This document shows positions 1 through 64,000 of a stretch of 64,000 nucleotides of DNA, piece after piece. Where the stretch lies: assembly GCA_900315435.1 (NCBI GenBank), contig OMYY01000002.1, positions 1-64,000 on the forward strand. Reading direction: 5' to 3'. Origin of the DNA: an uncultured Spirochaetaceae bacterium. GTDB taxonomy: Bacteria; Spirochaetota; Spirochaetia; Sphaerochaetales; Sphaerochaetaceae. The notes below the pieces were generated by a model. The model did no database searches. It saw only the letters and a list, made by a program, of their open reading frames with translations, and was not told where the DNA came from. Both the position numbers and the translations under genes were made by a program. Every line of letters begins with the position of its first letter. Position 1 is the first letter of the stretch.

Positions 1-1
1 C

Positions 2-124
2 AAGGAGAAGCGCTATGCCGACAAGTTCCGCCTGGAGAAGGGGAAGACGATCCACCTCTTGGGCATCGCCTTCAGTTCCACGGGGCACACCGTCCAGGAG
101 TGGAAGGAAGAGATACAGGCCTGA
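2..124 (+). CDS. C-terminal fragment, probable PD-(D/E)XK nuclease-like / AAA-ATPase-like (DUF1703-type) protein
   Basis: Only the last 40 codons lie in the window; the gene enters from the left edge and stops at TGA 122-124. The tail reads K-R-Y-A-D-K-F-R, then K-T-I-H-L-L-G-I-A-F-S-S, then V-Q-E-W-K-E-E. This spacing resembles the usual C-terminal end of the AAA-ATPase-like/PD-(D/E)XK proteins that are abundant in spirochaetes and Bacteroidetes, where a 'GK.I..IGI.F......I.EW' strand closes the nuclease fold. The assignment rests on that short tail alone. Catalytic residues lie outside the window. Confidence 0.5.
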   Translation, partial: KEKRYADKFRLEKGKTIHLLGIAFSSTGHTVQEWKEEIQA

Positions 125-158
125 GTCTGAGGCTCATCATCCCGGAGACCAAGTAGCG

Positions 159-842
159 TTACTGTGTATCGTTTGCAATCACATCCACACATGCCTTGGA
201 AACCTGGGTGGTGTGGTTCAGCATACGGAGCTTTCCCTCGTCGCAGAGCTCACCCATCAGCTTGCTGGTGGTCACCCGGGCACTGCCGACGATATTGGCG
301 ATATCATACTGGGTATATTTGGTCTGCAACGGATACCATGCGCCATCAATCAGTTCGGTGGTATCGGCAGTGGCGCAGAGCAAATGAAGGATGCGTTGCT
401 TGACCGGTTCAAAGGAGATACGCTCGATCTCATGACGGAGAATCAGCATTTTCCGGGCCATATTGTCCATGATGAGATTCCGGAATTCCTTGTGCTGGTC
501 AAAGAGTGTCTGGTATGAGGTGCGGCTGATGACCCACAGGACGGTTGGTTCCATCGTCATGCTGATCAGTCCGGTTGGGGCGCCGATGATGACGGGGGTT
601 TCCCCGAAAAACCAGCCGTCCCCGAGCGTATAGATGATTTTCTCCGATCCTTCGTCGGTCAGGATATAGTGCTTGGTCCTGCCATGGCGGATATAGTAGA
701 CCGCGTCCATCAATTCCCCAGCCTCAAGAAATACCTTTTTTGCAGGGTAGAAACGTTCTGTGCTGTTCTGGCGCAGAAGTGCCTCGATATGGGAAGGAAG
801 GTGCAGCGGTTCGGTGAAGGCGGAATTCGATGTAGTCAGCAT
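159..842 (-). CDS. Crp/Fnr-family transcriptional regulator
   Basis: A 227-residue protein with the two-domain Crp/Fnr layout. An N-terminal cyclic-nucleotide-binding-type beta barrel (about residues 25-130) holds the G-D-G-W-F-F-G-E-T turn. A long dimerisation helix follows, then a C-terminal winged helix (about 150-220) with Y-T-Q-Y-D-I-A-N-I-V-G-S-A-R-V-T-T-S-K as the recognition segment. The N-terminal Cys cluster of oxygen-sensing FNR is absent, so a 4Fe-4S sensor is unlikely; the ligand is unknown. The start has AAGGGG upstream and a TATACT box near 870. It is transcribed alone. The nearest downstream gene on its strand is outside the window. Confidence 0.9.
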   Translation of the reverse strand: MLTTSNSAFTEPLHLPSHIEALLRQNSTERFYPAKKVFLEAGELMDAVYYIRHGRTKHYILTDEGSEKIIYTLGDGWFFGETPVIIGAPTGLISMTMEPTVLWVISRTSYQTLFDQHKEFRNLIMDNMARKMLILRHEIERISFEPVKQRILHLLCATADTTELIDGAWYPLQTKYTQYDIANIVGSARVTTSKLMGELCDEGKLRMLNHTTQVSKACVDVIANDTQ

Positions 843-912
843 GGCAGTACCCCTTCAGCAGAGTATAAGGATTTTCTTGGAAACCTGCCATGGCTCCTGG
901 TGGGGAAAAGCA

Positions 913-947
913 AGAAAAAAGGCGGCCCCATGACGGAGCCGGCCTTT
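913..947 (-). terminator. Intrinsic terminator of the FKBP gene
   Basis: On the minus strand a GC-rich hairpin (arms 938-947 and 918-926, one bulged base) is followed by a U-run templated by the A-tract ending at 920. It lies about 20 bases past the FKBP stop codon. Confidence 0.75.
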
Positions 948-969
948 CGATGGCATACGGATGCCTGCC

Positions 970-2232
970 TTAGTTGGTGGCTGCAGGTTCCTCTGCCTTC
1001 ATGATGTCAAGCAGTTGGATATCGAACTGGATGGCTTGGTCCGGTCCGATGTCGCCGGCCCCGAACTCGCCATATGCCAGTTCCGCGGGAAGCCAGAAGC
1101 GCCAAGTGGAGCCGACCGTCATCAGAGGGATTCCCTCGATAAGGCCGTCAACCAGGTTGTTGACCGCCATGGTAGGAGCCTCATCGCCCATCGTCTTGGA
1201 GTCCTGGAGCACATTGCCCTCGAGGTCCTTCAGCTGGTAGTGGAACTTGACCTCGTCCTCTGCGTTCGGGTGGGCGCCGTCACTCTCGACAAGCACCTGG
1301 TACTGCAGGCCGCTGGGAGTGGTGACGACCCCTTCGGCATCCTTGTTCCGGGCGAAGAAGGCTTCTGCTGCTGCGACGTTCTTCTGCTTCATTTCCTCGG
1401 CGAGCTGTGCCTGATAGGTCTGGAAGGCCTCCTGCATCTCAGCCTCGGTCATGACCGGAGTATCGCCTCTGCCGGCATCCATCATGCCATAGGCGAAGTA
1501 AGGGCCATTGACGTTCAGTCCCTGGCTGACCATGTTGTAGGTCACCAGATAGCCGTATACGTAGCTGAACTTGGCCACGTTGTCCGTCGGCTTCTCCAGC
1601 TCTCCAATCGACTCGATCTCTCCAAGGTCGTTGCCGGTGTAGGTGATGGGGGCTTGTCCTTGGGCCCAGACGTTGGTCTGGTAGTTCTCAAGCTCGGCAT
1701 TCATTTCCTCACTGGTGAAGAATTCGGTAATCGGCTTCTTCGCCGCAACTTGCATGGCGTCCAACGAGCCACGTACGAAGTAGTTGACATGGAAGTAGAG
1801 ACCCTGGCTGGCAAGGGTCTTCAGGAGCAGATACCCATAGGTGTAGCTGAACCGGCCGATCAGGTCGTTGGGTTTCATGACGACGCTCTTGCTGATGTTG
1901 TAGGAGGTGAGGTCCAGTCCCTGCTCGATGTTGACGTTCTTCAGATACGTGGCATAGCCGGTATCATCCAAGACAACTTCGAGATAGTCTCCGCTGGACA
2001 AACCGCCAACCGGCCAGTTGCTATTGGTCTGGCCATCGGCGAACATGGTAGTCGTCGTGCCATCCTCCAGACGGATATTATACACGGGTGAGTCGCTGGA
2101 GGCGTCCATCACTTCCAATACGCGGGCAGCCTTGCTGTCAGCCTGCTTTTCCTTGGCTCCTGCGGCAAATAGTCCGCCACAAAGGGTCACGCTGGCCAGG
2201 GCGAGCAGACCCACTTTCTGCATACGATTCAT
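970..2232 (-). CDS. Exported FKBP-type peptidyl-prolyl cis-trans isomerase
   Basis: A 420-residue secreted folding catalyst. It has a signal peptide (charged N-R start, hydrophobic L-L-A-L-A-S-V-T-L-C core, mature start near AAGAKEKQ). The middle contains two related segments, each with an S-Y-x-Y-G-Y-L motif followed by G-L-x-x-x-x-x-Y-F, which looks like a duplicated FKBP_N dimerisation helix pair. The C-terminal 110 residues are a canonical FKBP domain (V-K-F-H-Y-Q-L-K-D-L-E-G, then G-L-I-E-G-I-P-L-M, then P-A-E-L-A-Y-G). It should catalyse prolyl isomerisation in the periplasm, like Mip/FkpA. The SD AAGGAA fixes the ATG. The duplicated N-terminal repeat is unusual; FkpA and Mip have one. 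Confidence 0.9.
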   Translation of the reverse strand: MNRMQKVGLLALASVTLCGGLFAAGAKEKQADSKAARVLEVMDASSDSPVYNIRLEDGTTTTMFADGQTNSNWPVGGLSSGDYLEVVLDDTGYATYLKNVNIEQGLDLTSYNISKSVVMKPNDLIGRFSYTYGYLLLKTLASQGLYFHVNYFVRGSLDAMQVAAKKPITEFFTSEEMNAELENYQTNVWAQGQAPITYTGNDLGEIESIGELEKPTDNVAKFSYVYGYLVTYNMVSQGLNVNGPYFAYGMMDAGRGDTPVMTEAEMQEAFQTYQAQLAEEMKQKNVAAAEAFFARNKDAEGVVTTPSGLQYQVLVESDGAHPNAEDEVKFHYQLKDLEGNVLQDSKTMGDEAPTMAVNNLVDGLIEGIPLMTVGSTWRFWLPAELAYGEFGAGDIGPDQAIQFDIQLLDIMKAEEPAATN

Positions 2233-2375
2233 TGCTGTTCCTTTTTCCCGCGTACATGCGGGTACCCTAAAGGTGGTGCATCAGCCTGCAAAAGTCAATG
2301 ATGTTCATGAAAATCCACGGAAGCACCTATCCGGGCAGGTTTCTGTTGGGATAGAATGCAGGGCGGAGGAACCGC

Positions 2376-2999
2376 ATGCAGATTTATCGTGTAACGGATA
2401 ACGCGTTCAAGGCCTATGGCGCCGTCATCGAAGGGCTGGAGGTCGCACAGCTTCTTGATCGATTGGATGGCTCGACGGAGTCTCCGGACGACCACACCAT
2501 ATACGTCGCGGACGATTCTTCGCTCGATGCTCTTCCCATTCATCGGGATCTGCAGGACCGGGTCTATGGAGGCATGCCGGTCCAGATCGGCTACTGCAAC
2601 GGGACCAATTACAGGCTCAACTGCCTTGAGTATCATCGTGGCAGCGAGGTCAATGTCTCTTCCAGGGATTTCATCCTCCTGCTTGCCAAAGTGACCGATA
2701 TCCAGGAAGGCAAGCTGGACACCGCCAACGTCAAAGCGTTCCTGGTACCCGGCGGAGTGGTGGTGCAAATCTATGAGACGACCTTGCACTATGCGCCCTG
2801 TGCCGAGAACTTCCGGGTGGTGGTCGTGCTTCCGAAAGGGACCAACACCGACCGTCCCGTAATCAAGCCAGCCTCTTTTGAGGACAAACTCCTTTGGGCT
2901 CGAAACAAGTGGTTGCTTGCCCACAAGGATGCTCCCGAGGCCAAGGATGGGGCCTATGTGGGACTCGTTGGCGCCAACCTGGACATCCGGCGTGATTGA
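2376..2999 (+). CDS. DUF4867 family protein
   Basis: A 207-residue soluble protein with no signal peptide. It begins M-Q-I-Y-R-V-T-D-x-A-F-K-A-Y-G and carries a conserved G-G-M-P-V-Q-I-G-Y-C-N-G block and a C-terminal K-W-L-L-A-H pattern. From memory this matches the DUF4867 family, which has a cupin-like fold (L-E-Y-H-R-G-S-E, then V-P-G-G-V-V-V-Q-I-Y) and often sits in carbohydrate gene sets. No reaction is established for the family. A strong GGAGGA ribosome-binding site precedes the ATG. Its stop codon overlaps the start of the downstream deaminase (TGATG), so the two are translationally coupled. Confidence 0.75.
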   Translation: MQIYRVTDNAFKAYGAVIEGLEVAQLLDRLDGSTESPDDHTIYVADDSSLDALPIHRDLQDRVYGGMPVQIGYCNGTNYRLNCLEYHRGSEVNVSSRDFILLLAKVTDIQEGKLDTANVKAFLVPGGVVVQIYETTLHYAPCAENFRVVVVLPKGTNTDRPVIKPASFEDKLLWARNKWLLAHKDAPEAKDGAYVGLVGANLDIRRD

Positions 3000-3526
3000 T
3001 GTGGAACGAGGATGCGGATATGGGACACGTGATTGAAGGAACGCTGACCGGACTGGATCGGGAGATGCTTTTCCGGTGTGTCGAAGTGGCCCATAAGGCC
3101 ATGCTTGCGGGAAACCATCCCTTCGGGGCGATTGTCGCCGACCCGAGCGGAAGGATCATCGCCTCTTTTGGAAATGACCGGAAGGACAGCCCGGCCATGC
3201 ATGCCGAGACCAAGACCTTGCTGGAGGCGGGAAGGGTGGCAAGCCAGCAGACGCTTTCCTCCTGTACGCTGTACACTACCTTCGAGCCCTGTGTGATGTG
3301 CGCCGGTTGCATGTATTGGACAGGGGTAGGCAGACTGGTCTACGGACTGGACGAGGCGAAGTTGCTCGCGTTGACCGGAGACAATCCGGAAAACCCCACC
3401 TTCACCCTGGATTCCCGCACCGTCTTCCGACACGGGCAACGAACCATCACCGTTGTCGGTCCGGTCGCAGACCCGGAGCTCGAGACTGCAATCCTGAAGG
3501 ACCATCTTGATTTCTGGAAAAAGTGA
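2999..3526 (+). CDS. Nucleoside deaminase (cytidine/deoxycytidylate deaminase family)
   Basis: A 175-residue zinc-dependent deaminase. The zinc and catalytic motif H-A-E is at residues 68-70 and the P-C-V-M-C motif is at 97-101, the hallmark spacing of the guanine/adenosine/cytosine deaminase fold. Chain length suits a stand-alone GuaD or CMP-deaminase-like enzyme, but the substrate cannot be read from sequence. ATG 2999 overlaps the previous stop by one base; a TTG three bases earlier is in frame but less likely. It forms a two-gene unit with the DUF4867 gene. Confidence 0.85.
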   Translation: MWNEDADMGHVIEGTLTGLDREMLFRCVEVAHKAMLAGNHPFGAIVADPSGRIIASFGNDRKDSPAMHAETKTLLEAGRVASQQTLSSCTLYTTFEPCVMCAGCMYWTGVGRLVYGLDEAKLLALTGDNPENPTFTLDSRTVFRHGQRTITVVGPVADPELETAILKDHLDFWKK

Positions 3527-3529
3527 GTT

Positions 3530-3868
3530 TCAGAAGAGCGACATCTGATCCTCGTCCGTATCGTCCCTGTTTCCCAGCACGGAAGCCTCGTACAGTTCGA
3601 GAATCATCCGTGCCTGTGTCTCTACCTCGGGTATTTCGTCCCGGGGAACGGCCATCACGCTACAGGCTTCGACATCCAGGGCATCGCACCATTTGAACAG
3701 CAAGGGAAGGGAGGGGATCGAGGAACCGCACTCATATCGGACCAGCATGTTCTGGCTGATTCCGCAACGTACCGCCACCTTTGCCCTGGTGAGCTTCTTG
3801 CTCTCCCTTGCGTATATCAGGTAGGCGACCGTCCGTGCCGTCCTCTTGAGCGATTCCTTGTTGTTCAT
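3530..3868 (-). CDS. XRE-family helix-turn-helix protein with C-terminal clamp-like motif
   Basis: A 112-residue protein with a helix-turn-helix of the XRE/Cro type at about residues 20-60 (T-R-A-K-V-A-V-R-C-G-I-S-Q-N-M-L-V-R-Y-E). It lacks the C-terminal cupin domain of the PuuR-like regulators that usually sit with polyamine transporters. The tail is acidic and ends D-Q-M-S-L-F, which fits the beta-clamp-binding pattern Q-x-S/D-L-F. It lies 50 bases downstream of potC on the same strand. The ATG follows TAGGAT by exactly six bases, so the gene may also have its own leaderless promoter, although no good -35 is visible. Role: DNA-binding regulator, target unknown. Confidence 0.8.
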   Translation of the reverse strand: MNNKESLKRTARTVAYLIYARESKKLTRAKVAVRCGISQNMLVRYECGSSIPSLPLLFKWCDALDVEACSVMAVPRDEIPEVETQARMILELYEASVLGNRDDTDEDQMSLF

Positions 3869-3918
3869 GGCTGTATCCTAGCGGAAAAAATCAGGAAAGA
3901 GCGCATGCGCCCTTTCCG

Positions 3919-4713
3919 TCAGGAACTAGCCGCAATCGTCTTCAGGAATTTGCGGAAGCAGAAGGCGAGCACCATCGTCCCGAGAATGATGATGAAGGAA
4001 AGGGAGTTGATCACCGGACTCACCCCGTAGCGGATCATCGAGTATACGTAGAGCGGAAGCGTTCCGCTACCTGGTCCGGAGACGAAGAAGGTGATGACGA
4101 AGTCCTCGAGGCTCATCGTGATGCACATCATGAACGCGCTCAGGATGCCCGGCATAAGGCTCGGCACGACGATGCGTGTCATGGTCTGCAACTCGGTGGC
4201 GCCAAGGTCGTGGGCGGCCTCGATCGTGGAGTAGTCGAACTCGTCCAACCGGGCGCTGATCATCATGAATGCGAAGGGAAGGTCGAATGTGGTGTGGGCA
4301 ATATAGATGGTCAGCATGCCGAGGTTCATCCCGATGGCACTGAAGAAAATCAACATCGAGACGCCGATGATGACTTCGGGGAGCACCATAGGCAGATAAC
4401 TGATGGTGATGATGTACTCCTTGCCGGGGAACCGGTACCAGCGGATGGCGATTGCCGCCAACAGACCTAGGAAAACCGCGCTGAAAGAACTGGTCAATGC
4501 GATGACCAGACTGTGTCCGAACGCATTCCACAGGCGCGGACTGTGCAGGAAAAGCTGCTCATACCAGACAAGGCTGGCCGATTCCCATTCGGTTCCCTTG
4601 TTGCTGTTGAAAGAATAGAGCACCACCACCAGCAACGGAATGAACAGGAAGATGACCACCAGACAGAGGACGGTACGGGAAAAGGATACGCTATGGTTGC
4701 GTTTGCCCGTCAT
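3919..4713 (-). CDS. potC: Spermidine/putrescine-type ABC transporter permease PotC
   Basis: A 264-residue inner-membrane permease with six predicted helices and the binding-protein-dependent permease EAA loop (E-A-A-H-D-L-G-A-T-E, about residues 163-172), which contacts the ATPase. Order and sequence type match PotC of the polyamine importer PotABCD. It overlaps potB by four bases (ATGA), which implies coupled translation. It pairs with PotB to form the channel. It is the last pot gene; no substrate-binding protein gene follows. Confidence 0.9.
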   Translation of the reverse strand: MTGKRNHSVSFSRTVLCLVVIFLFIPLLVVVLYSFNSNKGTEWESASLVWYEQLFLHSPRLWNAFGHSLVIALTSSFSAVFLGLLAAIAIRWYRFPGKEYIITISYLPMVLPEVIIGVSMLIFFSAIGMNLGMLTIYIAHTTFDLPFAFMMISARLDEFDYSTIEAAHDLGATELQTMTRIVVPSLMPGILSAFMMCITMSLEDFVITFFVSGPGSGTLPLYVYSMIRYGVSPVINSLSFIIILGTMVLAFCFRKFLKTIAASS

Positions 4714-5594
4714 TTTTTCTCCTCCTTGTGTTTGGATTCGGCTTTTTCCCGCTTTCCGGAACCGAGCATCCAGAAGACCCCGATCAGGCTGATCAGCGTC
4801 AGCACCATGCTGAAGGCGCTTGCAAGCGGCCAGTTCCTCGTCTTGGAGACCTGGTCGACAATGATGTTGCCGATCATCGTGCTATCCTTGCCTCCGACAA
4901 GAAGCGGCACCGTATAGGCACCGAAAATCGGGATGAAGGTAAAGATCAGCGCGGTGGTGATGCCGCTCTTGATGTTGGGGAGCAGCACCTTGTACATGCT
5001 CTGCGGCTTGCTGCATCCCAGATCCCTCGCCGCGTCGAGCAACGAGAAGTCGAAGCGGTCGATGGTCGTGAAAAGGGGGAGGATCGCAAAGGGTATGTAC
5101 ATATAGACCAGGACCAGAATCACGCTTCCATTGTTGTAGATCATGTGCAGTGGCTCCGTGATCAGGTGCAGGCGGAGCAGCACGTTGTTGAGAAAACCAT
5201 CAGTGGCCAGGATGCTGATCCAAGCGTAGATGCGGATCAGGCTGTTGGTCCAGAAGGGAATGATCACCAAAAAGAGGAGCAACGTCTGGTGCCTGCTGCG
5301 CGCCATGGCGTAGGCGGCCGGCAAGGCAAGGGTGATGCAGAGGAACGTGCTCGCGGCGGTGATCCAGAGAGTCCGGAAAAGCACCTTGGCGAAACTCGCC
5401 TTGCACATGCCTTGGTAGGCTGCCAGCGAGAACTGCCACACGACGCCGCCGTACAGGCCGCGTTTGAGGAAGCTGTAGAGGATGATGATGGCAAGGGGAA
5501 TGGTAAAGAAGAGGGTGAACCAGAGCCCCATGGGCCATCCGTAGGCGCTTCCCTTCAGTTGCTCCTTGTCGATCAGCTTGTTGGTGTCGTTCAT
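4710..5594 (-). CDS. potB: Spermidine/putrescine-type ABC transporter permease PotB
   Basis: A 294-residue integral membrane protein with six predicted helices and an EAA loop D-A-A-R-D-L-G-C-S (about residue 185). It has the long N-terminal segment G-L-W-F-T-L-F-F-T-I-P-L typical of PotB. It overlaps potA by four bases and potC by four bases, giving a tight potA-potB-potC operon. It forms the heterodimeric pore for polyamine uptake with PotC. It has a highly charged C-terminal tail (K-H-K-E-E-K-K). Confidence 0.9.
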   Translation of the reverse strand: MNDTNKLIDKEQLKGSAYGWPMGLWFTLFFTIPLAIIILYSFLKRGLYGGVVWQFSLAAYQGMCKASFAKVLFRTLWITAASTFLCITLALPAAYAMARSRHQTLLLFLVIIPFWTNSLIRIYAWISILATDGFLNNVLLRLHLITEPLHMIYNNGSVILVLVYMYIPFAILPLFTTIDRFDFSLLDAARDLGCSKPQSMYKVLLPNIKSGITTALIFTFIPIFGAYTVPLLVGGKDSTMIGNIIVDQVSKTRNWPLASAFSMVLTLISLIGVFWMLGSGKREKAESKHKEEKK

Positions 5595-6721
5595 TTGTCC
5601 AGATCCTTGACGAGATAGCCATCAGCCGCAGTCCAGTTGACGAATACCTCGTCCTTCCATTCGATTTCCGGACCATCGTCCAGGAAGGTGGTGTGCTGCT
5701 TGAAGACCCTGATGGTCGGCCCGTCATGGTCCAGCTTGACGAACAGCTTGGACTGGAACCCGTTGTAGACCGGCTCGGCGACGATGCCATGGAAGGAGTT
5801 GATCAGCTGCCCCGCATGGACGGCCGGATCATGCAGTGTCACCCGCACCTTCTCCGGACGGATGGTGAAGGCCTGATGGGCACCGACCGGTTGCGGGTCG
5901 TAATCGGTGACCAGCACGTGGCTCTTCAGCTCGGGCACGTCGACTTCCATCAAATACTCGTCCCCCTCTTTCTTGCAGGAGAGGACCGTGCAATCGAAGT
6001 AGTTGGTCTCACCGATGAACTTGGCGACGAACTTGGTTGCCGGGGCCTCATAGATTTCATAGGGAGTGCCGATCTGCAGCACCTTGCCGCGGTTGAAGAC
6101 GGCGATGTGGTCGCTGACCGACAAGGCCTCGCTCTGGTCGTGGGTGACGAAGATGAAGGTGATGCCGACTTGGTCGTGAAGCCGGTCCAAGTCGATCAGC
6201 AGGCTCTGGCGCAGTTTGGCGTCCAAGGCGGAAAGGGGCTCGTCCAGCAAAAGCACCTTCGGTTCGTTGATCAGGGCACGGGCGATTGCGACCCGCTGTT
6301 TCTGCCCACCGCTGAGCATCGACGGCTTCTTGTCGATATGCTCGTCAAGTTGGACCATATGCACATACTGCCGTACTTTCTGGTCTATCTGGTCTTTGGG
6401 GAACTTCTTGACACGCAACGGAAAGGCGATGTTCTCGTAGACGGTCAGGTTGGGGAAGAGCGCGTATGTCTGGAAGACCGTGTTGGACTGGCGCTTGTTC
6501 GCGGCAAGGTGGATGACACTCTTGCCATCGAAGCAGACGTCGCCGGAGTCTGGAAAATCGAAGCCGGCGATGATGCGAAGCAACGTGGTCTTCCCGCAGC
6601 CGGAAGGGCCGAGCAGAGAGAAGAACTCGCCTTGCTTGATCTCGATGTTCACATGGTCGAGAGCCGTAAAATCCCCGTAGGTCCTGCTGACATCCCTGAT
6701 GGAAACTGGTACGCCGTTCAC
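5591..6721 (-). CDS. potA: Polyamine ABC transporter ATP-binding protein PotA
   Basis: A 376-residue ATPase. Walker A G-P-S-G-C-G-K-T-T is near residue 38, the Q-loop is F-Q-T-Y-A-L-F, the signature L-S-G-G-Q-K-Q-R is near 136, and Walker B is L-L-L-D-E-P-L-S-A-L-D. A C-terminal TOBE regulatory domain starts near 240, as in PotA/MalK-type subunits. It energises polyamine import at the inner face of the membrane. The start is GTG at 6721 with a GGAGG about ten bases upstream. It is the first gene of potABC; the absence of potD nearby is noted in the findings. Confidence 0.92.
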   Translation of the reverse strand: MNGVPVSIRDVSRTYGDFTALDHVNIEIKQGEFFSLLGPSGCGKTTLLRIIAGFDFPDSGDVCFDGKSVIHLAANKRQSNTVFQTYALFPNLTVYENIAFPLRVKKFPKDQIDQKVRQYVHMVQLDEHIDKKPSMLSGGQKQRVAIARALINEPKVLLLDEPLSALDAKLRQSLLIDLDRLHDQVGITFIFVTHDQSEALSVSDHIAVFNRGKVLQIGTPYEIYEAPATKFVAKFIGETNYFDCTVLSCKKEGDEYLMEVDVPELKSHVLVTDYDPQPVGAHQAFTIRPEKVRVTLHDPAVHAGQLINSFHGIVAEPVYNGFQSKLFVKLDHDGPTIRVFKQHTTFLDDGPEIEWKDEVFVNWTAADGYLVKDLDK

Positions 6722-6909
6722 TGTTCGTACGCCTCCAATTGTTCATGATCTCTTGTAGTTTTGGACTATCCGAGAATGGGATGGCAATGTCAATGAGTTT
6801 GGGCGAGAAACTCCGTCGATTTCAGACTTTCCGCAAACCGACGGAAGTCCTTCGGTTTCCCGTAACTTTCCTGACGCGAGTGGGTTTGTTGGAGGGAGGG
6901 GGCAGGGAG

Positions 6910-7137
6910 ATGAAACATGTGGCGGAGAAGGGGAACGGACAGGCTCGCGTATTGGACGAGTGCGAACTGACGTGCGTGTGGGGTGGCACCCACCAGAAAG
7001 CCGTCATCCGCCTTCAGGGGTACGAGGAGCCCTACCTCCACATCAACGAGCAGGAAAACGGCTATACCGTCGACACAAACATCGAGAGCAGCCAGGTAAC
7101 CCGCAAAGGGAACCTGATCAACGTCATCATCAGCTGA
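6910..7137 (+). CDS. Small conserved-looking hypothetical protein (75 aa)
   Basis: I do not recognise the family. The proposed product is 75 residues from an ATG with GGCAGGGAG upstream; a longer upstream reading is open but has no ribosome-binding site. The sequence is mixed and soluble: two Cys in a C-E-L-T-C-V-W-G-G segment, then Y-E-E-P-Y-L-H-I-N-E-Q and a short beta-rich end. The paired Cys could bind metal or form a disulfide. It stands between divergent potA and a small membrane-protein gene. Confidence 0.5.
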   Translation: MKHVAEKGNGQARVLDECELTCVWGGTHQKAVIRLQGYEEPYLHINEQENGYTVDTNIESSQVTRKGNLINVIIS

Positions 7138-7204
7138 GCACACAAAACTCCACGTTCAAAATCCTCGCGCGTGAGTATCTTTATGGACGTAAGGAGAAAG
7201 CGCA

Positions 7205-7570
7205 ATGAAGAAAAGTTCGATTGTCATGCTGGTCATAGCCAGCCTGCTTGTCTTGTTTGGCGTGGGTATCATGATTGGCAGTGCGGTTCCCTATCAATGC
7301 ATCCGTTACTATGGTGGCTACTCCATCCGCTACAGCAGCAGTTTCAGTGAAGCGTACCAGCTTGCCAGATTGCTGGTGGGTGGATTCCTGTTCCTTGGGG
7401 GAATGATGTTCTTCTCGGCGGTCGCTGTCATCCAGGCACTGTGCCCTTACCGGCGGAAAGATGTTCCCGCTGCCAAGGTTGTCCGTCCAGAGGAGGCTCC
7501 GAAGGTTGCTGTCAAGGTTGATGGGCAGCCAAAGGCGGAGAGGGGGCCGGCGCAGTCCGATAACGAGTAA
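7205..7570 (+). CDS. Small two-helix membrane protein, unknown function
   Basis: A 121-residue protein with an excellent AAGGAG ribosome-binding site. The first hydrophobic helix is at about residues 7-28 and the second at about 55-80. A short polar Y/S-rich loop between them (Y-Y-G-G-Y-S-I-R-Y-S-S-S) is probably extracytoplasmic. A cytoplasmic K/P/E-rich tail follows. No enzymatic motif. It is the last gene before a strong terminator and may be co-transcribed with the 75-residue ORF 67 bases upstream. Confidence 0.7.
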   Translation: MKKSSIVMLVIASLLVLFGVGIMIGSAVPYQCIRYYGGYSIRYSSSFSEAYQLARLLVGGFLFLGGMMFFSAVAVIQALCPYRRKDVPAAKVVRPEEAPKVAVKVDGQPKAERGPAQSDNE

Positions 7571-7582
7571 CCCTTGTGTGCA

Positions 7583-7616
7583 AAAGGCCCCGATACTTGC
7601 ATTGTTCGGGGCCTTT
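7583..7616 (+). terminator. Strong intrinsic terminator
   Basis: Perfect 11-bp stem (AAAGGCCCCGA, 7583-7593, with its complement 7606-7616) and a 12-base loop. Both arms end in A/T runs, so it can act in either direction. Confidence 0.85.
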
Positions 7617-7637
7617 GCGCTATAAAGACTAGCGGAC

Positions 7638-7711
7638 GTGCCCATAGCTCAGTTGGATAGAGCATCTGCCTTCTAAGCAGAGTGTCGTAGGTTCGACTCC
7701 TACTGGGCATA
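7638..7711 (+). tRNA. tRNA-Arg (anticodon TCT)
   Basis: A full cloverleaf can be drawn. The acceptor is 7638-7644 with 7704-7710, closed by a G-U pair, and the discriminator is A7711. The D arm is GCTC/GAGC, the anticodon stem TCTGC/GCAGA with loop CTTCTAA gives anticodon TCT (7672-7674), and the T arm is GTAGG-TTCGACT-CCTAC. CCA is not encoded. It reads AGA codons. Confidence 0.95.
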
Positions 7712-7713
7712 CA

Positions 7714-7749
7714 AGCGGTTCCCTGAGAAATTGGGGAATCGCTTTTTTT
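7714..7749 (+). terminator. Intrinsic terminator of the tRNA-Arg gene
   Basis: A ten-base-pair stem (7714-7723 with 7734-7743, one G-T pair) is followed directly by seven T, just past the tRNA 3' end. Confidence 0.85.
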
Positions 7750-7857
7750 ATGGCTGTATGCGCCAAAATCGGGCTTGCTCCTGGGGAGGGAGGCCTTGCA
7801 AGAGATTTTGCTTGACCCGAGACTGTTTCAGTTCAACCATTTGGATGGAGGTGGTTC

Positions 7858-9159
7858 ATGATTCATAGTAGATTGGTGCTCGCCCATGGCGCGCTGTCAT
7901 TGGTTCCTTCCGAGTTCGCAAAGGAGTTTCCCGGCAAGAAGCCCTTGCTTTTCGCAGATGCCAATACCTGGCGTGTGGCTGGAGAGCAGGTATGGAAGGA
8001 GCTGGGAAAATGCGAGAAGCATGTGTACGATGACAAGGTGTATGCCGATGATGCCTATGTGGACGAGACTGCTACGGTCATCAACGCGCACCCTGACTGC
8101 ATCGCCGTCGCCGTCGGATCGGGTACCATCAACGACCTTTGCAAACGCGCTTCCTTCCTTGCCGGGCGCCAATACCTGTGTGTGGCGACCGCCCCGAGCG
8201 TGGATGGGTTCACCAGCAACGGCGCTGCAATTACCGACCATGGCCTGAAGGTCACCCAGCAGTGTCCGGCTCCTTGCCTGGTAGTCGCCGATCCCGACAT
8301 CCTTTCCGCCTCTCCGATGGACATGATTGCCAGCGGGTACGGGGATCTTGCCGCCAAAGTTCCTGCTGGAGCCGATTGGATCATTGCCGATGCGCTCGGT
8401 ATCGAGCCGGTCGACCAGCATGTCTGGGAGATGGTGCAGCCGAAACTCAAATGGCAGATTGCCGAACCGGCGAAGCTCCATGCCCGGGACAGCGAGGTGA
8501 TTGCCCGGGTTTTCGACGGCTTGATCCATACCGGATTCGCCATGCAGGAATACTTTGATTCCCGTCCGGCAAGCGGTGCCGACCACCTGTTCAGCCACGT
8601 CTGGGAAATGAACCATATCGGGTTCTGGAAGGGGACGGCGGCCAGTCATGGCTTCAAGGTGGCTATCGGAACGCTCTCCTCGACCGCCATCATGACCGAG
8701 TTGCTCAAGCTTGCTCCCAGTGACCTGCGGACCCTGGTCGCCAAGGCGCCGCATCCGCTCTTCGCCGAACGCGAGGCCCAGGTGCGCACGTATGTCACGA
8801 TCAGCAAGTCGGTAGCCGACCGTCAGGTGGAGATTTGCAGACAGAAATGGCTCGAGGGAGAGCAACTTGACCAGAGACGGGCGAAAATCCTGGAGGTCTG
8901 GGAAACAATGATGGAAAAGGTGCGTCGGCAGATCATTCCTTTCGACGACCTGAAGGAACGCTTCCGTCTGGCTGGCTGTCCGACCGAGCCGGGCGACCTG
9001 GCCATCAGCCGCCAGCAGTGGCAATACGGCATGCGGGTGGCGCAGATGATGCGCAAGCGCTATACCGTATTGGACATCGTCTACGAGCTGGGCTTGATGG
9101 ACAGCATGATTGAGGAAATCAGCAATCCATCCGGACCTTATTTCCACGACTTCGCTTGA
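7858..9159 (+). CDS. sn-glycerol-1-phosphate dehydrogenase (AraM/EgsA-like)
   Basis: A 433-residue member of the iron-containing alcohol dehydrogenase/dehydroquinate synthase superfamily. The nucleotide-binding G-S-G-T-I-N-D is near residue 87 and T-A-P-S-V-D-G-F-T-S near 115. The G-Y-G-D-L-A-A-K block and later His residues (G-A-D-H-L-F-S-H-V-W-E) fit the metal site of glycerol-1-phosphate dehydrogenases. These enzymes reduce dihydroxyacetone phosphate to sn-glycerol-1-phosphate with NAD(P)H. The precursor is that of archaeal lipids; in bacteria it serves heptaprenylglyceryl phosphate or has unknown roles. GGAGGTGG precedes the ATG. The protein is about 40 residues longer at its C-terminal side than B. 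subtilis AraM, with a charged helical extension. Confidence 0.8.
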   Translation: MIHSRLVLAHGALSLVPSEFAKEFPGKKPLLFADANTWRVAGEQVWKELGKCEKHVYDDKVYADDAYVDETATVINAHPDCIAVAVGSGTINDLCKRASFLAGRQYLCVATAPSVDGFTSNGAAITDHGLKVTQQCPAPCLVVADPDILSASPMDMIASGYGDLAAKVPAGADWIIADALGIEPVDQHVWEMVQPKLKWQIAEPAKLHARDSEVIARVFDGLIHTGFAMQEYFDSRPASGADHLFSHVWEMNHIGFWKGTAASHGFKVAIGTLSSTAIMTELLKLAPSDLRTLVAKAPHPLFAEREAQVRTYVTISKSVADRQVEICRQKWLEGEQLDQRRAKILEVWETMMEKVRRQIIPFDDLKERFRLAGCPTEPGDLAISRQQWQYGMRVAQMMRKRYTVLDIVYELGLMDSMIEEISNPSGPYFHDFA

Positions 9160-9257
9160 ATCTTCTCCTTATCCTTTTCCCTCTCCTCTGCATGGCAGGG
9201 GAGGGGAAGAATGCCTCTTAATGCGAGTAAATCGCACATATTTTCTCTGCAAACCTC

Positions 9258-9285
9258 TTGAATACTTATGCATGCTTGGTATAAA
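9258..9285 (+). promoter_or_regulatory. Promoter of the peptide ABC transporter operon
   Basis: TTGAAT (9258-9263), 16-base spacer, TATAAA (9280-9285), with expected start near 9292. The region 9160-9257 upstream holds only an imperfect GC-rich hairpin (9177-9208) past the dehydrogenase stop. The transcript would carry a leader of about 200 bases before the binding-protein gene. Confidence 0.6.
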
Positions 9286-9317
9286 GTGTGTCCAACTTCA
9301 ACGGGAGGACGCGCAAA

Positions 9318-9377
9318 ATGAGACATTCTGGTTTTTCCATGTGCATGATGTCCTCCATGATGCCCGTCCGGGCATAA
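9318..9377 (+). CDS. Met-rich leader peptide ORF (19 aa)
   Basis: ATG 9318 to TAA 9377 encodes MRHSGFSMCMMSSMMPVRA, with six Met in 19 residues. It has the best ribosome-binding site of the leader: GGAGGA (9304-9309) with eight-base spacing. It is the first ORF on the predicted operon transcript. A GTCCTCC at 9350-9356 inside the ORF is perfectly complementary to the SD stretch GGAGGAC 9304-9310. A short hairpin at its stop codon is followed by a U-rich tract. These are the usual ingredients of translation-dependent leader regulation. Whether the peptide is made is unknown. Confidence 0.45.
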   Translation: MRHSGFSMCMMSSMMPVRA

Positions 9378-9392
9378 CATATTCTTTTCCTC
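9360..9392 (+). promoter_or_regulatory. Hairpin plus U-rich tract at the end of the leader ORF (possible weak attenuator)
   Basis: ATGCCC (9360-9365) pairs with GGGCAT (9370-9375) around loop GTCC. The stop codon TAA partly overlaps the 3' arm, and ATATTCTTTTCC-like U-rich sequence follows. The stem is short, so termination would be weak. A ribosome finishing the leader ORF would cover it. Confidence 0.35.
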
Positions 9393-9491
9393 TTTCAATC
9401 GTTCGTACTGGTTTGTGGATTCTCTCAGGGCTTTTTGTACCCATGAGCAGACATGTCGAGGCCTATTGTGCCAATTACAGGAGATACATCA

Positions 9492-11111
9492 ATGAAGAGA
9501 ACTTTGACTTTTGCCCTCGCGCTCGTGCTTGCCACATCGGCTGCCTGGGCCAACGGCGCCAAGGAAGCGGCTCCGAAAGCAAACGGTGCCGCAGTGGCGG
9601 GAACCCCGCAGAAGAAGGTGCTTGCCTTCGGACAGGCAACCTATGGCGAGACGCTGGACATGCAGATTTCCACCGGAAGTCTCGCGGCCTCCATAGCCGA
9701 CGAGGTAACGGAAAGCCTGTTGCGCTTCGATGACGACAACAACGAGGAAGTGGTGCTTTTGACCGACTTCCCGACCTTGAGCGAGGATGGCAAGACCTAT
9801 GCCTTCGAGCTGAAGCAGGGGGTCTATTTCACCGATGGCACGGAACTCCATTCCTCCGATGTCAAGTTCACCTTCGAGCGCATGTTCACTCCTTCCACCG
9901 GAGCGAAGAGCTACAGCTATTTCAACATGATTGTCGGAGCCAAGGACATGCTGGCGGGCAAAGCGACCGAGCTGGCAGGCTTCCAGATCCAGGACGACTA
10001 CCACTTCACCATCACCTTGGAATATCCCTTCGCGCCGTTCTTGGAGAACATCGGGACCAGTTACGCCGACATTTTCCCGGAAAAGGCTTGCAAGGCTGCC
10101 GGCAAAAGCTGGGGTGTCGACACCAACCTGATCGGTACCGGCCCCTACAAGATCCAGAGCAACGACGGCAACACGGTCTGCGTCCTGGTGAAGAACGAGA
10201 ACTACCATGGTGGTCAGGTCAACCTGGATGAGATCGACATCAAGTTCTACTCGGACAACACGACCAAACTGCTTGCCTATGAGAACGGCGATATCGACGT
10301 CACGGATCTTTCCGCCGCATTGCTCGGGCAGTACAAGGATGCCTATGGCGACCAGATCACCTCCTACCATCCGCTCGGAACCACCTTCCTGAGCCTGAAC
10401 CTGGACAACGAGGTGCTTTCCAACCTGAAGGTCCGTCAGGCCCTTTCCTATGCGGTCGACCGCCAGGAGCTGGTCCGGTACGTCCTTGACGGAGCAGGAA
10501 CCCCGGCCAACACCTACTTGAACCCGGCCATCCCCGGACACGACGATTCGCTTCCGGTCTACGAGTTCAACATCGAGAAGGCCAAGAGCCTGCTTGCCGA
10601 GGCTGGGTATCCCGATGGCGTGACCATCAGTGGCGGCAAGGTCCGTCAGAGCGAGTCCGCCCTCGCCGAGGCCGTACAGGGGTATGTGGCGCGCGCCGGC
10701 ATCAACCTGGTCTATGACGTGGTCGACAACGCCACCTGGAACCAGGCCCGCGCGTCCCAGAGCCTGCCGTTCACCTTCATCACTTGGAACGCCCTGTACG
10801 CTGACGCCGATTTCCAAGTCTACAACTACTTCTACAGCACCTATAGCAAGGGAAAGAGCGTCAACTATAAAAACCCCCAGTTCGATGCCTTGATGGACCA
10901 GGCCCGTGTGGTCAGCGATCCAGCAAAGCGCGCCGAGCTGTACAGGCAGGCCGACCAGCTGATGTCCCACACCGACCAGGTCTGCGTGCCGCTCTACTAT
11001 CCGCAGAGCCAGTTCCTCGCCAGACCCTACGTCAAGAACATGAAGGTCGGCAACCTGATCTACCACCTATGGAACGTGGATGTCGACGCCGATGCCAAAG
11101 CGAAGTTCTGA
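9492..11111 (+). CDS. Peptide ABC transporter substrate-binding protein (SBP family 5)
   Basis: A 539-residue periplasmic binding protein of the OppA/DppA family. The start was moved to ATG 9492, which has AGGAG seven bases upstream and opens a classical signal peptide; the mature chain starts around W-A-N-G-A-K-E. There is no lipobox Cys. Family features include F-E-L-K-Q-G-V-Y-F-T-D-G-T, the S-D-V-K-F-T-F-E-R segment, R-Q-A-L-S-Y-A-V-D-R, and the C-terminal R-A-E-L-Y-R-Q-A-D block. It captures oligopeptides or dipeptides and delivers them to the two permeases encoded next. First structural gene of the operon. Confidence 0.9.
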   Translation: MKRTLTFALALVLATSAAWANGAKEAAPKANGAAVAGTPQKKVLAFGQATYGETLDMQISTGSLAASIADEVTESLLRFDDDNNEEVVLLTDFPTLSEDGKTYAFELKQGVYFTDGTELHSSDVKFTFERMFTPSTGAKSYSYFNMIVGAKDMLAGKATELAGFQIQDDYHFTITLEYPFAPFLENIGTSYADIFPEKACKAAGKSWGVDTNLIGTGPYKIQSNDGNTVCVLVKNENYHGGQVNLDEIDIKFYSDNTTKLLAYENGDIDVTDLSAALLGQYKDAYGDQITSYHPLGTTFLSLNLDNEVLSNLKVRQALSYAVDRQELVRYVLDGAGTPANTYLNPAIPGHDDSLPVYEFNIEKAKSLLAEAGYPDGVTISGGKVRQSESALAEAVQGYVARAGINLVYDVVDNATWNQARASQSLPFTFITWNALYADADFQVYNYFYSTYSKGKSVNYKNPQFDALMDQARVVSDPAKRAELYRQADQLMSHTDQVCVPLYYPQSQFLARPYVKNMKVGNLIYHLWNVDVDADAKAKF

Positions 11112-11193
11112 GATCGCGTCAAAAGGATGAGGGGGGATTCCCCCTTGTCCTTTTGGTATGCTTGCGATATGCATAGGGAAGGAAGGTGAGGCA

Positions 11194-12117
11194 TTGAGGC
11201 ATTATCTGATACAGCGGATCTTGCTTGCGCTTGGCATTCTGCTTGCCATCAGCATCATCACGTTTTTCGTTCTGAACATCATTCCTGGCGACCCGGTCGC
11301 CCTCATGCTGGGGGACAACGTCGACCCGGAAACCATCGAGACGGTCCGGCACAACCTTGGCATGGACAAGGGGCTCGGCACGCAGTATGTCGAGTGGATT
11401 GCCGGATTTGTGACCGGAAACATGGGCGAGAGCTATTTCCAGCACAAGCCGGTGCTGGGCATGATTGTCGACGCTTTCGGATATACGGCGCGGCTTGCGG
11501 TGGTCGCCTACGCGGTCGCCTTGGCCATCGGCCTTTCCTTCGGCATCCTTGCCGCCCTGCATCGGGGCAAGGTCCTGGACCGGGTGTTGATGGCCTTCGC
11601 CGTCGCCGGTATCAGCGCCCCATCCTTCTGGGTGGCGATTGTGTTGCAGATCTTTATCGGTCTGCGTTTCCGCGCCATTCCCATCAGCGGCCTGGACAGG
11701 CCTGCCGCATACTTGCTTCCTTGTCTTTCCCTTGGTACCAGGTACGCGGCGTCGATTGCCCGTATCACCAGGACCAGCATGCTGGAGGTCATGAACCAGG
11801 ATTTCATCCGCACCGCCCGGGCCAAGGGGCTTGCGCGGACGCGCATTGTCATGGTGCACATGTTCCGCAATGCCTTGATTCCCATCATCACCGTCATCGG
11901 CACCGACCTGACGACCCTGTTCGCCGGCAGCATGCTGACCGAATCGGTGTTCAACATTCCCGGAATGGGAAAGCTTCTTGTGGACAATATCACCAAGCGC
12001 GACATTCCGGTCGTGCAGGGGGGTGTCATGATGGTGGCGCTCCTGTGCGTCGTCATCTATCTGGTTGTCGACCTGCTCTACGCGGCGGTCGACCCGAACA
12101 TCCGGCTGGAGGAGTGA
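11194..12117 (+). CDS. Peptide ABC transporter permease (OppB/DppB family)
   Basis: A 307-residue inner-membrane permease with six predicted helices. The start is taken as TTG 11194 (L-R-H-Y-L-I-Q-R-I-L-L) because it follows GGAAGGTGAGG and matches the family's R-R-L-L-x-x-I start; an upstream in-frame ATG lacks a ribosome-binding site. The N-terminal loop G-D-P-V-A-L-M-L-G-D and the EAA loop T-A-R-A-K-G-L (about 214-220) are typical of DppB/OppB. It pairs with the next gene, 3 bases downstream. Confidence 0.9.
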   Translation: MRHYLIQRILLALGILLAISIITFFVLNIIPGDPVALMLGDNVDPETIETVRHNLGMDKGLGTQYVEWIAGFVTGNMGESYFQHKPVLGMIVDAFGYTARLAVVAYAVALAIGLSFGILAALHRGKVLDRVLMAFAVAGISAPSFWVAIVLQIFIGLRFRAIPISGLDRPAAYLLPCLSLGTRYAASIARITRTSMLEVMNQDFIRTARAKGLARTRIVMVHMFRNALIPIITVIGTDLTTLFAGSMLTESVFNIPGMGKLLVDNITKRDIPVVQGGVMMVALLCVVIYLVVDLLYAAVDPNIRLEE

Positions 12118-12120
12118 GCC

Positions 12121-12990
12121 ATGGAAGAGAAACGCAAGGATCCCGCTTCCCGCGGCTACTATCAGGAAAGCTGGAAAATCCTGAGAAAGAATCCTGTGGC
12201 GATGGTCTGCCTGGCCATCGTCCTGCTTCTGGTCTTCATCGCGCTTTTCGCTCCGCTTGTCGCCCCGTTCGATCCTGACGCCATCGACATGCCAAGCAAG
12301 CTGAAGGCGCCCGACAGCGTCCATCTGTTCGGTTGCGATGAATTGGGAAGGGACATCCTTTCCCGGTGCATCTATGGGTGCCGCGTCAGCCTTTCGGTCG
12401 GCATCGTCAGCCAGCTGATCGCCGTGGTGATCGGATATTTCATGGGGGTCTGCGCCGGCTACTTCGGAGGAAAGTCCGATGCGGCCATCTCCTTCCTGAT
12501 CCAGGTGTTCGCCAGCCTTCCCGACCTGTTGTTGGCCATGGCGCTGATGTTCGCCTTAGGAAGGGGACTTGGAAACCTGTACATTGCCCTCGGTGTCCTT
12601 TCCTGGGCCAAGACGGCACGGCTTGTCCGCGGTACCGTGCTGCAGCTGAAGGAAAAGGAATACGTCAAGGCCTGCAGGATTGATGGCGGAAGCAGTTTCC
12701 GCATCATCATGAAGCACCTGCTGCCCAACTGCATCCCCACCCTGATCATCACCGTCACCATGGGCATCCCGTCGGCAATCCTTTCCGAGGCGAGCCTTTC
12801 CTTCCTCGGACTGGGAGTCCGCGCTCCCATGTCGAGCTGGGGCATGATGATTTCCTCGTCCAAGACCTTTATCCGCACCAGCCCCTTCTATTCCCTGTTC
12901 CCGGGCTTATGCATCATCATCACGGTCATCGCGTTCAACATGCTGGGTGACGGCCTCAGGGATGCCCTCGACCCGAAACTCAGAAAGTAG
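12121..12990 (+). CDS. Peptide ABC transporter permease (OppC/DppC family)
   Basis: A 289-residue permease with an N-terminal OppC_N segment (S-W-K-I-L-R-K-N-P-V-A-M-V) and six helices. The G-C-D-E-L-G-R-D-I-L-S-R motif sits before helix 2, and the EAA loop K-A-C-R-I-D-G-G-S lies at about 181-189. It starts three bases after the previous stop. It forms the translocation pore with the OppB-type subunit. Confidence 0.9.
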   Translation: MEEKRKDPASRGYYQESWKILRKNPVAMVCLAIVLLLVFIALFAPLVAPFDPDAIDMPSKLKAPDSVHLFGCDELGRDILSRCIYGCRVSLSVGIVSQLIAVVIGYFMGVCAGYFGGKSDAAISFLIQVFASLPDLLLAMALMFALGRGLGNLYIALGVLSWAKTARLVRGTVLQLKEKEYVKACRIDGGSSFRIIMKHLLPNCIPTLIITVTMGIPSAILSEASLSFLGLGVRAPMSSWGMMISSSKTFIRTSPFYSLFPGLCIIITVIAFNMLGDGLRDALDPKLRK

Positions 12991-13000
12991 GGGAGCGGCC

Positions 13001-13984
13001 ATGAGCGATATTGTCCTGTCTGTCGAGCACCTTTCCATCACCTTTTTCAAGGATAAGGCGTCCATTCCCACCATCGATGATGTCAGCTTCACTTTGGAGC
13101 GGGGAGAGACCCTTGGCATCGTCGGCGAGTCTGGCTGTGGCAAGAGCATGACCGTCAACGGAATCCTGCAGATGGTTCCCGAACCGGGGAGAATCACCGG
13201 TGGCAGCATCAAGCTGCATGGCGACGAATTGGTCGGGCTTTCCGAGCGGAAACTTGCCGGGTACCGCGGCAAGGAGATCGCGTTGATTTTCCAGGAGCCG
13301 ATGACCAGCCTGAACCCGCTGATGAGATGCGGTGCCCAGATTGCCGAGACCATCCTTGCCCACGACCACTCCGTCAGCCGGAAAAAGGCTGATGCCCGTG
13401 CTCTCGAGCTGATCAGGCAGGTCGGCATCCCGATGCCGGAGAAGATATTCGACTCGATTCCCGGTGAGCTCTCCGGAGGCATGCGCCAGCGTATCGTCAT
13501 CGCCATGGCCCTGTGCAACCACCCGTCCGTCCTGATTTGCGATGAGCCGACGACCGCCTTGGACGTGACCATCCAGGCGCAGATCCTGCGGCTGGTCAAC
13601 GAGATGAAGCGGAGCTACAATACCGGCGTCATCTTCATCACCCACGACATGGGCGTCATCCGGGAGATGGCCGACCAGGTGATGGTCATGTACGCCGGCC
13701 AGGCGGTGGAATATGTCGATGCCGACGAACTTTTCAGGCACCCGTTGCACCCCTATACCCAAGGACTGATCAAGTGCATCCCTTCGTTCGGAAAGGATGA
13801 GGAGGAGCTATACGTGATCGAGGGTTCGGTGCCTTTGCTGGACCATTTGCCCAAGGGATGCCTGTTCGCCCCGCGTTGCCCGTATGCAACCCAGCGGTGC
13901 CACACGGCTCGTCCCCAGCTTGTGGGGGAAAAACGGCACAGGGTACGCTGTTTCCTGTATGAGAAGGAGGGTGGTGATGCGTGA
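13001..13984 (+). CDS. Peptide ABC transporter ATP-binding protein (OppD/DppD family)
   Basis: A 327-residue ATPase. Walker A is G-E-S-G-C-G-K-S (near residue 41), Q-loop F-Q-E-P-M-T-S-L-N-P, signature L-S-G-G-M-R-Q-R, and Walker B I-C-D-E-P-T-T-A-L-D. The C-terminal oligo_HPY region is P-H-P-Y-T-Q-G-L with the Cys cluster C-L-F-A-P-R-C-P-Y-A that can bind Fe-S in this family. ATG 13001 was chosen over an upstream start that would overlap the permease gene. It overlaps the next ATPase gene by 8 bases. Confidence 0.92.
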   Translation: MSDIVLSVEHLSITFFKDKASIPTIDDVSFTLERGETLGIVGESGCGKSMTVNGILQMVPEPGRITGGSIKLHGDELVGLSERKLAGYRGKEIALIFQEPMTSLNPLMRCGAQIAETILAHDHSVSRKKADARALELIRQVGIPMPEKIFDSIPGELSGGMRQRIVIAMALCNHPSVLICDEPTTALDVTIQAQILRLVNEMKRSYNTGVIFITHDMGVIREMADQVMVMYAGQAVEYVDADELFRHPLHPYTQGLIKCIPSFGKDEEELYVIEGSVPLLDHLPKGCLFAPRCPYATQRCHTARPQLVGEKRHRVRCFLYEKEGGDA

Positions 13985-14954
13985 TGTGGTCCTGAAGGTC
14001 GAGCACCTGAAGAAATACTATCCGCTCCGCCATGCGGGGAAAGGGGAGAACGCCTTGGTCAAGGCTTGCGACGACGTCAGCTTCGAGCTTCGTTCGGGCG
14101 AGGTCCTTGGCATCGTCGGTGAATCGGGTTGCGGCAAGACGACGACCATGCAATCGGTCATCCGCCTGATTGAGCCCACCAGCGGGAAGATCACCCTTTG
14201 CGGGCAGGACTTCCGGTCCCTGAAGGGGAAGGACCTGAAAGAGGCGAGGACGCGCATGAAGCTGATTTTCCAGGATCCCTATTCCAGCCTGAATCCCCGC
14301 ATGACGGTCCGGGAGATTATCGCCGAGCCGCTGGACATCGCTCATGGTTGTTCCTCGCGCAAAGAGCGGGAAGAACTGGTATTGCAGGCGATGCGGCAGG
14401 TAGGGCTGGATCCTGCCTTCGCCAACCGCTATCCCCACGAATTCTCCGGCGGGCAGCGGCAACGTATCGGCATCGCCCGCGCTATCATCCTGCATCCTGC
14501 AGTCGCCATCTGCGACGAGCCGGTCAGCGCCTTGGATGTTTCCATCCAGGCCAAGATCATCAACCTGCTCAAACGGCTGCAGAAAGAGCTGGGAACCGCC
14601 TACATTTTCATCAGCCATGACCTAGGGGTCGTGCGTCATATCGCCGACACGGTGTTGGTCATGTACTTGGGCAGGGTGGTGGAGCAGGGTTCTTGTGAAG
14701 CGGTCTTCAAGAACCCCCTGCATCCCTATACAAAGGCGTTGCTTGCGTCGATTCCCCGCATCGACAGTGAGCGAGGAGTTCCCGAGGCGGTTCTTGCCGG
14801 GGATGTTCCTTCACCGGCGAATCCCCCTTCGGGATGCCTGTTCCATACCCGGTGTCCCTATAGCCAAAGCAGGTGCGAGACGGAAAGTCCCCTTCTCAGG
14901 GGAACGCGTGACCACCAGTGCGCCTGCCATTTTGCGGAGACATTGGCACAATAA
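13977..14954 (+). CDS. Peptide ABC transporter ATP-binding protein (OppF/DppF family)
   Basis: A 325-residue ATPase, partner of the OppD-type subunit. Walker A is G-E-S-G-C-G-K-T-T, Q-loop F-Q-D-P-Y-S-S-L-N-P, signature F-S-G-G-Q-R-Q-R, and Walker B I-C-D-E-P-V-S-A-L-D. The C-terminal H-P-Y-T-K-A-L-L is followed by C-L-F-H-T-R-C-P-Y-S-Q-S-R-C. The start is ATG 13977 with a GGAGG in the end of the preceding gene. The two ATPases together drive peptide import. Confidence 0.92.
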   Translation: MRDVVLKVEHLKKYYPLRHAGKGENALVKACDDVSFELRSGEVLGIVGESGCGKTTTMQSVIRLIEPTSGKITLCGQDFRSLKGKDLKEARTRMKLIFQDPYSSLNPRMTVREIIAEPLDIAHGCSSRKEREELVLQAMRQVGLDPAFANRYPHEFSGGQRQRIGIARAIILHPAVAICDEPVSALDVSIQAKIINLLKRLQKELGTAYIFISHDLGVVRHIADTVLVMYLGRVVEQGSCEAVFKNPLHPYTKALLASIPRIDSERGVPEAVLAGDVPSPANPPSGCLFHTRCPYSQSRCETESPLLRGTRDHQCACHFAETLAQ

Positions 14955-14974
14955 AGGAAAACGAGGTTACCCAT

Positions 14975-16054
14975 ATGGAATTCAATCGAGATGTTTTGAA
15001 AACGGAGTTCCGTGAGATGATCGAAATGTTGTGTTCTGCCTGTGCCCCCTCGGGCTTCGAGGGGGAGGCTGCTGCTGTCGTCCGTTCGTTCCTTCCCCGG
15101 GATGGCTATGAGATTTCGACCGACAGGCTGCACAACCTGGTTGTCCATAAACCTGGCAAAGGCCCGAAGGTGGCTGTCGTGGCGCATCTTGACGAGATTG
15201 GCCTGATCATCCGCTCGGTGGACAGCCATGGCTTCTGCTGGATCGAGACGTTGGCAGGCCTGCAACCCCAGCAGCTTTTTGGCAAGCATGTGATTGTCCT
15301 GACGGAGAAGGGGCATGTCGACGGGGTAGTCAACCATGTCAAGCCTGGCCGCCCGGCCCCTTGCACGCAGATGCCGACCACTTTGGAGGACTTCTTCATC
15401 GACGTTGGCGCCTTCAGCAGGGAAGACGCCTTGGCCATGGGTGTGGAACCTGGTTGCGCGGTGGTGATGGACTACCCGACTGTTTTCTTGGGCAAGGACA
15501 AGTTGACGGTCGCCGGCAAGGCCTTGGACGACAGGGCGTGTGACTGGCAGCTGATTGAGTTGGCCAGACTGCTCGCCGACGAGCCGGTCGACGCGGACTT
15601 CTATGCGGTCTTCTCCACCCAAGAGGAGGTCGGAGGTCGAGGCGCCATCGTCGCCGCCCAGCATATCAGGCCTGACTACGTGGTAGCCCTGGACATGTCC
15701 CTTTCCACCGACTTGCCTGGTATGGCCGAGAAGCAGATGGTCAACGCCATGCGTTCTGGCGCTTCGATCAAGGTGATGGATCGCAGCCGTGGCGCCGCCT
15801 GTGGCCTGATCGCCGATCCGGATGTGGTGCGGAGCATGAAGGATATCTGCAGGGAGCATCATATTCCGTATCAAATCGAGGCGTACGCGGCGGGGGCCAC
15901 GGACGCAAGTGTCATGCAGACGCGTGGTGGTGGCAGCTCCGCTGGCGGCATCCAGATTCCGATGCGCTACGTCCATAGTTACGAGACTGCCTATATTCCT
16001 GACATCCTGGATGGCTTGGAATTGCTCTGGAGATGGGTGCGGAGCATCCGGTAA
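14975..16054 (+). CDS. M42-family metallo-aminopeptidase
   Basis: A 359-residue cytosolic aminopeptidase of the M42 (FrvX/PepA-like) family. Co-catalytic metal ligands can be traced: H-L-D-E-I-G (first His/Asp), the D-D-R-A-C-D bridging Asp, S-T-Q-E-E-V-G-G-R-G (Glu base and ligand), A-L-D-M-S-L, and a C-terminal R-Y-V-H-S-Y-E His. ATG 14975 was chosen for position and its AGGAAAACGAGG upstream. Its place as last gene of the peptide-import operon suggests it trims imported peptides to amino acids. Confidence 0.88.
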   Translation: MEFNRDVLKTEFREMIEMLCSACAPSGFEGEAAAVVRSFLPRDGYEISTDRLHNLVVHKPGKGPKVAVVAHLDEIGLIIRSVDSHGFCWIETLAGLQPQQLFGKHVIVLTEKGHVDGVVNHVKPGRPAPCTQMPTTLEDFFIDVGAFSREDALAMGVEPGCAVVMDYPTVFLGKDKLTVAGKALDDRACDWQLIELARLLADEPVDADFYAVFSTQEEVGGRGAIVAAQHIRPDYVVALDMSLSTDLPGMAEKQMVNAMRSGASIKVMDRSRGAACGLIADPDVVRSMKDICREHHIPYQIEAYAAGATDASVMQTRGGGSSAGGIQIPMRYVHSYETAYIPDILDGLELLWRWVRSIR

Positions 16055-16164
16055 TTCCGTCAAATTATGGAAGAGTCATGAACGAACCGGGAGAAACGTG
16101 TCCAGTTGGTCGTAATAAGACAAATAGGTGACTGCAAAAGCTGTAAAAATTGTGAAACAACGGC

Positions 16165-16193
16165 TTGTTGATCCACTCCCGTTTTTGTATATT
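16165..16193 (+). promoter_or_regulatory. Promoter for the 16224 ORF
   Basis: TTGTTG (16165-16170), 17-base spacer, TATATT (16188-16193), with a short leader of about 24 bases that contains a GGACC/GGTCC hairpin before ATG 16224. Confidence 0.55.
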
Positions 16194-16223
16194 TCCATAC
16201 GGACCGTGGGTCCGGGAACAGAT

Positions 16224-16643
16224 ATGGCAACAAAGAATGACGAGACGGAGAAAAAGCAGGCGATTGACCTTTTGATCAAGAGCACCGACATGTTCTCCGA
16301 GAAAGACTACGACAGACTTGCACAGCAGGTGAGCGGCCACAAGTATTTCTTGGGCCAGAAGCTGGGCCGTGAGGTCTCTTGGGACGAGGCGGCATATTCC
16401 TGGCTGGATCATGTCTATCTTCCCATCAGCGACGCCATGGAGACGGTCACTACCAGCGCGGCCTTCCATGGGCAGGAACGCGACGACGTATTCTTCCATT
16501 TGTGCGACCATTGGTTCTTCAAGTCCAAGGAAGCAGGCAAGCAGACCGATGTCTTCGATACCACTTTGGACTATGATGCGAACTACGGCACTGCGTTTGG
16601 CAAGTTTCTTGCCAGACTGCAGACCGCAAGCCACATCGCCTGA
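16224..16643 (+). CDS. Hypothetical protein (139 aa)
   Basis: I cannot name the family with confidence. The protein is soluble and acidic, with a Lys-rich start. It has a segment F-L-G-Q-K-L-G-R-E-V-S-W-D-E-A-A that is followed by W-L-D-H-V-Y-L-P-I, then an H-L-C-D-H-W-F-F motif rich in His/Cys. ATG 16224 is preferred over an upstream in-frame start because a good promoter lies between them. It is a single gene, bounded by a terminator at 16674-16697. Confidence 0.6.
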   Translation: MATKNDETEKKQAIDLLIKSTDMFSEKDYDRLAQQVSGHKYFLGQKLGREVSWDEAAYSWLDHVYLPISDAMETVTTSAAFHGQERDDVFFHLCDHWFFKSKEAGKQTDVFDTTLDYDANYGTAFGKFLARLQTASHIA

Positions 16644-16673
16644 AATTGCCTCCATTTTTGCAGAAAAAGTCTG

Positions 16674-16697
16674 AAGCCAGACCGGAAGGTCTGGTTT
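16674..16697. terminator. Bidirectional intrinsic terminator between convergent genes
   Basis: Stem CCAGACC/GGTCTGG (16677-16683, 16688-16694) with GGAA tetraloop and A/T-rich flanking arms. It lies between the 16224 ORF and arfB, which converge here. Confidence 0.75.
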
Positions 16698-16701
16698 CTG
16701 C

Positions 16702-17118
16702 TTAGTATTGCCATGTTCCGCTACGGTTTCTCTTTCGTTCGCCTAGCAGGCGCTTTGCTTGCAACCTTCGTTCGTTTGCGGATCGTGTCGGCTTTGTCCT
16801 GTGCCTTTGGGGTTGAGCCTTGAGCGCCGTTCGGATTCGTTCTTCCATCCGGGCGATGGCGAGCGCGCGGTTCAATTCCTGGGATCGGTTCGCATCCACA
16901 TCCAGGTGGAGCTCTCCATCCTTGTTGACCATGTTCCGGAGCTTTTCCTGGATCCGTTTCCTTTCCAGTTCGGAAATTCCCTGAAGTGCTGCGAGACTCA
17001 GGGAAAGATGGACCTTGGTGTTGACCTTGTTGACATTCTGGCCACCGTTTCCCCCGCTTCGTGAGAAGGTGAACCTTGCTTCATGCTGGATGGAATCGGA
17101 AAGCGCATGATCGTCCAT
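16702..17118 (-). CDS. arfB: Alternative ribosome-rescue factor ArfB (YaeJ-type peptidyl-tRNA hydrolase)
   Basis: A 138-residue release-factor-like protein that frees peptidyl-tRNA from stalled ribosomes. The catalytic G-G-N-G-G-Q-N-V-N-K block is at residues 22-31. The basic C-terminal tail (R-H-R-T-K-P-T-R-S-A-N-E-R-R-L-Q-A-K-R) is the part that threads the empty mRNA channel. Length and the lack of a codon-recognition domain separate it from PrfA/PrfB. The upstream SD is weak; ACAATC five bases before the ATG with TTGCTT 18 bases further may be its promoter. Confidence 0.9.
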   Translation of the reverse strand: MDDHALSDSIQHEARFTFSRSGGNGGQNVNKVNTKVHLSLSLAALQGISELERKRIQEKLRNMVNKDGELHLDVDANRSQELNRALAIARMEERIRTALKAQPQRHRTKPTRSANERRLQAKRLLGERKRNRSGTWQY

Positions 17119-17959
17119 GTCTTGATTGTCTTCTCTTTCCCACGGAAAAGCAATCTCGTGACAGCAAGGTTCTGGTTGATCCTAAGAAGCGGAGGTCATG
17201 CGGCCAAAAACCTGACCAGTAGCCTTTGTCTTCCTTGGTGATGGGATGCATTTCCCTGTCTGCGCCTTTTTCCCTGACATCATCGGAACGCATTGTACCC
17301 GCGTCGATTCTGGTGCAGGCCTGGGCTCGCACATGCCATGGGAAAAGGAATAATCGAACGTGGTGGTAAAGCCGGAACGTCCGATAGTTTTCACGTTCCG
17401 GCGGAACCCTACCGAACGAGCCGCAAGGAAATGTTCGGGCTCCGCTGGAAACATGTCGGCATAGGTTCCGGTCGGTTGTGCCACGGAAGCAAGTGCTTGC
17501 ATCTGAGAAAAGGCGGCAAGAAGCATATGGAATTTTTCCGATATGCCCTTTTATCCTCGTGACAGTCGTGTTCGTCTTGACCCAGGCGCCATGGTCTTCA
17601 GCGAGATTGCTCATGATTGTATCAACCAAAGGCACATGCTTCTTGCGTGTCGGCGTCATCAACAGCTTGCATAGCGCAGTAAACCATGCAATCCCGGAAA
17701 ACGTTCTTATGCCACCAGACGATGTAGTGAGCCGATATCTTGCAAGCAGGGCAACAACCTGATACGCATTGGCCCGTTCCCATGGTATGGCTTTCAAAGG
17801 ATGCCCAGGCCGTCCGTCACGCGCGGACCGGTACGGAACCAGTTCGAGACGCGTTCCCGGTTCCCTTACGAAAGCCGGCCGGTATGCCTGCCCGCCGCCA
17901 CATTGGTCAAAGTTTCCAAATGTATGTTTGATAAATTCATTTAGTAAAAGAAAATGTTT
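17119..17959. other. 841 bp between arfB and tRNA-Pro without a convincing gene
   Basis: No reading frame here has a good start, codon pattern or recognisable motif. The longest open frame (minus, through 18025) runs across the tRNA-Pro and is rejected. A minus-strand frame at 17182-17526 (114 codons) begins with an export-like hydrophobic start but has no ribosome-binding site. Two hairpins are visible: a perfect 9-bp stem CCGGAACGT/ACGTTCCGG (17372-17380, 17393-17401) and a near-perfect GCATAT hairpin at 17523-17546. The region may be a decayed gene or carry an unrecognised RNA. Confidence 0.5.
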
Positions 17960-18032
17960 TCGGGGCGAGAGGACTCGAACCTCCGATATCTTGCACCCAA
18001 AGCAAGCGCCATAGCCGCTAGGCAACGCCCCG
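17960..18032 (-). tRNA. tRNA-Pro (anticodon TGG)
   Basis: On the minus strand the acceptor CGGGGCG (18032-18026) pairs with CGCCCCG (17967-17961), with discriminator A. The anticodon arm CTTGC-TTTGGGT-GCAAG gives anticodon TGG, and the T arm is GGAGG-TTCGAGT-CCTCT. CCA is not encoded. It reads CCA codons. Confidence 0.94.
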
Positions 18033-18057
18033 TCGATGTAACGTTGAAATACTATCC

Positions 18058-18086
18058 TTGCAGGCTGATGAAGGTCAAGCTATTAT
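18058..18086 (+). promoter_or_regulatory. nth promoter, leaderless geometry
   Basis: TTGCAG (18058-18063), 17-base spacer, TATTAT (18081-18086), six bases, then ATG 18093. There is no Shine-Dalgarno sequence. The predicted transcription start coincides with the A of ATG. Confidence 0.7.
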
Positions 18087-18092
18087 GCTGGT

Positions 18093-18725
18093 ATGGGTAA
18101 TGCGATAGAGATTGCCGAACGTCTGGATCGATTGAGTCCTCCAACCATCAGGTTCCTGTCCGAACGGGAACCGTTCCGGTTCCTTGTCTGCGTCGTCCTC
18201 TCCGCCCAGACCTCCGACCAGACGGTCAACTCGGTGGTGCCTGAGTTGTTCGGCAGATATCCTACCCGGCACGACCTTGCCCACGCCGAGCAGACGGATG
18301 TGGAACGGCTGATCCATGCGACCGGTTTCTTCCACACGAAGGCAAAGCATATCATCGCTCTTGCCCGGGAACTTGAAGGAAAGGAAATCCCGACGACGCT
18401 TGCCGGGTTGACCCGGTTGCCTGGCGTGGGACGCAAGACCGCCAACTGCTATCTGGGTGATGTGCTGGGGCGCCCGGCCATTATCGTCGACACCCATTTC
18501 GGGCGGGTGGTGCGGCGCTTGGGCTTGGTGGACAGCCGTGACCCGGAGGTGGTGGAGGTGGAACTGAAGCGACAACTTCCCGAAACGATGCAGTACCGAT
18601 TCTCGATGACCGCCAACCTCTTCGGCAGGACCACCTGTCACGCGAAGAAGCCTTTGTGCGATGGTTGCCCGCTCAGAGACCTTTGCCCTTCCAGAGGTGG
18701 ACAGATTCCCGGACCGACCAAGTAA
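18093..18725 (+). CDS. nth: Endonuclease III (DNA glycosylase/AP lyase)
   Basis: A 210-residue base-excision repair enzyme for oxidised pyrimidines. The helix-hairpin-helix L-P-G-V-G-R-K-T-A carries the catalytic Lys at 115, and the catalytic Asp is 133 in V-D-T-H. The C-terminal 4Fe-4S ligands follow the C-x6-C-x2-C-x5-C pattern (C-H-A-K-K-P-L-C-D-G-C-P-L-R-D-L-C). Length is normal. It has its own promoter and no ribosome-binding site, so its mRNA is probably leaderless. Its 3' end overlaps a convergent ORF by 53 bases. Confidence 0.95.
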   Translation: MGNAIEIAERLDRLSPPTIRFLSEREPFRFLVCVVLSAQTSDQTVNSVVPELFGRYPTRHDLAHAEQTDVERLIHATGFFHTKAKHIIALARELEGKEIPTTLAGLTRLPGVGRKTANCYLGDVLGRPAIIVDTHFGRVVRRLGLVDSRDPEVVEVELKRQLPETMQYRFSMTANLFGRTTCHAKKPLCDGCPLRDLCPSRGGQIPGPTK

Positions 18726-19107
18726 CCAGTTCTTCCGTTTGTCCGATATCCACCAGGCCTACCCGAAAATCGTCGATGACGCCCCCCGGCGCCCCGTCGG
18801 CTTTGGTAGCACTCTTCGCCAGGAAGATGGCTGGATCCTCTTCGCATCGGAAGAAGGAGGAGAGACACCCCAGTCCGGAAACAGGGATGACAAGTCCTTG
18901 GGCGGTGATGGCCGGTTCCTGAAGCCTGGCTGCTTCCTGCGGATAGGGGATCGCTGGGGGGATATGCGCCAGTTCGGTTTCCCCGAGCAGAACCGCGTCG
19001 GGGCCCCAGAATGTGGAAGGATCGCCACTATGCCGGTAAAGGCGGTGGCGGTACCTGCGCACCTGTAGTCGAAGCTCTTCGGGGAGCAGGAGAACCAGCA
19101 TTCGCAT
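18673..19107 (-). CDS. Hypothetical protein (144 aa), convergent with nth
   Basis: Family not recognised. The start M-R-M-L-V-L-L-L-P-E-E-L is followed by a basic R-R-Y-R-H-R-L-Y-R-H stretch, and a later part is glycine/proline rich with a single Cys pair region (G-L-G-C-L-S-S-F-F-R-C). ATG 19107 was chosen over TTG 19125 because a TTGACA box with 17-base spacing and a -10 six bases before the ATG point exactly to it. That promoter is the main reason to believe the gene. The start vaguely recalls 2H phosphoesterase (LigT-like) proteins but no H-x-T/S-x motif is seen. Confidence 0.55.
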   Translation of the reverse strand: MRMLVLLLPEELRLQVRRYRHRLYRHSGDPSTFWGPDAVLLGETELAHIPPAIPYPQEAARLQEPAITAQGLVIPVSGLGCLSSFFRCEEDPAIFLAKSATKADGAPGGVIDDFRVGLVDIGQTEELVTWSVRESVHLWKGKGL

Positions 19108-19113
19108 GGCTTC

Positions 19114-19142
19114 ATCCCATCCCAAAGCGAAGCTGTTGTCAA
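19114..19142 (-). promoter_or_regulatory. Promoter with leaderless geometry for the 18673-19107 ORF
   Basis: On the minus strand a perfect TTGACA (19142-19137), 17 bases, TGGGAT (19119-19114), six bases, then ATG at 19107. The -10 is poor but the -35 and spacing are ideal. Confidence 0.55.
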
Positions 19143-19310
19143 GATGTGTTTGGTTTTGCTATCCTTGACGACGGAAAAAAGAGTTACCTCTCTTTACAGA
19201 AATCTGGTTCTCTGCTATTGTTCCAAAGGTTATCACGCTTCCACGCCGAGGGAAGTGTCATGATTATTTGAGATACAAGCAACTATACGAAGATAAGGTG
19301 GAAAAGAGCT

Positions 19311-19541
19311 ATGGCAAGAAGATGTGAGATCTGTGGAAAAGGCGTCGGAGTTGGAAACATCGTTACCCGGAAAGGCCAGGCGAAAAAGAAGGGTGGTGTC
19401 GGTCAGCACATCGGTGTCTGCACCAAGCGCACCTTCCGCCCGAACCTTGTGACGGTCAAGGCGATTGTCGACGGCAAGCCGACCACCCTGAAGGTCTGCA
19501 CTCGCTGTCTGCGCAGCGGTTTGGTGACCAAGAGAATCTGA
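19311..19541 (+). CDS. rpmB: 50S ribosomal protein L28
   Basis: A 76-residue ribosomal protein that begins M-A-R-R-C-E-I-C-G-K-G and ends K-V-C-T-R-C-L-R-S-G. The two C-x-x-C pairs (C5/C8 and C63/C66) make this the zinc-binding (C+) form of L28. The core R-T-F-R-P-N-L matches the family. AAGGTGG precedes the ATG. A terminator directly follows, so it is a single-gene unit. Confidence 0.96.
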   Translation: MARRCEICGKGVGVGNIVTRKGQAKKKGGVGQHIGVCTKRTFRPNLVTVKAIVDGKPTTLKVCTRCLRSGLVTKRI

Positions 19542-19567
19542 CCATTTTCCCACAGGAAACAGGAAAG

Positions 19568-19594
19568 GGGGTTCCGTTGAGGAACCTTCTTTTT
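19568..19594 (+). terminator. Intrinsic terminator of rpmB
   Basis: Stem GTTCC/GGAAC (19571-19575, 19581-19585), extended by G-C and G-T pairs, and followed by a TTCTTTTT tract. Confidence 0.75.
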
Positions 19595-19673
19595 GTATCC
19601 GCATGACAACGGCTATCCTCGGGGGGTGGCTTTCCGCTATACTGTGGCCTGTACGAAAGAGAGGGGTGGCTTG

Positions 19674-22046
19674 ATGGAATCGATCCGTATCCACAGTTTG
19701 GACAGCTTGGGCCTGCTTTCCCGAGAGGGAGCATCCCGGCTCTGCGAAATACTGGACAGGGAACAGGAGGAGAAACAGGTTGTCGTGGTAAGCCCGGTGC
19801 AGGCTGACGGCTTTGAGATCTACTCCCTGCTGGAAAGCGCCAGGAACCATGACGAGCGGCTCTGGGCGAACCTCGAGAAGCGCTCGCAACGCTGGATCGA
19901 CCTGCTCGACGATATCCTTGACCGCAAGAGCGCCGGCCCGGTCATGCTTCGGATCAAGCAGGGCTTCAACGATATCGAAGACCTGCTGAAGGCCATCTGG
20001 CTGACCGGGTATGTCTCCAGCGGGTCCGTCGCTTTCACCGACAAGCTGACCACCGCCTGGGTCTGTGACATGCTCTGCCATTTCCAAATCCTCCGCAACG
20101 AGCGGGAAGCGGACCTGGTCCATATCGACGAGATCTCCATCAAGACCCGCCTGCACCAGGTCGAGTTCGTCTTTGGCGTCAAGAAAGGAGAAGACACCGA
20201 GGAACGGGCTGCCCGGCTCGCCAGCGAACTCCATGCCGATGGAGTCACCTTCTGGAATCCTCATTCGCTTCTGTACAGCGCCGACATCAACGAGGTTCCC
20301 TCGGCATCGGTCATCCGTGCGTTGAGCTATCAGGAGGCGACCGAGCTTTCCTTCTTCGGTGCTCCGGTCATCCATCCTCATGCGTTGCTTCCCGCCATTC
20401 AGGCCAATATCGACGTCATGCTGCGCTGCTGGACCGACCCCGCCGAGCCAGGTACGGTAGTCTCGTCCCGAGAAACCACCACGAAGGATCGGGTCAAGGG
20501 CTTCTCCATCATCCAGCACATCGCCTTGATCAACGTGGTCGGGGCTGGCATGAGCGGTGTCAAGCTGACTGCCAGCCGGCTCTTCACGGCCCTTGGCAAC
20601 GCCGGCATCTCGGTCATCCTGATCAGCCAGGCGTCCAGCGAGTATTCCATCTGCTTTGCCGTCGACGAGAGCGACGCTTCGCTGGCCCGCCGCACGGCCA
20701 AGGAGGTCTTTGCCCGCGAGCTGGCTGGCGGCCAGATCTACGGGGTGGAGAGTGAAGGTGGGTGCGCCGTCCTTGCCGCGGTCGGCCAGGGAATGAGCGG
20801 CCAAATCGGTACAGCGGGCATCTTCTTCAGTTCTCTCGCCAAGGCGCATGTCAACATCCGCGCCATTGCCCAGGGTTCGAGCGAGAGCAACATCAGCGCC
20901 GTCATCAAGGCCGGCGACGCCAGACGAGCCCTCAGGGCGTTGCATGCCGGATTCTTCCTTTCCCGCCAGGCGCTGTCCATCGGCCTGATTGGACCGGGAA
21001 ATATTGGAGGAACGCTTCTGGACCAGATTTCCCGGGAAGGGGAGCGTCTGAAGGAGCAGTTCGGGCTGGACCTCCGCATCCGGGGTATCTGCAACAGCCA
21101 TATGATGTTGCTGGATGAACAGGGAATCGACCTGTCCGGCTGGAGGGAACGCTTTGCGCAGGATAGCGAGCCTCTGGATATGGAGCGTTTCCTGAGCCAC
21201 GTCGCCGCCACCTATTTCCCGCATGCGGTCTTGGTGGATTGCACCACCAGCACCGATATCGCCATGCGCTATGTCGAGTTCATGGAGCGGGGCATGCACA
21301 TCGTCACACCGAACAAGAAGGCGGGGACCAGCCCGTATCCTTACTACCAGAAAATCTTCGATACCAGCCAGAAGACCGGCCACCGTTTCCTGTATGAGAC
21401 GACTGTCGGAGCGGCCTTGCCGGTCATCAACACCTTGGTCGACCTGGTGCAGACCGGAGACAGGATCCACAAGATCGAGGGGATTGTCAGCGGTACGCTG
21501 GCTTGGCTCTTCAACAACTACGACGGGAATGTTCCGTTTTCCTCCTTGGTCGTCAAGGCGAAGGAGATGGGATACACCGAACCGGATCCCCGCGACGACC
21601 TCTCAGGCATGGACGTAGCCCGCAAGACCGTGATTCTGGCCCGCGAGCTCGGCTGGCATAGCGAGGTGACACAGATGCCGATCGAGAGCATGGTTCCCGA
21701 GGATCTCCGTGGTGTGGGCAGGGACGAGTTCATGCGGCGCCTCAGTGAGCTGGACGCCCCTTTGAAGAAGCGTTTCGACGAGGCGCGGGCAAAGGGTGAG
21801 GTACTCCGCTACGTGGGACTGGTCGACGAGAAGGGCGGGTGTACCGCCTCGCTCCGCTCTTATCCCCAGAGCCATCCGTTCGCCCAGGCGACCGGCACGG
21901 ATAACGTGATTTTGTTCCATACGGACCGTTACGACATCCAGCCCCTGGTCATCAAAGGCCCTGGCGCTGGCAGAGACGTCACCGCTGGTGGCGTGTTCAG
22001 TGATATCCTGCGCCTTGGTTCCTACCTTGGTGCAAGGATCATGTGA
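19674..22046 (+). CDS. thrA: ThrA-type aspartokinase-homoserine dehydrogenase fusion; kinase domain apparently inactive
   Basis: A 790-residue protein with the ThrA layout. The kinase-like domain (1-240) is degenerate: the K-F-G-G-T-S ATP/aspartate motif is replaced by I-R-I-H-S-L-D-S-L-G, and the G-R-N-G-S-D and T-D-V-D-G-V-Y-T-x-D-P-R motifs are gone. The flank S-Y-Q-E-A-T-E-L-S-F-F-G-A-P-V-I-H-P is kept. Two ACT domains (about 280-430; A-S-S-E-Y-S-I and G-S-S-E-S-N-I) are intact. The homoserine dehydrogenase domain (about 445-790) is complete: G-P-G-N-I-G-G, T-P-N-K-K-A, and G-Y-T-E-P-D-P-R-D-D-L-S-G-M-D-V-A-R-K. It should reduce aspartate semialdehyde to homoserine, with ACT regulation by threonine. 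ATG 19674 follows GAGGGGTGG. It is operonic with thrC. Confidence 0.9.
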   Translation: MESIRIHSLDSLGLLSREGASRLCEILDREQEEKQVVVVSPVQADGFEIYSLLESARNHDERLWANLEKRSQRWIDLLDDILDRKSAGPVMLRIKQGFNDIEDLLKAIWLTGYVSSGSVAFTDKLTTAWVCDMLCHFQILRNEREADLVHIDEISIKTRLHQVEFVFGVKKGEDTEERAARLASELHADGVTFWNPHSLLYSADINEVPSASVIRALSYQEATELSFFGAPVIHPHALLPAIQANIDVMLRCWTDPAEPGTVVSSRETTTKDRVKGFSIIQHIALINVVGAGMSGVKLTASRLFTALGNAGISVILISQASSEYSICFAVDESDASLARRTAKEVFARELAGGQIYGVESEGGCAVLAAVGQGMSGQIGTAGIFFSSLAKAHVNIRAIAQGSSESNISAVIKAGDARRALRALHAGFFLSRQALSIGLIGPGNIGGTLLDQISREGERLKEQFGLDLRIRGICNSHMMLLDEQGIDLSGWRERFAQDSEPLDMERFLSHVAATYFPHAVLVDCTTSTDIAMRYVEFMERGMHIVTPNKKAGTSPYPYYQKIFDTSQKTGHRFLYETTVGAALPVINTLVDLVQTGDRIHKIEGIVSGTLAWLFNNYDGNVPFSSLVVKAKEMGYTEPDPRDDLSGMDVARKTVILARELGWHSEVTQMPIESMVPEDLRGVGRDEFMRRLSELDAPLKKRFDEARAKGEVLRYVGLVDEKGGCTASLRSYPQSHPFAQATGTDNVILFHTDRYDIQPLVIKGPGAGRDVTAGGVFSDILRLGSYLGARIM

Positions 22047-22057
22047 GGAGGCATGGC

Positions 22058-23335
22058 ATGAAATTTGTATCGACCCGAGGCAAGGCGAAAGCCGTCACGG
22101 CAGGAGAGGCAATCCTTCAAGGGCTCGCGGAGGACGGTGGGCTGTATGTGCCCGAGACCTTCCCGACGCTTCGGAATCTGCCGGTAGGGGAGGTTTCCTC
22201 CTATGGAGAGTTCGCGTTCGAGATGCTGGCTCCTTTCTTCGAGGGTGACCTGCTCGAGCACGACCTTGCGGAGATCTGTGTCGACGCCTTCAATTTTCCT
22301 ATCGTGCTCAACCCTCTTGGCCCCGAGCGCTGGGTCCTCGAGCTGACCCATGGCCCGACCTGTGCCTTCAAGGATTTCGGTGCGAGGTTCCTGGCCTGCT
22401 CGATGGAGAAGCTCCTCGAGAAACATGGCCGCAAGCTGACCATCCTGGTCGCCACCAGTGGCGATACCGGAGGCGCCGTCGCAGCTGCCTTCCATGGCCG
22501 CAAGGGCATCAGTGTCAAAGTGCTCTTTCCAAAGGGAAGGGTCAGCGAGCGCCAGAAGAAACAGCTGACCTGCTGGGGTGGCAATATCGAGAGCTACGAG
22601 GTTGACGGTTCCTTCGACGACTGCCAGAAGATGGTCAAGTCCGCCTTCATGGATGCATCCCTGAAGGACTGGGGCCTTTCCAGCGCCAACAGCATCAATC
22701 TGGGAAGACTGCTTCCGCAAAGCGTCTACTATGCCTATTCGAGCTACCTGTTCCGTGCCGCCACCGGCAAGAAACCGATCTTTATCATTCCTTCCGGCAA
22801 CGTCGGCAACTGTACGGGAGCCTATTGGTCCTTCCAGATGGGGGCTCCAATCGAGCGGATCTCGTTGGCCTTGAACGCCAACCGGACCGTACTCGACTAT
22901 CTGGAAAGCGGCAAGTACGTCCCGAGAGCGAGCGTCCAGACTTTGGCCAACGCCATGGATGTGGGAGCCCCGAGCAACATGGAGCGCCTTCTGAACCTCT
23001 ATCCCCGTTTCGAGGATTTCAGGAAGATGGTCAGCGCGACCAGCGTCAGCGATGACGAAATCCGCAAGACCATCAAGCAGACCTGGGACGAGGACCACTA
23101 CATCCTCTGCCCGCATACTGCCACGGCAGAGCGCGTCCGCCGTGACAAGTTCGCCGACAAGCCTACAATCATCGTCTCGACCGCCCATCCTGCCAAGTTC
23201 TGGACGATTGTCGAGCCATTGATTGGTTCTCCCGTCCCGGTACCCCAGGAACTCCAGCTTCTGCTGGACAAGCCTTCGTCCTTCAGGAGCATCGGATGCG
23301 ACTATCACGAGCTCTTCCAGGAAGCGAAGCCCTGA
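22058..23335 (+). CDS. thrC: Threonine synthase
   Basis: A 425-residue PLP enzyme that converts O-phosphohomoserine to threonine. The PLP lysine is K105 in T-C-A-F-K-D-F-G-A-R-F; the phosphate-binding loop is S-G-D-T-G-G-A. The S-S-A-N-S-I-N and G-N-V-G-N motifs and the overall length match the bacterial long-chain type. ATG 22058 follows GAGGAG; the gene starts 12 bases after thrA. No thrB (homoserine kinase) is adjacent, so the substrate must be supplied from elsewhere. Confidence 0.95.
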   Translation: MKFVSTRGKAKAVTAGEAILQGLAEDGGLYVPETFPTLRNLPVGEVSSYGEFAFEMLAPFFEGDLLEHDLAEICVDAFNFPIVLNPLGPERWVLELTHGPTCAFKDFGARFLACSMEKLLEKHGRKLTILVATSGDTGGAVAAAFHGRKGISVKVLFPKGRVSERQKKQLTCWGGNIESYEVDGSFDDCQKMVKSAFMDASLKDWGLSSANSINLGRLLPQSVYYAYSSYLFRAATGKKPIFIIPSGNVGNCTGAYWSFQMGAPIERISLALNANRTVLDYLESGKYVPRASVQTLANAMDVGAPSNMERLLNLYPRFEDFRKMVSATSVSDDEIRKTIKQTWDEDHYILCPHTATAERVRRDKFADKPTIIVSTAHPAKFWTIVEPLIGSPVPVPQELQLLLDKPSSFRSIGCDYHELFQEAKP

Positions 23336-23341
23336 AGAGGA

Positions 23342-23369
23342 AAAAGCCCCGGAGCGCTCCGGGGCTTTT
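23342..23369. terminator. Perfect bidirectional terminator between thrC and galK
   Basis: A 28-base perfect palindrome (A4-GCCCCGGAGC with its complement ending in T4) lies between two convergent genes. Confidence 0.92.
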
Positions 23370-23394
23370 CCGTGAAGGCTTTCCGCTTGGCCGT

Positions 23395-24666
23395 TCAGCC
23401 GATGGCGCTAGTCTTCAGGGAGCGGACGGCAATCAGGGTGGAGCAGCCTTTGCCAAACACGTTTTCCATGGCATCAATATAGGCCTCCGTCATCTGTTGG
23501 GGCACATAGGCCTGGATGGTGCCGGCGAATCCACCGCCGTGGAGGCGCACCGCCCCCTCGCCGCCGAGAAATTCCTTGGATAGGGCGATGGCAAGAGGGA
23601 TGGCCTGATGGGCGGCATCGCTTGGGGGATAGGCGTTCTGCAGGAAACAGAAGGAGCTCTCGCCACTCTGGTTGACCAGGGAGAGATAGCTCTCCATATC
23701 CTTTTCTTTCAGCGCATGGATCATCTGCAGCACTCTGCCGTTTTCCTGGAAGAAGTGGATGGCCCTGAGCAATGCGCGGTCGTTGTCCACCTTGCTGCGG
23801 ATCTGGGGAAGCGATTCCATGAACAGGCCGGGGTCGACCTCACGGAGCACCGATTTGCCGAAACAGGCCGCCACCTGCTTCATCTCCTTGGGGATGCTGG
23901 CGTAGCAGTCGGTCAGACCGCTGTGGTCGGCACGGGTATCGGTGATCACCAGGTCATAGCCATGCTCCTTGAAATCGACTAGGACAGGTTCGACCATCGG
24001 GCGCTTCGGGTTCTCGAAATCGATGGCGACAATGCCGCCGTGGGCGCAGGAAACCTGGTCAAGCAGCCCGCTTGGCTTGCCGAAATAGCTGTTCTCGGCA
24101 TACTGGCTGATCTGGGCAAGCGACACCGGGTCCAGCGTGTCTTCTGCGTCAAGGTGGTTGATGATGGTGGCGACCAGCACCTCGATTGCGGCGGAGGAAG
24201 AAAGCCCGCTGCCTTGCAGCACGTTGCTGGTCACGCTGGCCTGCCAACCGGTCAGGGAATAGCCAAGCTCCTGGAAACGTGACGCGATGCCGCGCACCAG
24301 GCTTGCCGTGGTTCCTTTTTCCCCATCCTTCTTGGCAAGATCGTCCAGATTGATTTCCACGAGAGGAAAACCCATGCTGTCCAGCACGATCCTCTTGTCG
24401 TCACGCTTGGAGACAGCGGCAATCGTGTCGAGGTTGATCGATGCGGCGAGCACCAGACCAAGGTTGTGGTCGGTGTGGTTGCCACCCAACTCGGTCCGGC
24501 CGCTGGTGGAGAAGAGGGTCGCTTCTTGTGCCCCAAACCGTTTCTCGTGCATTTCAATCAGTGCGAGGAAACGCTTGTCCGCCTGCGACGCGTCAACGCC
24601 TGTTCCATAGAGAGCGGGGTAGATTCCGTGGAGCATGCCCGCCTTGATTTGCCCTCGTGTTGCCAT
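23395..24666 (-). CDS. galK: Galactokinase
   Basis: A 423-residue GHMP kinase for the Leloir pathway (galactose to galactose-1-phosphate). The N-terminal G-R-T-E-L-G-G-N-H-T-D-H-N motif binds galactose, the ATP-binding loop is G-S-G-L-S-S-S-A-A, and the C-terminal motif is H-G-G-G-F-A-G-T. ATG 24666, behind GGAGG, is preferred to a longer reading that would lie deep inside recQ. It still overlaps the recQ 3' end by 74 bases. No galT or galE is adjacent. Confidence 0.92.
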   Translation of the reverse strand: MATRGQIKAGMLHGIYPALYGTGVDASQADKRFLALIEMHEKRFGAQEATLFSTSGRTELGGNHTDHNLGLVLAASINLDTIAAVSKRDDKRIVLDSMGFPLVEINLDDLAKKDGEKGTTASLVRGIASRFQELGYSLTGWQASVTSNVLQGSGLSSSAAIEVLVATIINHLDAEDTLDPVSLAQISQYAENSYFGKPSGLLDQVSCAHGGIVAIDFENPKRPMVEPVLVDFKEHGYDLVITDTRADHSGLTDCYASIPKEMKQVAACFGKSVLREVDPGLFMESLPQIRSKVDNDRALLRAIHFFQENGRVLQMIHALKEKDMESYLSLVNQSGESSFCFLQNAYPPSDAAHQAIPLAIALSKEFLGGEGAVRLHGGGFAGTIQAYVPQQMTEAYIDAMENVFGKGCSTLIAVRSLKTSAIG

Positions 24667-26071
24667 AGGTGCCTCCAGAAGGAGTATGCCACGTTCCTCC
24701 ACCCCATGCAAAGGAAAAAGCGGCAACCAGCCGGTTTCCCACCAGAAAGATCTTCCGCTCCTTGACCAGCAGGTCGATCGCCTCCTCGATTTCCTTTGTT
24801 TCCCACGTTCCGAGCACATCCTCCTTCAGCAGTCTCGCGGCCTGCATCTTCCCCATCATCAGGGGACGGAACCTGAGCAGGTTCCTGATTTCCCGCTCAC
24901 CTTCCCGCAAAGGAAAGTGGCGGCCGCTACAGTAGTCGCAGCCGGAGCATCGCTTTAGGTCCTGCCCCATGAGTTCCATCAGCTTTTCCCTGATGCAGGC
25001 TTCGGAGGTGAAACAGCTCCCCAACTGTCCCTTGGGCTGAGAGGTATAAAGCATCCAGGCGTGGCTTTCCAGATGGTCCCGCCCGGCCCTGCCGCTTTCC
25101 TGCAGATAGCTTTCCACATCCCCGGGAACGTAGGTGTGGATTACGGTACGCACTTGTTTCTTGTCCATTCCTAGGCCGAAGGCACAGGTGGCCACCAGCA
25201 CGCCGTCCGGGGTGTTGAGGAACCAATCCTCGATGTGTTTCCGTCCTTCCTTGGAAAGTCCGGCATGGTAGTAGCGGACCTCCCACTGGTGATGGGTGGC
25301 GCCAAGACGGAGCGCCAGCCGCTCCGCACCGAGCCGGGTGGAGGTGAAGATGATGGCGGGACGGCAGGTCTTTCTGTGAAGGATCTGGAAGATGGTATGG
25401 CTGACCGAGAGGGTAGCCTCGGCATGATAGATGATGTTGGGGCGGTCGGTAGGGGCGTCGATTATGTCGGGTTTGTGGCCGAGGAAGAGCAAGTGGGTCA
25501 GCTGTTCCACCACCATTTCACTCGCCGTTGCCGTGAAGGCCAGCCTCTGGGAAATTCCCAGATGGGCGAGCAGCATCCCCAAGGCGGCGTAGGATGGACG
25601 GAACGAGGTGCCCCACTGGACAATGGTGTGGGCTTCGTCGATGACCGCCATGGAGAAGCGGATGCGGGCGACCAAATGGAGCAGGCTGGGCTGGGAAAGA
25701 CATTCCGCATTGGTGATCAGCACCTTGGTCCTTCCGCTGGCAAGGTCTGAGAAGATCCGCTTCCGCTCCTGGACGCTCTGCCCTCCACGCAGGATGGCGC
25801 AGGGAATCCCTGCCGCCTCGAATCTCCGTTTCTGGTCGTTCATCAGCGAGAGCAATGGGTACAGGACCAGCATGGCATGTTCCGCCAGGATGGCGGGCAG
25901 CATGAAACAGAGCGATTTTCCGCTACCGGTAGGCAGGACGACAAGCAGTCCATGAGGATGGTTTTCGTCGCAGTGGCGAAGAATCGAGGTGATGACTCTC
26001 TTCTGGTAGGGTCGGAGCCGGAAAATGCCAAACCGCTTCCGGGCAAGCGTGTCGATGTTCTGGATATCCAT
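24593..26071 (-). CDS. recQ: RecQ-family ATP-dependent DNA helicase
   Basis: A 492-residue superfamily-2 helicase. Walker A is L-P-T-G-S-G-K-S (47-53), the DEAH box is V-I-D-E-A-H near 142, motif III is A-F-T-A-T-A-S, motif V F-G-L-G-M-D-K, and motif VI Q-E-S-G-R-A-G-R-D. A short RQC-type zinc cluster follows (C-I-R-E..., C-S-G-C-D-Y-C). There is no HRDC domain and the winged helix is short, so it is a compact RecQ. No SD is seen; TATCAT lies five bases before ATG, consistent with a leaderless start. It overlaps galK, which lies downstream on the same strand. Confidence 0.9.
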   Translation of the reverse strand: MDIQNIDTLARKRFGIFRLRPYQKRVITSILRHCDENHPHGLLVVLPTGSGKSLCFMLPAILAEHAMLVLYPLLSLMNDQKRRFEAAGIPCAILRGGQSVQERKRIFSDLASGRTKVLITNAECLSQPSLLHLVARIRFSMAVIDEAHTIVQWGTSFRPSYAALGMLLAHLGISQRLAFTATASEMVVEQLTHLLFLGHKPDIIDAPTDRPNIIYHAEATLSVSHTIFQILHRKTCRPAIIFTSTRLGAERLALRLGATHHQWEVRYYHAGLSKEGRKHIEDWFLNTPDGVLVATCAFGLGMDKKQVRTVIHTYVPGDVESYLQESGRAGRDHLESHAWMLYTSQPKGQLGSCFTSEACIREKLMELMGQDLKRCSGCDYCSGRHFPLREGEREIRNLLRFRPLMMGKMQAARLLKEDVLGTWETKEIEEAIDLLVKERKIFLVGNRLVAAFSFAWGGGTWHTPSGGTYGNTRANQGGHAPRNLPRSLWNRR

Positions 26072-26145
26072 ACATTATGATACCGTATTTCTTCCAGATT
26101 CCCGCTTGTGACGGAAACATGGCAATCAGCCAGGATCGGGAACGG

Positions 26146-26682
26146 TTACTCGATATCGCAATGACAGCTGCGCATCACCTTAAGCGCCGCCTCGTGGTTC
26201 TCCGGGCTGGAGCCGGCACAGAGATCCTTCTTGACGACAATCTGGATGTCCGGTCGTGCAGCCTTGATCAGAAGCGCGTTGCTGACGACGCAGATGTCGG
26301 TGTCCACGCCGAAGAGGGTGATTTTCTCCAAGGCAGGCATGGTGCTGACCATCCGCTCGAGCCGGGTCGAGCCGAAGGTCGGCTTCTCGATCAGGACCGA
26401 ATCGGGTCTTCCGGCAAAGGGCTGCATCGCCTCGATGAGCTCGTGTCCGTGGGTGCCGGTGATGCAGTGGGGCACGGGCAGATGGACGTTCTCCGGATCT
26501 GACGCGTAGTCCTCCGGATGGGTGTCAAGCGTGAACCAGATCGGGCACTCCACGGCTTTCAGAAAATCGACCTGTCGGGGCACCACCGCCTGGCAGGCGG
26601 GGGATCCGAGCACCCCGTCGACGAAATCATTCTGCATGTCGATGACGATCACCAGTTCGCTTATCGGTTTCTTTTCCCGCAT
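26146..26682 (-). CDS. Nicotinamidase-like cysteine hydrolase (isochorismatase superfamily)
   Basis: A 178-residue enzyme with the catalytic triad D15 (I-D-M-Q-N-D-F), K100 (E-K-P-T-F-G-S) and C131 (V-D-T-D-I-C-V). The metal-site D-T-H motif at 53-55 and nearby His residues favour a PncA-like nicotinamidase that converts nicotinamide to nicotinate for NAD salvage. Other amidohydrolases of the superfamily remain possible. SD AAGGA precedes the ATG. It is transcribed in the direction of recQ and galK. Confidence 0.83.
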   Translation of the reverse strand: MREKKPISELVIVIDMQNDFVDGVLGSPACQAVVPRQVDFLKAVECPIWFTLDTHPEDYASDPENVHLPVPHCITGTHGHELIEAMQPFAGRPDSVLIEKPTFGSTRLERMVSTMPALEKITLFGVDTDICVVSNALLIKAARPDIQIVVKKDLCAGSSPENHEAALKVMRSCHCDIE

Positions 26683-26712
26683 CTTCGTTTCCTTTTCTCC
26701 ACTGTACGCGAC

Positions 26713-28455
26713 TTACCAGGTTTTTGCAAAGGCGTCGACCGCTTCCAGCACGCCTCCCGCGATTGCCATCGCCTTGTCGCTGGGAAGCGTGTAGCAGGCT
26801 TCCTTGCCCCGGGGGTCGACGTCGGCGCATTTGAAGCCGGCCGGGACGACGAGCCCCTCGCGAAGCAGTCCCCGGAGCATGCCGCCGATTCCGGTCTTCT
26901 GGGGGACGTCATCCACATAGGCGATGGTATCTCCTGCTTGGACGATATCCCCGATCTCGAAGCCGGCGTGGCGGAAGATGCCTGCAGTGCTGCTGTGGAT
27001 GACCCGTTCTTTGCCAAAACCGGCGATGATGCCGGGGATTCCGCTGTTCGGAGCAGCCGACCCCTGACGGATCAGACTGCCTAGGTAGTGTCCGCGCTTG
27101 GTCTCGATGACGACGTGGCAATCCACACCCGCGGTAAAGCCGGGGCCGAGCGCCACCACCAAGGGGGCATCGGAGATGTTGGTGCCGAGGTTCTTCTTCG
27201 CGATGATGGCGTCAACCACCGCCATCGGTTGCAAGACCTTGATTGCATTTCCTTCCGGATCCGCCAGAACCGGGATGATTCCCTTGTCTATGGTGGGGAA
27301 GACTTCGTCGATCGAGTTGATTTTCCGTGCCTCGATTCCCATGACGGTCTGGCTTCCTTGGAAGAGCGCTTCTGCAAAGCTGACCGTTCTGCGGATCACT
27401 GTCGGTTCAGGCACTTCGAGGGCCAGCACCTGGTAGCCAGCATTGTGCAACCTGATGATTGTGCCGGTGGCCAGGTCTCCCGCCCCGCGGACGATGACCA
27501 GGCGGGAGTGGGAAAGGCTTCTGCCGGAGCTTTTGTGCAATACCCGGCTCATCTCGCTGGTTATGCAAAGGGCTACCGCTGCCGGACTCTCGCCGCCAAG
27601 ATCCAGGCCGACAGGGAAAAAAATCCGGCTGTCCTTCCATGGGTTGGGGCGGCTGCGGGACCCGAGCACACCGATATAGGCGGCCTTGGTTTTCCGTATT
27701 TCCTCGACAACCCCTTCGTCTGCGGCCTGGTGGCTGGAGATGATGACTGCGGTATGCGCATCCAGCGTACAGCCCGGAACCGCATCGATGAATCTGCCGA
27801 CTACCTGGATCTTGGTTGCGTCGGGATAGAGCGTCTTGGTGGCGAATGCCCTTCGGGTTTCCACCACCTCATAGGAGTAGCCAAGCAGGCCGCAGAGCTT
27901 GCTCACCGCTTCGTTGACGTTTCCTCCGCCGACCAAGACCACATGGTATGGCTCGCCAATCAGGTTTGCGTAGATGCCATCGGCTGTGGCTTCTTCCCGA
28001 TAGGCGTGTTCGCAGGCCGAGCGCATGGCCGCTTCCGGCACTTCCCCGCTAGGCGCCTGGTACAGGAAGAGTCCGGGCCGGTAGAGCGCGACTGCGTGGT
28101 TGCCGCCGCCCAAGGTGGCGATGACGAAAGGAAGATGACGCTTTTCCAGTTTCTCGGCTTTACGGAAGAGGGGAAGAAGGAATTCTTCGCCAAAATAGGC
28201 GTAGTGGACGGTGGTCTTGCCGAAAGCCTGGTTGCGGCTTTCTCTCGTCTTGAAGATGTCGGCCGCCCCCTCCCTGACGTCGGCCTCGAATTTCCCTCCT
28301 CCGATGGTGCCGTTGCTGCCGCCATCCTCGAAGATGGCCATGGCGGCACGGGTGCGGGTACCCAGTCCGCGACGGGAGACGATCGTGGCGAGAACGACAG
28401 CTCTCTCGGCCTCGAGAGAGCTCCGAATGGATTGGCAAAGCGTGATGTGTCGCAT
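26713..28455 (-). CDS. Fusion of XdhC-family protein with YqeB/EF2563-type molybdenum hydroxylase accessory protein
   Basis: A 580-residue two-part protein. The N-terminal 300 residues are XdhC-like: G-G-S-N-G-T-I-G-G-G-K-F-E, then V-V-L-V-G-G-G-N-V-N, then Y-I-G-V-L-G-S-R-S-R. XdhC proteins insert the sulfurated molybdenum cofactor into xanthine dehydrogenase-type enzymes. From about 315 the chain matches the EF2563 family of selenium-dependent molybdenum hydroxylase systems (I-V-R-G-A-G-D-L-A-T-G, then A-L-G-P-G-F-T-A-G-V-D-C-H-V-V-I-E-T, then G-R-G-H-type Y-L-G). It is encoded as one open frame with no stop or frameshift. No molybdenum hydroxylase gene lies nearby. It has a promoter with leaderless geometry. 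Confidence 0.83.
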   Translation of the reverse strand: MRHITLCQSIRSSLEAERAVVLATIVSRRGLGTRTRAAMAIFEDGGSNGTIGGGKFEADVREGAADIFKTRESRNQAFGKTTVHYAYFGEEFLLPLFRKAEKLEKRHLPFVIATLGGGNHAVALYRPGLFLYQAPSGEVPEAAMRSACEHAYREEATADGIYANLIGEPYHVVLVGGGNVNEAVSKLCGLLGYSYEVVETRRAFATKTLYPDATKIQVVGRFIDAVPGCTLDAHTAVIISSHQAADEGVVEEIRKTKAAYIGVLGSRSRPNPWKDSRIFFPVGLDLGGESPAAVALCITSEMSRVLHKSSGRSLSHSRLVIVRGAGDLATGTIIRLHNAGYQVLALEVPEPTVIRRTVSFAEALFQGSQTVMGIEARKINSIDEVFPTIDKGIIPVLADPEGNAIKVLQPMAVVDAIIAKKNLGTNISDAPLVVALGPGFTAGVDCHVVIETKRGHYLGSLIRQGSAAPNSGIPGIIAGFGKERVIHSSTAGIFRHAGFEIGDIVQAGDTIAYVDDVPQKTGIGGMLRGLLREGLVVPAGFKCADVDPRGKEACYTLPSDKAMAIAGGVLEAVDAFAKTW

Positions 28456-28461
28456 AGTGTC

Positions 28462-28490
28462 ACGCTAGCACGACTGCAGCCGTCATGCAA
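28462..28490 (-). promoter_or_regulatory. Promoter of the XdhC fusion gene, leaderless geometry
   Basis: On the minus strand TTGCAT (28490-28485), 17 bases, TAGCGT (28467-28462), six bases, then ATG at 28455. No SD is present. Confidence 0.6.
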
Positions 28491-28540
28491 GCTTCCATAC
28501 AATGGAAACATTTCTTTCCTTTTGTGATAGGATGGATGCC

Positions 28541-29422
28541 ATGAATCTTTCGTACTTGCGTCTTGGCGATACTATTGGCATCTGTTCCCCGAGCCATGTG
28601 GTAGATGGGGCGGTTCTCGATTCGATTACAGGTCTGCTTCAGTCTTTTGGCTTCAAGGTGAAGGCTGGAGAGCATATTCTTTGCAAGGATTGGGGGTATT
28701 GCGCCACCAAAGAGCAACGGGCTGCGGATTTCAACCAGTTGGCGCGCGACCCGAAGGTCCGGATGGTGCTTTTCGGAGGGGGCGAGTCATCCAACGAACT
28801 GTTGCCTTTGCTGGACTACCAGGCCATGGCGGCGAAACCCAAGCTCTATTGTTCCTACAGCGATGGTACCAACATCCTGCAGGCGATTCATTGCCAGACG
28901 GGCTTGCCGGTCTTTTATGGGCCGACGCCGCACACGTTGCTGGAAGAGGATTCCTATACCCTTGAGCAATTTGATGCGTTGACCTCCGATCATGTTCCCT
29001 ACAGGGCAGCCGAACCATGGACCGTGTTGGTTCCAGGTACGGCCCATGGGGAGTTCACCGGTGGATATCTCCGCAATTTCGCATTGATGTTGGGATGCAA
29101 GTATTTTACATACAAGCAGAAGCCTTACATCCTGTTCCTCGAGGACCATGAGCAGTTCACCGAGGTTGGAGGAGTGGCGGAGTATCTTGAGTTTATTGCC
29201 CAGACTCCGTTCATGAGCCAAGTCACCGGTCTGCTCTTCGGTCATTACAGCGATGCCGGGCAACCGGACCTTCTGGGAATTCTCGAACGCTTCGGCAGAC
29301 GCTTCTCCATCCCGGTGGCCTACTGCCATGATTTCGGCCATGGAGCGCACCATGCAATCATCCCCATCGGAATGGATGGGGAGTTGGATACGAAGCGGCA
29401 GCAACTTGTTTGGAACTACTGA
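28541..29422 (+). CDS. LD-carboxypeptidase (peptidase family S66)
   Basis: A 293-residue serine peptidase of the LdcA/MccF family. It starts with L-R-L-G-D-T-I-G-I-C-S-P-S, the usual N-terminal strand. The nucleophile region reads C-S-Y-S-D-G-T-N (Ser of the Y-S-D motif), with F-G-G-G-E-S-S-N upstream and a C-terminal D-F-G-H-G-A-H-H that supplies the catalytic His. LdcA cleaves the terminal D-Ala from muropeptides in the cytosol; MccF-type members hydrolyse peptide-nucleotide antibiotics. The longer-than-usual W-T-V-L-V-P-G-T-A-H-G-E-F-T-G-G region resembles MccF-like members. The start has TAGGAT seven bases upstream. Confidence 0.82.
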   Translation: MNLSYLRLGDTIGICSPSHVVDGAVLDSITGLLQSFGFKVKAGEHILCKDWGYCATKEQRAADFNQLARDPKVRMVLFGGGESSNELLPLLDYQAMAAKPKLYCSYSDGTNILQAIHCQTGLPVFYGPTPHTLLEEDSYTLEQFDALTSDHVPYRAAEPWTVLVPGTAHGEFTGGYLRNFALMLGCKYFTYKQKPYILFLEDHEQFTEVGGVAEYLEFIAQTPFMSQVTGLLFGHYSDAGQPDLLGILERFGRRFSIPVAYCHDFGHGAHHAIIPIGMDGELDTKRQQLVWNY

Positions 29423-30223
29423 TCAGGCGAGGTGGTCGTATCCGATCAGGCTGGAAATGCGGTCGGCGGTTTCCTTGACCTTCGGCAGTGCCGCCTCGAT
29501 TTCGTCCTGGCTCATGTTGGTCTCCAATGCGGAAAGGCTGATGGCGGCGATCACATGGCCGTGCGCGTCCCGGATCGGAGCTGCGGAGCAATTGTCGTTG
29601 GTGACAAATTCTTCCCGGTCACGTCCGACACCTTCCTGTCGCACCTGCTCAAGTTCCTCTTTGATTTTCTTCGGATCGGTGACCGTGTAGGCGGTATAGG
29701 CCTTGAAGTTGGTCTTCGCTATCAGGTTGTCGATTTCCTGATTGCTGCGGAACGCGGTCAGCACCTTGCCGATTCCCGAGCAGTAGAAGGGAAGCTCCTT
29801 GCCCGGGGTGAAGTAGGTGCGAGGCAGGCTTTGCGTGTCGATACGGTCTATCAGCAGGATCGCATCCTCGTAGCGGACGCCAAGATTGGCGTTTGCCTTG
29901 GGAAACTGGTTCCACAACAATTCCAGATACGGCATGGTGATACGGCGGATTTCCAGAGACTGCAGGGCGCTACGGCTGAGCAGCAGGCTCTTCAGGCTGA
30001 TCCGATAGCCCCCGCTGACTTCGTCGCGGCTCATGTAGCCGGCAGTGGCAAGCGTGTTCAGCATGCGGAACGCCATGTTGCTGTTGGTGTCCAGCTCCTT
30101 GCAGACATCACCGATAGTCACAGGCCGCGCCAAGGTCGTCGCGTAATCCATCAGTTTCAGGCACCTTGCCGCCGCCTTGATGCTGTATTTGTCGTCTTTG
30201 TCTTCAAGTTCTGCCATAGTCAC
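29423..30223 (-). CDS. IclR-family transcriptional regulator (probable aldarate regulator)
   Basis: A 266-residue regulator with an N-terminal winged helix (about 15-75; A-R-P-V-T-I-G-D-V-C-K-E-L-D-T-N-S-N) and an IclR-type ligand-binding domain (about 90-260). The latter carries G-V-R-Y-E-D-A-I-L-L-I-D-R-I and C-S-G-I-G-K-V-L-T-A motifs. Starts are GTG 30223 or ATG 30217; GAGGG lies upstream. A TATAAT-type -10 lies at 30251-30246. It is divergent from the glycerate kinase that begins the aldarate island, so it most likely senses glucarate, galactarate or a downstream keto acid and controls that island. Confidence 0.88.
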   Translation of the reverse strand: MTMAELEDKDDKYSIKAAARCLKLMDYATTLARPVTIGDVCKELDTNSNMAFRMLNTLATAGYMSRDEVSGGYRISLKSLLLSRSALQSLEIRRITMPYLELLWNQFPKANANLGVRYEDAILLIDRIDTQSLPRTYFTPGKELPFYCSGIGKVLTAFRSNQEIDNLIAKTNFKAYTAYTVTDPKKIKEELEQVRQEGVGRDREEFVTNDNCSAAPIRDAHGHVIAAISLSALETNMSQDEIEAALPKVKETADRISSLIGYDHLA

Positions 30224-30399
30224 ATACCCTCAAACTCTAAATACTATTATACAAATTGGGAAAACGCAAATGTAAAAATCAAATTGCTTTTCAGGGCGCG
30301 CTGGTGCTCCATCGTGGTCGTATTGAGGAGCAACACTGGGAAATTCACATGGCGCATTTGTTGACAGTATCAGAACCACCGCCTGATAATGAGGGTACT
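30224..30399. promoter_or_regulatory. Divergent regulatory region between the IclR gene and garK
   Basis: It holds the IclR -10 (TATAAT on the minus strand, 30251-30246) and the garK promoter TTGACA (30361-30366), 18 bases, GATAAT (30385-30390). An AAAAATCAAAT element at 30274-30284 recurs upstream of the aldolase gene. The garK -10 ends nine bases before its ATG, leaving almost no 5' leader. Confidence 0.65.
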
Positions 30400-31542
30400 A
30401 TGAAACACGTATTGATTCTTCCCGACTCTTTCAAGGGGACCATGAGTTCCGAAGAGGTCTGCGATTTGATGGCGAAGGCCGTGCATGCGGTTTTTCCCGA
30501 ATGTGAGACGACGGCACTTCCCGTCGCGGACGGAGGGGAGGGCAGTACCGATGCGTTCCTGAAGGCGTTGCCTGGCAGGCTGGTGCGGCTTTCGGTCTGC
30601 GGTCCGGTTCCGGGCGAGCAGGTCGAGGGTTTCTACGGATTGGTTCATGAAGGCCGGACCGCAGTGATCGAGCTGGCGGCTGCCGCGGCCCTGCCGATGG
30701 TGGAGGACCGCAAGAACCCGGAGAAGATGACCACCTATGGCGTGGGGCAACTGATGCTCGCCGCGGCCAAAAGTGGTGCCGAGACGGTCATCATCGGGTT
30801 GGGTGGATCGGCTACCAACGACGGCGGTTGTGGCGCTGCCGCAGCCTGTGGCGTCAAGTTCCTGGACAAGGCGGGGAAAGCCTTCGTGCCTGTCGGCGGA
30901 ACGCTGAAGGATATCGAGCGGATCGATCTTTCCGGGGTGGATCCTGCCATCCGCAAGGTCCGCTTCATCACCATGTGCGACGTGACCAATCCTCTCTGCG
31001 GCCCGAACGGGGCTTCGGCGGTCTTCGGTCCCCAGAAGGGTGCAACCCCGGAGATGGTCTCTCGTCTGGATGCCGGCCTTTTCCATCTTGCCGATATCAT
31101 CAAGCGTGACGTAGGCAAGGAGGTGCGCGATTTGGCCGGAGCAGGTGCCGCCGGAGGCATGGGGGCAGGAACGGTGGCCTTCTTTGGCAGCCAGCTCAAG
31201 AGTGGTATCGAGACAGTGCTCGACGCGGTCCATTTTGATGAGCGACTGAAAGACGCCGACATGGTCTTCACCGGCGAGGGCAAGATTGACGGGCAGTCGA
31301 TCCAGGGCAAGGTCATCAGTGGAATCGCCACCCACGCGAAACGGCAGAACGTGCCGGTCGTCGCCGTGGTCGGCACGATCGACGGGGATATGAGCGGCAT
31401 GTACGGTATCGGGGTGACCAGCGTCTTCTCGATTCTCAACAAGCCCGGCGCCTTTGCAGAACTCAGCAAGCACTGCAAGGAGGACCTCTATACCACGATG
31501 GTTGCCATCTGCAGGCTGATTGGGAGCCAGAAATATAAATAA
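30400..31542 (+). CDS. garK: Glycerate kinase (GarK/GlxK family)
   Basis: A 380-residue enzyme that phosphorylates D-glycerate, the last step of aldarate breakdown; E. coli GarK makes 2-phosphoglycerate. The N-terminal I-L-P-D-S-F-K-G-T-M-S-S-E and V-A-D-G-G-E-G-S-T-D motifs, G-L-G-G-S-A-T-N-D-G-G-C-G near residue 130, and F-T-G-E-G-K-I-D-G-Q-S near 290 are the family's defining blocks. ATG 30400 matches the family start; an open upstream extension has no support. It is the first gene of the island, under a strong promoter placed so close that the SD-like GAGGG may not be transcribed. Confidence 0.93.
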   Translation: MKHVLILPDSFKGTMSSEEVCDLMAKAVHAVFPECETTALPVADGGEGSTDAFLKALPGRLVRLSVCGPVPGEQVEGFYGLVHEGRTAVIELAAAAALPMVEDRKNPEKMTTYGVGQLMLAAAKSGAETVIIGLGGSATNDGGCGAAAACGVKFLDKAGKAFVPVGGTLKDIERIDLSGVDPAIRKVRFITMCDVTNPLCGPNGASAVFGPQKGATPEMVSRLDAGLFHLADIIKRDVGKEVRDLAGAGAAGGMGAGTVAFFGSQLKSGIETVLDAVHFDERLKDADMVFTGEGKIDGQSIQGKVISGIATHAKRQNVPVVAVVGTIDGDMSGMYGIGVTSVFSILNKPGAFAELSKHCKEDLYTTMVAICRLIGSQKYK

Positions 31543-31585
31543 ATTATAAAAATCAAATCTTTCATGTCTTTCTATCAAATTAAAG

Positions 31586-31614
31586 TTGACTCAATCCGCA
31601 ATGGGGGTTAGATT
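31586..31614 (+). promoter_or_regulatory. Promoter of the aldolase-garR genes
   Basis: TTGACT (31586-31591), 17 bases, TAGATT (31609-31614), giving a leader of about 18 bases that contains GAGGAGA before ATG 31639. Two ATCAAAT elements lie upstream (31552-31558 and 31574-31580). Confidence 0.65.
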
Positions 31615-31638
31615 GAAAGCGTGAAAGAGGAGACACTG

Positions 31639-32559
31639 ATGCAGAGTGATTTTCTGAAAGGAATTGTTCCGCCGCTCGTCACTCCGTTTGACGCGGATGA
31701 CCATATCGACGAGAAGAAATTGCGCGCGCAAATCGACTATGTGATCGACAATGGCGTGCATGGAATCCTTGCCTTCGGCTCGAACGGTGAGTTCTACGCG
31801 CTGGACGAAGACGAGTACGTGAAGGGGATGAGGATTTTTGTCGATCAGGTGCGGGGCAGGGTTCCCTTGTTCTGCGGCATTGGCGCCATCAGCACCACCA
31901 AGTGCGTTCGTCTGGCGAAGATGGCCTTTGACGAGGGAGCCACGGCAGTCAGCGTGCTCCAGCCGATGTTCGTCAAGCCGACCGAGGAGGAGCTGTACCG
32001 GCATTTCACCAAGATCGCCAAGGCGATTGGCGACAGGCCGATGCTGCTGTACAACAATCCCGGGAAGGCCGGATACCCGATGACGCAGAAGCTTGTCTAC
32101 CGCCTGGTCCACGACAATGGCAACATCATCGGCATGAAGGACAGCTCGGGCGATTTGACCCAGCTGGAACAGTTCGTCTGGTTGAACCGGGATGTGCACC
32201 TGAAGGTGCTCGGAGGCAAGGATACCTTGATTTACGGTGCCCTCTGCCATGGTGCTGTGGGTGCGGTCACCTCGACCGCCAACTATGTGCCCAAATTGGT
32301 CATGGCCATCTATGACCGGTTCATGGCCGGTGACTACAAGGGTTCCTTCGAGCTTCAGCAGGAATTGAACCCGATCCGCTTGATGACGGACAAGGCGAGC
32401 TTCCCCGTCGGGACCAAGGATGTGGCCATCCTGGTCGGAAACGATGTCGGATATGCCCACAGTCCTAACCTGCTGACCACTGACAAGCCATTGCTGGACG
32501 CGATGCGGAAGGAATTGGATCGCCTGGCTCAGGCTGGTCTGATTGCGTATACGAAATAA
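31639..32559 (+). CDS. DHDPS/NAL-family lyase, inferred 5-dehydro-4-deoxyglucarate aldolase (or dehydratase)
   Basis: A 306-residue class I Schiff-base lyase of the dihydrodipicolinate synthase superfamily. The Schiff-base lysine is K167 in G-M-K-D-S-S-G-D, and the catalytic Tyr is Y138 in L-L-Y-N-N-P-G. G-S-N-G-E-F replaces the usual G-T-T-G-E, which argues against true DapA. It lies between garK and garR, exactly where the class II aldolase GarL would act. The context therefore predicts cleavage of 5-keto-4-deoxyglucarate to pyruvate and tartronate semialdehyde. The related B. subtilis YcbC-type dehydratase activity, yielding 2-oxoglutarate semialdehyde, is the main alternative. Confidence 0.75.
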   Translation: MQSDFLKGIVPPLVTPFDADDHIDEKKLRAQIDYVIDNGVHGILAFGSNGEFYALDEDEYVKGMRIFVDQVRGRVPLFCGIGAISTTKCVRLAKMAFDEGATAVSVLQPMFVKPTEEELYRHFTKIAKAIGDRPMLLYNNPGKAGYPMTQKLVYRLVHDNGNIIGMKDSSGDLTQLEQFVWLNRDVHLKVLGGKDTLIYGALCHGAVGAVTSTANYVPKLVMAIYDRFMAGDYKGSFELQQELNPIRLMTDKASFPVGTKDVAILVGNDVGYAHSPNLLTTDKPLLDAMRKELDRLAQAGLIAYTK

Positions 32560-32585
32560 CAAATCTCGAGGAAGGAGAAACGATT

Positions 32586-33473
32586 ATGAAGATTGCGTTT
32601 ATTGGTCTTGGTATCATGGGCAAGCCCATGGTTCGCAACTTGCTGAAGCATGGTAATGAAGTCTGGGTCTATGACCTGAATCAGGCGAACATCGATGCCG
32701 TCACCAAAGATGGTGCCCACGCCGGCACCAGCAACGCCGACATCATCGAGAAATGCCCGGTCGTGATCACCATGGTACCGAACGGCCCTCAGGTCGAGCA
32801 GGTCGTTCTCGCCAAGGGTGGTATGCTTGACCACGCCAAAGCCGGACAGGTTCTGATCGACATGTCTTCCATCGCTCCGACTGTCAGCCAGAAGGTCTGC
32901 GCCGCCTGTGCGGAGAAGGGCGTGAAGATGCTGGATGCTCCGGTTTCCGGTGGCGAGCCGAAGGCAATCGACGGGACGCTTTCCATCATGGTCGGTGGCG
33001 ACAAGGCCCTGTTCGACGAGTACCAGCCCCTGCTTCTGCAGATGGGCGCCAGCGCTGTCTGGTGTGGACCGATTGGTGCCGGCAACACCACGAAGCTGGC
33101 CAACCAGATCATCGTTGCCGTCAACATCGCCGCTTGTGCCGAAGCCTACACCATGGTCAAGAAGGCCGGTGTCGACCCGAACCTGGTCTTTGCCGCCATC
33201 AAGGGCGGTCTGGCAGGCAGCACGGTCATGAACGCCAAGGTGCCGATGATGATCGACGACAACTTCAAGCCGGGCTTCCGCATTGACCTCCATATCAAGG
33301 ACCTGAACAATGCCATCGAGACCGGACACAAGGTTGGCGCTCCGCTTCCGTTGACCGTCGAGGTCCAGGAGATGCTGGAGAACCTGCACTTTGACGGCTG
33401 TGGCGCGGATGACCACAGCGCTCTGGCAAAGTACTACGCCAAGATTTCCGGTACCAAGATCAGCAACAAGTAA
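32586..33473 (+). CDS. garR: 2-hydroxy-3-oxopropionate (tartronate semialdehyde) reductase
   Basis: A 295-residue beta-hydroxyacid dehydrogenase. The Rossmann motif G-L-G-I-M-G-K-P-M is at residues 8-16, the substrate-binding D-A-P-V-S-G-G near 118, and the catalytic Lys is in G-A-G-N-T-T-K-L-A-N-Q near 171. These are standard for GarR/GlxR-type enzymes, which reduce tartronate semialdehyde to D-glycerate. It starts 26 bases after the aldolase gene behind a strong AAGGAG. It links the aldolase to garK in the pathway. A terminator follows. Confidence 0.92.
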   Translation: MKIAFIGLGIMGKPMVRNLLKHGNEVWVYDLNQANIDAVTKDGAHAGTSNADIIEKCPVVITMVPNGPQVEQVVLAKGGMLDHAKAGQVLIDMSSIAPTVSQKVCAACAEKGVKMLDAPVSGGEPKAIDGTLSIMVGGDKALFDEYQPLLLQMGASAVWCGPIGAGNTTKLANQIIVAVNIAACAEAYTMVKKAGVDPNLVFAAIKGGLAGSTVMNAKVPMMIDDNFKPGFRIDLHIKDLNNAIETGHKVGAPLPLTVEVQEMLENLHFDGCGADDHSALAKYYAKISGTKISNK

Positions 33474-33499
33474 CTGGTTTCTAGTCGTTGTTGCTCTTG

Positions 33500-33528
33500 C
33501 GCCCATCGGTTTTCCGGTGGGCGTTTTT
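33500..33528 (+). terminator. Intrinsic terminator after garR
   Basis: A ten-base-pair stem (33500-33509 with 33514-33523), TTTT loop, then five T. Confidence 0.85.
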
Positions 33529-33536
33529 GCTGGCGA

Positions 33537-33565
33537 TATACAACTTTCTTTCCGTAAGCTACAAT
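33537..33565 (+). promoter_or_regulatory. Promoter of garD, leaderless geometry
   Basis: TATACA (33537-33542), 17 bases, TACAAT (33560-33565), six bases, then ATG 33572. No usable ribosome-binding site precedes the ATG. The terminator just upstream means garD needs its own promoter. Confidence 0.62.
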
Positions 33566-33571
33566 GGGATC

Positions 33572-35080
33572 ATGCCTGCAACCATAAAAATCAACGAGAA
33601 AGATACTGTCGCCATCGCTCTGCGCGACTTGAGAAAAGGCGAGAAGGTCGAGGGGGACGTCATCCTGCTGGAAGATATCCCCCAAGCGCATAAGATCGCC
33701 CTGTGCGACAGGGAAAAGGGTGCGCCCGTCATCCGCTACGGTGTGGTGCTCGGTTTCTTGACCCAGCCGATACGCAAGGGGGAATGGATCAACGAGCACA
33801 AGATGGCGGTTGCTCCTTCCCCGGATTTGGCCAGCCTCGTGTGGGGTACCGATGTCCATGTCCGTCTGCCGCATCCCAGGCGGACGACATGGAGGGGATA
33901 TTCGGTCCCAGGACAGCGGTGGGCAGGCAGCCGCAACATTCTCGCCATTACCAGTACGGTCCAGTGCTGCCAGGGTGTGGTGGACGCGGCGGTGCGGAAA
34001 ATGAAGGAGGAACTGCTCGCGAAGTATCCGCACGTGGATGATATCGTGGCACTGAACCATGTGTATGGTTGCGGCATCGACGTCAATGCACCGGGTAGCG
34101 AGATACCCGTCCGGACCATCAGGAACCTGATGCACAACCCGAATTTTGGTGGCCAGTTGTTTGTCGTCAGTCTCGGGTGCGAGCACCTCAGACCCGATTT
34201 GCTACTCTCGGAAAGCGAGAACAACCCGGGGAACGTGATTGTCCTGCAGAAGCAGCATGGGTTTGCCGGTATGCTTGAGGCGATGATGGAGATGGCGGAG
34301 AAGAAACTCGCCATCCTTGAGTCGCGGAGAAGAGAAGAGCTTCCCCTATCCAGACTCCTTGTCGGTTTCCAGTGCGGTGGCAGCGATGCCTTCAGCGGGA
34401 TTGCCGCAAACCCAGCTGCAGGGTATGCCAGTGACCTTCTGGTGAGCGAAGGGGCGGGATCGATGTTCAGCGAGGTGACCGAGGTCCGGGATGGAGCGGA
34501 TAAGCTTGCTGCCCGCTGCATCGATGAAGCGACCTTCAGGAAACTGGTTCATGAACTGGATTGGTACGACAAATACCTTGCCCGCGGAGGGATGGACCGG
34601 GACGGAAACCCGACTCCTGGCAATAAAGCCGGCGGGCTTTCCAATATCGTGGAGAAGGCGATGGGTTCGATTGCCAAGAGTGGCAGCGCTCCGATCGTCG
34701 ATGTGCTTGCAAGTGGGGAGCGTGCCACCAAGGGGGGCTTGATGTTTGCCGCCACCAGCGCCAACGACGTGATTTGCGGTCCCAGCCAACTTGCCAGCGG
34801 TATGGCCCTCGAAGTCTTCATGACGGGACGTGGCACTCCCTACGGTTTGGCCGAGGCCCCGGTGATCAAAGTCTCTACCAGATACGAGCTGAAGGAGATG
34901 TGGCCTGACCTGATTGATATAGACGCTGGTTATGTCGAGACAGGCGAGAAGACGATCCAAGAGGTGGGCGAAGAGCTTTTCAACCTGATTCTTGATGTTG
35001 CCAGCGGAGAAAAACCAAAGGTGGAACAGCTTGGGCTTTCCAACTATATCTGCCTGTTGAACCCTGCTCCGCTCGAATAA
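33572..35080 (+). CDS. garD: Galactarate dehydratase (GarD/UxaA family), copy 1
   Basis: A 502-residue iron-dependent dehydratase. It has an N-terminal SAF-like domain (residues 1-95; I-P-Q-A-H-K-I-A-L) and a C-terminal catalytic domain with the family motifs N-H-V-Y-G-C-G, S-L-G-C-E, F-Q-C-G-G-S-D-A-F-S-G-I-A-A-N-P, and C-terminal G-R-G-T-P-Y-G-L and N-P-A-P. Length and the N-P-A-P end fit GarD better than altronate dehydratase. It converts galactarate to 5-keto-4-deoxyglucarate, feeding the aldolase. A second, clearly diverged copy lies at 53222. The start has no SD and lies six bases after a TACAAT box. Confidence 0.85.
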   Translation: MPATIKINEKDTVAIALRDLRKGEKVEGDVILLEDIPQAHKIALCDREKGAPVIRYGVVLGFLTQPIRKGEWINEHKMAVAPSPDLASLVWGTDVHVRLPHPRRTTWRGYSVPGQRWAGSRNILAITSTVQCCQGVVDAAVRKMKEELLAKYPHVDDIVALNHVYGCGIDVNAPGSEIPVRTIRNLMHNPNFGGQLFVVSLGCEHLRPDLLLSESENNPGNVIVLQKQHGFAGMLEAMMEMAEKKLAILESRRREELPLSRLLVGFQCGGSDAFSGIAANPAAGYASDLLVSEGAGSMFSEVTEVRDGADKLAARCIDEATFRKLVHELDWYDKYLARGGMDRDGNPTPGNKAGGLSNIVEKAMGSIAKSGSAPIVDVLASGERATKGGLMFAATSANDVICGPSQLASGMALEVFMTGRGTPYGLAEAPVIKVSTRYELKEMWPDLIDIDAGYVETGEKTIQEVGEELFNLILDVASGEKPKVEQLGLSNYICLLNPAPLE

Positions 35081-35183
35081 TGGTTGCATGGAACATCTCT
35101 GTACAGGTGGTTGAACCTCAAAGAACCATACGAGTGTGAATGAGGGCATGGTATCTCACGGTTGCAAGCAGCAATCAAACAAG

Positions 35184-35250
35184 AAAAGGCAACATCCCTT
35201 CTGTTTGGCCGTATCCGCTTGCGGTTTCCGGGATACGTTGTCTTTTTTCC
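35184..35250 (+). terminator. Large nested hairpin with U-run after garD
   Basis: Outer arms AAAAGGCAAC (35184-35193) and GTTGTCTTTT (35237-35246) pair with one G-U. An inner stem CGTATCC/GGATACG (35210-35216, 35231-35237) sits inside, followed by CTTTTTT. It is the probable garD terminator. The rest of the 35081-35580 gap is AT-rich and holds the gudD promoter and about 170 bases of leader in which I see no further gene. Confidence 0.6.
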
Positions 35251-35373
35251 CTATAAATCACGAAATCTTCCGCAAGTCCAAGCTGGCTGTTTTACAAAAT
35301 TCTGTTTTGCTTTCAAATAAAATGCAAATCTTTTATAAAATGCTTGTAAATATCAAGAAAAATATAATTTTGA

Positions 35374-35403
35374 TTGACAGTTTGAAATAACTGGGCAGAT
35401 ACT
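35374..35403 (+). promoter_or_regulatory. Promoter of the gudD-transporter operon
   Basis: TTGACA (35374-35379), 18 bases, GATACT (35398-35403), with a strongly AT-rich upstream tract (35280-35370) that could act as an UP element. A CAAATCTTT at 35325-35333 also occurs upstream of the aldolase gene. Confidence 0.6.
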
Positions 35404-35580
35404 GTGAGAGTGATGCAATTCTCTCACCAATTGTTGGCCATGTTGACTTTTATCCGGTGGAGACGTTGTGTCGGCATGTGCTCGTATCCTGGGGGTCGGA
35501 GACTATATTTCTCCTGGTTCCTCGATTAGGATAAGGGCGGATGGATTACACAAGATTATCTTGGCCTCGGGAGGAAAGAC

Positions 35581-36909
35581 ATGGTTCCCTATGTAACTGA
35601 AATGGAAGTCTATCCGGTAGCCGGACACGACTCGATGCTGCTGAATCTGAGCGGTGCTCATGCTCCGTATTTCACCCGCAATATCGTTATCCTGACCGAT
35701 AGCCAGGGCAACAAGGGCCTTGGGGAAGTTCCGGGTGTCGGCAAGGTCACCAAGGCTCTGGAGGATGTGAGAGAGGCGGTGCTCGGCACCCGCATCTCCG
35801 ACTACCGCCAGACCCTGCAGAAGGTGAAGGCGATGCTCGGAAGCGACAAGGATGACGAACGTGGCAACCAGACCTTCGACCAGAGAACCGGCATTCACGT
35901 CCTGACTGCCATCGAGGCTCCGCTTCTTGACTTGCTTGGCCAGTGGCTGGAGATGCCGGTTGCCCAGTTGCTCGGTGACGGACAGCAGAGGGAAAAGGTC
36001 AAATGCCTTGGCTACCTGTTCTTTGTCGGTGACCGGACCAAGACCACATTACCGTATTTGACCGAAGAGGATTCTTCCTGCCAGTGGTACCGTATCCGCC
36101 ATGACAAGGCGATGGATCCTGATTCGGTGGTGGCGCTGGCCAAGGCTGCCCGCGAGAAGTATGGCTTCCATGACTTCAAGCTGAAGGGTGGCGTTCTGAA
36201 GGGGAGCGAGGAGATGCGATCCATCAGGGCCCTGAAGGCTGCTTTCCCCGATGCCCGTATGACCCTTGACCCGAACGGTGGTTGGGGTTTGGACGAGGCG
36301 GTCGAGCTCTGCAAGGACATGCATGGGATCCTGACCTATTGCGAGGATCCCTGTGGTGCCGAGCATGGATACTCGGGCCGTGAGATCATGAGCGAGTTCC
36401 GGCGCCGTACCGGCATGCCGACCGCCACCAACATGATTGATACTGATTGGAGACAATTCGGACATTGCCTGGAGTTGCAGTCCGTCGACATCCCGCTCGC
36501 CGACTGCCATTTCTGGACGATGCAGGGGGCGGTTCGCGTCGGGCAGCTCTGTAATGAGTTCGGCCTTACTTGGGGTTCCCATTCCAACAACCACTTTGAC
36601 ATCTCGCTTGCCATGATCGCTCAGGTAGGTGCGGCGGTTCCGGGCAACCCGACCGCCATCGACACCCATTGGATCTGGCAGGAAGGTATCGAGCACCTGA
36701 CCAAGCATCCGTACCAGATCGAGGATGGCTTTTTGACTGTCGACCCGAAGAAGCCTGGTCTTGGCATCGAGCCGGATATGGAATCAATCAAGAAGGCGCA
36801 CAAGCTCTACATGGAGAACAACCTGAGTGTCCGTGACGACGCCATGGCGATGCAGTTCCTGATTCCGGGCTGGAAGTTCGATCCGAAGAGACCCTGTATG
36901 GTCCGCTAA
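35581..36909 (+). CDS. gudD: Glucarate dehydratase (enolase superfamily)
   Basis: A 442-residue mandelate-racemase/enolase superfamily enzyme that dehydrates D-glucarate to 5-keto-4-deoxyglucarate. The start [16 protein letters not shown] and [13 protein letters not shown] align closely with E. coli GudD. The catalytic K-x-K is in F-K-L-K-G-G-V; metal ligands are in L-D-P-N-G-G and C-E-D-P-C-G; the active-site His is in S-H-S-N-N-H-F-D, with D-T-H-W-I-W-Q after it. GGAGGA precedes the ATG. It opens an operon with the transporter genes and a second paralogue. Confidence 0.93.
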
Positions 36910-36950
36910 ACATGTGAGAATGTGCCGGTTTTCGGCGCGTAGGAGGTTAT

Positions 36951-37937
36951 ATGAAGAAAGTATTGGCTATGGTCGCGTTGCTCGGGCTCTTGGCCACGAC
37001 CCTGTCCGCAAACGGTCAGCAAGAGGGAACCCAGAATGCCGCTTCAAGTGGCGTGGATTGGCCGAAGCAGCCAATCAATATCGTCGTCGCGTTCGGTGCT
37101 GGTGGAAATTCCGACTACAACACTCGTGCGCTTGCCAAGTATTTGCAGAAAGATCTTGGACAGCCGATTGTCGTTACGAACGTTTCCGGTTCCGGCGGAA
37201 CGATTGGCGCCAACCAGGTAAAGGGTGCGAAGCCGGATGGGTACACCGTCTTGTGTTCCCAGGTTTCAATGAACGTCGCCCGTGTCGTCGGTCTGACCGA
37301 CTATGCCGCCGAGGCATTTGAACCCGCTTGTGTTTTCTCCCAAGGTTCTGACGAGGTGCTGGTTGCCAATGCCGATACCGGATGGAAAACCTACGAGGAT
37401 ATGTTCAATGCCACTATCGCAGAGCCAGGCAAATACCGCCTGACCTCCAATGCTGGCGCTTCCACCCAGTGGATTGCCGTCGCGCTGACCAAGGCTGGAG
37501 CCAAGTTCAACATCGTTCCTTCCGGTGGTTCCGGCGAGCGCCTGAAACTGTTGCTTGGCAAGCATGTTGACGTGATCGCCATGCCGTACAACATGGTCAA
37601 GGATTACGTGGACAAGGGGCAGTTTGTCATTCTCGCTACCGATTCTCCGAAGCGTCCGTACAACTTGCCCGAAGTTCCGACTTTGAAGGAGAAGGGCGTC
37701 GACTGTGAGTATTACTACTACAACACCTTCTTTTTCCCGAAGGGGACCGACAAGGCGATTGTCGACAAGTTTGCGAAGGCCTGCCAGAACGTCATCGAGA
37801 ACAATCCTGACTATGCAAAGGATCTCGAGGGATTCATGCAGCCGAAGGTCTATCTTGGACCCGAAGAGACTGCCAAATACTACAGTGATGAGCTTGCCCA
37901 CTTGATGAAGTATCAGGCTGATTTCCAGGCGAAATAA
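36951..37937 (+). CDS. Tripartite tricarboxylate transporter substrate-binding protein (TctC family)
   Basis: A 328-residue exported binding protein. A signal peptide (M-K-K-V-L-A-M-V-A-L-L-G-L-L) ends at T-L-S-A-N-G-Q-Q-E-G; there is no lipobox. Family features: W-P-K-Q-P-I-N-I-V-V-A-F-G-A-G-G at the mature N-terminus, then G-S-G-G-T-I-G-A-N-Q-V and a G-S-G-E-R-L-K-L-L-L-G-K-H-V-D loop. TctC-type proteins bind organic di- and tricarboxylates. Its place between two glucarate dehydratases makes glucarate/galactarate the likely ligand. AGGAGG precedes the ATG. Confidence 0.9.
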   Translation: MKKVLAMVALLGLLATTLSANGQQEGTQNAASSGVDWPKQPINIVVAFGAGGNSDYNTRALAKYLQKDLGQPIVVTNVSGSGGTIGANQVKGAKPDGYTVLCSQVSMNVARVVGLTDYAAEAFEPACVFSQGSDEVLVANADTGWKTYEDMFNATIAEPGKYRLTSNAGASTQWIAVALTKAGAKFNIVPSGGSGERLKLLLGKHVDVIAMPYNMVKDYVDKGQFVILATDSPKRPYNLPEVPTLKEKGVDCEYYYYNTFFFPKGTDKAIVDKFAKACQNVIENNPDYAKDLEGFMQPKVYLGPEETAKYYSDELAHLMKYQADFQAK

Positions 37938-38012
37938 GTATCATGGGGCTGTCTCGAAGATGTTTCGGGGCAGCCTCAGTCGTTTCTTTACTTTTCGTAA
38001 TCGAGGTTTCCC

Positions 38013-38531
38013 ATGAAACTAAACAGAGAGATGAAAGTTGCGCTGTTTTTCATCTGCTTTGCCATTTTCTATCTGGTCATGACCACGCAGATCCAGACGA
38101 AAGATCTGTACAGCACGGTTGGTCTGAACTCCAAGTCCATGCCAAAACTCTATGGCGTGTTGATGATTGTCCTGGGTGTCATCCTGTTTGTCACCTCCTA
38201 CCTGAAACAAAGGAAGCAGACCGCGCCTGAAGAAAAGAAGCCGGTGACCATGATCAAGCTTTTCGGCCGTGATGTGCCTAGAGGCAAGGTCTATCTGGTT
38301 GCTTCCATTCTTTTGTTTGCTTTTTACGCTGGCACGTACTCGTTGCTTGGCTTTGTGCTCTCTGGGTTCATCTACCTGACCCTGATGATTCTGCTGTTGA
38401 CCCCGCAGAGGCTCAAATCGAGAAAGACGACGATATTCACCGCCTTGTTTTCGTTTGTGTTTGTGTATGCCCTTTATCTGATCTTCACCAGGGTTCTGTC
38501 GATGATGCTGCCACGTGGCATGCTGGGATAA
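38013..38531 (+). CDS. Tripartite tricarboxylate transporter small membrane subunit (TctB family)
   Basis: A 172-residue protein with four predicted transmembrane helices (about 10-28, 48-68, 95-112, 135-165) and a basic loop with K-Q-R-K-Q. This is the poorly conserved small subunit of TTT systems, recognised mainly by size, topology and position between TctC- and TctA-type genes. SD GAGG precedes the ATG. It forms the membrane complex with the large subunit. Confidence 0.85.
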   Translation: MKLNREMKVALFFICFAIFYLVMTTQIQTKDLYSTVGLNSKSMPKLYGVLMIVLGVILFVTSYLKQRKQTAPEEKKPVTMIKLFGRDVPRGKVYLVASILLFAFYAGTYSLLGFVLSGFIYLTLMILLLTPQRLKSRKTTIFTALFSFVFVYALYLIFTRVLSMMLPRGMLG

Positions 38532-38544
38532 GGAGGGAGCCTCT

Positions 38545-40068
38545 ATGATGTCGTTACTCGGTCAAGGTGTGTTGACGGTTGTAGGGAATCCCGGCATCCT
38601 GCTGGCGATGTTCGTTGGCGTGTTCATCGGTATCATCTTTGGTGCCCTTCCTGGCCTGACTACGGTCGCGTGTCTGTCCATGTTCCTGCCGGTTACCTAT
38701 GTGATGAGCCAGGAAATGGGACTTTCCATGCTGACAGCCATCTATATCGGCGGTATGTCCGGTGGATTGGTTTCGGCAATTCTCCTGAATATTCCGGGGA
38801 CTCCGAGTTCCATCGCAACTTGCTTTGACGGTACTCCGATGGCAAAGAAAGGCCTGGCGGGCAAAGCGCTTGGCACGGGTGTGTTCGCCTCTATCGTCGG
38901 CAACTTCATTGGCGTGCTCGCCATGATTTTCATTTCTCCTCCACTGGCGGCGGCGACGCTCCAGTTCGGACCGTGGGAGAACTTCGGCGTGACGCTGTTC
39001 GCCCTGACTTTGATTGCATCCCTGTGTGGCAAGAACATCTATACCGGCTTGCTTTCGGCTGTCTTCGGCATGATGTTCAGCACTATCGGTCTGGACAAGA
39101 TCGACAGTTCCCAGCGTTTTACCTTTGGATTCAATTCTCTGACTACCGGTTTCGGCCTGTTGACTGTGCTGGTAGGCATGTACGCCGTCAGCGAGGTGCT
39201 CAAGACCGCATCGAGCGACCAACAGGAGGGGAAGGTCAACGAGGACTTCCATATGCATGGCTTGGGGCTGACGGGAACGGAAATCAAGTCCCAGTCCTGG
39301 AACCTGTTGCGTTCTTCCCTGATTGGTCTTGCCATCGGCATCCTGCCTGGCATTGGTGGTTCGACCGCAAACATCATCGCCTATTCGGTGGCCAAGAGTT
39401 CCAGCAAATACCCGGAGAAATTCGGTACTGGCATCATTGACGGAATCTGTGCCTCGGAATCGGCAAACAACGCATCCGTAGGTGGCGCCATGATTCCCTT
39501 GCTTACCCTAGGTATTCCGGGCGATGGCTCGACGGCCTTGTTGCTAGGCGGATTCATGTTGCATGGACTGCAACCTGGACCGCTTCTTTTCCAGAACAAT
39601 GGCTCAATCGTCTATTCCATTTTCGCATCCATGTTGATTTCCACCGTGATGATGGGCGTCATCATGTACCTGTGCATGAGGGCTTTCGTAAAGATTCTGA
39701 AAGTTCCTTCATTCATCCTGATTCCCTGCATCATCGTCCTTTGCTCGATTGGCGCGTATACCTTGAATTACCGAACCTTCGATATTTGGGCCCTGCTGTT
39801 CTTCGGCATCATTGGTCTTGGGATGGCAACTGCGAAGGTTCCGCTTCCTCCGTTCATTCTTGGTTTCATTCTTGGGTCCGATTTCGAGGTGAATCTCAGG
39901 ACTGGACTCCAGTATGCCGCTAGCGACCACTTGATGCTGTTGCATCGTCCCATTGCATTGACCTTCGTGGTTCTTGCCGTTGTGTTCCTGGTTATTTCCA
40001 TCATGAAATTGCGCGCGCAGAACAAGCGCGAACTTGCCATGCAGAAGGAAGGAGGTGGTGCTGTATGA
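38545..40068 (+). CDS. Tripartite tricarboxylate transporter large membrane subunit (TctA family)
   Basis: A 507-residue permease with about 11-12 helices. Diagnostic motifs: F-G-A-L-P-G-L-T-T-V near residue 30, N-I-P-G-T-P-S-S near 85, the repeat-related G-I-L-P-G-I-G-G-S near 265, and G-I-P-G-D-G-S-T-A near 325. It is the secondary-transport channel that moves the bound carboxylate using an ion gradient. ATG 38545 follows AGGAGG; its TGA overlaps the next ATG (ATGA), giving tight coupling with the following dehydratase. Confidence 0.92.
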   Translation: MMSLLGQGVLTVVGNPGILLAMFVGVFIGIIFGALPGLTTVACLSMFLPVTYVMSQEMGLSMLTAIYIGGMSGGLVSAILLNIPGTPSSIATCFDGTPMAKKGLAGKALGTGVFASIVGNFIGVLAMIFISPPLAAATLQFGPWENFGVTLFALTLIASLCGKNIYTGLLSAVFGMMFSTIGLDKIDSSQRFTFGFNSLTTGFGLLTVLVGMYAVSEVLKTASSDQQEGKVNEDFHMHGLGLTGTEIKSQSWNLLRSSLIGLAIGILPGIGGSTANIIAYSVAKSSSKYPEKFGTGIIDGICASESANNASVGGAMIPLLTLGIPGDGSTALLLGGFMLHGLQPGPLLFQNNGSIVYSIFASMLISTVMMGVIMYLCMRAFVKILKVPSFILIPCIIVLCSIGAYTLNYRTFDIWALLFFGIIGLGMATAKVPLPPFILGFILGSDFEVNLRTGLQYAASDHLMLLHRPIALTFVVLAVVFLVISIMKLRAQNKRELAMQKEGGGAV

Positions 40069-41396
40069 TGAAGACTCCGATTGTAACTGATATGAAAGTC
40101 ATCCCGGTCGCGGGATATGACTCGATGCTGCTTTCTCTTTCCGGATGTCATGCGCCGTACTATACGCGCAACCTGGTCATTCTGAAGGACAACAGCGGCA
40201 ATACCGGTGTGGGCGAGGTCCATGGAGGTCTTGCGATCAAGCAGAGCCTTGAGGCCGCCATCCCGTTCGTCGTGGGCAGGCCGATTGGCGAGTACCGCCA
40301 GATCATCGGCAACCTTGCCGGCGTCCACAACAAGACTGCCAACGCCGAGAGCCTGCAGAACCTGGACCTTTCCAAGCTGAAGGATATCGTCCATGGCGAG
40401 ACTGCCATCGAGGCGGCCCTGCTGGACCTGATGGGCAAGTTCCTGGGCTGTCCGGCTTGCGACCTGCTTGGGGATGGAAGGCAGCGCTCTGACGTGACGA
40501 TTCTTGGATACCTTTTCTATATCGAGGACACGAAGAAGACCGACCTGCCCTATATCGACGAGTCTTCTTCTTCCAACCCATGGTACCGGATCCGTCGCAA
40601 ACCCCACATGACTCCTGCCTCGATTGTGGAGGAGGCGGAGGCCCTGCATGAAGTGTATGGCTTCGAGAACTTCAAGCTGAAGGGTGGTGTCCTGCGGGGT
40701 GAGGAGGAGATGGAGGCGATCGAGGCGGTCGCGAGCCGTTTCCCGAAGGCAAGGGTGAATATCGACCCGAACGGGGCCTGGAAGCTCAAGGACGCCATCC
40801 GTCTTTGCAAAGGTTCCTCGCTGACCTATGCCGAGGATCCCTGTGGTACTGAGAGCGGATACTCGGGAAGAGAGACCATGGCCGAGTTCAAGGAGGCGAC
40901 CGGGAAACCGACTGCCACCAACATGATCGCCACAGACTGGAGACAGCTGAAGCACGCCATCATCGAGAAAAGCGTCGACATCGTTCTTGCCGACCCCCAT
41001 TTCTGGGGTATGGCTGGTTCGATTCGCTGCTCGCAGATTCTTGCAGACTGGGGCCTGACCTGGGGTTCCCATTCCAACAACCACTTCGACATCACGCTTG
41101 CCCAGTATGTGCAGTGCGCCGCGGCGGCGAAGGGGGACATCACTGCCCTGGACACCCACTGGATCTGGCAGGAAGGCCATGACGAGCTGACCAACAACCC
41201 GCCGAAAATTGTAGGAGGCAAGGTCCATGTGGGCGACGCTCCCGGCCTTGGCATCGAGGTCAATATGGACAAGGTGATGAAAGCCAACGAGCTGTATCGC
41301 AAACTTTCTTATTGGGACAGGAATGATGCCATCAGCATGCAATACCTGATTCCGAACTGGAAGTTCGATTCGAAGATGCCCTGCATGGTCCGCTGA
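40065..41396 (+). CDS. Glucarate dehydratase paralogue (GudD/GudX-like)
   Basis: A 443-residue enolase-superfamily enzyme clearly related to the gudD at 35581 but diverged throughout. It keeps the catalytic K-x-K (F-K-L-K-G-G-V), [18 protein letters not shown] and D-T-H-W-I-W-Q motifs, so it should be active. The N-terminal V-T-D-M-K-V-I-P-V-A-G-Y-D-S and G-A-M-A-like end, plus an insertion near residue 95 (N-K-T-A-N-A-E-S-L-Q-N), recall E. coli GudX, the paralogue found beside GudD and the transporter GudP. Possible specialisation for idarate or galactarate is inference. Confidence 0.85.
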   Translation: MMKTPIVTDMKVIPVAGYDSMLLSLSGCHAPYYTRNLVILKDNSGNTGVGEVHGGLAIKQSLEAAIPFVVGRPIGEYRQIIGNLAGVHNKTANAESLQNLDLSKLKDIVHGETAIEAALLDLMGKFLGCPACDLLGDGRQRSDVTILGYLFYIEDTKKTDLPYIDESSSSNPWYRIRRKPHMTPASIVEEAEALHEVYGFENFKLKGGVLRGEEEMEAIEAVASRFPKARVNIDPNGAWKLKDAIRLCKGSSLTYAEDPCGTESGYSGRETMAEFKEATGKPTATNMIATDWRQLKHAIIEKSVDIVLADPHFWGMAGSIRCSQILADWGLTWGSHSNNHFDITLAQYVQCAAAAKGDITALDTHWIWQEGHDELTNNPPKIVGGKVHVGDAPGLGIEVNMDKVMKANELYRKLSYWDRNDAISMQYLIPNWKFDSKMPCMVR

Positions 41397-41494
41397 ACAC
41401 TGTGGTGAAGCGTATGTTTTTGTTTCTTGAAATTTGGTGCATGACATACATGCTTCAATTCGGAGTTGCGTGTTGAAGCATCATGTGAAATACC

Positions 41495-41563
41495 GGAAGG
41501 CGCCGCACTTGTCGTGACCGCCTTCCAGTCAAGACGATAGCCGCTCTTTTACGGGCGGCTATC
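41495..41563 (+). terminator. Terminator region of the gudD-transporter operon
   Basis: Two hairpins in series: GGAAGGCG/CGCCTTCC (41495-41502, 41519-41526) and a stronger GATAGCCGC/GCGGCTATC (41536-41544, 41555-41563). The T-run is weak, so efficiency is uncertain. Confidence 0.6.
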
Positions 41564-41615
41564 TTGCCATTTGGGCAATGGCTGTCGAAATGTCGGCATC
41601 CACTCAATCACATAC

Positions 41616-41657
41616 AAAAAGGCCAGACATGCATGGTATCGCACCCGCATGTCTGGC
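41616..41657 (-). terminator. Intrinsic terminator of ackA
   Basis: A perfect 11-base-pair stem GCCAGACATGC/GCATGTCTGGC (41622-41632, 41647-41657). On the minus strand it is followed by five U (A-run 41616-41620). Confidence 0.88.
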
Positions 41658-41676
41658 TCTTTCTGTCCAACCTGTG

Positions 41677-43038
41677 TTACAGGTTGTAGATATTGATGGT
41701 TGCCTTGGGCGGAACAGCGAGAATCTCTTTCAACTCAGGATGCTTGGCAAGCTGGGCGGGAAGGGCTCTTGCTCTGCCCTTGTTCACGTAGTTCGGATCC
41801 TCGAAGGAGTAGTGGAAGTTGGTATGGACGTCGTAGGTGCCCTCCATCAAGGCGTGGGCGTCTTCGGCGATCACCAGCTCCTCGTCGGTCGGAATGACGA
41901 AGATCTTGACCTTGCTGTCTTCTGCGGAGATGCACTCTTCGGCGTTGCGGCAATGGCAGATGTCGTTCTTGTGCTGGTCCAGCTTGATGCCGAAGAACTC
42001 CAGGTTCTTGCAGGCGCCACGGCGGATCTGCTCGCCCATCTCGCCGACACCGGCGGTGAAGACGATGGCGTCAACCCTGCCGAGCAGGGCGCAGTAGGCG
42101 CCGATGTACTTGTTCAGTCTGTGGCACTCCATGTCGACTCCAAGCTGCGCCTTGGCGTTGCCTTCCAAGGCGGCCTTCTGCACGTCACGGCGGTCACTCA
42201 TGCCGCAAATACCAATCAAGCCGCTCTTCTTGTTCAAGGCGGTGTCCATCTCGCTGGCGGTCATGCCGGTCTTGTGCATGATGTAGGGCATGATGGCCGG
42301 GTCCATATCGCCGGAGCGGGTACCCATGACCAGACCCTCAAGCGGGGTCAGGCCCATGCTGGTGTCGATGCAGACGCCATTCTTGACAGCCGCGACGGAA
42401 GCGCCGTTGCCGATGTGGCAGATGATGACGTTGGTGTCCTTGTTCTCCTTGCCGAGCAGGACCGCGGCACGCTTGGCACAGTACAGGTGGCTGGTGCCAT
42501 GGAAACCATAGCGGCGGACGCTGTACTTGGTGTACCACTCATAGGGAAGGGCGTACATGAAGGCTTCCGGCGGCATGGTCTGGTGGAACGCGGTATCCAT
42601 GACGATCGCCTGCGGGACGTTGGGGAGAGCCTTGCGGGCGACTTCGATACCCATGATGTTGGCCGGCATGTGAAGCGGCCCGAGGGGAACCACCTTCTTC
42701 AGGTCTTCGATGACCTGGTCGGTGACCAGCGCGGACTTCTTGAAATATTCGCCGCCGTGCAGGACCCTATGGCCGACAGCCCCGATCTCCTTCAGGTCGG
42801 TGATGACGCCGTAGGTCGGATCCTGCAGCATCTTCAAGATCATGTCGATCGCTTCCTTATGGGTTGGAGCGGAGAAGGTCGCATCGTACTCTTCCTTGCC
42901 CTGAGATTTCTGCTCAATGGTGGAATACTCCTGGCCGATTCTCTCGACAATGCCCACGCAAAGAACGTCTTTCTTCTCCCAGTCGTACACCTGGTATTTG
43001 GCGGAAGAAGATCCGCAGTTCAAACACAGAATAACCAT
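41677..43038 (-). CDS. ackA: Acetate kinase with C-terminal extension
   Basis: A 453-residue kinase that makes ATP and acetate from acetyl-phosphate. The N-terminal N-C-G-S-S-S-A-K-Y, the R-Y-G-F-H-G-T-S-H signature, H-I-G-N-G-A-S, G-T-R-S-G-D-M-D-P and F-T-A-G-V-G-E motifs are intact. The enzyme normally ends near the I-P-T-D-E-E-L-V-I-A-E-D motif at about residue 400. Here some 45-50 residues follow (Y-S-F-E-D-P-N-Y-V-N-K-G, then a Lys/Pro-rich end), an unusual tail. AGGAG precedes the ATG. No pta gene is adjacent. Confidence 0.95.
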   Translation of the reverse strand: MVILCLNCGSSSAKYQVYDWEKKDVLCVGIVERIGQEYSTIEQKSQGKEEYDATFSAPTHKEAIDMILKMLQDPTYGVITDLKEIGAVGHRVLHGGEYFKKSALVTDQVIEDLKKVVPLGPLHMPANIMGIEVARKALPNVPQAIVMDTAFHQTMPPEAFMYALPYEWYTKYSVRRYGFHGTSHLYCAKRAAVLLGKENKDTNVIICHIGNGASVAAVKNGVCIDTSMGLTPLEGLVMGTRSGDMDPAIMPYIMHKTGMTASEMDTALNKKSGLIGICGMSDRRDVQKAALEGNAKAQLGVDMECHRLNKYIGAYCALLGRVDAIVFTAGVGEMGEQIRRGACKNLEFFGIKLDQHKNDICHCRNAEECISAEDSKVKIFVIPTDEELVIAEDAHALMEGTYDVHTNFHYSFEDPNYVNKGRARALPAQLAKHPELKEILAVPPKATINIYNL

Positions 43039-43158
43039 CCTGAAACTCCTATTGATTGTGTGATGATGCCCATGAAATGCACGGGTTTATTCTAACGAGC
43101 ATGGCCCGCCGAATCAACGGTTCCGACAGATTCTTCCAGAAACTCCGTTGTATAGGAT

Positions 43159-44157
43159 ATGTGGAGCATTTTCCTTGTCTGTATGCTGGTCTCTCTCCCG
43201 CTTTCCGCTTCGAGCGTGGAGAACGAGATGGGGGGGAAGCGAAGCCGGTTGGTCCTGGATGGATCATGGCTGCGTGCGACAATAGTCTACGACCGGAAAA
43301 GCGGGACCGCGACGCTTGACGGGCTTGGCATTGACCTTGGAATGCTATCTTATGGGCCGCACGGGTGGGAAAAGCGGACGAGCTTTCCCCTGTTCGCATC
43401 CTGGGAATTCGTGCTGGGCAATGGAGGCGTACGGGCTTCTGGGCCCTTTCCGGACCCGTCAAGCCCCTCGATGGTGGGAGCTTTTGTCGTCGGTTCCGGA
43501 TTCCGGCTGGAAGTGGATGCCTTCGCGTTTGCCCGGAGGAATCAGGCGGAACCTACAGCCATGCTCTTCCGTCCATCGGTGGCAGACACCCCCGGAGGGG
43601 TTCTCGCCCGTCTAGAACTTGCCTCAGGCACTGCCAGCTCGGTCTGGGAACTGGTGGTGACCGAACAGCTCGGCGTGACGGGATATGTGGACGGAAACAT
43701 TGCCCTGGGCAATCTGGCCTTCACTGTCTGCTATGGTCATCCCCAGTGGCCGCTCTCCTACCGGATCCGGCTCAATGGTGGCATGGTCAGGGCTGATTTC
43801 GAGCGGCATTACGGACCTACACCGCTGTTCCGTGGCAAGACGCGCAATGAGCGCAGACAGTGGAAAGTGTCTTTGTCCGGTCAGGACTGGAGCCTTGCGA
43901 TAGGCTCCTCCAAACGGAACAACCTGCGCGCAAGAATCGTGGTGGAGGCAAGCATGCGTGCGTGGGAACTGAAAGCAACCCTTCAGAAAGGTACTATGAG
44001 ATCCTGGTCTTTTTCCTGGCGGAACCAGAATCTGCTTCTCGGTTACGGCTCCTCGGGCTTGTTCTGTTCGTTGGTGTGGGAAGAGGAAAGGTGGCGGTGG
44101 AGCTTGGAGTCAAAGGCGGGAAGGCGGATTTCCCTGAAGGTCCGTTATGCGTGGTGA
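43159..44157 (+). CDS. Probable outer-membrane or exported beta-rich protein, unknown family
   Basis: A 332-residue protein with a short signal peptide (I-F-L-V-C-M-L-V-S-L-P-L-S-A-S). The body alternates polar and aromatic residues in short strands (for example W-E-F-V-L-G, Y-R-I-R-L-N-G-G, W-S-L-A-I-G, S-W-S-F-S-W-R-N) and ends in an aromatic residue (R-Y-A-W). Both are typical of beta-barrel outer-membrane proteins. I do not recognise a family. The start is uncertain: ATG 43159 lies directly against TAGGAT, and ATG 43183 is an alternative. Its 3' end overlaps murB (convergent) by 48 bases. Confidence 0.6.
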   Translation: MWSIFLVCMLVSLPLSASSVENEMGGKRSRLVLDGSWLRATIVYDRKSGTATLDGLGIDLGMLSYGPHGWEKRTSFPLFASWEFVLGNGGVRASGPFPDPSSPSMVGAFVVGSGFRLEVDAFAFARRNQAEPTAMLFRPSVADTPGGVLARLELASGTASSVWELVVTEQLGVTGYVDGNIALGNLAFTVCYGHPQWPLSYRIRLNGGMVRADFERHYGPTPLFRGKTRNERRQWKVSLSGQDWSLAIGSSKRNNLRARIVVEASMRAWELKATLQKGTMRSWSFSWRNQNLLLGYGSSGLFCSLVWEEERWRWSLESKAGRRISLKVRYAW

Positions 44158-45069
44158 CGGGCGGCCGAGGAAGTGGACTTCATATGCGAGCTCCACTCCG
44201 GTCTGTTGTCTGACCGTGTTCCTGATTTCCTCTCCGAGCAGGTACAGGTCATCACTGGTCGCTTCTCCGGTGTTGACCACGAAGTTGGCATGGTAGGGGC
44301 TGACCATCGCGCCCCCGATCCGCTTGCCTTTCAGACCGCACGCCTCGATCAGCTTCCCTGCCGTTTCTCCTTCAGGATTCTTGAAGAAGCAACCGCAGGA
44401 GGGCCAGTCGAACTGGTGGTTCGCCCTTCGCGTCCGCATGGCTCCTTCCTTGATCGTGCGCAGCGGGGCGGTCTGCTTGGTCGGGTGGAGCAGGAATCCT
44501 GCCTCGTAGATGATGGCGCCATCGATGTGCTTGAAGGGACTTTCCCTGTTTCCGAAATCCTCTGGATACGCCTCGAGTCGTCTCAGCTCTCCGTTCCGGT
44601 CGATCCAGTCGACGTAGTAGAGATGGCTGCTGATCGTGGTGCCGCCTGCCCCGGCGTTGCCGAAGACGGCCCCGCCGACGGTACCGGGAATGCCGCCGAG
44701 CATTTCCAACCCTGCGAGTCCGGCATCGATGGAAAGGTTGATCGCCTTGTCCAGCTGCATGCCCGCCCTGGCGCAGAAGAGAACGCCGTTGATGTGGCAA
44801 CGGGTCAGATGGGTGGTGATGATCGTCAGGCCGGGGATTCCCCTGTCGCTGATGACGCAGTTGGTCGCCGATCCGATGATGGTCACCGGCATATGCTGTT
44901 CGTCCGCCCAGGCAAGCGCGGCACGGATGTCATGGAAATCCTTGCAATACAAAGCGTAGTCCGCCCTTCCACGGGTATGCATCGAACTGTGGGGATTCAG
45001 GTCGAAATCCTTGAGGAGCAATTCGGTTATGTTGATTTTTTCCCTAGGCGGAAGTACATTGGATTCCAT
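44110..45069 (-). CDS. murB: UDP-N-acetylenolpyruvoylglucosamine reductase
   Basis: A 319-residue FAD enzyme of peptidoglycan precursor synthesis that reduces enolpyruvyl-UDP-GlcNAc to UDP-MurNAc. FAD-binding motifs: I-G-S-A-T-N-C, G-I-P-G-T-V-G-G-A-V-F-G-N-A-G-A. The catalytic proton donor, Ser in E. coli MurB (G-S-F-F-K-N-P), is Cys here (C-G-C-F-F-K-N-P). C-terminal H-A-N-F-V-V-N and a final Glu-containing E-L-A-Y-E-V follow. ATG 45069 lies six bases after a TATACT box, without an SD. Confidence 0.93.
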   Translation of the reverse strand: MESNVLPPREKINITELLLKDFDLNPHSSMHTRGRADYALYCKDFHDIRAALAWADEQHMPVTIIGSATNCVISDRGIPGLTIITTHLTRCHINGVLFCARAGMQLDKAINLSIDAGLAGLEMLGGIPGTVGGAVFGNAGAGGTTISSHLYYVDWIDRNGELRRLEAYPEDFGNRESPFKHIDGAIIYEAGFLLHPTKQTAPLRTIKEGAMRTRRANHQFDWPSCGCFFKNPEGETAGKLIEACGLKGKRIGGAMVSPYHANFVVNTGEATSDDLYLLGEEIRNTVRQQTGVELAYEVHFLGRPSPRITDLQGNPPSRL

Positions 45070-45075
45070 ACGGTG

Positions 45076-45105
45076 AGTATACCTTGTCGGCTTGAAGGCT
45101 GGCAA
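45076..45105 (-). promoter_or_regulatory. murB promoter, leaderless geometry
   Basis: On the minus strand TTGCCA (45105-45100), 18 bases, TATACT (45081-45076), six bases, then ATG at 45069. No SD is present. Confidence 0.7.
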
Positions 45106-45124
45106 TCGTCGGAAGGAGCAGAGT

Positions 45125-46543
45125 ATGAGTATACGTGTCTATAACACGATGAGCCGAAGTGTGGAAGAATTCGTCCCCCTGAAAACGGGGTTTGTGGGCA
45201 TGTATACCTGTGGACCCACCGTCTACAACTATGCACATATCGGCAATCTGAGGACCTTTCTCTTCGAGGACCTGTTGAAGCGCATGCTGATGTACAACGG
45301 CTACAAGGTCAAGCATGTCATGAACATCACCGATGTCGGCCATCTGACCGGTGACGGAGACGAGGGAGAGGACAAGGTGGAGAAAATGGCCCACAAGATG
45401 CACAAGACATCCTGGGAAATCGCCGACTTCTACACCAAGGCATTCTTCAAGGACTATGACTCGCTGAACATCATCCGGCCGACGGTCGTCTGCAAGGCTA
45501 CCGACCACATCAAGGAGATGATCGCGTTGATCCAACGCTTGGAGGAGAAGGGGCACACCTATATCTCCGGAGGCAACGTCTACTTCGACATCTCCTCGAT
45601 TTCCGACTATGGCAAGCTGGCAAGGCTGAAGCTGGACTCCCTGCAGGACGCCCACCGCGACGATATCTTCCTTGACGGAAACAAGAAGAACCCGAAGGAT
45701 TTCGTGCTCTGGTTCACCAACAGCAAGTTCGGCAACCAGGAGATGATGTGGGACTCTCCATGGGGTCGTGGATTTCCTGGCTGGCATATCGAGTGCTCCG
45801 CCATGAGCATGAAATATCTGGGCGAGTCCTTCGACTTCCACTGCGGTGGCATCGACGCCATTCCCGTCCACCACACCAACGAGATTGCCCAGAGCGAGGC
45901 TGCGACCGGGCACAAATGGGTCAATTACTGGATGCACGGCGAGTTTCTCTTGGACGACAGCGGAAAGATGAGCAAGAGCAATGGCGAGTTCTTGACGATG
46001 AGCGTGCTGGTCGGCAAAGGCTATGATCCGATGGACTATCGCTATTTTTGCCTTGGTGGCCACTACCGCTCCCAGCTGAAGTTCAGTTGGGAGGCGCTGG
46101 ACGCAGCCCGCAAGGCGAGACTCGGCATCGTCTCGAAGGTGGGAGAGTTGCTTGCCAAGGGTGCCAGAAGAAGCGCCCTTGCCAGCGATGAGGCGAAACG
46201 GCTGAAGGCGGAATTCACCGAGCACATCAATAACGACCTGAGCAGCCCGCGCGCCCTTGCCGACCTGTTCGCCGTCTTCAAGAGCGGCCTTGGCGACGAT
46301 GAGAAATACTCTCTCGTCCTCGATTTCGACCAAGTCCTCGGACTTGAGTTGGACAAGGTGACAGCCAAGCGGGAAGAGGGCGTCCAGGAACTGGATCCCG
46401 AGCTGAAGATGCTGCTCCAGGAACGCGCCGATGCCAAGAAGGCGAAGGATTGGGCCGCCGCGGACCGGATCCGCGCCGCTCTGAAGGCGAAAGGCTTCGT
46501 GGTCAAGGATACTCCTCAGGGACCTGTCCTCGAAAAGAATTGA
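45125..46543 (+). CDS. cysS: Cysteinyl-tRNA synthetase
   Basis: A 472-residue class I synthetase. HIGH is Y-A-H-I-G-N-L-R, KMSKS is G-K-M-S-K-S-N-G. Zinc ligands are the Cys of Y-T-C-G-P-T-V-Y near residue 28, the Cys of I-E-C-S-A-M-S, and His in H-C-G-G-I-D and H-H-T-N-E. Length is normal. ATG 45125 follows GGAAGGAG. It is divergent from murB across a 55-base gap. Confidence 0.96.
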   Translation: MSIRVYNTMSRSVEEFVPLKTGFVGMYTCGPTVYNYAHIGNLRTFLFEDLLKRMLMYNGYKVKHVMNITDVGHLTGDGDEGEDKVEKMAHKMHKTSWEIADFYTKAFFKDYDSLNIIRPTVVCKATDHIKEMIALIQRLEEKGHTYISGGNVYFDISSISDYGKLARLKLDSLQDAHRDDIFLDGNKKNPKDFVLWFTNSKFGNQEMMWDSPWGRGFPGWHIECSAMSMKYLGESFDFHCGGIDAIPVHHTNEIAQSEAATGHKWVNYWMHGEFLLDDSGKMSKSNGEFLTMSVLVGKGYDPMDYRYFCLGGHYRSQLKFSWEALDAARKARLGIVSKVGELLAKGARRSALASDEAKRLKAEFTEHINNDLSSPRALADLFAVFKSGLGDDEKYSLVLDFDQVLGLELDKVTAKREEGVQELDPELKMLLQERADAKKAKDWAAADRIRAALKAKGFVVKDTPQGPVLEKN

Positions 46544-46568
46544 TGTTGTAACTTTCTGGAGAGGTCAT

Positions 46569-47099
46569 TTGTTGTCAGGTATGGAAGTGCAAAGCAACGA
46601 TGAGCAATGCTTCCGTCAGGTGTACCGAAGTTTTTTCCCCATGTTGCTCCGCGTGGTGTACCACATAACGAACAACGAGGACATGGCTGAGGAAATCTGT
46701 CAGGAAGCGTTCATCAGGTTTTATGACAAAGCGATGACGTTCCCGAGCGAGGACGACGCCAAGTATTGGTTGATCCGGGTCGCGAAAAACCTGGCGATCA
46801 ACCAGGTGAAGCGACGCGCGAGGGAATTGGGAATGGTGGAAAAGCTGAAGAAGCTTCCCCAGACCCCGCAGCAGGACGGTGTCCAGAAGCTATTGGAGAA
46901 AGAGGCCACAGAAGAGGTCCGGAAAGCAATAGCGGATCTGCCGGAGAAATTCCGTTTGGTCATCGTGATGAAGGAATACACCGACATGGACTACAAGCAG
47001 ATTGGTCAGGCGTTGCACATTTCCGTGAGTAATGTGAAGGTGAGGGCCTTCCGGGCAAGGAAAATGCTGGAAGCCGCCCTTCGCCGGAGCAGGGAGTGA
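46569..47099 (+). CDS. ECF-type RNA polymerase sigma factor
   Basis: A 176-residue extracytoplasmic-function sigma-70 family protein. Region 2 (about 20-85; E-E-I-C-Q-E-A-F-I-R-F-Y, W-L-I-R-V-A-K-N-L-A-I-N) melts and reads the -10. Region 4 (about 115-170; L-P-E-K-F-R-L-V-I-V-M-K-E-Y-T-D-M-D-Y-K-Q-I-G-Q-A-L) reads the -35. TTG 46569 or 46572 with GGAGAGG fits better than ATG 46581. It is immediately followed by, and overlaps the possible GTG start of, a zinc-finger anti-sigma factor. The stimulus is unknown. Confidence 0.9.
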   Translation: MLSGMEVQSNDEQCFRQVYRSFFPMLLRVVYHITNNEDMAEEICQEAFIRFYDKAMTFPSEDDAKYWLIRVAKNLAINQVKRRARELGMVEKLKKLPQTPQQDGVQKLLEKEATEEVRKAIADLPEKFRLVIVMKEYTDMDYKQIGQALHISVSNVKVRAFRARKMLEAALRRSRE

Positions 47100-47101
47100 G
47101 C

Positions 47102-47635
47102 ATGTGCGTTGATGACGAGTTACTGAGCGCCTATCTGGACGGAGAGCTTCAGGAGCCTTGGAGAACCCAGGTCGAGCAGCACCTGCACTATTGCAGTGCC
47201 TGCAAGAACCGTTTTGAGCAACTGAAGGCCCTTGACGCGAAGCTTCAGTCCGTGACGCTGAGTGATGACGAGATCAAGCAGAGACAGGATCGGGTGTTGG
47301 CCTATTTCGAACGAAGCCGCTTTCCCCAACAGAAGAAAGCAGGTCTCTTCCGGAAAAAGGTGCAGGTGCGGCTTGTACCTGCATTGCTTTCCAGCGCGGC
47401 AGCCTTTGTGATTGTGTTCATCGGAGCCTTCGTGCTCTTCGGAACCAACACGAAACAGACGGAAACGCTGTTGCCCGGCATCGCCAGTCCGGTGGATAGC
47501 GCCAACATCCGCCAGGTATCCGAGGTCAGGCCCCAGTCGTTGGACGCCTATTCGGTCGACCAGATTGTGGATTACCTGGAGCAGAAGGGCTATGCGGTGG
47601 AATTGCATCTGAAGGCGGTCGAACCAATCAGGTAA
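47102..47635 (+). CDS. Membrane anti-sigma factor with zf-HC2 domain
   Basis: A 177-residue protein. The N-terminal zinc anti-sigma domain (residues 1-50) holds the H-x3-C-x2-C motif (H-L-H-Y-C-S-A-C). A single transmembrane helix lies at about 85-110 (L-L-S-S-A-A-A-F-V-I-V-F-I-G-A-F-V-L-F-G). About 65 residues follow outside, probably the sensory part. It should hold the preceding sigma factor inactive at the membrane. ATG 47102 or GTG 47096 are possible starts; both overlap or abut the sigma gene. Confidence 0.88.
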   Translation: MCVDDELLSAYLDGELQEPWRTQVEQHLHYCSACKNRFEQLKALDAKLQSVTLSDDEIKQRQDRVLAYFERSRFPQQKKAGLFRKKVQVRLVPALLSSAAAFVIVFIGAFVLFGTNTKQTETLLPGIASPVDSANIRQVSEVRPQSLDAYSVDQIVDYLEQKGYAVELHLKAVEPIR

Positions 47636-47662
47636 GGCCAAAAGCAACCCTCTCTGTTGCAT

Positions 47663-47699
47663 ACAAAGCCCCCCAAAGGATGATTCCCGGGGGCTTTGT
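47663..47699 (+). terminator. Intrinsic terminator of the sigma/anti-sigma operon
   Basis: An 11-base-pair stem ACAAAGCCCCC/GGGGGCTTTGT (47663-47673, 47689-47699), followed by CGTTTT. Confidence 0.85.
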
Positions 47700-47717
47700 C
47701 GTTTTCTAGAGGGCTTG

Positions 47718-47882
47718 TCATCGTAGCGTATGGAGCTCGCTGAAAATCTCGTCGGCCTCTTTGCCGCTGAGAACGATGCCGTAATCAAACGCGATTTGTT
47801 TGATGGCCCTGCTGTCCTTTGCTCCCATCAGTTCTGCCTTCACCTTGCCAATGATCCGGTCGTACAATTCTGTTGCCTGCAT
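47718..47882 (-). CDS. Small hypothetical protein (54 aa)
   Basis: Family not recognised. ATG 47882 is backed by a strong GAGGGAGG. The product is charged and helical: Y-D-R-I-I-G-K-V-K-A-E-L-M, then I-K-Q-I-A-F-D-Y-G-I-V-L-S-G-K-E-A-D-E-I-F. It reads like a small DNA- or protein-binding helical bundle. It follows the rhodanese gene on the same strand. Confidence 0.55.
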   Translation of the reverse strand: MQATELYDRIIGKVKAELMGAKDSRAIKQIAFDYGIVLSGKEADEIFSELHTLR

Positions 47883-47926
47883 GGAGTACCTCCCTCGACG
47901 AGTTGGAAGAAGTATACCATGGTTTG

Positions 47927-48232
47927 TCAATTTTTGGTGATGGGACCTTTCCAGTCCAGGATGCCGCCCATGTTGGAAAGGTCGGTGTAGCCCAGCTCGT
48001 CCAGCTTGGTCATCGCGTCCTCCGCCCGCAGCCCGCTACGGCAGTAGAGCAGGATTCTGGCGTTTTTGTCCGGGAGTTCTTCCGGTTCTCCCTTGATCGA
48101 CTCGTTGCGGATATTGATTGCTCCGGGAATGTGTCCTGCCTTGAATTCCTCGGGTGTCCTGACATCGACGAGGACCACATGTTTCTCCTCGATCATCCGT
48201 TTTCCTTCTTCTTGGCTGATATCCCGCATCAT
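47927..48232 (-). CDS. Rhodanese-like single-domain protein
   Basis: A 101-residue single rhodanese domain. The catalytic Cys sits in the active loop Y-C-R-S-G-L-R-A, preceded by D-V-R-T-P-E-E-F-K-A-G-H-I-P-G-A-I-N, the CH2A motif. It is a cytosolic sulfur-transfer or thiol-chemistry protein (GlpE/PspE-like); the partner is unknown. AGGAGAG precedes the ATG. It is divergent from mtnA, which handles a sulfur metabolite, though any link is inference. Confidence 0.88.
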   Translation of the reverse strand: MMRDISQEEGKRMIEEKHVVLVDVRTPEEFKAGHIPGAINIRNESIKGEPEELPDKNARILLYCRSGLRAEDAMTKLDELGYTDLSNMGGILDWKGPITKN

Positions 48233-48304
48233 CGTGTGTTCTCTCCTGTCTGGAAGCTACCAACCGGGATGGATTTGGTCAATGCCAGCCGGTTCCTTTT
48301 GTGC

Positions 48305-48310
48305 TACTAT
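48305..48310 (+). promoter_or_regulatory. -10 element of mtnA close to its start codon
   Basis: TACTAT lies seven bases before ATG 48318 and no SD is present. The -35 is not convincing, so this is a weaker case of the leaderless pattern. Confidence 0.4.
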
Positions 48311-48317
48311 TGCTGCT

Positions 48318-49367
48318 ATGAACGACTTTGAAACCGTCTATCTCGATGACAAGACGAGGAAACTGGTCATCCTCGACCAGACCAGACTGCCCAATGAAAT
48401 CACCTATCTCTTTCTGAACGACCCCAAGGAAATCTGGGAAGCCATCTATCTGCTCAAGGTGCGCGGCGCGCCGGCCATCGGTGTCTCTGCCGCCATCGGC
48501 CTGTGGGCCATTCTGGCGCGTGAGCGGTATTCCTCCAAGGAGCAGTTCTTCTCCCGCCTCCATCAGATGGTGGAATACCTGGACAGCGCCCGCCCCACGG
48601 CGGTCAACCTGTCCTGGGCGTTGGAGACGATGGAGCAGGAGGCGTTGGGCCATAGGGATTTTTCGGTCGACGGGATCCTGCAGGTGCTGCACGACAAGGC
48701 GGTGAGGATCCGGGAGGACGACATAGCCATGTGCAAGGCGATCGGGGAACATGCCTTGACACTGGTCAAACCCGGTGACGGCCTGCTTACCCACTGCAAT
48801 GCAGGGCGTCTTGCCACCGTCAAGTACGGAACGGCGACGGCGGTCATGTATCTCGGGCAGGAGCGGGGGTATCATTTCCACGTCTTCTGCGACGAGACCA
48901 GACCGCTTTTGCAGGGTGCCAGGCTTACCGCCTTCGAACTGCACCAGGCCGGCATCGACGTCACTTTGGAGTGCGACGGGATGAGCGCGAGCGCGATGCG
49001 CAAAGGGTTGATCCAGGCGGTCTTCGTGGGGGCTGACCGGGTAGCTGCCAACGGTGATTTCGCCAACAAGATCGGAACCAGCATGCTGGCTCTGGCAGCG
49101 TGGCGCTACCATGTCCCGTTCTACTGCTGCGCCCCTTCAAGCTCGATTGATTTTTCCACCGCCAGCGGGGATGGCATCGTCATCGAGGAACGGAAACCGG
49201 AGGAGGTGACCGACATGTGGTACCAAGCTCCCATGGCTCCTCGGGGCATCAAGGTCTTCAACCCTGCCTTCGACGTGACCGACCATGACTTGGTGACCGG
49301 CATCATCACCGAGAAGGGGATTGCGAGATATCCGTATGACCAGAGTCTCAGAAGGATGCTTGGTTGA
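48318..49367 (+). CDS. mtnA: S-methyl-5-thioribose-1-phosphate isomerase
   Basis: A 349-residue enzyme of the methionine salvage pathway, homologous to eIF2B subunits. Motifs: L-K-V-R-G-A-P-A-I-G-V near residue 50, T-H-C-N-A-G-R-L-A with the catalytic Cys near 157, D-E-T-R-P-L-L-Q-G-A-R-L near 200, and V-G-A-D-R-V-A-A-N-G-D-F-A-N-K-I-G-T with the catalytic Asp near 238. Length and motifs are typical. No other mtn gene is adjacent. ATG 48318 lacks an SD. Confidence 0.92.
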   Translation: MNDFETVYLDDKTRKLVILDQTRLPNEITYLFLNDPKEIWEAIYLLKVRGAPAIGVSAAIGLWAILARERYSSKEQFFSRLHQMVEYLDSARPTAVNLSWALETMEQEALGHRDFSVDGILQVLHDKAVRIREDDIAMCKAIGEHALTLVKPGDGLLTHCNAGRLATVKYGTATAVMYLGQERGYHFHVFCDETRPLLQGARLTAFELHQAGIDVTLECDGMSASAMRKGLIQAVFVGADRVAANGDFANKIGTSMLALAAWRYHVPFYCCAPSSSIDFSTASGDGIVIEERKPEEVTDMWYQAPMAPRGIKVFNPAFDVTDHDLVTGIITEKGIARYPYDQSLRRMLG

Positions 49368-49423
49368 ATCATACGGCTGTTTCCGCTAGTATGGGGGATA
49401 AGTTTTTTCCGCAGGAGGATCGC

Positions 49424-52081
49424 ATGTTGAAATCGATTGAGCTTGCCAAGGCATATGACCCGAAACAGTTCGAGTCACGTATTTACCAGGCCTGGAAAGA
49501 GCAGGGGGCCTTCAAGCCTTCCGATGCGAAGGAGACCTTCACGGTTGTCATGCCACCGCCCAACGTCACCGGTATCCTGCACATGGGCCACGCCCTGAAC
49601 GATTCCTTGCAGGACATCCTCGTCCGGTACTGGCGCATGTGCGGAAAGAGCACCTTGTGGGTGCCGGGAACCGACCATGCCGGTATCGCCACGCAGAACG
49701 TCGTCGAGCGTATGCTTGCCAAAGAGGGGTTGCGCCGCCAGGATCTGGGACGTGAGAAGTTCCTGGAGCGTACCTGGGCCGTCAAGCAGAAGCACCACGA
49801 CATCATCTGCAAGCAGATCGAGACCATCGGAGCCTCCTGTGACTGGAGCCATGAGCGCTTCACTATGGACGAGGGGCTTTCCAAAGCGGTCCGCGAGGCC
49901 TTCGTGACCCTGTATGAGCGCGGCCTGATCTATAAGGGCAAATATTTGGTCAACTATTGTCCGCATTGCCAGACTGCTTTGGCCGACGACGAGGTCGAGT
50001 ACAGCGAGATGGCCGGCCATATGTGGCATATCAGCTATCCCTACGCCGATGGTTCCGGCTCGATCACCGTCGCAACCACCCGTCCGGAGACCATGTTCGG
50101 CGACCAGGCGGTGGCCGTGCATCCTGATGACGAGCGCTACAAGCCGATTGTCGGCAAGATGTTGCACCTTCCTTTGACCGGTCGGGACATCCCTATCATC
50201 ACCGATGCTTTTGTCGACCGCGAGTTCGGCACCGGCATGGTGAAGATCACCCCTGCCCACGACCCCAACGACTATCAGTGCGGCAAACGCCACAACCTGG
50301 AGCCGATCAATGTACTGAATCCGGATGGCACGCTGAACGAGAACGTGCCGGAGAAATATCGTGGCCTGAAGCCGGAAGAGGCCCGGAAGCTCGTGGTCGA
50401 GGACCTGGACAAGCTTGGCCTGCTGGTGAAGGTGGAGGACATCAAGCATGACGTCGGTCACTGCTACCGTTGCCATACCGTCATCGAGCCCTACCTTTCC
50501 GACCAGTGGTTCGTCCGCATGAAGGGGATGGCCGACAAGGCTTTGCAGGCATTGAAGGACGGCGAGCTGCACTTCTATCCGAAGCGCTTCGAGCTGACCT
50601 ATACCAACTGGCTGGAACATATCAACGACTGGTGCATCAGCCGCCAGCTTTGGTGGGGACACCGGATTCCGGTCTGGTACTGCGAGGACTGCGGGCAGGT
50701 GATTGTCAGCCGTACCGATCCGAGCGAGTGTCCGAAGTGCCATTCGAAGAAGCTCGTCCAGGATGACGAGGTGCTCGACACGTGGTTCAGCTCCTGGCTG
50801 TGGCCCTTCAGCACCCTTGGCTGGCCCGAGAAGACCCCGGACATGGAGAAATTCTTCCCGACCGACGCGCTGGTGTCCGCCTATGACATCATCTTCTTCT
50901 GGATCAGCCGCATGATCATGGCTTCGCTCGAGTTCCTCGGAAAGGTTCCATTCCACGACATCTACATCACCGGCCTGGTGAGGGACAAGCAGGGCAGGAA
51001 GATGAGCAAGAGCCTGGGCAATGGCATCGACCCGCTCGACGTGGTGGCCCAGTATGGCGCCGACGCCATGAAGTTCACCTTGAGCTACATGGCCACCCAG
51101 GGCCAGGATATCAAGATCGACATGCAGTCCTTCAACCTGGGCAGCCGCTTCGCGAACAAGATCTGGAACGCCGCACGGTTCCTGCTGCAAAGCCTTGATG
51201 GCGCAGAGCTGGTGGACGTCTCGAAGATTGAGCTGACCACGATGGACAAGTGGATCTACCACAAGCTGAACGAGGCCGTGAAGAATACCCGTGAGGCAAT
51301 CGAGAGCTACCGTTACGACGAGGCATCCAAGGCCTGCTATGATTTCTTCTGGAACGACTTCTGCGACTGGTACGTCGAGTATTCCAAGCATGGTCTCTAC
51401 TCCCAGGACGGGCAGGTCAAGAGCCGTACGGTCAGCTTGCTTCTGGATATCCTGAAGGAATCCCTCAGGCTGTTGCACCCCTTTGTCAGCTTTGTCACCG
51501 AGGAAATCTATGACCAGTTGCCGGATAGCAAGCCGTACAGCCTGATCACGGAACCGTATCCTGTATTTCAGGAAAGCCGCAAGCATCCCGTCGAGGCTGC
51601 CATCGTCGACAGCATGCAGGAGGTGGTCACCGGCATCCGCGCGGCACGCAGCGAGCTCGGCATTCCCTTGGAGAAGAAGGTCCGCGTGGTGGTCAAGCCT
51701 GACAAAGGTTTCTCCGCGCTTGACTTCTTCGTCGAGGAACGGGATTTGCTGGCAGGTTTTGCCGGGGCCAGCAGTTTGGTGATCGACGCCGAGGGCAAGG
51801 AAGATGTCGGCAAGGCGTTCCCGGTCAGCGGGAGGGGTTACGCTTCCTACCTCTTTGTGAAGGAGGCCATCGACGTCCCTGCCGAGATTGCCAAGCTGAA
51901 GGGCGATATCGAGAAAACACGGAAACAGCTCGACGGCACCATGAAGAAGCTGTCCAACCCGCAGTTCATCGAACACGCCAAACCGGAGGCTGTCGAGAAG
52001 GAACGGGCGAAGAAGGCTGAGTTCGACGAGAAGATCGCCAAGGATACCGAGCATCTGGACTTGCTCGCCAAGCTCGGCTGA
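49424..52081 (+). CDS. valS: Valyl-tRNA synthetase
   Basis: An 885-residue class I synthetase. HIGH is P-P-P-N-V-T-G-I-L-H-M-G-H, KMSKS is G-R-K-M-S-K-S-L-G-N. The CP1 editing domain spans about 190-350 (T-T-R-P-E-T-M-F-G-D). Zinc-like Cys pairs occur (C-E-D-C, C-P-K-C). The C-terminal coiled coil (about 820-885; I-A-K-L-K-G-D-I-E-K-T-R-K-Q-L) is typical of ValRS. ATG 49424 follows GGAGGA; an upstream in-frame ATG has no ribosome-binding site. A terminator follows. Confidence 0.96.
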   Translation: MLKSIELAKAYDPKQFESRIYQAWKEQGAFKPSDAKETFTVVMPPPNVTGILHMGHALNDSLQDILVRYWRMCGKSTLWVPGTDHAGIATQNVVERMLAKEGLRRQDLGREKFLERTWAVKQKHHDIICKQIETIGASCDWSHERFTMDEGLSKAVREAFVTLYERGLIYKGKYLVNYCPHCQTALADDEVEYSEMAGHMWHISYPYADGSGSITVATTRPETMFGDQAVAVHPDDERYKPIVGKMLHLPLTGRDIPIITDAFVDREFGTGMVKITPAHDPNDYQCGKRHNLEPINVLNPDGTLNENVPEKYRGLKPEEARKLVVEDLDKLGLLVKVEDIKHDVGHCYRCHTVIEPYLSDQWFVRMKGMADKALQALKDGELHFYPKRFELTYTNWLEHINDWCISRQLWWGHRIPVWYCEDCGQVIVSRTDPSECPKCHSKKLVQDDEVLDTWFSSWLWPFSTLGWPEKTPDMEKFFPTDALVSAYDIIFFWISRMIMASLEFLGKVPFHDIYITGLVRDKQGRKMSKSLGNGIDPLDVVAQYGADAMKFTLSYMATQGQDIKIDMQSFNLGSRFANKIWNAARFLLQSLDGAELVDVSKIELTTMDKWIYHKLNEAVKNTREAIESYRYDEASKACYDFFWNDFCDWYVEYSKHGLYSQDGQVKSRTVSLLLDILKESLRLLHPFVSFVTEEIYDQLPDSKPYSLITEPYPVFQESRKHPVEAAIVDSMQEVVTGIRAARSELGIPLEKKVRVVVKPDKGFSALDFFVEERDLLAGFAGASSLVIDAEGKEDVGKAFPVSGRGYASYLFVKEAIDVPAEIAKLKGDIEKTRKQLDGTMKKLSNPQFIEHAKPEAVEKERAKKAEFDEKIAKDTEHLDLLAKLG

Positions 52082-52102
52082 ACGTAACGTGCATGGAGAA
52101 GC

Positions 52103-52134
52103 AGTGGGGGGCCTGATGGTCCCTCCACTTTTTT
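52103..52134 (+). terminator. Intrinsic terminator of valS
   Basis: A GC-rich stem (52103-52113 with 52118-52129, one bulge), TGAT loop, then six T. The following 260 bases to the cyclase gene hold no convincing gene. Confidence 0.85.
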
Positions 52135-52392
52135 GCGCACGGGCTATCCGGCTTTGGAATGCATGTCTGATAAAAATGCTTACATGTGTCATTGATTGAA
52201 TTCATACGTGGGATTCTTCGAGCCAGCGGCGCTGGTGCACGACCGATTGTCGGGCTCTTGCCTGGTTGGATACTGGACGTTTCCAAGATGGAGGGGGTAC
52301 CCTATGACAACATGCGGATGCTGGATAGGGGAGAAGGCTCCCTGTCAGGAACTAATGGCCACGAAAAAGCCTGAGATTGCGAAGGAGTCCTT

Positions 52393-53091
52393 ATGGAATT
52401 TGTGTATGAACTGAATGGACTGCGGGTGGTGGATCTTTCCAAACCGATTGATCCGGCCACGGAGACGCGGCGTTGCAAGCTGAACCGCTTCAACACCGGC
52501 GGGTTGATTCCCGATTGGCATACCAACATGGATCTGATGAGCCACCTCGGCACCCATGTCGAGTGTCCGTACCATCACTTCGAGAATGGACCGAGCGTGC
52601 TCGAGGTTCCCCTTACCCAGTTCATGGGCAGGGCGATCTATGTGAAGTTCCCGAAAAGCGACGAGCGTGTCAAGCCGAACAGCTACGTGACCCCCGGATT
52701 GCTGGACGACTATGTCGCACCGAAGATGAAGCCGCATGACATCGTCATCATCGATAGCGATTGGCAGATTCCGCCCTTTACCCCGAAGTCAAACACCAAG
52801 GAAGATACCCGCCTGTTCGTCAACGCGGATACCGCAAACTGGTTCCTCGCCCATGAGGCCAAGGGCATCGGATTTGGTGATGGCGTCTCTGTCGAGAGCT
52901 CCAACGAGGATGTGAAGCCGTTCCACGACATCCTCCTTGCCAAGAACATCCTCTTCATCGAGGTTCTGAAGCATCTCGACCTTTTGCAGAAGGATGCCTT
53001 CTTCATGAGCTATTCCCCGCTCCCGATTCTTGGACTGGATTCTTCTCCGGTCCACGCCTACGCGATCGAGGGGCTTGCAGAGTTCTCCTGA
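52393..53091 (+). CDS. Cyclase-family (kynurenine formamidase-like) metal hydrolase
   Basis: A 232-residue member of the cyclase family (PF04199-type). The metal-binding motif H-L-G-T-H-V-E-C-P-Y-H (about residues 52-62) matches H-x-G-T-H-x-D-x-P-x-H with Glu in place of Asp. D-L-S-K-P-I at the N-terminus is also typical, as is G-F-G-D-G-V-S-V-E-S. Members hydrolyse formamides, lactones or related cyclic substrates. Here it lies upstream of galactarate dehydratase copy 2, so a sugar-acid lactonase-like role is possible but unproven. AAGGAG precedes the ATG. Confidence 0.82.
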   Translation: MEFVYELNGLRVVDLSKPIDPATETRRCKLNRFNTGGLIPDWHTNMDLMSHLGTHVECPYHHFENGPSVLEVPLTQFMGRAIYVKFPKSDERVKPNSYVTPGLLDDYVAPKMKPHDIVIIDSDWQIPPFTPKSNTKEDTRLFVNADTANWFLAHEAKGIGFGDGVSVESSNEDVKPFHDILLAKNILFIEVLKHLDLLQKDAFFMSYSPLPILGLDSSPVHAYAIEGLAEFS

Positions 53092-53116
53092 TGGATTCGG
53101 GAATACCTGTGCGATG

Positions 53117-53138
53117 GGGGCCGCCTTTGGGCGGCTCT
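53117..53138 (+). terminator. Terminator after the cyclase-family gene
   Basis: Stem GCCGCC/GGCGGC (53120-53125, 53130-53135), extended by wobble pairs and followed by a U-rich stretch CTCTCTGTATCTTTT. Confidence 0.6.
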
Positions 53139-53221
53139 CTCTGTATCTTTTGGATGATATCCGTTGATTCCCATCTCGGATTCGTGTACACCTAACATAG
53201 CCTATCAAATAAGGAATACCG

Positions 53222-54733
53222 ATGCTGAAATACATTCAGATTACCGAAAAGGACAATGTTGCGATTGCGATTGAGCCCCTGGCCAAAGGGGAGGATCTCG
53301 GTGGGGGCCTTGTCACGCAGGACCCGATTCCCCAGGCGCACAAGATCGCGTTGCGGGACATGAAGAAGGGAGAGTATGTCGTACGCTACGGGGTGAGACT
53401 CGGCGCCTTGAACCGTGACGTGAAGGCTGGTTCCTGGATCAACGAGCACATGATCGAGGTCCCGCAGTCTCCTGGACTTGACCATCTGCAGTGGGGTACC
53501 CATATCGTCACGGACCTGCCCAAGCCGCCACGCACCACGTGGCTTGGCTACGAGGTCCCTGGCTGCGAGTACGCCGGGAGCCGCAACATCCTGGGAATCA
53601 CCACCGCCGTGCAGTGTGTCCAAGGGGTGCTGGATGTGGCGGTGAGGAAGATGAAGGAGGAACTTCTTCCTAAGTATCCGAACGTGGATGACATCGTCGC
53701 GCTGAACCATCCGTATGGGTGTGGTGTCGCCATCAATGCCACCAACAGCGATATTCCCAAACGTTACGTGCGCAACATCGCCAAGAACCCGAATTTCGGC
53801 GGTGAGCTGATGGTGGTCAGCCTTGGTTGCGAGAAGCTGACATTGGACATGATCTTGGACAAGAAGGATATCACCCCCGAGAACGTGATCGTCCTGCAGA
53901 AGGAGAAAGGCTTCCATGCCATGATGGACGCGCTGATGGCGATGGCGGACAAAAAGCTTGCCAGACTGAACCAGCGTAGGCGCGTCGAGCTTCCGCTTTC
54001 CAAGCTCTGTATCGGCATGCAGTGCGGTGGCAGCGACGCCTTCAGCGGTGTGACCGCCAACCCTTCGGCCGGTTACGCCAGCGACATGCTGGTCTCCGGC
54101 GGAGCCACGGTGATGTTCAGCGAGGTTACCGAGGTGCGTGACGGTGTCGAGAAACTGGCCGCCCGCTGTGTCGATGAAGCGACCTGCAAGAAGCTGGCCA
54201 AGAACATGAAATGGTACGACGACTATCTTGCCGAGGGCAAGGTCGACCGCGATGCCAATCCGACTCCGGGAAACAAAGCCGGAGGCCTTGCCAACATCGT
54301 CGAAAAGGCGATGGGATCGATTGCCAAGAGCGGGACCGCTCCAATCTGCCAGGTGCTCGATCCTGGCGAGATTCCCACCAAGCATGGCCTGATTTACGCG
54401 GCGACTCCGGCAAGCGATATCGTCTGTGGTCCCAGCCAGCTGGCGAGCGGCTGTGTCCTCGAGGTCTTCATGACCGGACGTGGCACACCGTACGGTCTCG
54501 CCTCGATGCCGGTAATCAAGGTCTGCTCCCGCAAGGAGATGAAGGAGATGTGGGATGACCTGATCGACGTCAATGCGGGCACCATCGCCACCGGCGAACG
54601 TACCATCAAGGATGTGGGTACCGAGCTGTTCAACCTGATTCTGGATTGTGCGAGCGGGACCAAGAAGCCATTTGCGGAGCAGTACGGATTGCACAACTAC
54701 CTGTGCATCTTCAACCCTGCTCCGATTACGTGA
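53222..54733 (+). CDS. garD: Galactarate dehydratase (GarD family), copy 2
   Basis: A 503-residue protein closely matching E. coli GarD: N-terminal SAF-like domain (I-P-Q-A-H-K-I-A-L), L-L-G-I-T-T-x-V-type N-I-L-G-I-T-T-A-V-Q-C-V, Y-G-C-G-V-A-I-N-A, L-G-C-E-K-L, G-M-Q-C-G-G-S-D-A-F-S-G-V-T-A-N-P, N-A-G-T-I-A-T-G-E and the final N-P-A-P-I-T. It is closer to GarD than copy 1. A weak SD (AAGGAA) and a CTATCAAAT element (53202-53210) shared with the aldolase promoter lie just upstream. Its TGA overlaps the next ATG (TGATG). Confidence 0.9.
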   Translation: MLKYIQITEKDNVAIAIEPLAKGEDLGGGLVTQDPIPQAHKIALRDMKKGEYVVRYGVRLGALNRDVKAGSWINEHMIEVPQSPGLDHLQWGTHIVTDLPKPPRTTWLGYEVPGCEYAGSRNILGITTAVQCVQGVLDVAVRKMKEELLPKYPNVDDIVALNHPYGCGVAINATNSDIPKRYVRNIAKNPNFGGELMVVSLGCEKLTLDMILDKKDITPENVIVLQKEKGFHAMMDALMAMADKKLARLNQRRRVELPLSKLCIGMQCGGSDAFSGVTANPSAGYASDMLVSGGATVMFSEVTEVRDGVEKLAARCVDEATCKKLAKNMKWYDDYLAEGKVDRDANPTPGNKAGGLANIVEKAMGSIAKSGTAPICQVLDPGEIPTKHGLIYAATPASDIVCGPSQLASGCVLEVFMTGRGTPYGLASMPVIKVCSRKEMKEMWDDLIDVNAGTIATGERTIKDVGTELFNLILDCASGTKKPFAEQYGLHNYLCIFNPAPIT

Positions 54734-55701
54734 TGTACCGCATCATCATCCCTTCCTCCTGTAGCGAGAATGCCATCCGGTTCCTGCGGGGGAGGGGGTA
54801 TGAGGTGGTTGTCGGAACCGGAACAAAACCGGAGGAATTGCTGGCAATCGCACCTTTGGCGGATGCGGTGATGGCCCGTATCGAGCAGTATCCCGAAGGC
54901 TTTATCGCCCGTGCGGGGAAATTGAAGGTCCTCGTGCGCCATGGAGTCGGGGTGGACAACCTCCCGGTCAAGGAAGCGGAAGAGGCTGGGGTGTGGGTTG
55001 CCAACGCTCCCTATTCCAACTGCGATACGGTGGCTGAGGCAACCATCGGCATGTTGCTCTGCGTGGCCATGCGTCTGGTTGATTCCGACAAGGCAATGCA
55101 CGAGGGTCGTTTCTCCTCCCGTGGCGCCATGCACAAGGAACTGCTCGGCAAGCGTATCGCCGTCCTTGGTTTCGGCCGGATTGGCAGCCGCGTTGCCCAG
55201 AAGGCGCATGACGGCCTGGGTATGGAGGTGACGGCCTACGACCACCATCTCCAGAACAAGCAGGTTCCGTCCTATTGCCGGCTGGCCTTTTCCTGGGAAG
55301 AGGCGGTGAGGGACGCCGACGTGGTGAGCCTGCACATGCCTGGCGATCCTGCCCTCAAGGGTTTTTTTGACGCAAAGGCGTTCGGGATGATGCCGGAAGG
55401 ATCGATTTTCCTGAATCTTGCCAGGGGAAACCTGGTGGACGAGCATGCGCTTGCCGACGCACTTGCAAACGGCCATCTCTGGGGGGCTGCGCTTGACACC
55501 TATTCGGTCGAGCCGCTACCTGCTGACAGTCCGCTACTGTATGCTCCCAACCTGGTCATGAGTCCCCATAACGCCTCCCACACCAAGGAGAGCCTGGAAC
55601 GGATGGCCATGGGTGCCGCAGAGAATATCGATGACGTGCTTTCCGGGCGGATACCCCGCACCCCGGTCAACCATCCTGCCCATCCGAGGCCTCTTGGCTG
55701 A
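54733..55701 (+). CDS. D-isomer-specific 2-hydroxyacid dehydrogenase (phosphoglycerate dehydrogenase-like)
   Basis: A 322-residue NAD(P)-dependent dehydrogenase. The catalytic triad is visible: Arg in L-A-R-G-N-L-V-D, Glu in Y-S-V-E-P-L, and His in S-P-H-N-A-S-H. The Rossmann motif is G-F-G-R-I-G-S near residue 145. The N-terminal half is a lid domain (V-R-H-G-V-G-V-D-N-L). ATG 54733 overlaps the garD stop, so it is coupled to that gene. Sequence resembles SerA-like family members acting on hydroxy/keto acids; in this setting it may reduce or oxidise an aldarate-derived keto acid rather than make serine. Confidence 0.85.
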   Translation: MYRIIIPSSCSENAIRFLRGRGYEVVVGTGTKPEELLAIAPLADAVMARIEQYPEGFIARAGKLKVLVRHGVGVDNLPVKEAEEAGVWVANAPYSNCDTVAEATIGMLLCVAMRLVDSDKAMHEGRFSSRGAMHKELLGKRIAVLGFGRIGSRVAQKAHDGLGMEVTAYDHHLQNKQVPSYCRLAFSWEEAVRDADVVSLHMPGDPALKGFFDAKAFGMMPEGSIFLNLARGNLVDEHALADALANGHLWGAALDTYSVEPLPADSPLLYAPNLVMSPHNASHTKESLERMAMGAAENIDDVLSGRIPRTPVNHPAHPRPLG

Positions 55702-55727
55702 GCGCGCGTTACCTCATTTAGTATAAA

Positions 55728-55757
55728 AAAGAACGGGGCCTTTCGGTCTCGTTCTTT
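55728..55757. terminator. Intrinsic terminator
   Basis: A 13-base-pair stem with two G-T pairs (55728-55740, 55745-55757), TTTC loop, A- and T-rich ends. It can serve the dehydrogenase gene and the minus-strand gene at 55781. Confidence 0.8.
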
Positions 55758-55780
55758 GTGTAAACCCCTGATGGAAACGC

Positions 55781-55957
55781 TTATTCAGCAGTCTTCTCGT
55801 CTTGGATTTCCTTCCTTCTCTCCTTGCAGAGCTTGGCAATTTCGGCCAATGCTTTGCGAGCTCTAGCTGCGGAAACCTTCACTCCCTTCTCAGTGAACTT
55901 CTGGTTCTCTGCAAGGTATGTCTCATACTGCTGAGTCAACTGTTCGTGAATCGTCAT
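55781..55957 (-). CDS. Small basic histone H1-like (Hc1-type) protein
   Basis: A 58-residue charged helical protein. The core K-F-T-E-K-G-V-K-V-S-A-A-R-A-R-K-A-L-A-E-I-A-K-L follows the pattern 'KG.K.AA.RARKA..E..KL.K..R' of the chlamydial Hc1/histone H1-like family also seen in Bacteroidetes. Such proteins bind DNA and may shape the nucleoid. ATG 55957 follows GGAAGG. It stands alone between terminators. The unusually acidic C-terminus (D-E-K-T-A-E) differs from chlamydial Hc1. Confidence 0.6.
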   Translation of the reverse strand: MTIHEQLTQQYETYLAENQKFTEKGVKVSAARARKALAEIAKLCKERRKEIQDEKTAE

Positions 55958-56074
55958 AAGCAACCTTCCTTTGTATATTGGTGATTCGATTCTAACATAA
56001 TTTTGTTCCGATGCAACACAAAATAAAGAAATTTACAGGGTTGGGGTCGAAATTTTTTGATTTATTGCCATGTC

Positions 56075-57211
56075 TCACGAGACTTTCCGCCCTTTCCACT
56101 CATACCCGATGCCCCGTTCCTTGCGGATGAAGGAATGCGCCACCATGATGATCAGGACGAAAAAAACGATTGGTCCAAGCAGCGGAAGCGGCATCCGGTA
56201 GCCATGCCACAGGCTGATCATGAGAAAGGCGAGCCAGAAGAGATAGGTACCTGTGACCAGCATGATTCCCCAGAGGGAATAACCGCTGGCGACCATGCCG
56301 ACAGGGGAGAGGATCGGACTGAAAACGACGACGAGAAGCAGGACGATGACAGGCAACAGGGCAATCGCCATCCCCCAACCTCCCTTCAGGACGCCGATGA
56401 TGGAGCGTTCGATGCCGACCAACGCCTCTCCGAACGTTTGGTACATCGTGCAGGAGACGTCGTGCTTGACATCGCAGAACGTCTGCTTGTGGCCTGTTCT
56501 CGCCAGCAACTGGGCAAGGTCCATGTCGTCGCAGATCGAGTTCCTGATCCGCTCGAATCCGCCGGCATCCACGAGGGCGTTGTGGCGTACCAGGAGGTAC
56601 TGTCCGATGGCGTTGGCGAAGAGGGGGGACTTGAGCTTCTGCTGGAGAGCAAGCGGAATCCAGAGCATGGTGACGAAGTCCATCACCACGACGACAAGGT
56701 TGACCCCCAGCTTGGACTTTTGCAGAGGGTAGCCGCTGAGCAGGTCGCTTTTGGTGGCTAGAAGCTTCTTCAATCCGTTCTCGATGGACGTGGGCCCGTG
56801 GTCGGTATCCGCATCCGTGAAGAGAAGGTACTCCCCCTTGGCCGCTTTTTCCAACTGGTCTTCGGCGTTGATCTTTCCCTTCCAACCTTCCGGCAACGGC
56901 CTTCCGCTTATTTTCCTGACCCTGCCGTCCACCTTGGAGAGCCGGTCGACAATTGCGCCGGTCCTGTCGCTGGAGTTGTCGTCCAGCACCAGGATTTCCA
57001 ATGGCGCATAGCTTTGGCAGAGAAAGGAACGGATGCTTTTCTCGATGACTGCTTCCTCGTTGCGGGCAGGGATGCAGACGCTTACCGTGGGGTTCCCTGC
57101 AAGCGGCTTCTTGGCCAGCTTGTTCAGGTGACGCATCCACAGGATGTTGGACAGGGTAAGCAGGAACGCGTATATTCCCGCTATCAGGACAATCCACGCA
57201 AGCACAAGCAC
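56075..57211 (-). CDS. Family 2 glycosyltransferase with membrane anchors
   Basis: A 378-residue protein. One N-terminal helix (about 3-25) precedes a GT-A domain: V-S-V-C-I-P-A-R-N-E-E near residue 44, D-D-N-S-S-D-R-T near 78, the DxD-like F-T-D-A-D-T-D near 132, and D-D-M-D-L-A acceptor-site motif near 228. Three to four C-terminal helices (about 285-370) follow. The pattern resembles the HpnB/CrtQ-type transferases. The acceptor is probably a lipid or lipid-linked sugar; not determined. The start is GTG with GAGGAG. Confidence 0.87.
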   Translation of the reverse strand: MLVLAWIVLIAGIYAFLLTLSNILWMRHLNKLAKKPLAGNPTVSVCIPARNEEAVIEKSIRSFLCQSYAPLEILVLDDNSSDRTGAIVDRLSKVDGRVRKISGRPLPEGWKGKINAEDQLEKAAKGEYLLFTDADTDHGPTSIENGLKKLLATKSDLLSGYPLQKSKLGVNLVVVVMDFVTMLWIPLALQQKLKSPLFANAIGQYLLVRHNALVDAGGFERIRNSICDDMDLAQLLARTGHKQTFCDVKHDVSCTMYQTFGEALVGIERSIIGVLKGGWGMAIALLPVIVLLLVVVFSPILSPVGMVASGYSLWGIMLVTGTYLFWLAFLMISLWHGYRMPLPLLGPIVFFVLIIMVAHSFIRKERGIGYEWKGRKVS

Positions 57212-57232
57212 GGAAGACTCCTCGGCGTCGGG

Positions 57233-58412
57233 TTACTGGTTCAGACGCCGAATGATATCTCCTTTGGAGACAGGTTCCTGCGTCTCGAGGTATTGTACTT
57301 TGCAGTGATCGATCTGGTCAACATATTCGAAAGAACTGTCGAGTAACTTGAAATTGGTGTCGACCATCGTCGGCCTGGAGGGATCCAGGTACTCGATTTG
57401 TTCTCCCTGCTTGATCTGGTTGCGCAGGTCAAGACTGTACACGTGAGGCCGGACCTCGTCCCCGATCATGCCGCAGAACGTATAATCCCTGATATAGGAA
57501 CCTCCGTCCATCGTGGAGACCGGTCCCTGGCCGTAGAAGAAACCGGTGCAGTAGGGGCGGTGGCTGACGTTGAAGATATCCTCGCGGTAGCTGGCCGCAT
57601 GGGGGTCCCCATCCATCACCTTGCGGTAGGCACGGGTGACCGCAGCCACGTAATAAGGGCTTTTCATCCGTCCCTCGATCTTGAAGGAAGAAACTCCCGC
57701 ATCCTCCAGGTCCTGCAGGTGGTCGATCATGCAAAGGTCTTTGGAGGAGAGGATGGTGGTATAGCCCTTTTCCTCTTCGATGGGATACCACTCTCCGGGC
57801 CGTTCCTGTTCCTCGAGCCGGTAGTGCCAGCGGCAGGCGTGGGCACAGTCTCCCTGCTGCCCGCTCCTGCCGACCAGGAAGGAGGAGAGCAGGCACCGTC
57901 CCGAGTAGGCCATGCACATGGCTCCGTGGACGAAGACCTCGAGATCCAGGTCCGGATTGGCGTCGCGGATGCGGCGGATATCGTCGATCGGGGTCTCGCG
58001 CCCAAGGATGACCCGCTTGAAGCCAAGGGAACGATACACCTTGCAGGCCTCGCTGTTGGTGCAGGAAGCTTGGGTGGAGAGGTGGAGCTCGACATCATTC
58101 TTCCCGTTGTCGCGCAGCACCTTCGCCGCACCCATGTCGCTGACGATGAAGGCATCGAAGGGCCACTCGCTGATTTCCTCGAGCCTGCGTTTCAAATCCT
58201 CGATCTGTCCTTCATGGAAAAGGATGTTGAGCGCGCAGTAAAGCTTCTTGCCGCTTTCCCGCTTCAGCGCGGCGACCTCGGCCAGGTCGTCACGGGTGAA
58301 GTTGCCGGCATTGGCCCGGAGGCTGAACTCGTCAAGCCCCATATAGGCCGCGTCGGCTCCATAGGCGAAGGCGATCTTCAGCTTTTCCAGGTTGCCGGCC
58401 GGGGCGAGCAGC

Positions 58413-58420
<8 letters not shown>
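57233..58420 (-). CDS. Peptidase U32 family protein
   Basis: A 395-residue protein with the U32 signature E-V-F-V-H-G-A-M-C-M-A-Y-S-G-R-C-L-L-S (about residues 165-183) and further Cys in D-C-A-H-A-C-R-W-H-Y, likely Fe-S or zinc ligands. The N-terminal L-L-A-P-A-G-N is typical. Related proteins (TrhP, RlhA) act in tRNA or rRNA hydroxylation rather than as classic proteases, and that is the more likely role. It overlaps the lon 3' end by 8 bases, so it is probably co-transcribed downstream of lon. Confidence 0.88.
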
Positions 58421-60878
<2,458 letters not shown>

Positions 60879-61029
60879 GTAGCGTATACACCTCGCGTTC
60901 CAAACATACTGAAAGAAATGCATAAAGGAAAGCGGTTTTTATCGAAGTGCCGGGCTGCATCCTGCAGAAAGGGAGAGGAAAAGGCAAAAAACCAGGATAC
61001 CGGAAGACGAACACAACAAGCCCGGTTGG

Positions 61030-61662
61030 TCAGTCCTCGTACCCTTTTTTCAGCCATCGGACGCCCAGGTAGCAGAAGGGCGTGTCGCACAGGGCGAAAA
61101 CCACCTTGAAACCCCAGTAGGGGAGCACCAGGCTGAAGACGAAGGCCGTGGTGAACTTCGGGCTCAGGTGCCAGAAGGCCAGATACTCGAAGATACAGGT
61201 GTCGATGAACTGGCTGATGATGGTCGCGACATTGTTGCGGATCCAGAGTTTCCTGCCGTTGCAAGCCTTGCGCAGGGAGAAGAAAAGGCGCACGTCCAGG
61301 TTCTGGCTGATGATGAAGGAAATCAGCGACGCGATCGTCATGCGCAGCGTGCTGCCGAAGACGGCGACATAGGCCTCCTGGTTCCCCCAGGTGGCATTCG
61401 GCCGCATGCGGATGCACAGCCAGGTGAAGCCGAGCAGGACCACCAGCATGGCCTCGGCGACCTGGACGAACAGTCTGGCCCGTTCTTCTCCGGAGACCTC
61501 GCCGACAATATCGGTGATCAGGAACATGAATGGCATCATGAAGATTCCCACCGAGACCCGGATTCCAGCCAGATTGGTGATTTTCGTCCCAAGCGTGTTC
61601 GCCATGACCATGAAGGCGACGTACATTCCAAGCAGAAACAGTTCTTTCTTCGATGTCCGCAT
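61030..61662 (-). CDS. Queuosine precursor transporter (YhhQ/VUT family)
   Basis: A 210-residue inner-membrane protein with about six helices. The family pattern is visible: N-T-L-G-T-K-I-T near residue 23, P-F-M-F-L-I-T-D-I-V-G-E-V near 45, and N-N-V-A-T-I-I-S-Q-F-I-D-T-C near 142. It imports queuine or preQ0/preQ1 for queuosine tRNA modification. No SD precedes ATG 61662; TAAAGT lies seven bases upstream, another possible leaderless start. The 150 bp between this gene and lon hold nothing I can name. Confidence 0.88.
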   Translation of the reverse strand: MRTSKKELFLLGMYVAFMVMANTLGTKITNLAGIRVSVGIFMMPFMFLITDIVGEVSGEERARLFVQVAEAMLVVLLGFTWLCIRMRPNATWGNQEAYVAVFGSTLRMTIASLISFIISQNLDVRLFFSLRKACNGRKLWIRNNVATIISQFIDTCIFEYLAFWHLSPKFTTAFVFSLVLPYWGFKVVFALCDTPFCYLGVRWLKKGYED

Positions 61663-61721
61663 GACGCATACTTTACACAAAAGGGTATCTCGGGAAAAGC
61701 GAATCGTGGTTTACAATATTG

Positions 61722-61749
61722 TTGCATTCTGTTGCGTTCGTGGTATGAT
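61722..61749 (+). promoter_or_regulatory. arcC promoter
   Basis: TTGCAT (61722-61727), 16 bases, TATGAT (61744-61749), giving a leader of about 20 bases that includes GAGGAGG before ATG 61774. Confidence 0.65.
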
Positions 61750-61773
61750 GGGGATGTCCGAGGAGGAATACGG

Positions 61774-62718
61774 ATGTCTGGAAAGCTGATTGTCATTGCC
61801 ATTGGAGGAAACAGCCTCATTGAGGATCCAAAACACGTGACGGTTTCCGCCCAGTACGAGGCGGCCCGGAAGACCGCGGCCCATATTGTCAGCCTGGCGA
61901 AGGCCGGCAACCGCGTCGTCATCGCCCATGGGAACGGCCCGCAGGTGGGATACATCCTGTTACGCGCCGAGTATTCCCGCTCGATCCTGCATACGGTTCC
62001 GCTTGACTCGTGCGTGGCCGATACCCAGGGCGCCATCGGCTACAACCTGCAGATGGCGTTGGACAACGAGTTCCACAAGGTAGGCATGCAGCCGCCGGTG
62101 GCGACTGTCGTCACCCAGGTGGAGGTCGCTGCCGACGACCCGTCCTTCCAGAAACCGACCAAGCCGATCGGCTCCTTCTTCAGCAAGGAAGACGCGGACT
62201 ACCATGCCCTGCACGACGGCTGGAGCGTGGTGGAGGATGCGGGACGCGGCTACCGCCGTGTCGTTCCCAGCCCGAAACCGAAATCGATCGTCGAGATCGC
62301 CACGATCAAGGCCCTGCTGGACCAAGGCGTGATTGTCATCGCCGCTGGCGGTGGAGGCATCCCCGTGGTCCGCGACCAGAACGGCCTGCTCCACGGCAGG
62401 GAAGCCGTCATCGACAAAGACCTGGCCGCCGCCCTGATGGCCAAAGACCTGCATGCGGACCTTTTCGTCATCTCCACCGCGGTCGAGAAGGTCTGCCTGG
62501 ACTATCGCAAGCCGACCCAGCGTACCCTTGACCAGATGACGGTCGACGAGGCGAGAACGTACACCGCCGAAGGACAGTTCGCTCCAGGGTCCATGCTTCC
62601 GAAAGTGCAGGCGATTACCGACTTCGTCCAGAGCACCGGCAACATCGGCATCATCACCGACCCGGAGCACCTGTACGACGCCGTTTACGGCAACCAAGGA
62701 ACCAAGATTGTCCGCTGA
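61774..62718 (+). CDS. arcC: Carbamate kinase
   Basis: A 314-residue amino acid kinase-fold enzyme. It makes ATP from carbamoyl phosphate and ADP in fermentative arginine or agmatine breakdown. N-terminal A-I-G-G-N-S-L, H-G-N-G-P-Q-V-G near residue 51, A-A-G-G-G-G-I-P-V near 190, and D-K-D-L-A-A-A-L-M-A near 212 are the family motifs. A strong SD (GAGGAGG) fixes ATG 61774; a much longer open frame upstream is an antisense shadow of the transporter gene. No arcA or arcB is adjacent. Confidence 0.94.
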   Translation: MSGKLIVIAIGGNSLIEDPKHVTVSAQYEAARKTAAHIVSLAKAGNRVVIAHGNGPQVGYILLRAEYSRSILHTVPLDSCVADTQGAIGYNLQMALDNEFHKVGMQPPVATVVTQVEVAADDPSFQKPTKPIGSFFSKEDADYHALHDGWSVVEDAGRGYRRVVPSPKPKSIVEIATIKALLDQGVIVIAAGGGGIPVVRDQNGLLHGREAVIDKDLAAALMAKDLHADLFVISTAVEKVCLDYRKPTQRTLDQMTVDEARTYTAEGQFAPGSMLPKVQAITDFVQSTGNIGIITDPEHLYDAVYGNQGTKIVR

Positions 62719-62746
62719 CGGTTGGAAATGCAAGGATGGCAAGAGC

Positions 62747-63235
62747 ATGGTGATCACGTTCGGAGTGGTCGCCGTGCTCGTCCTGTGCATGTATGGCTTC
62801 TGGAGAAGCCAACGAACGAACAGCCTTGCCATGGCCTCCAGCCTGCTTTCCCAAGAGGAGGAAGAACTCCAGGCCCTGTTTTCCCAACGCTTCCAGGTGG
62901 CGGGCGAGCTGGCAACCCGGAGCGGGGATCGCGCGTTGCAGTCGATTCTTTCCGCCCCTAGGACTTCCGAGGAAGCGGTGGGCGCCGCATACGCCAGAAG
63001 CGACCAGCGGATCGCGCAGCTCCAGAGGGAATTGGCCAAAAAAGGCAGGCTGGAGGAAGTCCAGGACCTGTTTGTCCGACTGAGCGCGATTGAAGACGAA
63101 ATTGTCGCCCGTTATGCCCCATACCAGAGCCGGAGGGAAGGATACCAGCGGAGCCTGACTCCAAGGGACATCAAGCGTGGGGCGAGACAGTTTCCGGTCT
63201 GGGAGATTGGAGCCGCGTTAAGCGCCCGCCCCTGA
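62747..63235 (+). CDS. Membrane-anchored hypothetical protein, possibly LemA-like
   Basis: A 162-residue protein with one N-terminal helix (V-I-T-F-G-V-V-A-V-L-V-L-C-M-Y-G-F-W). A Gln/Glu-rich helical body follows (Q-E-E-E-E-L-Q-A-L-F-S-Q-R, E-L-A-K-K-G-R-L-E-E-V-Q-D). The layout recalls LemA proteins, and the I-E-D-E-I-V-A-R-Y segment resembles LemA's helix 3, but the LemA signature is not clearly present. GGATGG precedes ATG 62747. Its 3' end overlaps the convergent DUF4105 gene by 65 bases. Confidence 0.5.
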   Translation: MVITFGVVAVLVLCMYGFWRSQRTNSLAMASSLLSQEEEELQALFSQRFQVAGELATRSGDRALQSILSAPRTSEEAVGAAYARSDQRIAQLQRELAKKGRLEEVQDLFVRLSAIEDEIVARYAPYQSRREGYQRSLTPRDIKRGARQFPVWEIGAALSARP

Positions 63236-64000
63236 CCCATGCGGTCAGATAGATGGGAAGGACCAGCAACTCGGTTCCGAAGTTCGACCCGTAGGGGTTG
63301 CAAAGGGAAAGCGCCAATACCGCCAAAGCAGGTACCGAGAGCCCTTTGAGGATCCATCGGGCCCGTTCTTCCTCGCCCTTGTGGATACTCCTCATCGCCA
63401 CGAAGAGCAACGGGTTGAGGTACAGGATGGTGGTGTTGCCCCAGGTCATGTCCAGGTCGGTCAGGCACATGCCGTACAGGAGCAGGCAGGAAAGCAATCC
63501 CAAGACGGACAGGACGGTCCCCATCACCCAATGCCAGAGGGGTTTCTCCCGGACCAGAATGAGCATGGAGGACAGGCAGAGGCCGATGGCGAGGGGAAGG
63601 ATCACCAGCGCAAGGAAAGGACTGCCATCCTTGTTGGCGATCGTTCCTTCCTGAACCACCTCGCCTTGGATTCCGAAGAAATCCCCGATTGCGCCGCCCA
63701 GCGTGTCAGGCAGGAACATGGCATCCCAGAGGGAAAGCCTGGTGTCGACGCTCGGACCTTGGAGGAAATTGAGGATCCAGCAGAGCGCCGGATTCCTGCT
63801 CAGTTTCCGGTTTGCCGCGCTCCGGTAGCTGGTGGGGGCGATTGGTTGGGTTTCCGCCCAGTCCTTGAAAGCTCCGCCGGTGGCGGCATCCACGATGTCC
63901 CGGATCCGGGTCGAGCAATTATCCCTGTAGAAATGGTAGAGGTACTGGTCGTTGCCGCTTTGGGTGTTCTCCTCCAGGAAACGGATCATTCCGAGTTTCT
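63171..64000 (-). CDS. DUF4105-family membrane protein, 5' end outside window
   Basis: The open frame continues past the window edge, so the N-terminus is missing; at least 276 codons are present. The visible start region holds Y-L-Y-H-F-Y-R-D-N-C-S-T-R-I-R-D, the Cys/Arg signature of DUF4105 (the catalytic-like domain of the Lnb lipoprotein N-acyltransferase family). Four to five hydrophobic helices follow (about 63240-63660). By analogy it may act on lipoproteins in the outer leaflet of the inner membrane; this is inference from the family. Confidence 0.78.
   Translation of the reverse strand, partial: KLGMIRFLEENTQSGNDQYLYHFYRDNCSTRIRDIVDAATGGAFKDWAETQPIAPTSYRSAANRKLSRNPALCWILNFLQGPSVDTRLSLWDAMFLPDTLGGAIGDFFGIQGEVVQEGTIANKDGSPFLALVILPLAIGLCLSSMLILVREKPLWHWVMGTVLSVLGLLSCLLLYGMCLTDLDMTWGNTTILYLNPLLFVAMRSIHKGEEERARWILKGLSVPALAVLALSLCNPYGSNFGTELLVLPIYLTAWVRGGRLTRLQSPRPETVSPHA

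Follow-up and report, generated by a model that had tools for sequence, protein, structure and literature searches.

The window, meaning the whole 64,000-nucleotide stretch of spirochaete DNA that was analysed, carries a 200-nt leader followed by an apparent operon for a peptide ABC transporter and an aminopeptidase (Table 1). By direct reading we found all elements that the original prediction had described in their places: the promoter, the Shine-Dalgarno (SD) sequence, the 19-codon ORF with six Met, the exact complement of the SD within this ORF, the hairpin at the stop codon and the U-rich tract. The promoter is absent from the list of a strict consensus promoter scan; its -35 and extended -10 elements (9258 to 9285) are also kept in the orthologue of the sister species G002, and the RNA would be expected to start at about 9291 to 9294. 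The 5' arm of the hairpin is formed by the last Met codon and the Pro codon of the ORF, its 3' arm ends on the first base of the stop codon, and the sequence behind it reads CATATTCTTTTCCTCTTTC.

Table 1. Positions of the leader elements and of the operon genes in the window
Feature	Position	Strand	Remark	Basis
Promoter -35, TTGAAT	9258-9263	+	predicted promoter	sequence
Promoter extended -10, TGG-TATAAA	TATAAA at 9280-9285	+	16-nt spacer to -35	sequence
Leader SD, GGAGGAC (arm A)	9304-9310	+		sequence; covariation with arm B in relatives
Leader ORF, MRHSGFSMCMMSSMMPVRA and stop	9318-9377	+	6 Met in 19 codons	sequence; family homologues
Anti-SD segment, GTCCTCC (arm B)	9350-9356	+	within the ORF; exact complement of arm A	sequence, fold, covariation
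Five-Met-codon cluster (9339, 9345, 9348, 9357, 9360)	9339-9362	+	presumed stall sites	position-wise Met conservation
Hairpin, ATGCCC-GTCC-GGGCAT	9360-9375	+	terminator-like; overlaps stop	sequence, fold, near-invariant arms
U-rich, G-free tract	9380-9396	+	3' of hairpin	sequence; family-wide base composition
Peptide ABC transporter substrate-binding protein (SBP_bac_5)	9492-11111	+	first gene under the leader	Pfam PF00496, 8.5e-86
Peptide ABC transporter permease, OppB/DppB-like	11158-12117	+		NCBIfam
Peptide ABC transporter permease, OppC/DppC-like	12121-12990	+		NCBIfam
Peptide ABC transporter ATPase, OppD-like	12947-13984	+	true start probably about 13001	NCBIfam
Peptide ABC transporter ATPase, OppF/DppF-like	13884-14954	+	true start probably about 13974	NCBIfam
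M42 aminopeptidase	14918-16054	+	true start probably about 14975; last gene of apparent operon	Pfam PF05343, 1e-73

When the first 107 nt of the leader were folded, exactly two hairpins resulted, the terminal one and the SD/anti-SD helix (-30.5 kcal/mol; z = -2.7 relative to shuffled sequences), and folding of the remaining leader added no significant structure. No Rfam family matched the locus, either by gathering score or at E<=1, and NCBIfam holds no model for these peptides. Directly upstream of the leader (7858-9159) lies the gene of a 433-residue iron-containing alcohol dehydrogenase family protein, which is glycerol-1-phosphate dehydrogenase-like (PF13685).

NCBIfam and Pfam confirmed the peptide ABC operon setting that had been proposed for the window. 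The substrate-binding protein has a 95% identical orthologue in G002 only, and the opp operon with its leader is limited to the window species and this sister. The direct orthologue (L033) has GCCCTCC as its complementary segment, with one mismatch to its own SD, so that one base of pairing is lost. Across the family the main partner of the leader is instead metQ, as described below; the opp operon is a lineage-specific recruit, and the main home of the leader system is metQ.

Leader copies in the spirochaete family and their downstream genes

In the window's own genome, a DNA search detected a second copy of the 3' half of the ORF (85% identity) ahead of metQ, and more copies of the leader occur in both other species of the genus. 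We extended the search to a family set of 139 genomes from 22 genera, including Bullifex porci, Candidatus Ornithospirochaeta and Sphaerochaetaceae MAGs; Sphaerochaetaceae is presumably the name for the entire group, and NCBI files Bullifex under Spirochaetaceae. The pattern ATGATGCCCNNNNGGGCATAA, with at most one mismatch, matched 69 of the 139 genomes, and the reversed control pattern gave two matches in total. A covariance model built from 31 copies had matches in 81 of the 139 genomes and in 8 of the 22 genera. The same type of search in a 393-genome sample of the phylum gave no credible match outside the family; the matches in other Spirochaetota (L234-L237) were rejected as low-complexity chance matches. 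The family leader is an ORF of about 20 codons with the consensus MMMSSMMMPxRA before the stop codon.

The results showed that 67 of the 71 downstream proteins cluster as MetQ (Pfam PF03180), with the leader stop almost always 80-120 nt upstream of metQ. Other copies precede genes of MetN (L036 in G002; TIGR02314, E 1e-119), of MetA (L230; NF047918, E 1e-119) and of a YbdH/HcxA-like oxidoreductase/dehydrogenase followed by a YbdL-like protein (L104 in G021:C37); the latter has methionine aminotransferase among its best models, which suggests an operon for methionine transamination. At loci with metI in reach, the leader stop mostly follows it by 170-330 nt. At the metQ copy of the window organism, metI and the leader are separated by a terminator-like hairpin that carries a T run, so this leader heads a unit of its own. 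Sphaerochaeta and other genera without the leader have metQ about 18-56 nt after metI.

In Bullifex and related MAGs (L040, L067, L225, L054 and L055) the gene after the leader encodes a circularly permuted MetQ, in which residues ~31-163 align to MetQ 131-259 and residues ~195-295 to MetQ 27-126. The Met leader is retained ahead of it; Bullifex (G061) possesses an ordinary metQ with a leader as well. In one genus (L057-L099) a second small and variable hairpin (GGTCCCTAGGGAC-like) lies about 50 nt 3' of the leader stop, and with it a conserved CCACCACATC stretch; both are located between leader and metQ, and the window copy lacks them. The extra hairpin was rejected as a part of the leader; it does not covary with the leader and is missing outside this genus.

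Translation of the ORF and pairing of its Shine-Dalgarno sequence

We analyzed the reading frame in 55 non-redundant leaders. After the start codon, ATG occurs 302 times in frame and 7 times out of frame, and Met makes up 27% of the residues. The stop codon stands at one fixed position as TAA, TGA or TAG (23, 19 and 13 leaders). The in-frame excess of ATG and this interchange of stops at a fixed place indicate that the ORF is translated. Met codons are essentially invariant at -5 and -6 from the stop and prevail at -7, -10 and -12, and the codons between them vary freely (ATG-NNN-ATG with TGC, CGC, CAC, TCC or ATG). Length differences are whole codons (19-25), the indels keeping the frame. The hairpin arms are nearly invariant across the family. 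In the divergent copies L219, L220 and L222 the stop has shifted into the hairpin loop, and in L221 the hairpin core has changed jointly to ATGCGC/GCGCAT, a compensated change, with an earlier stop; the Met codons are kept in all of them. From these shifts and flips it follows that the conserved unit is the Met codons, the hairpin and a stop within the hairpin, not the peptide sequence.

The leader SD and its own ORF match each other better than expected. In 69 leaders the mean best-helix score of the SD region against its own ORF was 19.2, compared with 15.6 for swapped partners (maximum of 100 swaps, 16.4) and 12.7 for shuffled ORFs, and a repeat with 66 loci gave 19.1 versus 15.1 +/- 0.4; since the sequences are related and not independent, these and the following pairing figures are supportive and are not probabilities. 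The SD of the structural gene served as a control with the same phylogeny, and its score against the same segment at the 66 loci showed no excess (12.9 versus 13.1 swapped). In a fixed register, 80% of the cells pair, versus 76.5 +/- 0.9% with swapped partners, a value never reached in 2000 swaps. RNAalifold recovered both the SD/anti-SD helix and the terminal hairpin from 39 leaders of one genus, and one pair of this helix is G-C in 16 and A-U in 12 sequences, a compensatory exchange. The codon facing the SD varies with it as TCC, TTC or CTC, giving SS, FS or LS in the peptide. Judged from this covariation, the pairing of the leader SD with its anti-SD is under selection. The conservation in relatives that had been proposed as a check was thus found: the ORF, its Met codons, the SD/anti-SD pairing and the hairpin are kept across the family, mostly ahead of methionine-transport genes.

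A scan of 84,980 species genomes for the exact pattern gave 98 stretches. Most matches outside the spirochaetes (for example SISGVMMPWRA) are not leaders and usually lie within or antisense to long frames. Three stretches in Saccharibacteria lie ahead of metG, and one in a Parachlamydiales MAG (L201) lies ahead of metN-metI-metQ, with seven U directly 3' of the stop. A near-match search of 393 Saccharimonadia genomes added five leaders, each immediately before a metG-like start, bringing the total to eight: MTRTYFSVMMRMMPTRA, MSNFVTSNMHMMPPRA, MQRINPSSLRMMPCRA, MKAAAHTMHLMMPPRA, MQRSLRITTRAMFLMPSRA, MRSFRMPVVSRTMPQRA, MIRLVVTMFGHTMPPRA and the partly read L329. They are rare, as in an even sample one of 30 metG genes had the leader, and this was the seed genome itself. 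The Saccharimonadia ORFs (L325, L326, L328, L330, L150, L145 and L170) lack an SD, and their start codons follow a TATAAT-like -10 box by a few bases, which suggests leaderless translation of a regulatory ORF. Common to the phyla in these searches, which were tied to the CCC/GGG hairpin core, is an ORF in which a Met codon begins a stop-containing GC hairpin, followed by a U-rich stretch; the recurrence outside the spirochaetes may reflect descent, transfer or convergence.

Proposed action of the leader and alternative explanations

Taken together, the sequence evidence suggests that the Met-codon leader hairpin is very probably a switch that turns the downstream genes on at methionine shortage. 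The best explanation, which we consider probably correct, is an attenuator in which a ribosome reads a methionine leader peptide. The short ORF packed with Met codons would be transcribed first. Its SD can be closed by a segment of the ORF itself, so that the ORF would probably be read mainly by an early ribosome, late ribosomes being kept off. When charged Met-tRNA is scarce, the ribosome would stall on the Met codons, which lie within or immediately ahead of the GC hairpin's 5' arm; by occupying this arm it would hold the hairpin open, and RNA polymerase would continue into the transporter genes. When methionine is plentiful, or the leader is untranslated, the hairpin would form and transcription would mostly stop. 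Sequence comparison establishes the conservation, the translation, the SD/anti-SD pairing, the hairpin and the association with methionine genes; termination at the hairpin, the role of the stalled ribosome and the methionine response are inferred from these. Of the couplings that the original prediction had raised, this explanation retains the link between peptide import and methionine, to which the family conservation points, and it does not favour charged initiator tRNA as the signal, since the enrichment concerns Met codons inside the ORF, which the elongator tRNA reads.

Several features resemble trp- and his-type attenuation, namely a translatable leader ORF and an enrichment of the cognate codon ahead of metQ, metN, metA, a methionine-aminotransferase-like gene and metG. 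An alternative antiterminator that excludes the terminator was not among them: folding, the swap test and RNAalifold revealed no competing antiterminator hairpin, a comparison limited by the invariant arms, and the A:B helix and the terminal hairpin can coexist. Because no antiterminator was found, we file the leader as a variant of leader-peptide attenuation and not as a trp-type member. The stop codon lies within the hairpin, so that a ribosome positioned there would cover the hairpin too; the on/off logic would accordingly hinge on timing, which is the weak point of the explanation. A further point against the attenuator is that in some genera, among them Sphaerochaeta, metQ follows metI directly, with no leader.

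As a putative terminator, the element combines a conserved 6-bp hairpin with a U-rich tract at a spacing of 3-5 nt. Positions +1 to +10 after the stop contain 52-68% U and 0-3% G family-wide, compared with about 30% U further down, and the tract is weak in some copies, such as the metQ copy of the window genome. A consensus terminator scanner called no terminator at the window hairpin; the arrangement is clear in L201. An extension of the stem by post-stop bases across a bulge was rejected; position +2 is A in 45 of 55 leaders, yet the stem energies equal those of shuffled tails.

The placement of this tract, which is not ideal for an intrinsic terminator, is one of the points for the main rival, termination by Rho. 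A ribosome that has finished would leave and expose the G-poor, C/U-rich stretch after the stop to Rho, and a Met-stalled ribosome would mask it, a geometry like that of TnaC but lacking peptide arrest. Indeed, the first 20 nt behind the stop contain hardly any G (0-8%) and are dominated by U, followed by C. We nevertheless regard Rho as an unlikely agent, as the most conserved part is a GC hairpin that it would not need, and the Parachlamydiales copy resembles a plain intrinsic terminator. The SD comparison bears on translational attenuation, in which the anti-SD of the leader would sequester the SD of metQ or opp unless a ribosome stalls there. The segment is complementary to SD sequences generally, but swapping partners lowers the complementarity to the leader's own SD and leaves that of the structural gene's SD unlowered (12.9 versus 13.1), with no excess complementarity or covariation with the latter as in erm-type sequestration, which makes this explanation improbable.

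An arrest of the ribosome at the peptide end by free Met or SAM, as in TnaC or SpeFL, could account for the strongly conserved C-terminus MMPxRA. These residues are, however, the ones that the hairpin dictates: the C-terminus tracks the hairpin, other positions vary (any residue, then R/W/G), some leaders end at MMMP or MMMMR, and in L219-L222 the stop moves upstream, so a regulatory nascent peptide appears highly improbable. We give even less credence to a purely structured RNA, a riboswitch or protein site with an incidental ORF. Two hairpins, one with invariant arms, would suit it, but in-frame Met codons, interchangeable stops and frame-keeping indels would not, and no Rfam family matched even at E = 1; the covariance models of SAM riboswitches and T-boxes gave no hit, neither in the window at the gathering score nor at the locus with E<=1. 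A 20-codon ORF by itself is nothing unusual, and chance could in principle supply both the ORF and its complementarity; the family-wide conservation ahead of methionine genes refutes this, and its probability is close to nil.

For the ribosome-read attenuator we tentatively propose, as a possibility that we would put at somewhat below even, a compact form that unites sensor and terminator in a single object, the Met codons being the 5' arm and the stop lying in the hairpin, without an antiterminator. Such a form would have originated or become distributed in three or more phyla (Spirochaetota at metQ, metA and opp, Saccharimonadia at metG, Parachlamydiales at metNIQ), and the SD-closing arm of the spirochaetes would restrict its reading, in essence, to the first ribosome of each transcript.

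Relation to known control of methionine genes

Bacteria are known to control methionine genes by SAM riboswitches, Met T-boxes and repressors, and for many other amino acids leader peptides are standard textbook examples. In agreement with the original prediction, which knew of no described leader of this type, we found no match in Rfam or NCBIfam and no described Met-codon leader peptide in the open literature, a provisional result, as subscription papers and preprints lay outside its scope. If the proposed action is true, the leader supplies the missing case of a leader peptide that counts Met codons, and in the window organism it links peptide import to methionine supply. The hosts are host-associated spirochaetes, episymbiotic Saccharibacteria and relatives of Chlamydiae, in which regulation is little studied, and the design is unusually small and easy to test.

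Like the trp, his, thr, leu and phe leaders of proteobacteria, the element has a short ORF with many codons for the amino acid that the downstream genes serve and a terminator-like hairpin near the ORF end. It differs from them in that the amino acid is methionine, no separate antiterminator was found, Met codons build the 5' arm, the stop lies in the hairpin and the ORF closes the SD. The predicted leader ORF of Leptospira ilvB is the nearest precedent in spirochaetes (PMC10272879); together with the ilvB-II uORF of Corynebacterium it shares a conserved short uORF and a terminator-like stem, whereas it concerns branched-chain amino acids, has a described antiterminator pairing and is unrelated in sequence (PMC10272879). 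A survey of Actinobacteria reported no RNA element at methionine operons, and the leader ORFs of Mycobacterium cys operons in it likewise carry codons for a sulfur amino acid near the leader stop, but this is cysteine and there is no conserved hairpin (PMC1262725). In a terminator survey, methionine appears solely in connection with T-boxes and SAM riboswitches (PMC2965389). The Streptococcus fthC uORF candidate uORFC-39-1 comes closest in its tie to methionine, which is proposed as an indirect signal for it, and it too has its stop codon in a stem; its proposed action is via initiation speed and not via runs of Met codons, and it belongs to another gene and phylum (PMC11109978). SAM (S-box) riboswitches and Met T-boxes are likewise RNA elements over genes of methionine transport and synthesis; they differ in having no ORF, and neither matched the window locus in Rfam. 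Within the family, the SAM riboswitch is absent from the window genus and present in 22 of the 139 genomes.
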